Assembly: GCA_016783155.1 (NCBI GenBank)
Contig: JADHXB010000003.1
Span: 1 to 38,166, forward strand
DNA length: 38,166 nt
Source: Dehalococcoidia bacterium
GTDB taxonomy: Bacteria; Chloroflexota; Dehalococcoidia; GIF9; UBA5629
Direction of reading: 5' to 3'
The notes below the pieces were generated by a model. It ran no database searches. It saw only the letters and a list, made by a program, of their open reading frames with translations, and had not been told where the DNA came from. Every line of letters begins with the position of its first letter. Positions within the stretch are counted from its first letter, which is position 1. Position numbers and translations under genes: made by a program. Below are positions 1 to 38,166 of this stretch, piece after piece.

Positions 1-60
1 CTCAGGATGACAGGGTGAAAGGCTCAGGATGACAGGGTAAAAATCTCAGGATGACAGGGC
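1..60. repeat. Short tandem repeat, ~22-bp unit (ctcaggatgacagggtRaaann), 2.7 copies
   Basis: ctcaggatgacagggtgaaagg / ctcaggatgacagggtaaaaat / ctcaggatgacagggcg read directly. Confidence 0.85.
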
Positions 61-99
61 GTTGCTCTGAATCTAGCCCATCATATATAATTGGGGCAT

Positions 100-171
100 G
101 CCAGCGTAGCTCAGTGGTAGAGCAGCGGTTTCGTAAACCGCCGGTCGTCAGTTCGACTCTGACCGCTGGCT
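100..171 (+). tRNA. tRNA-Thr (anticodon CGT); no encoded CCA at this copy
   Basis: Cloverleaf by eye: acceptor gccagcg/cgctggc, D arm gctc..gagc, anticodon stem gcggt-ttcgtaa-accgc, T arm gtcag-ttcgact-ctgac, discriminator t at 171. Confidence 0.93.
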
Positions 172-1355
172 GTATCTAAATCGCCCTCGTCTGCTAATAT
201 TTTGCTAATATTTTCTATTTGTGCCAGCTTCGAGTGTAGCATTTCATCTAGCTTCAGCATGGCCGACTTCTGCAGCCCGCCGATTACGTGGCTGTAAGTG
301 TCCAGGGTAAAGGCCACGCTGGAATGCCCCAGCATCTCGCTTACCACCTTCGGATGCACCCCAGCCAGCAGCATCAGGCTGGCAAACGAGTGCCTGAGGT
401 CGTGGAACCGAACCCTCGAGAAGCCTAACTTTCTCACCATATCAGCGAAATGGTGCGTCAGCGTCCCAGGGTCCACCGCTGTCCCGTCAATCCTACTGAA
501 CACCAGGTCGTCATCGCCTAAAGTCTTCCCCAACGCGGCGTATTCCGCTTCCTTCTGCGCCCTGTATGTTCGCAGGTAAAGCGACAGCGAAGGCGAGAGG
601 TCCAGCCTTCTCCGGCTGTGCTCGCTTTTCGGCTCTTTGAATATGCACACCCGCCGCCTCTTGTAAAGCACCTGGTTGACTGAAAGCGCAGCCAGGTCGA
701 GGTCAACATCCCTCCACCGCAGCCCGAGAAGTTCCGACTGCCTCAACCCGGTATTTATCGCGGTGTAGTAGATCGGGTAATAGGGCGTATCTTTGGCAAC
801 TTCAAATAGTTTCGCTACCTCTGATGGGATAAGTGTCCGCATTCTAGATTTCTTGGCACGCGGTGGGTCAACCAGGTCGGCGGCATTATGCATCAGTATC
901 CCCTGTCTCATGGCATACTTGAGCGCCTGGTATAAGATGCGGTGAATATGTAGAACGGTTCTTGCCGAAAGCCCTTTACCGTCAGCGAATTCTTTGGAAT
1001 AGTATTGCTGTATCTGTTGTGGCTTGAGCTGCGTGAGAGGTATCATTCCTAGGTTCGGCGCCAAGTGATTTTTGATTACGGAGTGGTATCCGTCATATGT
1101 CCTCAAGGTGCAATTTACTTTGACATAGCTCTCCAGCCACATTTCCATCCACTCACCCAGCGTCATCTTGCTTGGTTTAACATATGTCCCCTTCTCCAGC
1201 GCATCGAGCAGCTCCCTCAGCTTCGCCTCTGCCTCTTTCTTCGTCCCCCGCACCGTGTGCCACTGTTGGTTTAGCTTACCGGTTGCCTTATCCCTGCCCA
1301 GAGTTATAACGATGCTCCATGACCCCTTAGCTCTCTGCCTGATGTGCCCTCTCAT
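111..1355 (-). CDS. int: Tyrosine recombinase / phage-type integrase
   Basis: 414 aa; C-terminal catalytic motifs TGLRQSELLGLRWRDVDL, FHDLRHSFASLML, LGHSSVAFTLDTYSH; gene end runs antisense into the tRNA. Confidence 0.96.
   Translation of the reverse strand: MRGHIRQRAKGSWSIVITLGRDKATGKLNQQWHTVRGTKKEAEAKLRELLDALEKGTYVKPSKMTLGEWMEMWLESYVKVNCTLRTYDGYHSVIKNHLAPNLGMIPLTQLKPQQIQQYYSKEFADGKGLSARTVLHIHRILYQALKYAMRQGILMHNAADLVDPPRAKKSRMRTLIPSEVAKLFEVAKDTPYYPIYYTAINTGLRQSELLGLRWRDVDLDLAALSVNQVLYKRRRVCIFKEPKSEHSRRRLDLSPSLSLYLRTYRAQKEAEYAALGKTLGDDDLVFSRIDGTAVDPGTLTHHFADMVRKLGFSRVRFHDLRHSFASLMLLAGVHPKVVSEMLGHSSVAFTLDTYSHVIGGLQKSAMLKLDEMLHSKLAQIENISKILADEGDLDTASGQSRTDDRRFTKPLLYH
130..171 (+). repeat. attL core (tRNA-Thr 3' part)
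   Basis: ttcgtaaaccgccggtcgtcagttcgactctgaccgctggct identical to 18310-18351. Confidence 0.93.
192..211. repeat. AT-rich repeat near attL, candidate integrase arm-type site
   Basis: tgctaatattttgctaatat, identical to 18173-18192; itself a tandem tgctaatatt. Confidence 0.7.
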
Positions 1356-1410
1356 AACCAGCTCCCTTCAGCGCCTATTTTACCCTAAAACCAGTAGCGA
1401 CAAAATATCC

Positions 1411-1439
1411 TTGACCTTTTGAAACATTTGTTCTATTGT
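1411..1439 (+). promoter_or_regulatory. Candidate sigma70-type promoter for the excisionase/primase genes
   Basis: TTGACC - 17 bp - TATTGT upstream of the ORF at 1480. Confidence 0.45.
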
Positions 1440-1479
1440 AATAAACATCCCATCACTTGTCAATAGGAGAACTGACGCT

Positions 1480-1662
1480 ATGACAACAGAAAAACTAACT
1501 TTCACAGTTGAAGAAGCCGGTAAGCTCCTGGGAATCAGCCGTGCCCTGGCCTACCAGATGGTGCACACTGGCCAGCTCCCCACCCTTCGCTTCGGCAAAA
1601 GGCTAGTCGTCCCCAAGAAAGCTGTCCAGGACATGCTGGAAAAAGCCCCCACTGCCAACTAA
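1480..1662 (+). CDS. Excisionase-like helix-turn-helix DNA-binding protein (HTH_17/Xis type)
   Basis: 60 aa MTTEKLTFTVEEAGKLLGISRALAYQMVHTGQLPTLRFGKRLVVPKKAVQDML. Confidence 0.88.
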   Translation: MTTEKLTFTVEEAGKLLGISRALAYQMVHTGQLPTLRFGKRLVVPKKAVQDMLEKAPTAN

Positions 1663-1673
1663 AAGGATGCCAG

Positions 1674-3527
1674 ATGACCACCACCCGCATAGACCACTCC
1701 AGGATCCCCGATGGCGCTTTCATCATGCCCGCGCAATACCTCGATGGCACTATCATCCAGCAGGTGCACATGCCTGATGGCTCTATCCGCCCGCTGGAAG
1801 AATTCACCAGGCCCAGCAAGAAACCGATAGTCCCCACAAGCCTACCCCCAACCGAACCCCCCAAGAAACAACCAGCTACCCAGTCCTGCTACTTGGCTCG
1901 CTTCCCCAACCTTGTAGACGTAGTCGAAGATAACGGTGAGCTCGTCTACCTAATCACCGAAGGAACTCAGTTGAAGACAGTCCCCTCAGTAACCCTGGGC
2001 GGCAAGGTGGCTTTCCCGCCGCCAAAGGACCAGCTCCCCTTCCTCATCCCCCGCTGGAAAGAGGTCAGCCGTGCCTACCAAGAAGACACCCCCCAGGCTC
2101 TCTTCTCTGACCTCCTCGACTACCACAAGTCCTTCTCTCAGCTCCCCAGCGAAGCTTACTATGTCCTCCTTGCCGCCTGGGACTTCTCCACCTACATCGT
2201 CGACCACCTCAACTACTCAGGCTACATCTACCTCTATGCCGTGCCCGAGCGGGGCAAGACCAAGACCGGCCAGTCTATGATTTACGTCTCCTACCGTGGC
2301 ATTCACCAGGAGAACCTCAGGGAAGCCAACCTCTTCCGTTCCTCCCACGACCTCGCTGCCACCCTCTTCATCGATGTCTCTAACATATCAAAGAAAGCCA
2401 TCAGGGAAAGCAGCCTGGATATCGTCCTCCAACGCTTTGAAAAAGGTGCCAAGGTTCAGCGTGTCCTTCACCCGGAGTGGGGCCCCTTTAAGGACAGCCG
2501 CTTCTACGACATCTTCGGTGCCACCGTCATCGCCACCAACGAGCCTATCAATGACATCATGGAAAGCCGTTCCTTCCCCATCGATATGCCCTTCGCCCAC
2601 AGTAACTTCCCCAAACCCCAGCCCCACCACGGCTTGCCCTTCCGGGAGAGGCTACTCGCTTGGCGTGCCCATTTCCTGATAGACAAGCTCGCCCTTCCGT
2701 TGCCACCGCAGTTCCCCATGGGCAGGCTCAATGATATCGCCACACCCCTATGGCAGCTCATCAAGCTCGTGTCCCCCTCTCACTGCCCCCAATTCGAAGA
2801 CATCATCAATGAGTTCACCGAAAAGAGACGCCAGGGAAAATCGTCCACCTTGGAAGGCGAAGTCATAAAGGCGCTACTGGAGCTGGGCGACCAAGTTGAG
2901 GACGGCAAAATCGAGGTGGACAAGATAACTGACAAGGTCAATCAAGGGCGCAATGACTTTCACAAGGAGTCGTCCAGCTATATCGGTAAAGTCCTCCGCC
3001 GGCTGGGCTTCCAGTTCTCCAGGAAACATGCCAGCAAGAGGCGCTACTATTATGATGTCGAGCTGCTGAACCACCTCACCGCAGAATATGGCTTAAGAGA
3101 TACGCCCCCTGATTTAACGTCCCCACTGTCCCCGCCGTCCCCCCAGATAGGGAAAAACCAGCTTCAGGGGGACATGGGGGACGGGAGGGACGTCAAAACC
3201 GAGCCCGTCTCTATCCCTGAGGAAGTCACCACCGAGGAGCTACTCGCCACCCAGGGCTGGTGCCTGTGGCAGTGCGACGCCTTAGATGGTGAGATAATCG
3301 CCCTGGTCAGGGACGAGTCAGTCAAGGATGTCCTCGAAGGCTACGTCATCTATACCCAAGCCGAGATGGAAGAGATCGGCCGGTTCAAAGCCCCCCAGTC
3401 AACCATCCGTCTCGTCCACGAAGCCAAGAAACGCCAGCATACCACCGTCCAATCCGTCATTACGAGGAGCGATAGCGACGTGGCAATCCCCCACCCAGTA
3501 AATAAACCATCCGGAGGAAAAGCATGA
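1674..3527 (+). CDS. Primase/helicase-like mobile-element replication protein (DUF3631-like ATPase region)
   Basis: 617 aa with Walker-A-like VPERGKTKTGQS, downstream LFIDVSNI and GATVIATNEP motifs, winged-helix-like C-terminal part. Confidence 0.6.
   Translation: MTTTRIDHSRIPDGAFIMPAQYLDGTIIQQVHMPDGSIRPLEEFTRPSKKPIVPTSLPPTEPPKKQPATQSCYLARFPNLVDVVEDNGELVYLITEGTQLKTVPSVTLGGKVAFPPPKDQLPFLIPRWKEVSRAYQEDTPQALFSDLLDYHKSFSQLPSEAYYVLLAAWDFSTYIVDHLNYSGYIYLYAVPERGKTKTGQSMIYVSYRGIHQENLREANLFRSSHDLAATLFIDVSNISKKAIRESSLDIVLQRFEKGAKVQRVLHPEWGPFKDSRFYDIFGATVIATNEPINDIMESRSFPIDMPFAHSNFPKPQPHHGLPFRERLLAWRAHFLIDKLALPLPPQFPMGRLNDIATPLWQLIKLVSPSHCPQFEDIINEFTEKRRQGKSSTLEGEVIKALLELGDQVEDGKIEVDKITDKVNQGRNDFHKESSSYIGKVLRRLGFQFSRKHASKRRYYYDVELLNHLTAEYGLRDTPPDLTSPLSPPSPQIGKNQLQGDMGDGRDVKTEPVSIPEEVTTEELLATQGWCLWQCDALDGEIIALVRDESVKDVLEGYVIYTQAEMEEIGRFKAPQSTIRLVHEAKKRQHTTVQSVITRSDSDVAIPHPVNKPSGGKA
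3455..3490 (+). repeat. Dispersed palindromic-type repeat (cgtcattacgaggagcgatagcgacgtggcaatccc) inside the 3' end of the coding sequence
   Basis: Strong resemblance to the common GTCATTGCGAGGAGCGAAGCGACGTGGCAATC genomic repeat. Confidence 0.6.
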
Positions 3528-3691
3528 AAGCCTTAAAATTTGCCCTTGAGCAGCAAAACTATGACCTGGCCGCCCGTGTCATAGTCTACGGCATACTGAA
3601 AGCAATGGTGAATGAAATTGAAGAAGAAAAGAGGCGCCCCAAAAGGCAACCAGAACGCACGGAAGCACGGATTCTACAGCCAGGTTCTTGA
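3524..3691 (+). CDS. Small hypothetical protein (55 aa), overlaps next ORF
   Basis: MKALKFALEQQNYDLAARVIVYGILKAMVNEIEEEKRRPKRQ...; preceded by ggagg RBS; start overlaps the previous stop. Confidence 0.6.
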   Translation: MKALKFALEQQNYDLAARVIVYGILKAMVNEIEEEKRRPKRQPERTEARILQPGS

Positions 3692-3959
3692 CCAGTCCGA
3701 GCAGCTCCAGCTCGAGCAAGCCCGGGGTATAGAGGGCATCGACGAGGAGATCGCCATCCTCAGGGTAAAGCTCCGCACGCTTATTGACAAGCAGCCGGAC
3801 AGGTTCGACCTCCATCTCGAAGCTGCTAACACCATCGCCCGGCTTGTCAGGACCCGCTACAGCATTACCAAGGAGCAGAAGAAGACCCTGAAGGAAGCCA
3901 TCACCAAGGTCTTAACCGACATCGCCGTGCCCCTGGGCATCAAAGCCCTAATCAAATAG
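3612..3959 (+). CDS. Small terminase-subunit-like / mobile-element HGF-motif protein
   Basis: 115 aa beginning MKLKKKRGAPKGNQNARKHGFYSQVL, an N-terminus typical of phage/satellite small terminase-like proteins. Confidence 0.55.
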   Translation: MKLKKKRGAPKGNQNARKHGFYSQVLDQSEQLQLEQARGIEGIDEEIAILRVKLRTLIDKQPDRFDLHLEAANTIARLVRTRYSITKEQKKTLKEAITKVLTDIAVPLGIKALIK

Positions 3960-4031
3960 CCCCAGCTTCGAATTGTTTCCCCAGAAAATTTACTCCCCCC
4001 TCTATACAAAACTAATACACTCTATTGACAA

Positions 4032-4072
4032 GGCCAATCTGCTGTGCTACCTTACGAGTCACACGATTGGCC
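4032..4072. repeat. Inverted repeat GGCCAATC..GATTGGCC in intergenic region
   Basis: 8-bp perfect arms (4032-4039, 4065-4072) separated by 25 bp. Confidence 0.5.
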
Positions 4073-4098
4073 ACTAGTGGGATAGAAGGTCGTGTACA

Positions 4099-4212
4099 AT
4101 GAATCAACAGTACTTCCTTCTCCCAGTCAAGGTGGTCATTCCCCTTATTATAGCTACCGCACTCTGTTCCACATGTTTGTCACCCCAGTACGCAACGGCT
4201 CAAGGCGATTAA
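4099..4212 (+). CDS. Signal-peptide-like mini-ORF (37 aa)
   Basis: MNQQYFLLPVKVVIPLIIATALCSTCLSPQYATAQGD; hydrophobic core then stop. Confidence 0.35.
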   Translation: MNQQYFLLPVKVVIPLIIATALCSTCLSPQYATAQGD

Positions 4213-4262
4213 AACCTTAATTTAAATATTCATGTAAGGGCATTGCCCGCAGGAGAAGTGAA

Positions 4263-7178
4263 ATGTTAAGAAGCCAAGTCGGGAGAATTCTTTTTGGATT
4301 GTTGACTTCAATTTTAATAATTACCCAAGCCTTCCCGTTTGATATCCAGTCAGTTGAAGCACTCGGACCTTATGAAGTAGCGACTGGCACGGACAAATTT
4401 TCGACAGCTTGGGAATCTCAACGGAAACTGGCGATAGAATCTGATGGAACAATCCACGCAGTCTATTATCGCACAGACGGTAGTTTAATTTGTCAGATTT
4501 ATCACGCCTATTCTTCAGATGATGGAATAACTTGGACAGAAGAGCAAGTGACATCTGCGAGCAGAGACCAAGTGTATACTGCCTTGGCTGTTGATTCCCA
4601 GGATAATCTACACATTGTATGGCAGGATGGCGATGAAGGCAAAATGGGTTCTGGGGGGAATCCGGTTACTTATTACAGATGTAAGAACAAGCAAGTGGGC
4701 TGGCAAGCTGCTGAGTTCATTTCTTCATATGCTACTTATCCGGCAATAGCTGTAGATAGCAATGATGATGTGCATGTGGTTTACGGAACCTTCGTATATC
4801 CTCCTGGATTTTGGGGTGGTGGTAACGGTATAAGGTGGAAAAAGAAGACCACCAGTGGCTGGCAGACTGAAGAATCTATATCTTCTAATAAACAGTGGAC
4901 GAGATGGCCTGCTATTGCAATTGATGGGAGTGATAATATACATGTTGCTTGGTTAAATGACCCCAGAGCATACGAGGATATCAATTATCGGAAGAGAACA
5001 GCCTCAGGTTGGGAAACTGAGGTTCAAGTGAATACTGAACTGGATAATGTAAGGGGCAAACCGTCCATCATTGTCGATAGCAACGATTATGTTCATATTG
5101 TATGGTTGCGTGAAACCGGGGTCATGTTCTCCATCAGGTATCGGACATATACCACCTCGTGGCAACCTCCAGTCGATGTCGAAGGACCAACGACTTATAA
5201 TCAAGGCCCTCCTGTCATATCAATAGATAACTTGGGACACATCCATGTGGTTTGGACAGGTCAGCACTCCGAATCTCCAACCATCGATCAAATAAGGCAC
5301 AGAGAATACACTGACTCATGGCAACCTATACAAAACCTGACTTCTTCCACCTCTGATGATCAGGACTATCCCAGTCTTTTATGGGCACGTTATCCTGTCA
5401 TTAGTGGAGTCCAAACCAATCAACCTGAAGATGGTTATGCCTTTATTTGGCAGGATGGCACAACAACTAGGTATTATAATCCTATCTACTATGGTCCAGA
5501 TACCACACCACCCGCTGTTACACTAACTTATCCAAATGGCGGTGAATCGTGGTTGACTTGCTCAGCCCAGAATATTACGTGGAACGCTGTGGATAACCTA
5601 CCAGGCACTTTGAACTACCTTATTGAATATTCCATCGACGATGGCTCCACCTTTACAACCATCGCTAGCCTCACGGGCCAGTCTCAAGGCGCCAGCAGCT
5701 ATGCGTGGACTGTGCCTGATGTCAACAGCGCTTATTGTAGAATAAAGACTACGGCAACTGATGGCACTGGAAATTCGACTTCGGCCACCAGCGGCGCCTT
5801 CACCATTAGTGGTCCTGCTTCTGCTCCAGACTGGAGGCAGGGCATACAGCCGGGTGATATTCTGTACGACGAAGGCTCTATATTTATACCGGTCATATTG
5901 CCCCCAATTCCACCAACAATCATATCCATTGGGCATACGGGTATGTATGTAAGATCAGGCATAACGATTGAAGCCGATTCATCTGGTGTGCTTTATCGTG
6001 ACATTTCAAGTTGGGATAAGCCTCAAAGGAAAAATGTATATTTACTCCGTGTGAATTGTTCTCAAGAAGCAATTAACAATGCCATTAATTTCGCTGTTGC
6101 ACAGTTGAACAAGGAATATGATTATAAGTGGGTACAAAAAAAATGCAGTCCTGAATCAAACCATTGGTACTGCAGCGAGTTAGTATGGGCTGCATATTAT
6201 AATCAAGGAGCTGGCATAAATACCGAATATAACTGGTCTAATTCAGAGGTGCCAGAGGGATTTGCGCTGCCTGGATGTGTGTTTGATCAGCCAGTCCATC
6301 CCGTTGAGATATATAGGGATGTTGATACTCTGGAGATAGGCAGGCACGAAGAGACAGAAGTACCTTGGGGCGTATTCGTTATAGTAATCTGTCCTGTGGA
6401 TTTGGTTGTTACTGACCCGCAGGGACTTAGTATCAGTAAAAACTCGAGCCAAATCGTTGGGGCAATCTACATGCAAGATGACTTTAATAATGACGGCTCG
6501 CCAGATGACCTTATCTACATCCCGCAAGCGAAAACAGGTATGTACTTGATTCAGGTAATTCCAGAGCCTGGCGCTAACCCTAATGATACGTTCAGCCTTG
6601 AGGTCTCGATAAATGGTCAATCCATCATCTTGGCTGAAAATGTTCAAGTTAAAGACATTCCAAGCGAGCCCTACAGAGTCCAAGTGACAGAATCCGGGAC
6701 AGTCTCCGTGTTCGCAGGGTCCCCACCAGCCTCGCCGCCACCAACATCACCGGGAGCATCCCCTACACCACCACGTCCGCTCAATCCGGCACAGATGTCG
6801 CTGCAGTACCTGAGCGTAACCCCACAGCAGACAGGCATTGGCCAACCAGTGACCATCACCACCAACATGTCCAACACTGGTGACGAGGCTGGCAACTACA
6901 ACGTTGCCCTCAAGATAAACGGACAGCTGGAGCAACAGAAGATGGTCAGCGTTGGCCCACAGGGTACTCAGCCGGTGAAGTTCACCGTGGCCAAGTCTCA
7001 GCCGGGTACTTATACCGTAGATATCGCCGGGCAGAAAGGCAGCTTCACTGTGCTCGGCTCAAGCAGTAGCACCGCCGATACACATGCAGGCGTTGGCTTG
7101 ATCGTTATCCTGCTCCTGGGCATACTGGTGCTTGCTTCTGTCGTAGTAGTGCTGGTTACCTTCCGTCGTCCTGCCTAG
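4263..7178 (+). CDS. Secreted, membrane-anchored protein: BNR/sialidase-like repeats + permuted papain-like (YiiX/NlpC-P60 type) domain + CARDB-like module + C-terminal TM
   Basis: 971 aa; N-terminal signal; repeated DSxDxxHxVW motifs; QPGDILYDEG...HTGMYV...WYCSELVWAAYY; C-terminal IVILLLGILVLASVVVVLVTFRRPA. Confidence 0.8.
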   Translation: MLRSQVGRILFGLLTSILIITQAFPFDIQSVEALGPYEVATGTDKFSTAWESQRKLAIESDGTIHAVYYRTDGSLICQIYHAYSSDDGITWTEEQVTSASRDQVYTALAVDSQDNLHIVWQDGDEGKMGSGGNPVTYYRCKNKQVGWQAAEFISSYATYPAIAVDSNDDVHVVYGTFVYPPGFWGGGNGIRWKKKTTSGWQTEESISSNKQWTRWPAIAIDGSDNIHVAWLNDPRAYEDINYRKRTASGWETEVQVNTELDNVRGKPSIIVDSNDYVHIVWLRETGVMFSIRYRTYTTSWQPPVDVEGPTTYNQGPPVISIDNLGHIHVVWTGQHSESPTIDQIRHREYTDSWQPIQNLTSSTSDDQDYPSLLWARYPVISGVQTNQPEDGYAFIWQDGTTTRYYNPIYYGPDTTPPAVTLTYPNGGESWLTCSAQNITWNAVDNLPGTLNYLIEYSIDDGSTFTTIASLTGQSQGASSYAWTVPDVNSAYCRIKTTATDGTGNSTSATSGAFTISGPASAPDWRQGIQPGDILYDEGSIFIPVILPPIPPTIISIGHTGMYVRSGITIEADSSGVLYRDISSWDKPQRKNVYLLRVNCSQEAINNAINFAVAQLNKEYDYKWVQKKCSPESNHWYCSELVWAAYYNQGAGINTEYNWSNSEVPEGFALPGCVFDQPVHPVEIYRDVDTLEIGRHEETEVPWGVFVIVICPVDLVVTDPQGLSISKNSSQIVGAIYMQDDFNNDGSPDDLIYIPQAKTGMYLIQVIPEPGANPNDTFSLEVSINGQSIILAENVQVKDIPSEPYRVQVTESGTVSVFAGSPPASPPPTSPGASPTPPRPLNPAQMSLQYLSVTPQQTGIGQPVTITTNMSNTGDEAGNYNVALKINGQLEQQKMVSVGPQGTQPVKFTVAKSQPGTYTVDIAGQKGSFTVLGSSSSTADTHAGVGLIVILLLGILVLASVVVVLVTFRRPA

Positions 7179-7238
7179 TTAATGAGTGATTGTTGAACCT
7201 TTTGGCTATAGCTCGGTAATTGATCCGTAATGTGAGGG

Positions 7239-7601
7239 TTAATGGTGTTGCCAGAAATACCATACCTTGTCACATTCTTGCAGCCAAAAAACCCTCTTCT
7301 CCTCATCCGAAGAATTCTTAACCCGTTCTGGAAGACATCTCATGTACCAAAACCCGTAACTTGGTGACCTTTTATTCTTTTTGATTACGAGCGCTGATAG
7401 CAAGGGGTGATCTCTATCATCTTCGCTACAGGATACCTCTTCGAGCACTTCACCTATGTAACCACGTCCAGGACCTCCCATCTCATCCATTAGGTCTTCG
7501 TAAGTTATGAAGTTTCTTTCACGATTTCCTCTTGCTACATCCATGAGGATAGGCCTAGCCCGTTCAACATAATGATGCAATGTTTCTGGTCGTAGTCTCA
7601 T
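7239..7601 (-). CDS. Hypothetical protein, similar to N-terminal domains found with restriction/HNH proteins
   Basis: 120 aa; RNFITYEDLMDEMGGPGRGYIGEVLEEVS...HPLLSALVIKKNKRSPSYGFW pattern. Confidence 0.5.
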   Translation of the reverse strand: MRLRPETLHHYVERARPILMDVARGNRERNFITYEDLMDEMGGPGRGYIGEVLEEVSCSEDDRDHPLLSALVIKKNKRSPSYGFWYMRCLPERVKNSSDEEKRVFWLQECDKVWYFWQHH

Positions 7602-7622
7602 TGCCTTCCTCCTCCGATTAAT

Positions 7623-7970
7623 TTATGTCTCTTCTGCTAGAGTAGCCACTTTGCTATTGCCCTTTGGCTTCAGCTCAATGCGCAGGTCGGCGTCCAAAGC
7701 CTTTGCAATCTCAGCAAGTGAGGCAAGTGTGGGATTGGCATTACCGCTCTCCAACCTTGAGATAACCGCCTGTCCAGTCCCTACCTTGGCAGCTAAATCC
7801 TCTTGACTCATTTTGAGTTCCATGCGGCGTCTGATAATTGACTCAATTAACGCGAAATTTGGCCCCAGTGCCTCATACTCCTTTCGGAATTCAGGGTCCT
7901 CGAGGAATCTTTTCTTAACGCTCTTATATATCCTCATATGCCCCGCCTTAAGTGGACCTGTCCTCTTCAC
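7623..7970 (-). CDS. XRE-family HTH antitoxin-like regulator (HigA-like)
   Basis: [42 protein letters not shown]_3 signature; true start may be at 7937. Confidence 0.88.
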
Positions 7971-8334
7971 CGCCTATCGGTAAAGTACGCAACCGAATCC
8001 GTGTATCTTCAAGAATGGAAATGCTGCCCTCCTCCAGGGCTTTCTCGAGATTCGGTAAATTAGCTATCAGGAATGCCAACTGGGCATCTGGCCGCCTCGA
8101 TGAACGACGAAACAAGACTACAGATGGCTTTTTATCTTGCCTTAAGGCAAGCAGGGTAGCAAAATCAGTGTCTGCGGAAATAAGGATGCGGTCTTCGCTG
8201 CCGGCTCGTTCGAATACTTCTTCGTCTGTGGCAGCTTGCATACCATAATCTCGAACATGAATTGCATCATAACCTGCCTGACTGAGCCCGACAGCAATTA
8301 GCGGCGACAGAGCATTGTCTACCAGAAACTTCAC
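7948..8334 (-). CDS. DUF5615 PIN-like toxin
   Basis: [62 protein letters not shown]. Confidence 0.9.
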
Positions 8335-8570
8335 GGTGCTGGCACCAGTGGCAATTCTCGCTCTCGTACAGCCTCAGCAGCATAACGCAAGGCTTCGCGT
8401 ATGTCCTCTGCTTGCATGTCTGGATAGATTTTCAAAATCTCGGGCTCGGTCATCCCTTCAGCCACCATACCTACAATTGCAGCCACGGGGATGCGTAAGC
8501 CTCGTATACAAGGCACACCACCCATCTGGTTCGGGTTAACTGTAATCCGATTAAATTTCAATGTTATCAC
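8331..8570 (-). CDS. DUF433 antitoxin
   Basis: [58 protein letters not shown]; 4-bp overlap with the DUF5615 gene. Confidence 0.92.
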
Positions 8571-8689
8571 CTCCCCAAGGTATCACACATTTGCTGAACA
8601 CCTAAGGCTCAAAGAAACTATAACGTTTATCATCTAGCATGTCAATTCAGGGAGGCATTTTGTTCGTTTAATATAACACCTGTTAATTC

Positions 8690-9590
8690 TAGCCCACCCA
8701 CAACCGTCGCCTCTACCTCAACCCTGTCCTTGCCCACCCGCTGTCAATACCACCCCCACCCCCGTCACTCCCTTCGCCTATCGGCACGGCACATCGCTTT
8801 CGCTTCGCTGGAAAGGCCTGTGCCCAGTGCCTTATCCCCACCTGTGCCGTCTGGCTACCCTAGAGCAGCGGCTTCCCACCGTGGCTCGCTTCGCTCGGTC
8901 AGCCCCCGCTCTTAACGGCTGCATCGCCTTCGCCTCGCACCGCTACGCCTTTTAATAATCGGCTAATGCCGTAAAGTTGAGCAGCTTCGCGGTGTCCCCT
9001 CCGGCTCGCTCAGGGCATGCAGGCCATCCAGCACCCCAACCCTAGGCGAAGCCAGTGACCAACCCCTCAAAAGGCTACGACCGCTGCCGGATGTCCTTGC
9101 CCGCCGTGTTCTCCTATTGTGTGACATCCTGGTTAAGCCATAAACGGCGCAAGGGTCTTTGATAAACTGCGCCCTCTGCCTGTGCACTCATTCCCCCAAC
9201 CCTCTCTCTGAGCCCCCCAACCCTCACTCGTGTATCAGATGCACATGGCGTCGGGCTTGCCCTTGCGCTCGGCTTGTGCTAAAGCACCGCCTTCCGCTTC
9301 CGAATGCCCCCGTTCGCTATCGCTCACTTAGATAATGGACATTGCCACGGCGGGCTTCGGTTCGTCGTGAGTTTTGTCAGGAGGTGTGGCATGTGTGCTG
9401 GTGCTGTTCGGTGTGAGCGCTTGTGTCTTCGGTCGGAGCACTGTGCTCTTGGTTTGAGGCGTCGGCGTGAGTTGTGTGGTCGTTATTTCGTGCGCCGTTT
9501 GGAGCGGCGCCAGAAAGTGCTAGGCGCCAGTCTGGAGTACGTGGTCGAAAACTGGCATCGCACCACGCATGTCGCAGTAACAGATGAAGG
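8690..9590. other. Non-coding, strand-asymmetric region with C-to-G skew switch near 9340; possible replication origin
   Basis: 8701-8760 has 32 C/6 G (counted), 9361-9420 has 25 G/9 C (counted); no convincing ORF. Confidence 0.4.
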
Positions 9591-9596
9591 AGAGCC

Positions 9597-9833
9597 ATGC
9601 TAGTAACTAGGAACAGCTATCAAGTCAAGGTCTGTGGAGCTGTCAAAGCAGCCGGTCGATGCCCTTCGCTTTGCAAGAGCGAGGGGGGTTGCTTCTGCAC
9701 AGACTATCCCGGACCAAGAGTTGTGCTTAACGTGGCAGAGCTAAAGCGTCGCTGCCATCGGTCGCACCGTGTCATGGCAAAGCTGAACGTGCTAAATCAA
9801 GGAGGTGAAATATGCAGTACCAGGTCGGTGTAA
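9597..9833 (+). CDS. Small cysteine-rich hypothetical protein
   Basis: 78 aa CGAVKAAGRCPSLCKSEGGCFCTDYPG; RBS gaaggag upstream. Confidence 0.45.
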   Translation: MLVTRNSYQVKVCGAVKAAGRCPSLCKSEGGCFCTDYPGPRVVLNVAELKRRCHRSHRVMAKLNVLNQGGEICSTRSV

Positions 9834-9988
9834 CAATCTACGGCTATGTCATTATCGAAGCCCCAAGCCGAAATGATGCAGGCGAAATGTATGCCGCTAT
9901 GGGCTCCGAGCAAATCCTTCAAGATATGAAGGTCAACAGCATAGACAGCGAGCATGTGCTGGAGGTGGGGTTTAAGCATGGCGAATGA
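9812..9988 (+). CDS. Small hypothetical protein (58 aa)
   Basis: ggaggtgaaat RBS then MQYQVGVTIYGYVIIEAPSRNDAGEMYAAMGSEQILQDMKVNSIDSEHVLEVGFKHGE. Confidence 0.6.
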   Translation: MQYQVGVTIYGYVIIEAPSRNDAGEMYAAMGSEQILQDMKVNSIDSEHVLEVGFKHGE

Positions 9989-10163
9989 CGTCTTATGCCC
10001 CAAATGCGGCGCATCATGGCACGCTGTGAGGCAGATGCTAGCCAGCCCCGAGGTCGAGGAGCGTGTGCTAGCCGAGGCCATCATTATCAACTGTACTGAA
10101 TGCAGAAAGGAGTTATCAGAATGCTACATCTCTATGAAATCGTCGAGCAGTACCAACAGCTAA
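9978..10163 (+). CDS. Zinc-ribbon small protein
   Basis: MANDVLCPKCGASWHAVRQMLASPEVEERVLAEAIIINCTECRKEL; overlaps the preceding gene end. Confidence 0.6.
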   Translation: MANDVLCPKCGASWHAVRQMLASPEVEERVLAEAIIINCTECRKELSECYISMKSSSSTNS

Positions 10164-10621
10164 AGGTCGTCATTGAGAGGACGGATGCCACCGATGAGGA
10201 CTTTGAGCTAACGCTCAAAGCCATCGAGGACAGCTTTGACAGAAAGGTCGAGAACATCGCTAAGCTGTGCTTGTCATTGGAAAGTAACATTGCAGCCTTG
10301 AAGCAGGAGGAAGCCCGCCTCCACGACAGGCGCTCCTCGATGGAGCATACGCTCGACTGGCTAAAGGACTACACGCTAGACCAAATGACAGCCATCGGAG
10401 TAGAAAGTGTCAAGAGAGACACAGTCTCCGTGAGTGTCAGGGTTAATCCTCCGAGCGTCCATATCTACCGGCTAGAGGATGTCCCGCTTGAGTTTTGCAG
10501 CCACGTCCCGGACGTGTGGCAGCCAGACAGAAAGCGAATCCTCGACCACTTCAAGGCTACAGGGGAGATACTGCCAGGCGTGGACATTGTCTCCGACAAA
10601 AAGAGAATCGAGATTAAATAG
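10121..10621 (+). CDS. Siphovirus Gp157-like protein
   Basis: MLHLYEIVEQYQQLKVVIERTD...EDSFDRKVENIAKLCLSLESNIAALKQEEARLHDRRSSMEHTLDWLKDYTLDQM...VRVNPPSVHI pattern. Confidence 0.85.
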   Translation: MLHLYEIVEQYQQLKVVIERTDATDEDFELTLKAIEDSFDRKVENIAKLCLSLESNIAALKQEEARLHDRRSSMEHTLDWLKDYTLDQMTAIGVESVKRDTVSVSVRVNPPSVHIYRLEDVPLEFCSHVPDVWQPDRKRILDHFKATGEILPGVDIVSDKKRIEIK

Positions 10622-10635
10622 GAAGGAGGTGAACC

Positions 10636-10992
10636 ATGTCAGAACAGCCGCAGCATAGATTTCATGGCAAGGTGCTGGTAAGGAGGGGGGACACCGAGAT
10701 TCACGTCAACGTCTTTGATGATGCTCGTGACGTCGTCTACCTCGAAATCCAGCAGGCGATCGCCCAATTCTCAGGTGATATTAAGCCAGCCACCGCCGCC
10801 CATCGCGAGCTAGCCAGGACAGCGCAGGCTAAGGCGGCAGCGCCCCCAGCAGCCACCAAGCCGCTCAATGCGCCAGTGTGCAAACAATGTGGCACTAATC
10901 AGTCCGTGGAGCTAATTACCTGGGCGGACAAGGTCACAGGTGAGCAGCGCAAAGAGTGGAAATGCCAGGCTTGTAAAAAGTGGTGCCGGTAG
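10636..10992 (+). CDS. Hypothetical protein with C-terminal zinc ribbon
   Basis: RBS ggaaggaggtg; C-terminal CKQCGTNQSVELI...WKCQACKKWCR. Confidence 0.7.
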   Translation: MSEQPQHRFHGKVLVRRGDTEIHVNVFDDARDVVYLEIQQAIAQFSGDIKPATAAHRELARTAQAKAAAPPAATKPLNAPVCKQCGTNQSVELITWADKVTGEQRKEWKCQACKKWCR

Positions 10993-10994
10993 CC

Positions 10995-11189
10995 ATGAAC
11001 TACCAAGCCGACTTTATAGAGGGGGAGGTCAAATTTCAGGAGGCCTCCCCCAAGCCACCAGACTTGCGCCGCTACCAGGGCGCCATGTTCCTTGACCGCC
11101 CCGACCTCTGGCGGCCACCGCTCAGGCGAAACTGGAAATCGGCGCCGCTGCCTGGACAGCAACCGCTATTTCAAGCGAAAGGAGATTGA
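10995..11189 (+). CDS. Small hypothetical protein
   Basis: MNYQADFIEGEVKFQEASPKPPDLRRYQGAMFLDRPDLWRPPLRRNWKSAPLPGQQPLFQAKGD, begins just after the previous stop. Confidence 0.45.
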   Translation: MNYQADFIEGEVKFQEASPKPPDLRRYQGAMFLDRPDLWRPPLRRNWKSAPLPGQQPLFQAKGD

Positions 11190-11190
11190 C

Positions 11191-11349
11191 ATGTTTACTA
11201 GAGTTACCAGGTATGGAGTCCTGATACGTAAAAGGCTTTGGCTCTGTGTGTACCGCAGATTTAGGTTCTTTCACGTATTCGTTCCGGGGCTTCCTATTCA
11301 TGTGTGGTCTATCGGCTTCTTGCTGGTGCTCTGGCGCTGCTGGAAGTGA
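11191..11349 (+). CDS. Small membrane-like hypothetical protein
   Basis: MFTRVTRYGVLIRKRLWLCVYRRFRFFHVFVPGLPIHVWSIGFLLVLWRCWK; RBS aaaggag. Confidence 0.4.
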   Translation: MFTRVTRYGVLIRKRLWLCVYRRFRFFHVFVPGLPIHVWSIGFLLVLWRCWK

Positions 11350-11360
11350 GCGCCTGGTTT

Positions 11361-11392
11361 GGTCGGGGGGCGCGCATCCGTTACCACGCCCA
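11361..11392 (+). repeat. 31/32-bp intergenic repeat, copy 1
   Basis: ggtcggggggcgcgcatccgttaccacgccca. Confidence 0.9.
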
Positions 11393-11422
11393 GAATTACA
11401 AAAGAAAGGAGAAAAGACAGCA

Positions 11423-11551
11423 ATGAAACTGAGTTGGGAAGCCATAGGATGCACAGCAATGGCAGTATCGGTGGTAGTGCTAGTTTGGCTAGTAATCATC
11501 TTCGTTGTCACCCACTGGAACCAGCTACCGGCAATAATACAAGGAATGTAA
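11423..11551 (+). CDS. Single-TM mini-protein (42 aa)
   Basis: MKLSWEAIGCTAMAVSVVVLVWLVIIFVVTHWNQLPAIIQGM; RBS aaaggag. Confidence 0.55.
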   Translation: MKLSWEAIGCTAMAVSVVVLVWLVIIFVVTHWNQLPAIIQGM

Positions 11552-11554
11552 GTC

Positions 11555-11586
11555 GGTCGGGGGGAGCGCATCCGTTACCACGCCCA
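11555..11586 (+). repeat. 31/32-bp intergenic repeat, copy 2
   Basis: ggtcggggggagcgcatccgttaccacgccca. Confidence 0.9.
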
Positions 11587-11611
11587 ATAATAAAATGAGA
11601 GGAGTATTAGC

Positions 11612-12214
11612 ATGGACGCTAACTTTTGCCCCGAATGCGCCCAGCCGCTAAACAGACTGGACTGGAATCTTCAGCATGAGAGAGTCAAATATCTATCCTG
11701 CGGAGAGCACTACTTCGAGTTAGTCCAAAGGGATGCGGACATAACCCTAAGACAACTCACCCTCAAGTGGTGCACTGTCTGTGGCTCTCTAATCCCCTAC
11801 CTGAAAGACAGGAATGGCAAATGCCAGGACTGCCACGAAAGGCTATGCCGCGAGTGGCGCATGGATCCTGCGGAAAGCAACATGCTTCTGGAAATTACCC
11901 CCCGGATCTCATCGGGGGGGACGTCGTACCACTGCTATACGAGCATAACCATCCGCCCCTATCCCAACCCCTGCACCTTCGGCGGCTCGTATGGTGGCCA
12001 GGTGGTGGAGACCGAGGAAGCCCTGGAGCATGCCCTAGCCGTCTTTAACGAGGAAGCCGCCCGCTATCGCCAGCAGGGGATGGAAAAGGTCGAGATTAAG
12101 CGGAGCGAACCTATCTACGTGGAGTCTCAAGAGGCTTTCATTCAAAGTTCCCAGGTCGAGGAACAAGAGAACGAGGCCGAACAGGACGACACAATTCAGA
12201 TGTCTTTACTGTAA
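11612..12214 (+). CDS. Multi-zinc-finger hypothetical protein with C-terminal QMSLL tail
   Basis: CPEC, CTVC...CQDC pairs; ends DDTIQMSLL. Confidence 0.7.
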   Translation: MDANFCPECAQPLNRLDWNLQHERVKYLSCGEHYFELVQRDADITLRQLTLKWCTVCGSLIPYLKDRNGKCQDCHERLCREWRMDPAESNMLLEITPRISSGGTSYHCYTSITIRPYPNPCTFGGSYGGQVVETEEALEHALAVFNEEAARYRQQGMEKVEIKRSEPIYVESQEAFIQSSQVEEQENEAEQDDTIQMSLL

Positions 12215-12220
12215 TAGTCT

Positions 12221-12251
12221 GCCGGGGGGTGCGCATCCGTTACCACGCTCA
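12221..12251 (+). repeat. 31/32-bp intergenic repeat, copy 3
   Basis: gccggggggtgcgcatccgttaccacgctca. Confidence 0.88.
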
Positions 12252-12489
12252 CAAATGAATCCCAAACTTAGCCCTATGTGCTATGCGTATCGCAGCTTTC
12301 AGTTGTATGCATGATGATTATCTCGTATCCGAAAGTCTGTTTCATTTGTAAATTAATGTTGTATAATGAGTGATATTACGAGGATTTGGTTTCGAATATA
12401 GTGCATAATGATACTGGAGCCTGATATATTTGTTGCCTAGTCTAGATTCACAAAACAATCATAATATATAAAAAGGGTGGTGGTATGAA

Positions 12490-13464
12490 ATGCCTAAAAG
12501 AGACAGTGTTATAACTGTACAGGGATTTGAATTGCAGAATATGCCACGTATATACGTAGCGGCTATTCTTGGTAGGTGGCTCCTTGAACGCACAACTCCT
12601 TCTTGGAGAATAGAGAATCCAGTAGAAGGATTTCAAAGGGTTGTCCGTGAGGTAAGAGCTCGTGAAATTGCATTAGCTGTGCTGGATCAGCGTAGGACTT
12701 TTCCGAACTCAATTGTCCTGGCAACTGATAGCGCGTCCTTTTCTCTTGATGGTCCCATTTTATCAATACCGCTCAATACAAAGTTTCTAGTGGTTGATGG
12801 TCAACACAGACTATGGGCGCAAAACTTCTCTGGTTATGATGCTCCGTATTCCTGTGTAATTCATATGGGTTTGTCAGAAGTAGAAATGGCCCGGCTTTTT
12901 CTAGAGATTAATGATAATCAAAAAAGAGTCCCTTCATCTTTACGTTGGGACCTAGTCAGGTTGGTAAGACCCGATGATGATCCGGAGGCGATTGGTGCTG
13001 CAGAAATGGTCTTCATGTTAGCTACTGACGAAGAGAGCCCTCTATATCAGAGGATAGACCTAACAGGTGAACAACCAGAAATAAGACTTAAACAGGGATC
13101 GATTGCTCCTGCAATAAGACAACTTCTTACGCAACGCTCGCCGTTACGCGGTCTCTCTTTTGAACAACAATATCAAGTGGTGATGCAATATTTCATCGCA
13201 ATTAGAGAATTCGATAGAGATGGTTGGAGAACTGGGGAGTCTGCGTTTTATGCAGCAAGAGTCCTTAGAGCATTACTTCGTCTGCTTGCTGACATATTCG
13301 ATGATTTAGGAAGAGATAATACAACTATAGCGTATAGATTGTTCCTGCCATATCTTAGAAAGATAGATACCACTACACTAAGTTCTGAAGCTCTGCGCGC
13401 TGCTCAAGGAGAGGCTGGTATAAGAGCTATATATAGACAAATGCACGAACAAGTCTTCGCCTAA
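12490..13464 (+). CDS. DGQHR-domain protein (DndB-like superfamily)
   Basis: KFLVVDGQHRLWAQNFSG...SEVEMARLFLEINDNQKRVPSSLRWDL. Confidence 0.85.
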   Translation: MPKRDSVITVQGFELQNMPRIYVAAILGRWLLERTTPSWRIENPVEGFQRVVREVRAREIALAVLDQRRTFPNSIVLATDSASFSLDGPILSIPLNTKFLVVDGQHRLWAQNFSGYDAPYSCVIHMGLSEVEMARLFLEINDNQKRVPSSLRWDLVRLVRPDDDPEAIGAAEMVFMLATDEESPLYQRIDLTGEQPEIRLKQGSIAPAIRQLLTQRSPLRGLSFEQQYQVVMQYFIAIREFDRDGWRTGESAFYAARVLRALLRLLADIFDDLGRDNTTIAYRLFLPYLRKIDTTTLSSEALRAAQGEAGIRAIYRQMHEQVFA

Positions 13465-13472
13465 ATGCAAAA

Positions 13473-14339
13473 ATGGTACTTTTTAATATCGATGAAGCAA
13501 AATATTACTGCTCCTCTTTTGGAAGCTCAGTTGGTGCTTCTGAGAGGTCTCTCTCCGAATTTCACAACATACACGTATTGAATAGATTTCACACATTTTC
13601 TGAAGGATCGAATATATTTAATGAGTATCGTGATTGTCTCTTACGAGACGTAGAGAGAACGCTCTTTTTTTCTGTTTCACATTATAGAAGAGCGCTCGAC
13701 CTCATGATGTCGAGTGCTTCACCCTGGGCTTATGTTACTTTATACTATGGGTGTTGGTATGTAGCACACGCTCTGCTTGGCCTCTTTGGATGTACAATAA
13801 TCAATAATTGTGTTATTGATGTTGAAGTAGGACTACCAGGAAGTCAAACATTACGCACGCGAAGAATAAGTGGAAGCCTCGGCAGAGCAAACGCTGTATA
13901 TACTACATATTCAGGAAGCCATCAAAGATTTTGGGATCTTTTTTATCGAGCCTTTCAGACAAACAAAGCACTATTTCCTCCGCAATTTCAGCTAGCATTA
14001 TCTCCAGTAAGTGGGGATCCGCTGTGGCAGATAGATAGACGGAATGACATCAACTATGATTCTTTTACTGGTACTCAGCTTGCTCATGATTTTGAACGTG
14101 GATTTACGTGCAGTAGTTTTCCAAGTTGTCTTCCTGGTGTGATGAATACGCAATATAAAATTTTTGAGTTATTTTTAGAGATGTCTTTTCAGTACGCACA
14201 AGACTTTGGAATCGCTACGGATGCGCTTCACAGATTAAGGTCACCTTCACCTCTTCGAAAAAAGGTGAGAGAACTCATTTATAATGAAAAACCATCGGGG
14301 CTTGTAAGTAAAACAATAAAATCCAAATTAACATCATAG
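13473..14339 (+). CDS. Hypothetical protein, possible HEPN-like helical domain
   Basis: 288 aa; SHYRRALDLMMSSASPWAYVTLYYGCWYVAHALLGLFG resembles HEPN core helices; RNDINY near the middle; 8 bp after the DGQHR gene. Confidence 0.4.
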   Translation: MVLFNIDEAKYYCSSFGSSVGASERSLSEFHNIHVLNRFHTFSEGSNIFNEYRDCLLRDVERTLFFSVSHYRRALDLMMSSASPWAYVTLYYGCWYVAHALLGLFGCTIINNCVIDVEVGLPGSQTLRTRRISGSLGRANAVYTTYSGSHQRFWDLFYRAFQTNKALFPPQFQLALSPVSGDPLWQIDRRNDINYDSFTGTQLAHDFERGFTCSSFPSCLPGVMNTQYKIFELFLEMSFQYAQDFGIATDALHRLRSPSPLRKKVRELIYNEKPSGLVSKTIKSKLTS

Positions 14340-14534
14340 ATAGATATTGATGGTAAATCCCATAACGCCTTTGTATTCGAATAATTTGAAGCCCCTAGTA
14401 GCTCATCTGTATGATTAAACCGGATGATGAATATCCAGGAAATGGGAAAATAGTGTGCTATAGATCACCTTGACATTGGTGCTTTGATAGCTTACTATAT
14501 GTATGTATTTATGTATGTATTTATGGAGTAACTT

Positions 14535-14666
14535 ATGAATTGCCCAGAATGCCGTTCCAATAAAGTTGTGCGGATGGGTTTTATAGTTACCAGAAACGGT
14601 AAGAAGCAACGATATCGCTGTAATAAGTGTGGGCGTACGTTCTACGTGAACAAGCAGAAGGTATAG
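14535..14666 (+). CDS. Mini zinc-ribbon protein (43 aa), InsA/transposase-Zn-ribbon-like
   Basis: MNCPECRSNKVVRMGFIVTRNGKKQRYRCNKCGRTFYVNKQKV. Confidence 0.65.
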   Translation: MNCPECRSNKVVRMGFIVTRNGKKQRYRCNKCGRTFYVNKQKV

Positions 14667-14700
14667 TCCCACGGAAACTTATGTTGCAGAGGTTAAACAG

Positions 14701-16305
14701 GTGACCAAGAGTATAGTCAATTGCAAACTCCGAGATGAAAAGCGCAGTTGCCCAATCTGCCAAAGTAGAGGTGAGGGCAATCTGGGTGACCACATCAGAA
14801 AATTGCACGGTGAAGAAAGTTACAAATCTGCCGTGCTAGCCGCAAAAGAGGGAGGCTTATCAGATCCTGAAATCGGGGAAATATTCAACATAAACTTCAA
14901 ACAGCTCGAGCGAATAATTACCGCGGCATATGGTATTAACATATCGACACTGGGGAAAACGAAGAAAATCAGCAGTTGGGAACCAAAAGACTATGAAAGC
15001 GAAACTACCACTGTATGGAGCTTTAGGCAAAGAGGCTGTTGGGCTACACATGATGGACGTTATAGGGGTAACTGGTCTCCTTATATTCCTAGAAATGTCA
15101 TCCTGAAATATAGTCAGCCTGGCGATACTGTTCTTGATTATTTTGTCGGTGGTGGGACAACTGCCGTAGAAGCCAAACTATTGGGCAGAAGATGCATTGG
15201 TTTGGATATTAATGCTGCCGCAATTGAGTTAACGAAAGGCAACCTGCATTTCGACCTAGTGAGACCTCCTGACGATTATCAGATTTATGAGCCGATTATA
15301 AAGGTTGGCGATGCCAGAAATCTTGAAGGCGTTGAGGATAATACAATAGACCTAATTTGTGCTCATCCCCCATATGCCGGCATCATAAGCTATAGTTCGA
15401 AAATTGATGGAGATCTGTCAAGCCTAAGCTATGATGCTTTTATTGATGAAATGCATCAGGTGGCCGAAGAAAGTTATAGGGTTCTTACGCCTGGGGGGAA
15501 ATGCGCAATCCTTATCGGTGATAGCAGAAACAAGAAACATGTCGTGCCCATCGGGTTTCGAACAATTAATGCTTTTCTAGACGCAAAATTCAAGTTAAAG
15601 GAACTAGTTATCAAAAGGCAGCATAATTGTAAGACGACTGGATTTTGGTATTCGAATAGCATCAAGCATAATTTCCTGCTTCTCGCACATGAATACCTCG
15701 CTATATTTGAGAAGCCACGAAGACAGGCACAGAATTCTGATAATAGTAATAAGACTGCAAATCTGATGGTCTCGCAATGTAGGCAACATCTCCGGGTGGA
15801 ACGTGTACCTGAACTTGAAACAACATCAGTATGGATATTGCCTGAGAAGGAATTTGAGGAAAAGCTAAACAAAAATGTCATCTGTAGGTACTCTGAGGAT
15901 GGTGAATACTGGCAGGTGTTGATCAAATATGGGGAGGGAAAGTCAGAAGCACTTGATTTAGATGGGAAGACAAGTCTCTTGTTCATGAAGTCCCCATCTT
16001 TAGGTAAGGCCGAACGCAAGGATGCACTTCGCTCTTATGAGGACGAGGTCTATCGATTTGTTAGGAATAACATTAATCGAGTCAAGACAGGTGGATTTCT
16101 TGTGGTTCAGACGCGCGACGTCCGAATAGGTGGCTGCGTAGAAGCAGTTGCTAAGCGATTGATTGACATTCTACGATCTAAAAACCTTTGGCTGAAAGAA
16201 ATAGTGGTGTTAACATCTGATGGGGTGCAGAAGAAGCTAGAGAAAAGTGGTGAGGATTTAGACATAGTACATCAATATCTTCTGATTTTTGAAGTACTGA
16301 ATTAA
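14701..16305 (+). CDS. DNA methyltransferase (N4/N6 class) with N-terminal zinc finger/HTH
   Basis: GTG start; CPICQSRGEGNLGDHIRKLH; motif I-like DTVLDYFVGGGTTAVEAKLLGRRCIGLDIN; motif IV ICAHPPYAGIISYS. Confidence 0.88.
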   Translation: MTKSIVNCKLRDEKRSCPICQSRGEGNLGDHIRKLHGEESYKSAVLAAKEGGLSDPEIGEIFNINFKQLERIITAAYGINISTLGKTKKISSWEPKDYESETTTVWSFRQRGCWATHDGRYRGNWSPYIPRNVILKYSQPGDTVLDYFVGGGTTAVEAKLLGRRCIGLDINAAAIELTKGNLHFDLVRPPDDYQIYEPIIKVGDARNLEGVEDNTIDLICAHPPYAGIISYSSKIDGDLSSLSYDAFIDEMHQVAEESYRVLTPGGKCAILIGDSRNKKHVVPIGFRTINAFLDAKFKLKELVIKRQHNCKTTGFWYSNSIKHNFLLLAHEYLAIFEKPRRQAQNSDNSNKTANLMVSQCRQHLRVERVPELETTSVWILPEKEFEEKLNKNVICRYSEDGEYWQVLIKYGEGKSEALDLDGKTSLLFMKSPSLGKAERKDALRSYEDEVYRFVRNNINRVKTGGFLVVQTRDVRIGGCVEAVAKRLIDILRSKNLWLKEIVVLTSDGVQKKLEKSGEDLDIVHQYLLIFEVLN

Positions 16306-16335
16306 TTGTTTCGTTTGCTCATTTAAACAGGCTTG

Positions 16336-17487
16336 TTAAGACATTATGCCTCCACCGCCACCACTGCTAGTTGCACCGCTATCCCAGCCGGTTGCTCCTT
16401 TTTGAGAAATTGATTTTGGTGGGTTAAGATGACGGGTTTCGCTAGGACACACAGGGTCAAATGGACAAATGTTGCACTTCGGAGTTGGCCTACAAATCTG
16501 CTTGCCTACACTGTAGTAAAGAAGGAAGTCCATTGATGCCGGAGTTGGCGGGCGGTGGTTATTGGGGATATCAGCCCATGATTCCCATACACGTCTCCAA
16601 GCATTTGCAGCTCGGGTGTCAACGGCTGAGTATTGATAGCAGTACACATCCAAATAGCTTGCCAGCAGAGGTATTTTCGTTTTAATAATGGAAGTCCTCA
16701 ATGCTATACGCATTGTGTTCGAATCACTGGCTACATCTACCAAGTGGGCGTTTTCAGTATAGTGCCATACTCCCCACTCGGCCATATCACGAAGGAACAT
16801 ATCAGCCTTCTTATAGCTGTAGCCCAGATAGCCGGCTGATGCTAACTTGTCTCGAATAGTGCCGGCATCTCTATCACAAGCTGCTAGTATGTTGTAAGCG
16901 TCTCCATCGAATTCTTCGATGAGAAACTTTGCTGCTGCGATCATCCACTTGCGTCTCTTGTCACCCTGGGAACCGGTGGCTTCTAAGTACTGTAGAAAAT
17001 CGCCTACCAACCCTGAGTTCTCTACTAAATCTGCCGCACTGAACCATTCAGGGTGTTCTTTGAACTGTCCAAACGGATTGCGACCACCTTTGTGTATATT
17101 GATCTTGAAATCTTGAATGGCAGTAAAAAAGCGCACGTTAGCAACTGCGCGGTCAGAAATACCTTCTCTGGTGATTGGTGGTTTCGTTAGATATTGCGGA
17201 TAGTCCTGCGGTTGCGCATACACCGGTTCAAGGATTTTAGCGAGTCTTAAACACTGTGCATCATCAATACTTAGTCCCAAGATTGCTTCGTGATTTCTTT
17301 CCCAGTACTTGTGAAAACGTGATATGTAGTCATTGCCCAGTTCCTTATCCCGCTGGTACAGGAACTTGTTTAATTGGTGCAAAAACTGCCGGGCTGTGTC
17401 GATTTCGGATTGCTGATGAGGAAATTCTGCTTGTACGCCAAGAGCGCCAAGCAATTCCTTTAGAAAGGCACTAAATTCACTAGTCAT
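16336..17487 (-). CDS. Possible HhH-GPD/EndoIII-like protein with C-terminal 4-Cys (FeS-type) loop
   Basis: C-terminal ICRPTPKCNICPFDPVCP (C-x5-C-x2-C-x5-C); GYLGYSYKKADMFLRDMAEWG and ...LDVYCYQYSAVDTRAANAWRRVW helical region with candidate catalytic D. Confidence 0.5.
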   Translation of the reverse strand: MTSEFSAFLKELLGALGVQAEFPHQQSEIDTARQFLHQLNKFLYQRDKELGNDYISRFHKYWERNHEAILGLSIDDAQCLRLAKILEPVYAQPQDYPQYLTKPPITREGISDRAVANVRFFTAIQDFKINIHKGGRNPFGQFKEHPEWFSAADLVENSGLVGDFLQYLEATGSQGDKRRKWMIAAAKFLIEEFDGDAYNILAACDRDAGTIRDKLASAGYLGYSYKKADMFLRDMAEWGVWHYTENAHLVDVASDSNTMRIALRTSIIKTKIPLLASYLDVYCYQYSAVDTRAANAWRRVWESWADIPNNHRPPTPASMDFLLYYSVGKQICRPTPKCNICPFDPVCPSETRHLNPPKSISQKGATGWDSGATSSGGGGGIMS

Positions 17488-17600
17488 CTTTACATTGTCC
17501 TACCCACTATACCATAGGAAAACAGGGGTATCAATGTTGTAGGCTGTAAGCATCTGGAGTACAATGCTAGTAATCAACTCGATGAAATGGGGGCATCTGC

Positions 17601-18134
17601 ATGGTTAAACGCAACATCAAACCTGGGTCGGCCGGTGACCAAGGTGTGGACGTTAAGCTTGAAAGATGTAGGATAAAAAATGCTCCACCGGAAGAGTTTT
17701 GCAAGCAAGTAATAGCCCTCCCTCAATTGGGCTATGAGGTCGAGGATTTAAGTGATGGGAGGAAGATAGTATTAACGAAGCCTGGGGGGAAAAGTGTTAA
17801 CGATATAATGGTGTGGGTTTACGAAGGGCCTGGTGGTACTCACTGGCGACCAAGCCACGGCCAAATAAAGAAAGATCTTCAACTCAAACTTAGCTATCAT
17901 AAGGATAATGGGCTGGCTATTATTGAAGCCCTCGAAAAAGTCTACGAAGGCGTAGAGCCAGACGACATATTATCGGCTGATCCACTGCTTGCCCGGAATC
18001 TCCCTGGGCTGCCAGTTGATTTAATATTGAAAGCATATAAGTGGATTTGGGCACAGGAGGATATGAATTACCCTCCCCCCAGATTTGAAGGAAGAGCCAT
18101 GTCGATGAGAGGAATTCGGGAACTGAAAGAATAA
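17601..18134 (+). CDS. Hypothetical protein next to methyltransferase/glycosylase-like genes
   Basis: 177 aa intact ORF, no recognised domain. Confidence 0.6.
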   Translation: MVKRNIKPGSAGDQGVDVKLERCRIKNAPPEEFCKQVIALPQLGYEVEDLSDGRKIVLTKPGGKSVNDIMVWVYEGPGGTHWRPSHGQIKKDLQLKLSYHKDNGLAIIEALEKVYEGVEPDDILSADPLLARNLPGLPVDLILKAYKWIWAQEDMNYPPPRFEGRAMSMRGIRELKE

Positions 18135-18150
18135 TTCAGTTGGTCTTTTT
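18121..18150 (+). terminator. Candidate intrinsic terminator
   Basis: AACTGAA-agaataa-TTCAGTT-gg-tcttttt overlapping the stop of the 177-aa ORF. Confidence 0.5.
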
Positions 18151-18172
18151 GTTTTGTTGAACAACTATATTT

Positions 18173-18192
18173 TGCTAATATTTTGCTAATAT
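18173..18192. repeat. AT-rich repeat near attR, candidate integrase arm-type site
   Basis: tgctaatattttgctaatat, identical to 192-211. Confidence 0.7.
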
Positions 18193-18309
18193 ACTGACTG
18201 CCACTTACAATAATCAAAAAGCATTCTAGCTTCAAAACGACCCTGCTCCTAAAAACCAAAAACCACCATTTCCTATTTGGAATCATCAGGTGGGACGTTG
18301 GACTCTGAA

Positions 18310-18351
18310 TTCGTAAACCGCCGGTCGTCAGTTCGACTCTGACCGCTGGCT
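18310..18351 (+). repeat. attR core (copy of tRNA-Thr 3' part), followed by cca
   Basis: 42/42 identity to 130-171; next bases are ccaca. Confidence 0.93.
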
Positions 18352-18457
18352 CCACAGATTTAAAAAGCCCCTAAATGGTTTTTTCCGCGGATTTGATATC
18401 CTAAACAGAAGGCAGTCCAGGTCTGATAAAAATTCCTTGATCAAGCACGAGGTTATC

Positions 18458-20416
18458 TTACCATATGTTCTCTTCAGGGAAATCCATGTGTTGAACGAAG
18501 TATTGATTGAAGTCGTGGCGGTAGGAAAGCTCGACATGCTCCATGAAGTTGACCACGTCTTTTGCCATTTGCCAGTACTTCTTGGATAAAAGGACCATTG
18601 AGGCTCCCAGGCTGGCAGTGTTTCCTAACGACTTGATGAGCTTCACGTTAATCCCGGGGAGAAGGCCGATGCGCAAGGTGCTGATGGGGTCAATGTAATT
18701 CCCCAGCGCCCCAGCTAGATATACATGGCTGATATCCTCAAACCCAATGCCTAGTTCATCCATCAGTGTGTGCACACCGGCAGCTACAGCCCCTTTGGCA
18801 AGCTGAAGCTCGCGAACATCTTTTTGAGTAAGGTATATCGGTCGGCCATAGAAGCCTTCTTCTTCAGAGGCAATGAGAAAATCATAGCAGTATGACCGCT
18901 TAATCACTCTTGAATTTAAATCCTGATATTCTGCTTTTTGAGTTGGGCGAATCAAGCCTTCGGGGTCAATTACACCACAATGTAATAAAACTGCCACCAG
19001 GTCGACCAGTCCACTCCCGCATATACCTTTAGGCTTGATATTCCCGATTACACGATAATGCAATTGGCCCTCTTCGATTCTAACGCCTTCCAATGCACCC
19101 GCCTTGGCTATCATCCCGGAGGAGATTCGCGCTCCTTCCAGGGCAGGACCTGCAGCCGCTGAACATGTCAAAAGCCTTTTGCCATTGCCTAGGAATATCT
19201 CCACATTGGTACCAAGGTCCAGTCCAAGTATGACTTCATCTTTTTGTTCAGCAATGCCCGAGTTGAGCACAAAGCTAATCAGATCCCCGCCAATATAGCC
19301 AGATTTCGTGGGCATAGTATAAAGCAAGGCTGATAGATTCAATTCGAGTCCAACATCTGCCGCATTCACAATCAATCCATCAGTTACCGCAGGTATAAAT
19401 GGCGCTTCGGCTATTCCATGGGGGGGTAGGTTCAACAGAAAGTGCTGCATGGTGGTGTTTCCTGCGGCAACAGCAATGAGGATATCCTCTTTCTTGAGTC
19501 CAGCAGTTTTGAGAAGGTGCTTGGTTATGTTGTTAAGATCGTTGACAAGGAGATTGTGCAAAAAGTCCAGACCTCTGGGATTCTGTTTAACGTAGTTGAG
19601 GCGGCTGATTACGTCTGAGCCGTGCCATCTCTGCCTATTGAGGCAGGAGTCGACAGCAGCCTCACTGCCATTTGACAAGTTGATTAGTTTACCCACAATG
19701 GTGCTGGTGCCGAGGTCAAAGACCAAGCCATATCCGTGTTTTGATTTCTCCGGCTCTTGCCACGCAATCAAAGAGTTATTATGGAGTACAGCCACCCCAC
19801 TGAACTTAGTCTTCTTCAACATCTGGGGTAGTGTGCGAAGACAGTGAATCGAGGCTTGCAGGTCGCTGTATTCGGCGCCCAGCCCCATCCTCACCCAGTT
19901 TAAATCTGATATCTTGCCATTTTGTGATTCAGTGGGCAAGGTTACAGGTCGTCTCTCAATAAGTGGCTCAAGCTGCGAAATTGGAATATATCTACTACGG
20001 AGAACATGGCTGGTGGTTAGAATCTTGAGATAGTCCAGCTCTGTGTCTGTCTTCTCTGTTGAGATAGCCAAATCTCGCTTTGCTTTGGTACGGCAGGCAA
20101 GACGGATACCCTGTTCCAGTTCGACTTTATCAAGTAGCCCCTTCTCCGCGCTGGTTGGTGGGCCAACGACTGAAAGAATCTTGATTTTACATTTGCCGCA
20201 GTTGCCTATTCCACCGCAATCGCTATCCAGCTCCATGTCCGCCTTATACAGTGCTGCCCATAAAGTCTCCCCATACTCAGCTGGCACCCAGATATCCTTA
20301 GGGTATACATGCAGCCAGATGCGCCTCGGCCTGCGTTCTTTTTGCGGACGCGGTTTTCTCGCCTGCTTGTTCCCCTTATGTGTAGGGGGTTGGATATTTT
20401 TAGCGTTAGCTACCAT
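18458..20416 (-). CDS. RACo-type reductive activator of corrinoid proteins (2Fe-2S ferredoxin + ASKHA/DUF4445)
   Basis: CGGIGNCGKCKIKI ferredoxin motif; GLVFDLGTSTIVGKL, GLDLGTNVEIFLG, ACRTKAKRDL, CGSGLVDLVAVLL. Confidence 0.92.
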   Translation of the reverse strand: MVANAKNIQPPTHKGNKQARKPRPQKERRPRRIWLHVYPKDIWVPAEYGETLWAALYKADMELDSDCGGIGNCGKCKIKILSVVGPPTSAEKGLLDKVELEQGIRLACRTKAKRDLAISTEKTDTELDYLKILTTSHVLRSRYIPISQLEPLIERRPVTLPTESQNGKISDLNWVRMGLGAEYSDLQASIHCLRTLPQMLKKTKFSGVAVLHNNSLIAWQEPEKSKHGYGLVFDLGTSTIVGKLINLSNGSEAAVDSCLNRQRWHGSDVISRLNYVKQNPRGLDFLHNLLVNDLNNITKHLLKTAGLKKEDILIAVAAGNTTMQHFLLNLPPHGIAEAPFIPAVTDGLIVNAADVGLELNLSALLYTMPTKSGYIGGDLISFVLNSGIAEQKDEVILGLDLGTNVEIFLGNGKRLLTCSAAAGPALEGARISSGMIAKAGALEGVRIEEGQLHYRVIGNIKPKGICGSGLVDLVAVLLHCGVIDPEGLIRPTQKAEYQDLNSRVIKRSYCYDFLIASEEEGFYGRPIYLTQKDVRELQLAKGAVAAGVHTLMDELGIGFEDISHVYLAGALGNYIDPISTLRIGLLPGINVKLIKSLGNTASLGASMVLLSKKYWQMAKDVVNFMEHVELSYRHDFNQYFVQHMDFPEENIW

Positions 20417-21021
20417 GCATCACCCTTGAGCAATTCAGTAAGTGTCTTTTCAATATGGGAATAATCCGCATCTTGAATCTCCAGGGATAACCCTAGTAAT
20501 TGGGCCAGTTCGTTGGCTCTGGGTACAAGGTTCTTGTCTGAAGGCTGGCGTATATAGAGCAGCTTCTTGTAGTGTTCAAAACATTGCCGTCGCATTTCCT
20601 CATCCTGGAGCTCCAGGGGGCCCATGCAGAAATCTTCGAAGTTGATAATCAGCCCCTCCTCCAAAAAGTAGGTTCCCGTTGTCTCATCAATGAGCTGCTT
20701 GAACCGCTCGCTGCCGAGAAGCATTTCGTAGCAGTAAGAGCCGGGCACCTTGATAATCCGGTGCCGTTTGCAGAAGCCATCTATGTCCGGAAAACACTCT
20801 CCGTAGAGGCATATTATCCGTTCACCTTTTGCTTGGGCTCTGCTTACCTCACGTTGCAGGCATTTCTTTAACTCCGCGGGTTTAAGATGCAATCTGGCTG
20901 GCAAATAGGTCAAACGCATATTGTGATACTTTTTCTTCAGTTGAAGATGTTCAATTGCCAGCATAAACACGGCGCAAGCGATGATATTGGTGATTCCTTC
21001 TGTTTTATCCGATGTTGTCAT
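20410..21021 (-). CDS. DUF1638 protein
   Basis: IACAVFMLAIEHL...LPARLHLKPAELKKCLQ...IICLYGECFPDIDGFC; typical neighbour of MttB/corrinoid genes. Confidence 0.8.
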   Translation of the reverse strand: MTTSDKTEGITNIIACAVFMLAIEHLQLKKKYHNMRLTYLPARLHLKPAELKKCLQREVSRAQAKGERIICLYGECFPDIDGFCKRHRIIKVPGSYCYEMLLGSERFKQLIDETTGTYFLEEGLIINFEDFCMGPLELQDEEMRRQCFEHYKKLLYIRQPSDKNLVPRANELAQLLGLSLEIQDADYSHIEKTLTELLKGDAW

Positions 21022-21022
21022 T

Positions 21023-22468
21023 TCAGATATTCCGTATTTCAGGAAAAGCCTTTCTTACCTCCAGGAGCAAATCCGGGTCTAAAAGACCCTCCTCGACCTC
21101 CTCACGTTCTGTCAGAATATTATGAACCAGGTCGTTGGCACGGCTCAACATGGTGGGACGCCCTCGTTCCTCCCAGATATCAAAGTTACAGCGCACACTT
21201 AAGGCAGGGTAGAAAAATTCCTCCATCATATGCTCAACAGTATGTTCTTCCATAACATAATTTCCGCCGGGACCAGCTTGCTCTATTACATCTAAGCTGA
21301 GAGTGTCTTTGTTCACCCTAATGCCGGAAAGCACTCTGTATACCATCCCAATGATTTCGTTGTCTATAGTATATTGTTCATAAGAAATGGAATTGCCTGA
21401 ATCCAGCATTCCAGCTGCCAGGAGAATGCAATCTGCTCCGGCCATAGCAACCATCAGGTTGGAAAAACTCTTCTCAACGCCTGATTGAATGTCAGGTCTT
21501 TTAGCCTCGGTGACTCCTGCAGAGGCACGAATAGGCAAGTTATAGAGCTTTGCCAACTGGACTGCAGAAGCACCCATCATGCCCATTTCTGTTGAGCCCA
21601 TGGCAAACTCAATGTTCCGTAAATCCATAGTGGCGGGCACGGCACCGTAAAGCACCTTGGCTCCAGGGGAGAACACCTGTGTGATAGCTACTCCTGCCAG
21701 CGCTTCAGCATGCATCTGGGCGAGGGTACCTGCCAAGGTAGCTGGCGAAGTGGCTCCAGCTATAGGTGCCGACGCGCAGGTTACGGGAATACCATGTGTA
21801 GCACAGAAACTGAGAATGTTGGCGGCGTTAGGCCCGATGGTGAGTGGGCTTACCGGGTTGGTGATCACAGAAAAGAAGGGCTTTTCTCTGAGTCTTTCTT
21901 CCCCACCAGCGATTAAACTGGCTAGTTTCCAGACTTGCCTTACTCCTTCCAGATTATCGCAGCCTCCCATCACGTGCTTGGTAGTATTGTTGAAAGCGTT
22001 ACAGAAGTCGTTCAAATGATAATGTTGCGGTTCCACGTCATGTGCCTGGCACGCGATGACATAGAATCGAATATGTTCCAGGTGATTCACCAGCATGGCA
22101 GTGCGAGCTATGTCTCTCAGCATGGTGAGGCGGTAACCGCCATTCGCTATATCGAGAATGCGAAATACCCGCCCCCCATTAGCGAAGTGGACTTCACCTT
22201 CCCCCAGGGACAGATCATTCTTTTCGTCTCTGGAATACAGGGTAAACTGGGATGGGGCACGACTGAGAAGCTTATCAAGCCATTCCTCTTTAAAACGCAG
22301 TCTCTGATTATGGTGATTTACCTGTGCTCCTGCCTTCTTCAACTTGTCGAGGATAGCGTCATCTTTGATTCTTATACCGATGCGCTCCAGTATCTGACGG
22401 CTTGTCTGGTCAATTCTTCTTACATCTGCGGGTGTAAGCGGTTTGAAAACTGGTAAGCTCCTTCCCAT
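21023..22468 (-). CDS. MttB-superfamily corrinoid methyltransferase, non-pyrrolysine (paralog 1)
   Basis: FNNTTKHVMGG, CASAPIAGATSPATLAGTLAQMHAEALAGV, full-length ORF without amber. Confidence 0.93.
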   Translation of the reverse strand: MGRSLPVFKPLTPADVRRIDQTSRQILERIGIRIKDDAILDKLKKAGAQVNHHNQRLRFKEEWLDKLLSRAPSQFTLYSRDEKNDLSLGEGEVHFANGGRVFRILDIANGGYRLTMLRDIARTAMLVNHLEHIRFYVIACQAHDVEPQHYHLNDFCNAFNNTTKHVMGGCDNLEGVRQVWKLASLIAGGEERLREKPFFSVITNPVSPLTIGPNAANILSFCATHGIPVTCASAPIAGATSPATLAGTLAQMHAEALAGVAITQVFSPGAKVLYGAVPATMDLRNIEFAMGSTEMGMMGASAVQLAKLYNLPIRASAGVTEAKRPDIQSGVEKSFSNLMVAMAGADCILLAAGMLDSGNSISYEQYTIDNEIIGMVYRVLSGIRVNKDTLSLDVIEQAGPGGNYVMEEHTVEHMMEEFFYPALSVRCNFDIWEERGRPTMLSRANDLVHNILTEREEVEEGLLDPDLLLEVRKAFPEIRNI

Positions 22469-22482
22469 ATTTGAACTTCCCG

Positions 22483-23931
22483 TCAGTGCGGTTGGAGGAT
22501 TTGCTCGATTCCTTTGAGCACTTCAGTGGACTTGGGTTCTACTTGATGTTCCGACAGGATTCTCTTGGCCTCGATGTTGCAGTGCTTATAGAGGTCGGAA
22601 GACCCCGATTCCTCCCAGGAATCGTAGCGGAAACGATCCAGAAGCTTCGGCAAAAACTGAGCTTGCATGAAGTGTTCAAAGGTATGGTCGTCCATTAAGA
22701 AAATGGAACCGGGGGCACCAGTTGCTATCCTCTCTATGGCTTCCAGAGCCAAGGTTTCCTCATTGACTGTAATACCGTCGGTAAAGAAACGGCTCATGGC
22801 GATTAGTTCATTGGCCATAGTCACCATCTCAAGGGAGGAGGTGCTCCCATATTCAAGGAAACCCACATCGTGGATTAAATTAGCCCGGGAAAGCATGGCG
22901 GTGACAATGGAGAACATAGCCTCAGCCCCTGCTTGAGCATCCATTACTTTTGCATCGGAGGCTCCAGCATAAGCCCAGATGGGCAGGCCATAGAGTTCAT
23001 CGCGCATGTCGGCAAGAGCCGCCTGCGTCAGGCTCCATTCGGGGCACCCGTACGACACGATAGTTGATTTCATGTCCAGAGTACTGACATTGGGGCCAAA
23101 CAGGAAGGGAGAACCTTTGCCAACAAGTTGGTGTACCACCAATCCTACCAAATTCTCGGCTATTCCCAGAGCCATTGCTCCGGCAAGTGTGACCGGTGCT
23201 CCGCCTCCGGCATTAGATCCAGAGGGGAGGCAGATGGGTATCCTCTTTTCGGCACAGAAAATGAGCCTGTCCATAACGTTTTCAGGAAAGCGCAGTGGGC
23301 TGATGGCTTCTGAATAATTGAGGATAAATGGTTTTTTCTGCAGCGCTTCTTCGCCCCCCACCACTTGGCAGGCAATCTGGTATATTTTAGCGATGTCTCT
23401 ACCACTATCCGCGATAAACACAATCGGTTTATTGGTATTTTTTACCATCTCAGCAAAAACATGGACGTAGATATCTTCGATAGGAGCATCTGCTGGATTT
23501 GACATGGACATGGCAAAATCCATGTTTTCCAGCCCATCGACGAGCTTGGCAAAATTGGCGGCATCTTTTAGGGTAGATCTGCGGCGCTCGCCTGTCTCAA
23601 CGTCAACAGTAAAAGTAGCGTCTGAACCAGTACCATAGAAATAGTTGCCGTTAACCAGAGGCATGGTTTTGTTACCCTTCTGGTCATAGAGGTCAATCTG
23701 CCTGGGAGCTGAACTCAATGCATCTTCAACGAGCTTGGCAGGAATCCTAACCCAACCTTGGTCGCTGACCTTGCAGCCAGCACTGACTAGTGTTCCCAGC
23801 GCACCCGGGTGTTCCATCTTGACCCCTGTCTTTTCCAGGATTTCTAAAGCAGCATTATGGATTGCCAGTATCTGCTCACGATTTAGCACTTTCAGCCGGG
23901 GGCGAAAGGTTGGAACCTCCGTGGGTTTCAT
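22483..23931 (-). CDS. MttB-superfamily corrinoid methyltransferase, non-pyrrolysine (paralog 2)
   Basis: SGSNAGGGAPVTLAGAMALGIAENLVGLV, YAGASDAKVMDAQAGAEAMFSIV. Confidence 0.92.
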   Translation of the reverse strand: MKPTEVPTFRPRLKVLNREQILAIHNAALEILEKTGVKMEHPGALGTLVSAGCKVSDQGWVRIPAKLVEDALSSAPRQIDLYDQKGNKTMPLVNGNYFYGTGSDATFTVDVETGERRRSTLKDAANFAKLVDGLENMDFAMSMSNPADAPIEDIYVHVFAEMVKNTNKPIVFIADSGRDIAKIYQIACQVVGGEEALQKKPFILNYSEAISPLRFPENVMDRLIFCAEKRIPICLPSGSNAGGGAPVTLAGAMALGIAENLVGLVVHQLVGKGSPFLFGPNVSTLDMKSTIVSYGCPEWSLTQAALADMRDELYGLPIWAYAGASDAKVMDAQAGAEAMFSIVTAMLSRANLIHDVGFLEYGSTSSLEMVTMANELIAMSRFFTDGITVNEETLALEAIERIATGAPGSIFLMDDHTFEHFMQAQFLPKLLDRFRYDSWEESGSSDLYKHCNIEAKRILSEHQVEPKSTEVLKGIEQILQPH

Positions 23932-23956
23932 AGTTCACCTCTTCATTGATATATTC

Positions 23957-24601
23957 TCAGGAGATACCAAGCAGTGCTTTGGCTTTATTCACGGCGGAAC
24001 CTGCGTCGGATGCATATGAGTCCGCATTTATCTGCTGTGCGTATTTTTCGGTAACAGGAGCGCCACCAATCATTACCTTAGCTTTATCTCTTAGCCCGGC
24101 TTTCTGCAGTGCCTCGATGGTCTGAGCCATGGCTGGCATAGTGGTGGAGAGTAACGCAGACAAAGCGATTATATCTGGTTTTACCTCTCTTGTCTTCTCC
24201 ACAAACTTCTCAGGGGATACGTCCACTCCCATATCTGTTATAGTGAATCCTGCACCCTCCAACATCATTGAAACCAGGTTCTTGCCGATGTCATGCAGGT
24301 CTCCCTTGACCGTCCCAATCAGCACCTTTCCCTTGGAGAGGACATCACCTTCCTGGAAGAACGGCTGGAGCAATTTAGTGCACTCTTGCATGGTCTTGGC
24401 GGAGCGTAGCATCTGCGGAACAAACAGGAGCCCCTTGGAAAATTTATCGCCCACCTCGTTCATAGCAGTAATGAGTCCCTTATTGAGAATCTCCTCAGCG
24501 CTGCTGCCGGCATCTAGAGCTTTCTGGGCTTCCACCAGAGCCGTCTTGGTATCTCCCTTATTCACAGCTTCAGATAGTGCCTTAAAGTCGCTCATCTTCA
24601 A
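23957..24601 (-). CDS. Corrinoid (B12-binding) methyl-carrier protein 1
   Basis: GDLHDIGKNLVSMMLEGAGF (DxHxxG) ... VMIGGAPVTEKYAQQINADSYASDAG. Confidence 0.95.
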   Translation of the reverse strand: MKMSDFKALSEAVNKGDTKTALVEAQKALDAGSSAEEILNKGLITAMNEVGDKFSKGLLFVPQMLRSAKTMQECTKLLQPFFQEGDVLSKGKVLIGTVKGDLHDIGKNLVSMMLEGAGFTITDMGVDVSPEKFVEKTREVKPDIIALSALLSTTMPAMAQTIEALQKAGLRDKAKVMIGGAPVTEKYAQQINADSYASDAGSAVNKAKALLGIS

Positions 24602-24698
24602 CCTCCTTTCGCTTGTTTTGGGGTTATTGATTGTTTGTTTAACACAGTTGGCCCTACGATGTCATAACCATCGACTGACGAATTATCAACCGTTGTGC

Positions 24699-25493
24699 TC
24701 ATGCAAGGCGGCCATTTTGATAGGCCTCAATATAGTTTCCACAGTATTCATCCCGGCCAAGAAGCATCTCCACCGTAATCAGGGTTGTCATCAGTTCCTT
24801 ATCAGTCGGGTCCAAAATTACAGCGGACAGACCGTAGGAAATGCACAGAGCCAGAAAGTTGCGATTTATTATGCGACGTTCCGGTAGACCGAAGGAGACG
24901 TTGGAAAGGCCACAGATGGTATTCACGCCCGGGAAATCGTGCATGATTTTCCTGATAGCTCCGAGTGCAGCTAGTCCCATGTTAACATCTACGGAGATAG
25001 GTTGTATCAGAGGGTCCACATAAATCATCTCGAGGGGAGTGCCTGCATCGGTAAGCTTTTTGATAAGTTTCGAACTTACCGCCACCCTTTCTTCCACGGT
25101 GGTAGGCATAGATGTTTGGGACATACAGAGTGCGACCACGTGGCAGGGTTGAGCGGAGATTACGGGAAGAAGGGATTGGAGCCGGTCTTCCTCAAGTGAA
25201 ATGGAATTGATCATCGGCACGCCTTGGTGGTGCTTTATCGCTTCGGCCAGGGCATTTGGGTTGGGACTATCCAGCGCCAGAGGTATGTCAATTTCACTCT
25301 GCACTGTCTCAACCAGCCAGCTTAGGCAATCTGCCTCTTTGTCCAAAAAGGTCCCGGCGTTGACGTCAATATAATGAGCACCAGCTTCGGCCTGCTCGCG
25401 AGCTATTCTGATGATGAATGAGGCATCACGATTCTTGACAGCCTCTTCGATGCTCTTCCGGCTGGTATTTATTTTCTCTCCTACGATTATCAC
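24699..25493 (-). CDS. Pterin-binding (methyl-THF) methyltransferase 1
   Basis: MIIVGEKINTSRKSI...GAHYIDVNAGTF...LALDSPNPNALAEAI...GLSNVSFGLPERRIINRNFL. Confidence 0.92.
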   Translation of the reverse strand: MIIVGEKINTSRKSIEEAVKNRDASFIIRIAREQAEAGAHYIDVNAGTFLDKEADCLSWLVETVQSEIDIPLALDSPNPNALAEAIKHHQGVPMINSISLEEDRLQSLLPVISAQPCHVVALCMSQTSMPTTVEERVAVSSKLIKKLTDAGTPLEMIYVDPLIQPISVDVNMGLAALGAIRKIMHDFPGVNTICGLSNVSFGLPERRIINRNFLALCISYGLSAVILDPTDKELMTTLITVEMLLGRDEYCGNYIEAYQNGRLA

Positions 25494-26008
25494 CGTTAGT
25501 CCACTTTTTGGATTTTATGTTTACGCTAGCACTATGGATGCCACAAGTAATTGTCGTCTGGATGGTGTTGCCACGCACTATCACTATACTGGGAATTTTA
25601 TTGTCAGTGCAAGTTTTTGCCAAGGCATGGGGTTGCTTTAATGGCGTCTGCTCTTTACGTTTTTCTGTCCGTTCACCCCCTCTGGATCCCTGGTCTAATA
25701 TTAAACCGGATAACAAAGGCTTATCTTGTTGTAACTTACCTGGTTCTGGGAATTGACCCAAGCGAAACCTTATACTCCTCAACAGGGAGGGGTGGATATG
25801 AGCAGTAAAGGGCACATAGTAGGACAAGATTGCTGACAGCTACTGGTGGCATGAACTTATCACGGGCCGCAGGATTAGTTAAGATGCTCGGGGTTCCTAT
25901 GCCCAAGAATCCTGTTCCTTTTTGCGACTGTTCCAGCACGCTTTGCACAAAATAGCTCTGTATGGGGGAGATTGGCGGCCCCCCGTAATCCCAGAATGAA
26001 TACCTACT

Positions 26009-26326
26009 TCACTCCTCGAGCTCCTCAATTGACTCGTCGTCGTGCTCTTTATACGCGGGGAAGTAATCTGCGAGATTAATGCCCTGAAAGTACACTTCGC
26101 AGAGCAACCTGCCGCCTTCTATGCCCTGCGGTGATTCCAATTCAACATTCTTGTTCTGCATAAGAATGGAAAGCTTCTGTTCAGCAGCGATTGCTCCCTT
26201 CCCACTCTTGGGAGCCTCGTAGCCTATCGCTTGCACAAGCTTTCCGGTTTCTCCGTCAAATTCCCAGGGAGGGGACACCTCAAACGTGTTTCCGTTAATA
26301 ACTGACTCAATCCTAAATGTCGCCAT
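26009..26326 (-). CDS. Staphylococcal-nuclease-fold-like small protein, probably catalytically altered
   Basis: 105 aa; VINGNTFEVSP...VQAIGYEAPKSGKGAIAAEQKL...GGRLLCEVYFQGINLADYF parallels the SNase domain. Confidence 0.65.
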   Translation of the reverse strand: MATFRIESVINGNTFEVSPPWEFDGETGKLVQAIGYEAPKSGKGAIAAEQKLSILMQNKNVELESPQGIEGGRLLCEVYFQGINLADYFPAYKEHDDESIEELEE

Positions 26327-26485
26327 TACGTTCTCTCTGTGAACACGGCTACAGCCAGGTGCACCTCATAAACTATAAGGAATACAGATAACTAGCAACC
26401 TTTGGAGTTAATGGGGAAGGTCCGGCAACTCCTCTGTTATCACAACGGCAATTGATTGGGGGGTGCAAATTAGCATTCAATGTGA

Positions 26486-26491
26486 TATAAT
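26486..26491 (+). promoter_or_regulatory. Extended -10 element (TGaTATAAT)
   Basis: tgtgaTATAATatac upstream of a terminator-ended non-coding interval. Confidence 0.45.
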
Positions 26492-26496
26492 ATACA

Positions 26497-26637
26497 GCAT
26501 CCAGGAGAACAAGTAAATAGTTACTAATGCGCGTCGGGAACGAGCCCAAAGCACCAGAGTGTCAAGTTAGGTGAGGGGCATATCCTAACGTTGAAGATAG
26601 TCGTACATGGTCGAAGGGCAATTTGCCCTGTTTTTTT
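26497..26637 (+). ncRNA. Putative structured leader/small RNA ending in intrinsic terminator
   Basis: Promoter-like TATAAT, internal hairpin gttagg-tgaggggcatat-cctaac, terminator agggcaatttgccct-g-ttttttt; no ORF. Confidence 0.4.
26615..26637 (+). terminator. Intrinsic terminator
   Basis: AGGGCAA-T-TTGCCCT followed by g and seven T. Confidence 0.7.
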
Positions 26638-26767
26638 GTGAATCACACCCCCTTAACTCCACCTGGTTTCGCCCCACCGCTTTTGCGCGGTTTATCTTGC
26701 ACCTGACGCAATTCACCTGGTGGCAATTTGTCTGATGGCATCGACTTTGATTTGTTGGATGGACAAC

Positions 26768-27451
26768 ATGAGCACTAGAACCTCAACTGCGGAAGTAGAA
26801 ATTGAGGTAGACAAACGACATGTTTTGCGCCGTATCGGCTACAAAGATGATTGTGAGCCATCACCTCGAATTGCGACCTTAATCACCGAGTACGCTCAAC
26901 TCGCACAACAACTTATAAAACCATCATATTCGTATGTTATTAGAAATGTTGACATGGTGCGAAAAAGGGATGTGTTTATTGGAGACCTAGTCATGTTCCG
27001 AAGTCATGTCATTGCACGACTCTTGGAACAATGTCAGCAAGTTGGGGCTTTTCTAGTAACAATAGGCGATGAACTTGAGAAAAAGACGACTTCTCTGGCT
27101 GATGATGGGCTTATACTCGAGTCCTATGCGCTGGATGTAATAGGGTCGAGCGCTGTTGAAAAAATAGCTGAACTGGTAGAGACTGAAATAAGAAAAATGG
27201 TCTCCGCCCAGGGGTTTTGTATCAGCCGGCGTTTCAGCCCGGGTTACTGCGATTGGAGCATAAGGCAGCAGAAAGAGCTTTTTCGCATGATTGATGGTGG
27301 CTCAGTAGGGGTCCGGTTAACCACGGGATATCTAATGATGCCACAGAAGTCGATATCCGGTATTGTCGGCGTCGGCCCTTCGTGCGTAGATATAGAGACC
27401 TACAACCCCTGTAGAACCTGCAACAAACGCAATTGCTTAGGAAGGAGGTAG
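26768..27451 (+). CDS. MetH activation-domain-like (vitamin B12-dependent methionine synthase activation domain) protein
   Basis: FCISRRFSPGYCDWSIRQQKELFRMI and C-terminal NPCRTCNKRNCLGRR; ORF extends to 26720 but internal ATG at 26768 is plausible. Confidence 0.85.
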   Translation: MSTRTSTAEVEIEVDKRHVLRRIGYKDDCEPSPRIATLITEYAQLAQQLIKPSYSYVIRNVDMVRKRDVFIGDLVMFRSHVIARLLEQCQQVGAFLVTIGDELEKKTTSLADDGLILESYALDVIGSSAVEKIAELVETEIRKMVSAQGFCISRRFSPGYCDWSIRQQKELFRMIDGGSVGVRLTTGYLMMPQKSISGIVGVGPSCVDIETYNPCRTCNKRNCLGRR

Positions 27452-27462
27452 AGCATAGGCAC

Positions 27463-28902
27463 ATGATTCGAAGAGGATTACCCGGGGGTAGCTTTAAGCC
27501 TCTTACCGACGAGGCTATCTCCATGGTGCACCAGACTGCCATGCGGATCATAGAAGAGGTAGGATTCGAAGTAAATTCAAAGACTGCGCTTGACCTCTTT
27601 GAGCAAGCTGGGGCTCGGGTTGACCGAGAAATGCGGCGGGTACGCTTGCCTGAGAATAGGGTCATGGAACTCATTAGCACAGCGCCTTCCGAAATCACGC
27701 TCTGTGGACAGCATGAGAAACATGATATTACTTTGGGAGATCAGCGAGTGTATGCGGGTACAGGAGGCACTGCACTCTACATTTATCATCCGGATACGGA
27801 CACGAAGCGAGCTGCCACACTCGAAGACCTCAGAAGCATCGCTAAACTGGTTGACGGCCTTGATAACATCCATTTTTTCCTGCTGCCAACCTATCCCACC
27901 GAGCTTTCATTGGACTGTGTTGACGTCAATCGCTTCTTCACTGGCATGGACAATACAACTAAGCATGTCATGGGAGGCGTTTATACGGTCGACGGAGTTA
28001 AACAGGTTATAAGGATGGCAGAGATCATCGCAGGCTCTGCAGAAAAGCTCAGGGAACGCCCTCTTATCTCCATGATAACCTGTAGCATAAGCCCTCTTAA
28101 GGTGGACAGTACCTACGGTGATCTATTGTTGACCATCGCCAGGAGCGGTGTGCCTCTGGCGTGTCCAGCGGAACCATTATGTGGGGCAACGTCACCTGTT
28201 ACACTTGCGGGGAACCTGGCAATCCAGACTGTGGACTCTATGATGGGCGTAATGCTTACGCAAGTCGTAAACCCAGGAACCCCGGTTATGCTCGGCTCCG
28301 TGGCCACCAATACCGACCTCACTGACCTGAAATACCTTGCTGGGTCAATTGAGATGGGGTTACTCAATGCAGCCGGCGCCCAGATGGCACAGTTCTACAA
28401 GCTTCCCTTCTACGCCACAGCTGGTATGACCGACTCGAAGACACTGGATGCTCAGAGTGGTTATGAGTCTGCCCTTACTAATCTGCTTTGTGCACTGTCT
28501 GGCGCCAATTTCATTCACGATGCTGCAGGGTTAATGGAATTCGCCATGACAGTATGCTACGAGAAGTATGTAATAGACAATGAGATACTGGGAATGGTCA
28601 TGAGGGCAGTCGAAGGTATAAAAGTCAACGAAGACACACTGGCCTTTGATCTCATCAAGCAAGTCGGGCCCGGAGGCAATTTCATCGCTGCCAAACATAC
28701 CAGACGTTTTATGCGCAATGAGCACTATCAACCTTCCCTTAGCGACAGGCACAGCAGGGAAGAATGGGAAACCAAGGGAAGAAAAAGCACGTGGGAAAGG
28801 GCATCGGAACAAGTGAAAGAGATCATCGCAGCGCATAAGCATAGCTTGCCTGCAGAGGTAAGGAGCCGGGTGCTGGCAGAAATTAAGGGGATCGTGGAGT
28901 AG
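27463..28902 (+). CDS. MttB-superfamily corrinoid methyltransferase, non-pyrrolysine (paralog 3)
   Basis: MDNTTKHVMGGVYTVDGVKQV, LCGATSPVTLAGNLAIQTVDSMMGV; ORF given from 27433. Confidence 0.93.
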   Translation: MIRRGLPGGSFKPLTDEAISMVHQTAMRIIEEVGFEVNSKTALDLFEQAGARVDREMRRVRLPENRVMELISTAPSEITLCGQHEKHDITLGDQRVYAGTGGTALYIYHPDTDTKRAATLEDLRSIAKLVDGLDNIHFFLLPTYPTELSLDCVDVNRFFTGMDNTTKHVMGGVYTVDGVKQVIRMAEIIAGSAEKLRERPLISMITCSISPLKVDSTYGDLLLTIARSGVPLACPAEPLCGATSPVTLAGNLAIQTVDSMMGVMLTQVVNPGTPVMLGSVATNTDLTDLKYLAGSIEMGLLNAAGAQMAQFYKLPFYATAGMTDSKTLDAQSGYESALTNLLCALSGANFIHDAAGLMEFAMTVCYEKYVIDNEILGMVMRAVEGIKVNEDTLAFDLIKQVGPGGNFIAAKHTRRFMRNEHYQPSLSDRHSREEWETKGRKSTWERASEQVKEIIAAHKHSLPAEVRSRVLAEIKGIVE

Positions 28903-28905
28903 AAT

Positions 28906-29715
28906 ATGCTGATAATAGGCGAGTGTATCAACGCATCAAATCGGACGGTTGCCGAGGCAATCGCCAGAAGAGATAGAGAATTTATCGAGGGTATTACAAA
29001 GACTCAGGTTGAAGCCGGAGCCGATTTTATAGACGTGAATGTCGGTGCCGGACAGGGCACTCAGGGGCAGGCGATAGAGGGTATGGAGTGGCTGGTAAAG
29101 ACAGTCCAAGCAGTTACGGACAAGCCGCTTACCATCGATAGTGACGTCCCTGGCATCATTGAAGCTGCTCTGCGCAGCTACCGTGGCGAAACGGTAATGA
29201 TCAACTCAGTTACTGCAGAGCCTGAGAGGCTGGAATCCATCGGGCCTTTAGCAGCTAGACACAAGGCATTGTTGGTGGCACTGGCCATGGGCTCCGAGGG
29301 CATACCAGATACGGTCGAGCGGCGATTGGAGACCTGTGAAACAATACTGACACGCTTGACCAGCATGGGCATGTCGGCAGAACAGATATACTTCGATCCC
29401 CTGGTGTTGCCTATATCCGTAGATTCCAGGCAAGGCCTGGTAACACTGAAGACGATAGAGCGGATAAAGGCTCGCTACCCTGCCGCAAAGACGGTAATGG
29501 GACTGAGCAACATATCTTTCGGCTTGCCCAGTAGAAAGCTGGTGAACCGTGCCTTTCTGCTGATGGCAGCCTATGCCGGTCTCGATGCCGCAATCCTTGA
29601 CCCGCGGGATGACAAGGCTATGAGTTTGGTCAGAATAAGTGACATGCTAATAGGCAAAGATGCGTTATGCAAAGGTTATATAAAGGCCTACAGGCAGGGC
29701 AAAATAGTTGACTAG
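28906..29715 (+). CDS. Pterin-binding (methyl-THF) methyltransferase 2
   Basis: MLIIGECINASNRTV...GADFIDVNVGAGQ...PLTIDSDVPGIIEAAL...GLSNISFGLPSRKLVNRAFL. Confidence 0.93.
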   Translation: MLIIGECINASNRTVAEAIARRDREFIEGITKTQVEAGADFIDVNVGAGQGTQGQAIEGMEWLVKTVQAVTDKPLTIDSDVPGIIEAALRSYRGETVMINSVTAEPERLESIGPLAARHKALLVALAMGSEGIPDTVERRLETCETILTRLTSMGMSAEQIYFDPLVLPISVDSRQGLVTLKTIERIKARYPAAKTVMGLSNISFGLPSRKLVNRAFLLMAAYAGLDAAILDPRDDKAMSLVRISDMLIGKDALCKGYIKAYRQGKIVD

Positions 29716-29768
29716 CAGATGGTATGCCTGCATTGGAAATTGCTAAGTAAACAAACTGGAGGACAAAA

Positions 29769-30461
29769 ATGGCAGATGACATATTAAAGCTAATTCAAGA
29801 GAATGTCATCCAGGGAAGAATTACCAAGGACGACGAGGGCTTCGACGACGGAATGGCTGGCCAGCCTGGAGTCACCGAGCTTATTGAGACGGCGCTGGCT
29901 CAGAAGATAAATCCCCAAGACATAATTAGCAAGGGACTTACCAGGGGCATGGCAATTGTGGGCGAGAAATTCGAGGCCAAGCAGTATTTCATCCCGGACA
30001 TGTTGGCATCTGCTCAAGTAGTTGGAGCAGCTATGGATATTTTAGAGCCTCACCTGGCCGGGGCTGGGGCCAAAGCTAAGGGTAAGATAATCATGGCTAC
30101 CGTGAAGGGAGACCTACACGACATTGGCAAGAACATAGTGTCGATACTGCTCCGAGGTGCAGGCTATACAGTGAAGGACCTGGGAAACGATATCGATACA
30201 TCGACTATTGTGGAGGCAGTTCGAGAAGAAAAACCTCAGTTTCTGGGGTTGTCGGCGCTGCTCATCAGCACCATGGCAAACATGGCAGACGTCATGCAGG
30301 CCCTCAAAGATGCCGGATTAAGAGACAAGGTGAAGGTAGTCATAGGCGGAGCTCCCGTCTCAGAGGAATTCGCCAAAAGCATAGGCGCCGATGGTTATGG
30401 CGCAGATGGATTTGGTGCAATCAGGGTGGTGGAATCGTTATTCAACGCTAATGCAGCTTGA
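29769..30461 (+). CDS. Corrinoid methyl-carrier protein 2
   Basis: GDLHDIGKNIVSILLRGAGYTVKDLG; VVIGGAPVSEEFAKSIGADGYGADG. Confidence 0.95.
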   Translation: MADDILKLIQENVIQGRITKDDEGFDDGMAGQPGVTELIETALAQKINPQDIISKGLTRGMAIVGEKFEAKQYFIPDMLASAQVVGAAMDILEPHLAGAGAKAKGKIIMATVKGDLHDIGKNIVSILLRGAGYTVKDLGNDIDTSTIVEAVREEKPQFLGLSALLISTMANMADVMQALKDAGLRDKVKVVIGGAPVSEEFAKSIGADGYGADGFGAIRVVESLFNANAA

Positions 30462-30531
30462 GCAAGTACATTGCTCAGAAATGGCACCTCGATTCGCTAT
30501 CCAGGCTTGAAATCTTAGAAGGAGGTATTGG

Positions 30532-32073
30532 ATGCCCAGAGAAGGAATATTGGTGCGCACGCCCTATGAAAGGATTACCGATGAGCAGGTCCAGCAAATT
30601 CACCACGCTTCCATGGAGATTTTGAAGGACCCTGGCCTAATATCTTTCAATAAAGAGGCAGCGGAGATATTTCACAGCAATGGTGCAGATGTTACAACGG
30701 TTTCCTCCGGAAACAACCCCTGCTGGCTAGTAAGAATACCAGAAGAACTCGTCCTCAGTGCGGTGGACAGCGCAAATAAGACAGTCAAGCTGGGTGCACG
30801 GAACCTAGAAAATATCCTGATAATGAAAGGAGACGAGCCACGGGTATTCTTTATTACCGGCTCTGAAACGAATACTTGGCTGGACGTTGATTTCCAAACC
30901 TACGTTAGAAAATCCGAGCCTGCTACTGAGATTAGGGTGCCTGAGTTCCATCCACGACGCGGAACAGTTGCTGACCTGTGCAAGTCAGCCCATGTCTGTG
31001 AGCATCTGCAGACTGTGGATGGCTACATTCGCACTGTAAATATCCAGGACAAAGACATTACAGAAGATAATAAAGACGTCAATAAGTTCTTTGCCTCTTT
31101 GAATAATACCACCAAGCATGTTATGTCAGGACTGACCAGCCTGAAACAACTGGACAACGTTGTGAGGATGGCGGAGTTGATAGTGGGAGGCAAAGAGCAA
31201 CTCAAGGAAAACCCCATCATTTCCTTTATTACCTGTTTGGTAAAAAGCCCTCTACAGTTCGTTGAGGATACAACAGATACTTTTATTGAGGTTTGCCGAA
31301 GAGGCTTGCCTGTGGTGGTTTCATCGTCACCTCAAGCTGGTACCAGTGCTCCCATCAAGGAAGCCGGTATTATGGCTCAAATAAATGCCGAGGTATTGGC
31401 TGGCATAACGCTGAGCCAACTGGTAAATAAGGGGACACCGGTCCTTTACGGGAGCGTGCCGGTGAGAGCACGGATGGACACCCTTGGCGATTCATACGGT
31501 TCTGTTGAAACTAGCCAGTACAACATCGATTGCGTTCAAATGGCAAGGTTCTACAAGATACCAAACTACTCTACGTCAGGAGTTTGCGATGCCAAGGTAC
31601 CGGGACAGCAATCGTCTATAGAGAGGCTGTTCTCAGATTTAGTCGTCACTTTGAGCGGACCACAGTTTCTGCATTGTGCCTACGGCCTCCTTGACTGCAA
31701 TGCCATCTTCTGCCTGCTCCAAGCCGTCTTGGATGATGCCCACTTCCAGATGATCAAATTCTTCCTAAAGCCAGCGCTAATTGGTGAAAAGGAGATTGCC
31801 GAGACCCTGAAGCAGATAAGAGAAGTGGTCGCAACGCCTCAGAAGATGTACATTCGCCACATTCGCTCCGTGATGCGCAGCGGAGAGATCTCATCACCTT
31901 ATCCTTTTGAAGGGGATCTGGCAAACGATAATGTGTTCGCACTAGCCTACGAGAGGATGAATGAGCTTCTGGCAAAGCCTGTAGAACATATAGATTCGGT
32001 TACAACTTCTAAGATATTCCAGGAGATTCCCGGCTTATTGCCCAGGCTAAACGTGTATGAAGAAAGGAGATAG
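30532..32073 (+). CDS. MttB-superfamily methyltransferase, divergent (paralog 4)
   Basis: LNNTTKHVMSGLTSLKQLDNVVRMAELIVGGKEQL, SPQAGTSAPIKEAGIMAQINAEVLAGI; 513 aa, longer than the others. Confidence 0.9.
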   Translation: MPREGILVRTPYERITDEQVQQIHHASMEILKDPGLISFNKEAAEIFHSNGADVTTVSSGNNPCWLVRIPEELVLSAVDSANKTVKLGARNLENILIMKGDEPRVFFITGSETNTWLDVDFQTYVRKSEPATEIRVPEFHPRRGTVADLCKSAHVCEHLQTVDGYIRTVNIQDKDITEDNKDVNKFFASLNNTTKHVMSGLTSLKQLDNVVRMAELIVGGKEQLKENPIISFITCLVKSPLQFVEDTTDTFIEVCRRGLPVVVSSSPQAGTSAPIKEAGIMAQINAEVLAGITLSQLVNKGTPVLYGSVPVRARMDTLGDSYGSVETSQYNIDCVQMARFYKIPNYSTSGVCDAKVPGQQSSIERLFSDLVVTLSGPQFLHCAYGLLDCNAIFCLLQAVLDDAHFQMIKFFLKPALIGEKEIAETLKQIREVVATPQKMYIRHIRSVMRSGEISSPYPFEGDLANDNVFALAYERMNELLAKPVEHIDSVTTSKIFQEIPGLLPRLNVYEERR

Positions 32074-32075
32074 CA

Positions 32076-32768
32076 ATGAGTGAAGATATCATAGCCGCAC
32101 TTAAGGAAAATGTCATACAGGGAAGAAAGACAATTGCTGACGAAGGAATAGACGAAGCATTATCAGGAAAACCAGGAGTCGTGGAGTTGACGCAGTCAGC
32201 GCTGGATAACAACATTCCTCTGGAGACAATAATCGCCCAGGGCCTGACGGCAGGAATGCAGGTTGTGGGTGAGAAATTCGCCACCAAGGAATATTTTATC
32301 CCGGATATGCTGGCCTCTGCCGAAGCTGTAGGCGCAGCTATGGAAATACTGAAGCCACTTCTTGAGGCTTCAAATATAGAGACAAAGGGGAAATTTGTCA
32401 TAGCCACAGTAAAAGGGGATATTCACGATATAGGCAAGAATATCGTTGCTATCTTGCTCAAGGGCGCCGGATATGAAGTTGATGACCTGGGTGTAGATGT
32501 ACCTACGGAAAAGATTGTGGAGGTTGTCAGGGAATCGAAGCCACAGTTTTTAGGGCTTTCTGCCCTTCTGACCACCACCATGCTAGTCATGAAAGAAGTA
32601 GTCGAAGCATTGAAAAAAAGCGGAATCAGAGACAAGGTCAAGGTATTGATAGGAGGCGCAGCCGTTTCGGACGAATATGCCAGGGAAATAGGTGCTGACG
32701 CCTATTGCACTGATGGTTTTCATGCCATCAATGTACTCGATGCTTTTCAGAAATCAGGAGTGCAGTAA
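32076..32768 (+). CDS. Corrinoid methyl-carrier protein 3
   Basis: GDIHDIGKNIVAILLKGAGYEVDDLG; ENVIQGR N-terminus shared with corrinoid protein 2. Confidence 0.95.
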   Translation: MSEDIIAALKENVIQGRKTIADEGIDEALSGKPGVVELTQSALDNNIPLETIIAQGLTAGMQVVGEKFATKEYFIPDMLASAEAVGAAMEILKPLLEASNIETKGKFVIATVKGDIHDIGKNIVAILLKGAGYEVDDLGVDVPTEKIVEVVRESKPQFLGLSALLTTTMLVMKEVVEALKKSGIRDKVKVLIGGAAVSDEYAREIGADAYCTDGFHAINVLDAFQKSGVQ

Positions 32769-32801
32769 AGGCATTCTGACGTTTAGGAAAGGAGAGCAAT
32801 T

Positions 32802-34286
32802 ATGGCAGGAATCGCAGGAATCTTAGGGACTGACAATGGTGAGTTAGCTCAAATGCTTGACAAGATGAGGTATAGAGGTCCGCATGAGACTTGGACGAAC
32901 CGGGAACAGGGTGTAAACATCGGATGCCTTGAGCTGAATGTAGGAGGAGACGTAAAGCCAGTCTCGCACCATGCATCCGATGGCAAGAGAGATGTTACCC
33001 TTGATGGGCGTGTATATAATCCAGAGAAGGGCAGTATGTCTGACGCCGAGGCCGTGCTCCACTTGTATGATAAGTATGGCGTCGGATTTGCCAAGAAGCT
33101 GGATGGGGACTTTGCCTGTGCCATATCAGACGGGGGGCAGATGATTCTGGCTCGTGATTGGGTGGGTATAAAGCCTCTTTACTACGGGCACAGTGATGGC
33201 AGACTATGCTTTGCCTCAGAGGCAAAGGCTCTGGTAGGTATAGCTGATGATGTGAAGGAATTCCCACCAGGCTATGTTTACTCGTCGGAGCTGGGCTTCC
33301 AGAGATTTAAATCTGAAGCCGTAGAGACCCCTGAATTCGAGAACTATGAGCAGGGCAAGAAGGTAGTCCGTGAGCTTCTGATGGAAGCAGTGGAAAAGCG
33401 CATGAAAGATAATGCTGTGGGGGGAGTACTCCTAAGCGGCGGGTTAGACAGCAGTCTGATAATATATATGGCACACGAGATAAAAGCCGATATCGAGTGC
33501 TTTACCGTGAGCATGGAAGGGGGGCAGGACCTACCGCTGGCCAAGGACGTGACCAAGTACCTGGGCATCAAGCACCACATATTAATGTTCGGAGAAAAGG
33601 AGATTAAGGAGATATTGCCTCTAGCCATCCATCATCAGGAGATGTACGAAGAAAGCTGCGTTCATGGCGCCATAGCTAATTTTATCGCCGGACGTTTTGT
33701 CAGCCCGCATACCAAGTGCGTACTCACTGGTGAAGGGGCAGATGAGTTCTTCGCGGGGTATGATGGCCAGTTCAGACAGGGAAGTAACCCGGAGGAAGTC
33801 GCCAGCATAGTCGATAGGCTTATTAATGTTGCTCATAATACCGCCTTGCAGAGGCTGGACAGGCTGAATGCTGCAAATTCTTATGAGAGCCGCACCCCCT
33901 TCCTTGATTCCAAGGTGATGGATTTCAGTATGAAGATACCTATGAAACATAAAATTCACGGCGAAGAGCAAAGTGGAAAATGGATTGTACGGCAGGCTTT
34001 TGAGGGTTGCCTGCCTGAACATATCATCTATCAGACCAAGCGGTTCTTTGCCCAGGGTTCAGGAGTGGCCTATATCATGCGTGCGCAAGCTGAGAAGGAA
34101 ATATCCCAGAGCGAACTGGAGGAATTCAACAAGGTAGAGGGTCATCCATACCTGTCTTCAGTGGAAGAGTTATACTACTATAGAATCTTCAAAAAGACTT
34201 TCCCAAAGCCTGCATTTGATCGGCTGGTAGGCAGATGGGACCCATTGAGGCCAGCCTTCTTTCGTGAGCTAGAGAAGGCAGTCTAG
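32802..34286 (+). CDS. Asparagine-synthetase-like (AsnB family) amidotransferase with Cys2 replaced by Ala
   Basis: MAGIAGILGTDNG, YRGPHETW, VLLSGGLDSSLI, LTGEGADEFFAGYDGQF. Confidence 0.9.
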   Translation: MAGIAGILGTDNGELAQMLDKMRYRGPHETWTNREQGVNIGCLELNVGGDVKPVSHHASDGKRDVTLDGRVYNPEKGSMSDAEAVLHLYDKYGVGFAKKLDGDFACAISDGGQMILARDWVGIKPLYYGHSDGRLCFASEAKALVGIADDVKEFPPGYVYSSELGFQRFKSEAVETPEFENYEQGKKVVRELLMEAVEKRMKDNAVGGVLLSGGLDSSLIIYMAHEIKADIECFTVSMEGGQDLPLAKDVTKYLGIKHHILMFGEKEIKEILPLAIHHQEMYEESCVHGAIANFIAGRFVSPHTKCVLTGEGADEFFAGYDGQFRQGSNPEEVASIVDRLINVAHNTALQRLDRLNAANSYESRTPFLDSKVMDFSMKIPMKHKIHGEEQSGKWIVRQAFEGCLPEHIIYQTKRFFAQGSGVAYIMRAQAEKEISQSELEEFNKVEGHPYLSSVEELYYYRIFKKTFPKPAFDRLVGRWDPLRPAFFRELEKAV

Positions 34287-34376
34287 CAGCTTACATTTGC
34301 CGGCTTACGCGTGAACACGTGAGAAAAAGGAAAAAGCAAGGGGGCAAGGTCGCACAAGGCCAGTTTACCGTATTTT

Positions 34377-35225
34377 ATGAAATGGACTATCTTGGGCTCC
34401 GGGGGATGTGCTGTAATCCCCAAACCACTTTGCCAATGCCGGGTTTGTAGGGAAGCCAGGAAGAAAGGCGTTCCGTATGCCAGAGCAGGGCCTTCTGTTT
34501 TCCTGCATGATATCAACCTGCTAGTAGACACGCCGGCGGAGATTGTGAGTCTGCTTAACCGTTCACCTATCCGCCGTATAGATTACCTTACCTTCTCTCA
34601 TTTAGACCCTGATCATGTGGAAGGGTTTCGGGTAGTAGAGCAGATTGCGCTGGACTTTCGCACTTGGCGCGCCTATCCCCAGAAACAGATTTGTTTGCTG
34701 CTGCCTGAACAGCTAAGCGGAAGCGTGAGGAAACTAAGGTCTCAGTACGGTCCCATAGTCGATTTCTACCAGGAAAGCGGTTTTCTCAAGCTAAAGCTTT
34801 TTCATGACAAAATCCAGATCGGAGGCGTTAGGATCACCGCAATCCCTGTCGACCGTGGTTCCCAACTGGCCTTCGTTTATGTCTTTGAAAAGGCAGGCCG
34901 CAAGGTGGTTTATGCTCCCTGTGACATCAAGCCTTTTCCTGAACACAGAAATGAGGTTCAACAAGCCGATTTGTTGATTATTCAGCCGGGGATATTTGAG
35001 AAAGGACTGAAACATAGTTTCAGATACCCAGCCGAACATATCTCCAGAACAACCCTCTATACTTTTGAGCAGACCATGGATTTAGTGACACGCCTGCGAG
35101 CCAAGAAGGTTGTCTTTGTTCATTTGGAAGAATACTGGAACCGGAGCTATGACGACTATCGTGTCCTGGAGTCTAGGAACCGAAGAATATGCTTCGCCTA
35201 TGACGGCATGCAGCTAAGAGTGTAA
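34377..35225 (+). CDS. PhnP-like metallo-beta-lactamase-fold hydrolase
   Basis: ILGSGGCAVIPKPLCQCRVCREARKKG...RAGPSVFL...LTFSHLDPDHVEGF. Confidence 0.82.
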   Translation: MKWTILGSGGCAVIPKPLCQCRVCREARKKGVPYARAGPSVFLHDINLLVDTPAEIVSLLNRSPIRRIDYLTFSHLDPDHVEGFRVVEQIALDFRTWRAYPQKQICLLLPEQLSGSVRKLRSQYGPIVDFYQESGFLKLKLFHDKIQIGGVRITAIPVDRGSQLAFVYVFEKAGRKVVYAPCDIKPFPEHRNEVQQADLLIIQPGIFEKGLKHSFRYPAEHISRTTLYTFEQTMDLVTRLRAKKVVFVHLEEYWNRSYDDYRVLESRNRRICFAYDGMQLRV

Positions 35226-35317
35226 ATAATGTTTTGGGCTTAGGCCTAAATTCCTACGATTTGGCAATTCAGTGCTAAATTGAGCGCCGCATTATCGCTG
35301 AAGTGCATTCGACCTGC

Positions 35318-37126
35318 TCAACGGTAATATCTTCGGCGACCTATATAGATTATCAGAAGGTATATCAGAAAAGCAGTGACCAGTGAGCCTGCGACGATGA
35401 TGGCAATCAGTGCTCCGCTCATTGAATGACGTGGATTACTTGTCTCTTCCAGACTCGCCTTCTCCACGATGGTGAAGAATGACTTGTGGCCGTTGATCTC
35501 TACCGTGTACGTCCCCGGCTCGGATTTGACTACCTCGAATTCTAGGAGTATAGCCGCCTGCCTGTCGATGTTTCCCGACCTGGTCTGCTCAACCTCTCCA
35601 TTTACCTTCAATTCAAAGCTGTAGCTGCCTTCCGCGTAGTCCTGGTTAAACACGTTTGCTAGTATGGTCACCGGCTGGTTGGAGGTAGTTTGCTGTGGTT
35701 GCAAGTTTAACATTAGCACCAGAATCCTCGGCACCACGGTCCCCGGAGGAGCTGGTGCAGTTCGTCTTGGCAACGACTGTGTAGTAGGCAAGATAGTCTG
35801 GGTAAGCGGGCTTGAGGTACTGGTGTTGAAGTTGCCGTCGCCTCCGTATTCGGCGGTGATGGTATGCCTTCCCACTGACAGGTTGGAGGTGCTGAGGGTT
35901 GCCTGCCCTGAGGCAAGGGTTCCGGTACCCAGCGTTACCGCTCCCTCCTTGAAGGTAACGGTGCCGGATGGCATGCCTGCGCCAGGTAGTACCGCCGAAA
36001 CGGTGGCGGTGAAGGTGACCGATTGGCCGAACACCGAGGGATTCTGAGATGAGTTCAGGGCTGTGCTGGTATCTGCCTTGCCGACGGTCTGGGTGAGCGG
36101 GTTTGAGATGCTGGCGTTGAAGTTGCCGTCGCCTCCATATTCGGTGGTGATATTGTGGTTACCCACCGACAGGTCGGAGGTGGTGAAGGTTACCTGTCCA
36201 GAGGCATCGAGGGTGGCGGTATCAATTGTTACACCTCCATCCTTGAAGGTGACAGTGCCCGTGGGCGTACCTGTGCCTGGTGCTGCTGCCGAGACGGTGG
36301 CGGTGAAGGTGACCGGCTCGCCGTACACCGATGGATTGAGGTTGGAGTCCAGAGTTGTCGCGGTATCTGCCTTGTTGACGGTCTGGGTGAGGGGGCTTGA
36401 GGCGCTGGTGTTGAAGTTGCCGTCGCCTCCGTATTCGGCGGTAATGTTATGAACTCCCACCGACAGGTCGGAGGTGGTGAAAGTTGCCTGACCCGAGGCA
36501 AGTGTCCCTGTCCCCAGCGTCGTCGTTCCCTCCTTGAAGGTGGCAGTACCGGTGGATGTGCCTGCGCCGGGTAGTACTGCCGTGACCGTGGCGGTAAAGG
36601 TGACCGACTGTCCGTACACCGAGGGATTCTGAGATGAGCCCAGTGTTGTGCTGGTATCTGCCTTGTTAACGGTCTGGGTGAGTGGTGGGCTTGGGGCGCT
36701 GGTGTTGAAGTTGCCGTCTCCTTCATATTCGGCGGTGATATTATGGTCTCCTGCCGACAGGCTGGAGGTGGTGAAGGTTGCCTGACCCGCACCATTTAAA
36801 TTTCCGGTGCCTAGTGTTGCCGCTCCCTCCTTGAAGTTGACGGTACCGGTGGGCGTACCTGCGCCGGGTGCTACCGCCGAGACCGTGGCAGTGAAGTTGA
36901 CCGACTGGCCGTACACCGAGGGATTCTGAGATGAGACCAGGGCTGTGCTGGTATCTGCCTTGTTAACGGTCTGTGCAAGCGGGCTTAAGGGACTGAAGTT
37001 AAAGTTGCCGTCGCCTCCGTATTCGGCGGTGACGGTATGGTCTCCGATTGACAGGCTGGAGGTGGTTAAGGTCGCCTGACCTGAGGCATCGAGGGTTCTG
37101 GTGCCCAGCGATGTGGCTCCATCCAT
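35318..37126 (-). CDS. Ig-like-repeat surface protein, C-terminal portion (CARDB-like + TM anchor); downstream of a frameshift
   Basis: Repeats YGQSVTFTATVSAVxPGAGTPTGTVTFKEG...ITAEYGGDGNFNTS; C-terminal TM GALIAIIVAGSLVTAFLIYLLIIYIGRRRYYR. Confidence 0.88.
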   Translation of the reverse strand: MDGATSLGTRTLDASGQATLTTSSLSIGDHTVTAEYGGDGNFNFSPLSPLAQTVNKADTSTALVSSQNPSVYGQSVNFTATVSAVAPGAGTPTGTVNFKEGAATLGTGNLNGAGQATFTTSSLSAGDHNITAEYEGDGNFNTSAPSPPLTQTVNKADTSTTLGSSQNPSVYGQSVTFTATVTAVLPGAGTSTGTATFKEGTTTLGTGTLASGQATFTTSDLSVGVHNITAEYGGDGNFNTSASSPLTQTVNKADTATTLDSNLNPSVYGEPVTFTATVSAAAPGTGTPTGTVTFKDGGVTIDTATLDASGQVTFTTSDLSVGNHNITTEYGGDGNFNASISNPLTQTVGKADTSTALNSSQNPSVFGQSVTFTATVSAVLPGAGMPSGTVTFKEGAVTLGTGTLASGQATLSTSNLSVGRHTITAEYGGDGNFNTSTSSPLTQTILPTTQSLPRRTAPAPPGTVVPRILVLMLNLQPQQTTSNQPVTILANVFNQDYAEGSYSFELKVNGEVEQTRSGNIDRQAAILLEFEVVKSEPGTYTVEINGHKSFFTIVEKASLEETSNPRHSMSGALIAIIVAGSLVTAFLIYLLIIYIGRRRYYR

Positions 37127-38150
37127 GAAGGTGATGTTACCCGGTGGGTATGCCCGCGCCCGGTGCTACCGCTGAGACTGTAGCGGTGAAGGTGACCGAT
37201 TGGCCGTACAGCGAGGGGTTATGAGATGAGCCCAGGGCGGTGCTGGTATCTGCCTTGTTGACGGTCTGGGTGAGTGGTGGGCTTGAGGCGCTGGTGTTGA
37301 AGTTGCCGTCGCCTCCATATTCGGCGGTGATGTTATGAACTCCCACCGACAGGGTGGAGGTGGTGAACGTTGCCTGACCCGAGGCAAGGGCTCCGGCACT
37401 TATCTGTACCCCGCCATCCTTGAAGGTAACGGTTCCTGTGGGCGTGCCTGCGCCGGGTGGTACTGCTGAGACGGTAGCGGTGAAGGTTACCGACTGCCCG
37501 AACACTGAAGGGTTCTGAGACGAGACCAGATCTGTGATGGTATTTGCCTTGTTAACGGTCTGTGCAAGCGGGTTTAAGGGACTGAAGTTAAAGTTGCCGT
37601 CTCCTCCGTATTCTGCGGTTATGGTATGGTCTCCCACTGTCAGGTTGTCGATGGTTATACTCGCCTGACCTGAGGCATCTAGAGTTTTAGTGCCCAGCGT
37701 AGTGGCTCCGTCCATGAAGGTAACGTTGCCTGTTGGTGTACCTGCGCCGGGTGGTACTGCTGAGACGGTGGCGGTGAAGGTAACAGATTGGCCGTATACG
37801 GAAGGATTGGCGTCGGAAATCAGTGTTATGGTGGTATTTGCCGTGTTAACCGTATGTAGGGTTGGGACAACGGCGCTGGCGTAGTAATTGGAATCACCAC
37901 CATACGGTGCGCTTATAGTATGGTTACCCGCTGACAGGCTGGAGATGATTAAAGTTGCTTGAGCTGAGGCGTTGAGCGTCCTGGTACCCAGCGTTGCCGC
38001 TCCGTCCATGAAGGTAACCGTGCCGGTTGGTACTGGCGCGCATGGCTGTTGCCACGAGATGGTGGTGGTGAAGGTTACCGGCTGACCATATACCGAGGGG
38101 CTGGGAATGGCGTTCACCGTTGATGTGGTGAGGGGGCAGATATCCATGGC
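35790..38150 (-). repeat. Tandem ~285-bp Ig-like (Big_3-type) repeats, about 8 units
   Basis: Recurring gttgccgtcgcctccgtattcggcggtgat and cgagggattctgagatgag blocks at regular spacing. Confidence 0.9.
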
Positions 38151-38166
38151 ATATTTAAGGCTGCCG
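37137..38166 (-). CDS. Ig-like-repeat surface protein, upstream portion; runs off the window
   Basis: Same repeats; frame is open to the window edge (GSLKYAMDICPLTT), ends at TGA/TAA created by one extra C at 37140-37142. Confidence 0.85.
   Translation of the reverse strand, partial: GSLKYAMDICPLTTSTVNAIPSPSVYGQPVTFTTTISWQQPCAPVPTGTVTFMDGAATLGTRTLNASAQATLIISSLSAGNHTISAPYGGDSNYYASAVVPTLHTVNTANTTITLISDANPSVYGQSVTFTATVSAVPPGAGTPTGNVTFMDGATTLGTKTLDASGQASITIDNLTVGDHTITAEYGGDGNFNFSPLNPLAQTVNKANTITDLVSSQNPSVFGQSVTFTATVSAVPPGAGTPTGTVTFKDGGVQISAGALASGQATFTTSTLSVGVHNITAEYGGDGNFNTSASSPPLTQTVNKADTSTALGSSHNPSLYGQSVTFTATVSAVAPGAGIPTG

Follow-up and report, generated by a model that had tools for sequence, protein, structure and literature searches.

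The gene under study lies in a methyltransferase operon on a 38,166-nucleotide stretch of a Dehalococcoidia bacterium (contig JADHXB010000003.1), denoted the window in the following. The operon and the relevant sites within its AsnB-like gene are arranged as follows:

26720..27451, + strand: MetH activation-domain-like protein
27433..28902, + strand: MttB3, MttB-superfamily methyltransferase
28906..29715, + strand: MtvA-like methyltetrahydrofolate:corrinoid methyltransferase
29769..30461, + strand: corrinoid protein 2
30532..32073, + strand: MttB4, divergent MttB-superfamily methyltransferase without pyrrolysine
32076..32768, + strand: corrinoid protein 3 (MtgC/MtbC-like)
32784..32786, + strand: in-frame TAG, 5′ of the AsnB ATG
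32802..34286, + strand: Cys2-less AsnB-like protein, 494 amino acids, the subject of this analysis
32805..32807, + strand: codon 2, Ala replacing the catalytic Cys
32931..32933, + strand: Glu44, replacing the glutamine-binding Arg (AsnB R49 / ASNS R48)
33003..33005, + strand: Asp68, replacing Asn74
33435..33455, + strand: SGGLDSS, pyrophosphate-binding motif, intact
33648..33668, + strand: EESCVHG, rewritten acceptor-side segment at AsnB V321-A326 (holds T322, T323, R325)
33729..33746, + strand: GEGADE, intact; E348 of AsnB, acidic cluster E364/D367/E368 of ASNS
34038..34040, + strand: Lys413, equivalent of the catalytic K449 (ASNS K466), intact
34377..35225, + strand: MBL-fold hydrolase (PhnP/PqqB-like)

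In relatives from the same taxonomic order the arrangement is fixed, running from the activation-domain protein through MttB3, MtvA, corrinoid protein 2, MttB4, corrinoid protein 3 and AsnB to the MBL protein. MttB4 belongs to a divergent clade of PF06253, with its last ~80 residues outside the Pfam profile match. The MBL protein displays an HxDxDH-type motif and a weak likeness to PhnP and "GPMC system" hydrolases, and its gene is kept 3′ of AsnB in 15 of the 42 loci with enough sequence, about one third.

The window also harbors a second divergent mtt operon (18458-25493, − strand) with a RACo-type activase, a DUF1638 protein, two more MttB-superfamily proteins, a corrinoid protein and an MtvA-like methyltransferase, and with no AsnB; its counterpart adjoins the AsnB operon also in loci L031, L058 and L101. 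Two neighbouring ORFs of Big_3_5 Ig-like repeats at 35318-38147 (− strand), lying on the same strand ten bases apart, may represent a single gene for a surface protein, interrupted by a stop or frameshift.

Translation of the AsnB ORF yields the N-terminus MAGIAGILG. Read back from the ATG, the codons att, gca, aga, agg and gaa lead directly to the in-frame TAG, so that no ATG, GTG or TTG start is available further upstream; an AGGAG motif is located between TAG and ATG. Re-reading of the ORF thus confirmed the MAGI start and upstream stop recorded in the first-pass annotation, and the motifs SGGLDSS (residues 212-218) and GEGADEFFAGY (residues 310-320) as well as the position behind the MttB4-corrinoid 3 pair, with AsnB beginning 33 bp past the corrinoid gene, were found as it had described them. 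Both AsnB domains are recognised by Pfam (Asn_synthase, 4.5e-56; GATase_7, 1.8e-18), the latter indicating that the glutaminase domain fold is present. The match to NCBIfam AsnB PRK09431 (1.2e-102) reaches 344 bits, under the 499-bit cut-off, and that to TIGR01536 reaches 252 bits, under the curated cut-off of 267 bits.

The glutamine pocket of human ASNS is formed by Cys1, Arg48, Val52, Asn74, Gly75, Glu76 and Asp96 (PMC6748925). Alignment to solved structures and to the Cys2-intact copies of related genomes shows these positions of the window protein as Ala, Glu, Val, Asp, Gly, Arg and Asp, respectively; in addition, the glutamine domain is shortened, and some ten residues behind the GxxYN motif are absent. 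The N-terminal Cys, Arg48/49 and Asn74 by which class II (Ntn) amidotransferases are recognised are therefore all absent. The first-pass annotation had concluded from Cys2 alone that the glutaminase site is dead, and this extends to the entire clade: none of 58 distinct relatives has Cys at position 2 (51 carry Ala, 4 Ser and 3 Pro) or Arg at the R49 position, and all 58 have Asp in place of N74. All three residues are kept in each of the 22 Cys2-intact comparison rows. Close homologs with an intact Cys2, which would have pointed to a sequence error, were not found, as the relatives of 62-92% identity are all Cys2-less. A sequencing error or frameshift is ruled out by the loss being common to the 58 relatives and to the 92% identical copy in a genome of the same genus, and the distribution at position 2 likewise rules out for the clade another Ntn nucleophile (Ser or Thr in place of Cys).

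In a tree of 87 AsnB-like proteins the 58 Cys2-less proteins are set apart by a branch with an SH-aLRT of 99, the exact root of the group being unsure in this quick tree with its long inner branches. The group is divided into types A to D, the window protein being of type A; one row labelled Cys2-less (L162) is the mis-parsed start of a Cys2-intact gene. Three further Cys2-less proteins (L115 2910-4397, L116 9490-11004 and L126 13597-15105, with Ser or Gly) stand outside the 58-member group. They have Asp at N74, keep R325 and are located near distant MttB4-like clusters, suggesting that loss of Cys2 near MttB4-like genes probably happened twice. For nine close pairs, dN/dS amounts to 0.05-0.28 in the N-terminal and 0.04-0.17 in the C-terminal domain, which indicates purifying selection maintaining both and rules out a pseudogene or a decaying N-terminal domain. 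In-frame stops in some relatives were considered as pyrrolysine codons; in L033 and L034, the cases compared with translations, the stop merely terminates a gene that is somewhat shorter. L035 carries a type B gene followed by an 86-residue remnant of type A.

Contrary to the glutamine pocket, the synthetase site is fully retained. SGGxDS, E348, the D and E of GEGADE (D367/E368 in human), R403 (human numbering) and K449 are invariant over the 58 relatives, and the window protein and its clade thus carry the SGGxDS, GEGxDE and K449 expected of AsnB-type AMP-forming synthetases. The acceptor side is different. The segment with T322, T323 and R325 is part of the AsnB synthetase site, and R325A in the bacterial enzyme blocks the synthetase step (PMC6342913). 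In the window protein these three residues are replaced by S-C-H, the segment reading EESCVHG in the window type and EDCISG in type B; R325 is retained in only one of the 58 relatives, and the Cys2-less clade has Ala or Gly in place of D384. The features of an aspartate acceptor site (T322/T323/R325, D384 and scores above the curated family cut-offs) are accordingly lacking in the window protein, and the changes at T322, R325 and D384 make aspartate an unlikely acceptor. E364, D367 and E368 of ASNS have been modelled as binding the substrate amino group (PMC6748925). Since this acidic cluster is kept while T322, R325 and D384 are rewritten, the acceptor is read as a carboxylate other than aspartate that bears a cationic nitrogen close to the acid group, probably a betaine- or amino-acid-like compound.

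An AlphaFold2 model of the window protein, calculated with 45 homologs, has a mean pLDDT of 92.6. Foldseek places E. coli AsnB (1ct9) and human ASNS at the top (TM 0.83-0.86), followed by beta-lactam synthetase (TM 0.71-0.76) and then carbapenam synthetase, the two together spanning TM 0.70-0.76.

When 84,980 species genomes were scanned with an alignment of MttB4, 80 named loci emerged, mostly from Dehalococcoidia; other contig labels are Deltaproteobacteria, Desulfobacteraceae, Syntrophaceae, Nitrospirota, Peptococcaceae and Methanophagales, with the proviso that organism labels on metagenome contigs may be wrong. In the 49 well-covered loci (MttB4 of at least 70% identity and at least 2.6 kb downstream) the Cys2-less AsnB adjoins MttB4 in 44, alone in 36 and together with a Cys2-intact AsnB in 8; four have the Cys2-intact form alone and one has neither. 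As loci found via MttB4 are biased to linkage, starting from AsnB across the whole class gives a fairer test, and 393 Dehalococcoidia genomes were searched from both sides. Cys2-less AsnB is present in 43 and MttB4 in 50 of these, 40 having both, so that the two stand alone in 3 and 10 genomes, respectively (Fisher p 1.2e-41, which overstates the case because the genomes are related). Among 78 rows, some of which are one genome in two collections and one of which (L122) is a non-member of the clade, 74 have the gene sharing its contig with mtt-cluster genes, from which it is nearly always less than 200 bp away and on the same strand. The co-occurrence that the first-pass annotation had proposed to look for is hence strong and recurrent, and these positions together with the 44 of 49 loci rule out a chance neighbour.

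Three members of the branch were found apart from mttB genes. A type D gene (L138, 8218-9711) lies outside any mtt cluster, flanked by the genes of a glutamate-synthase-domain protein and an L-2-hydroxyglutarate-oxidase-like protein and with a glutamate-dehydrogenase gene in the same neighbourhood, and suggests that the branch may have other uses; the stretches around the Cys2-less AsnB of L147 and L166 carry no mtt gene.

The slot behind MttB4 is also found occupied by a second AsnB (with Cys2, RLSIVD and NGEIYN), about 35% identical to the window protein. It follows the Cys2-less copy in tandem in L051, L055, L056, L074, L077, L078, L086 and L090, and stands alone in L057, L079, L095, L112, L117 and L119; in the well-covered set it joins or replaces the Cys2-less form in 12 of 49 loci. 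Elsewhere a Cys2-intact AsnB is situated near glnA; the genome from which the window comes, 77% complete, yielded no such copy. Its presence in the slot, alone or in tandem, means that loss of Cys2 is not strictly required for the partnership with MttB4. The slot has held differing AsnB relatives, the loss of glutamine use marking one dominant branch rather than a rule of the pathway.

Genes around the clusters provide further context. An OpuAC/ProV-type glycine betaine ABC transporter is encoded in the clusters of L060, L063, L113, L115, L116, L118, L125, L136 and L158, and in L043 directly before a broken Cys2-less AsnB; in L033 acetyl-CoA synthase/CODH genes come after the corrinoid-AsnB pair. 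Together these fit a use of quaternary amines with the methyls entering the folate/acetyl-CoA route. L048, L055-L057, L092 (9226-9963) and L155 have an isochorismatase-family (amidohydrolase-like) gene within or adjacent to the cluster; its closest models are RutB and biuret amidohydrolase, far under their cut-offs. In more divergent MttB4 clusters the corrinoid gene is followed by a gene of a family of about 420 residues, c9 (L123 12358-13617 and 16 further ORFs; L107-L126), with an SAM-methyltransferase-like core. For c9, searches returned a borderline Pfam match only, no NCBIfam match and no PDB relative by sequence, and its structure model retrieves generic Rossmann methyltransferases only (TM ~0.3), giving no functional lead.

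Taken together, the observation of the first-pass annotation is real and its interpretation is partly supported. The reading we favor, with somewhat better than an even chance, is that the protein acts as a glutamine-independent, AMP-forming amide synthetase and as a dedicated partner of the MttB4/corrinoid-3 pair. A carboxylate would react with ATP to give an acyl-adenylate and PPi, and free ammonia or a small amine would then displace AMP to form the amide; the amidated compound would most likely be a substrate or product of MttB4. Such an activity is consistent with the loss of Cys2, R49 and N74 beside an ATP site invariant over 58 relatives, with purifying selection on both domains and with a predicted fold like that of AsnB (1ct9), and the partnership with 44 of 49 MttB4 loci and 40 of 43 AsnB-carrying genomes. 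The transporter genes in or near the cluster are in line with a betaine-like acid. ASNS takes ammonium directly (PMC6748925), and PMC6342913, with the titles it cites, describes Cys1 mutants of asparagine synthetase that have lost glutamine use and possess ammonia-dependent activity. The ammonia released by demethylation that had been proposed is not a natural nitrogen source, as MttB demethylation moves the methyl group and leaves the amine, freeing no ammonia. Against an amide synthetase it must be held that in known carboxylated MttB substrates the carboxylate serves as a handle (PMC12155760), which amidation would remove, that glutamine use is tolerated in those operons where a Cys2-intact AsnB fills the same slot, and that the cost of converting ATP to AMP is high for such anaerobes; L138, L147 and L166, without mttB on the contig, argue against a strict partnership.

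A narrower form of the amide-synthetase reading, to which we assign a rather low probability, is that a betaine-like substrate is amidated before its demethylation by MttB4. The precedent is MthK, which phosphorylates choline ahead of MthB action (PMC12155760). The fixed place of AsnB beside MttB4 and corrinoid protein 3 agrees with such a priming step, and the isochorismatase-family gene in or near some clusters could reverse the amide, although it is present in a minority of clusters and amidation would take away the very carboxylate kept by known MttB substrates. Because these substrates are thought to bind via the carboxylate, the amide may just as well be formed once demethylation is over, or on a different molecule. 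The complete module, in which AsnB would amidate a betaine-like acid, MttB4 would demethylate it and an amidohydrolase (e.g. the isochorismatase-family protein) would free the nitrogen, is put forward just as tentatively as priming itself.

Alternatively, the protein could be a condensing enzyme that works without ammonia, the adenylated carboxylate reacting with an amine that belongs either to the same molecule or to another, larger one; or it could dehydrate an amide. Beta-lactam synthetase and lasso cyclase relatives likewise have no working glutaminase, and in fold the beta-lactam and carbapenam synthetases rank next after AsnB and ASNS. However, AsnB and ASNS are closer in both sequence and fold, GEGADE and the acidic cluster are fully kept, and no peptide-precursor or secondary-metabolite genes were seen in the clusters, which renders this reading improbable. 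Beta-lactam synthetase has a Tyr (Tyr-Glu dyad) where AsnB has Glu; at this position Glu is invariant in the Cys2-less clade.

An ordinary ammonia-dependent asparagine synthetase that entered the operon by chance would account for the AsnB family membership and intact ATP site, and the Cys1 mutants of real enzymes (PMC6342913) still use ammonia. Yet the near-absence of R325 and the changes at T323 and D384 speak against it, the mttB linkage spans many families, and several carriers hold a Cys2-intact AsnB as well. Furthermore, GatB is present in 18 of 20 carrier genomes and an asparaginyl-tRNA synthetase above the curated cut-off in none of the 20; protein asparagine is therefore made on tRNA, and the Cys2-less AsnB is not needed for it. 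A housekeeping role is thus very unlikely, which in turn supports an amide synthetase of another kind. The same low probability is given to a non-catalytic helper, i.e. a scaffold or sensor in complex with the Cys2-intact copy or with MttB4 or the corrinoid protein: the eight tandem loci are compatible with it, but every ATP-site residue is invariant and most loci, the window included, have no adjoining Cys2-intact copy. Amidation of a corrin side chain or of a protein carboxylate, suggested by the position of AsnB directly 3′ of the corrinoid gene in most loci, is hardly credible, as type C genes are found at the end with the transporter and activase, the second mtt operon of the window contains corrinoid protein genes and no AsnB, and the corrin amidases CobB and CobQ belong to a family unrelated to AsnB.

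The MttB superfamily is very large, and six members had a known physiological substrate as of 2025 (PMC12155760). If true, the amidation-demethylation module would be the second known substrate preparation for an MttB-superfamily enzyme and the first via an amide. An ATP-using, glutamine-blind partner would offer a concrete way towards the substrate of an entire MttB clade from sediment and subsurface anaerobes, and the AsnB family would gain a natural glutaminase-dead branch with a rewritten acceptor site. The pairing is conserved in dozens of uncultured bacteria, which points to an as yet undescribed, ATP-driven step in methylated-amine use. The first-pass annotation knew of no MttB system with this partner, and in line with this a full-text literature search found no paper on the pairing, the nearest match being an unrelated-looking paper that names mttb, asparagine synthase and corrinoid once each.

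With the beta-lactam and carbapenam synthetases (1jgt, 1q15) the window protein shares kinship with AsnB, AMP-forming chemistry as predicted and the absence of a working glutaminase, while the fold and sequence match is lower and those enzymes reside in antibiotic clusters. The hydroxyamidotransferase TsnB9 (7ylz) is likewise an AsnB relative and, judging by its name, works with a nucleophilic nitrogen that is not simply ammonia from glutamine; unlike the window protein it starts with MCG and keeps the Cys, and the match is weaker. MttB4 matches the structures of the glycine betaine methyltransferase MtgB and the MttB superfamily (2qne, 9yce) and has corrinoid and MtvA-like partners as these do, but it represents a divergent clade, and for the known systems no AsnB partner is reported in the literature searched. 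The MthK-MthB choline system of Eubacterium limosum (PMC12155760) likewise sets an ATP-using enzyme beside MttB-superfamily, corrinoid and folate-methyltransferase genes; MthK, however, is a kinase unrelated to AsnB and its activity has been shown, whereas that of the window AsnB is predicted. With AsnB and ASNS (1ct9, 6gq3) the window protein has in common the two-domain architecture, the fold, SGGxDS, GEGxDE and K449, and it departs from them in being without Cys1, R49 and N74, in its rewritten T323/R325/D384 segment and in being locked to mttB genes.
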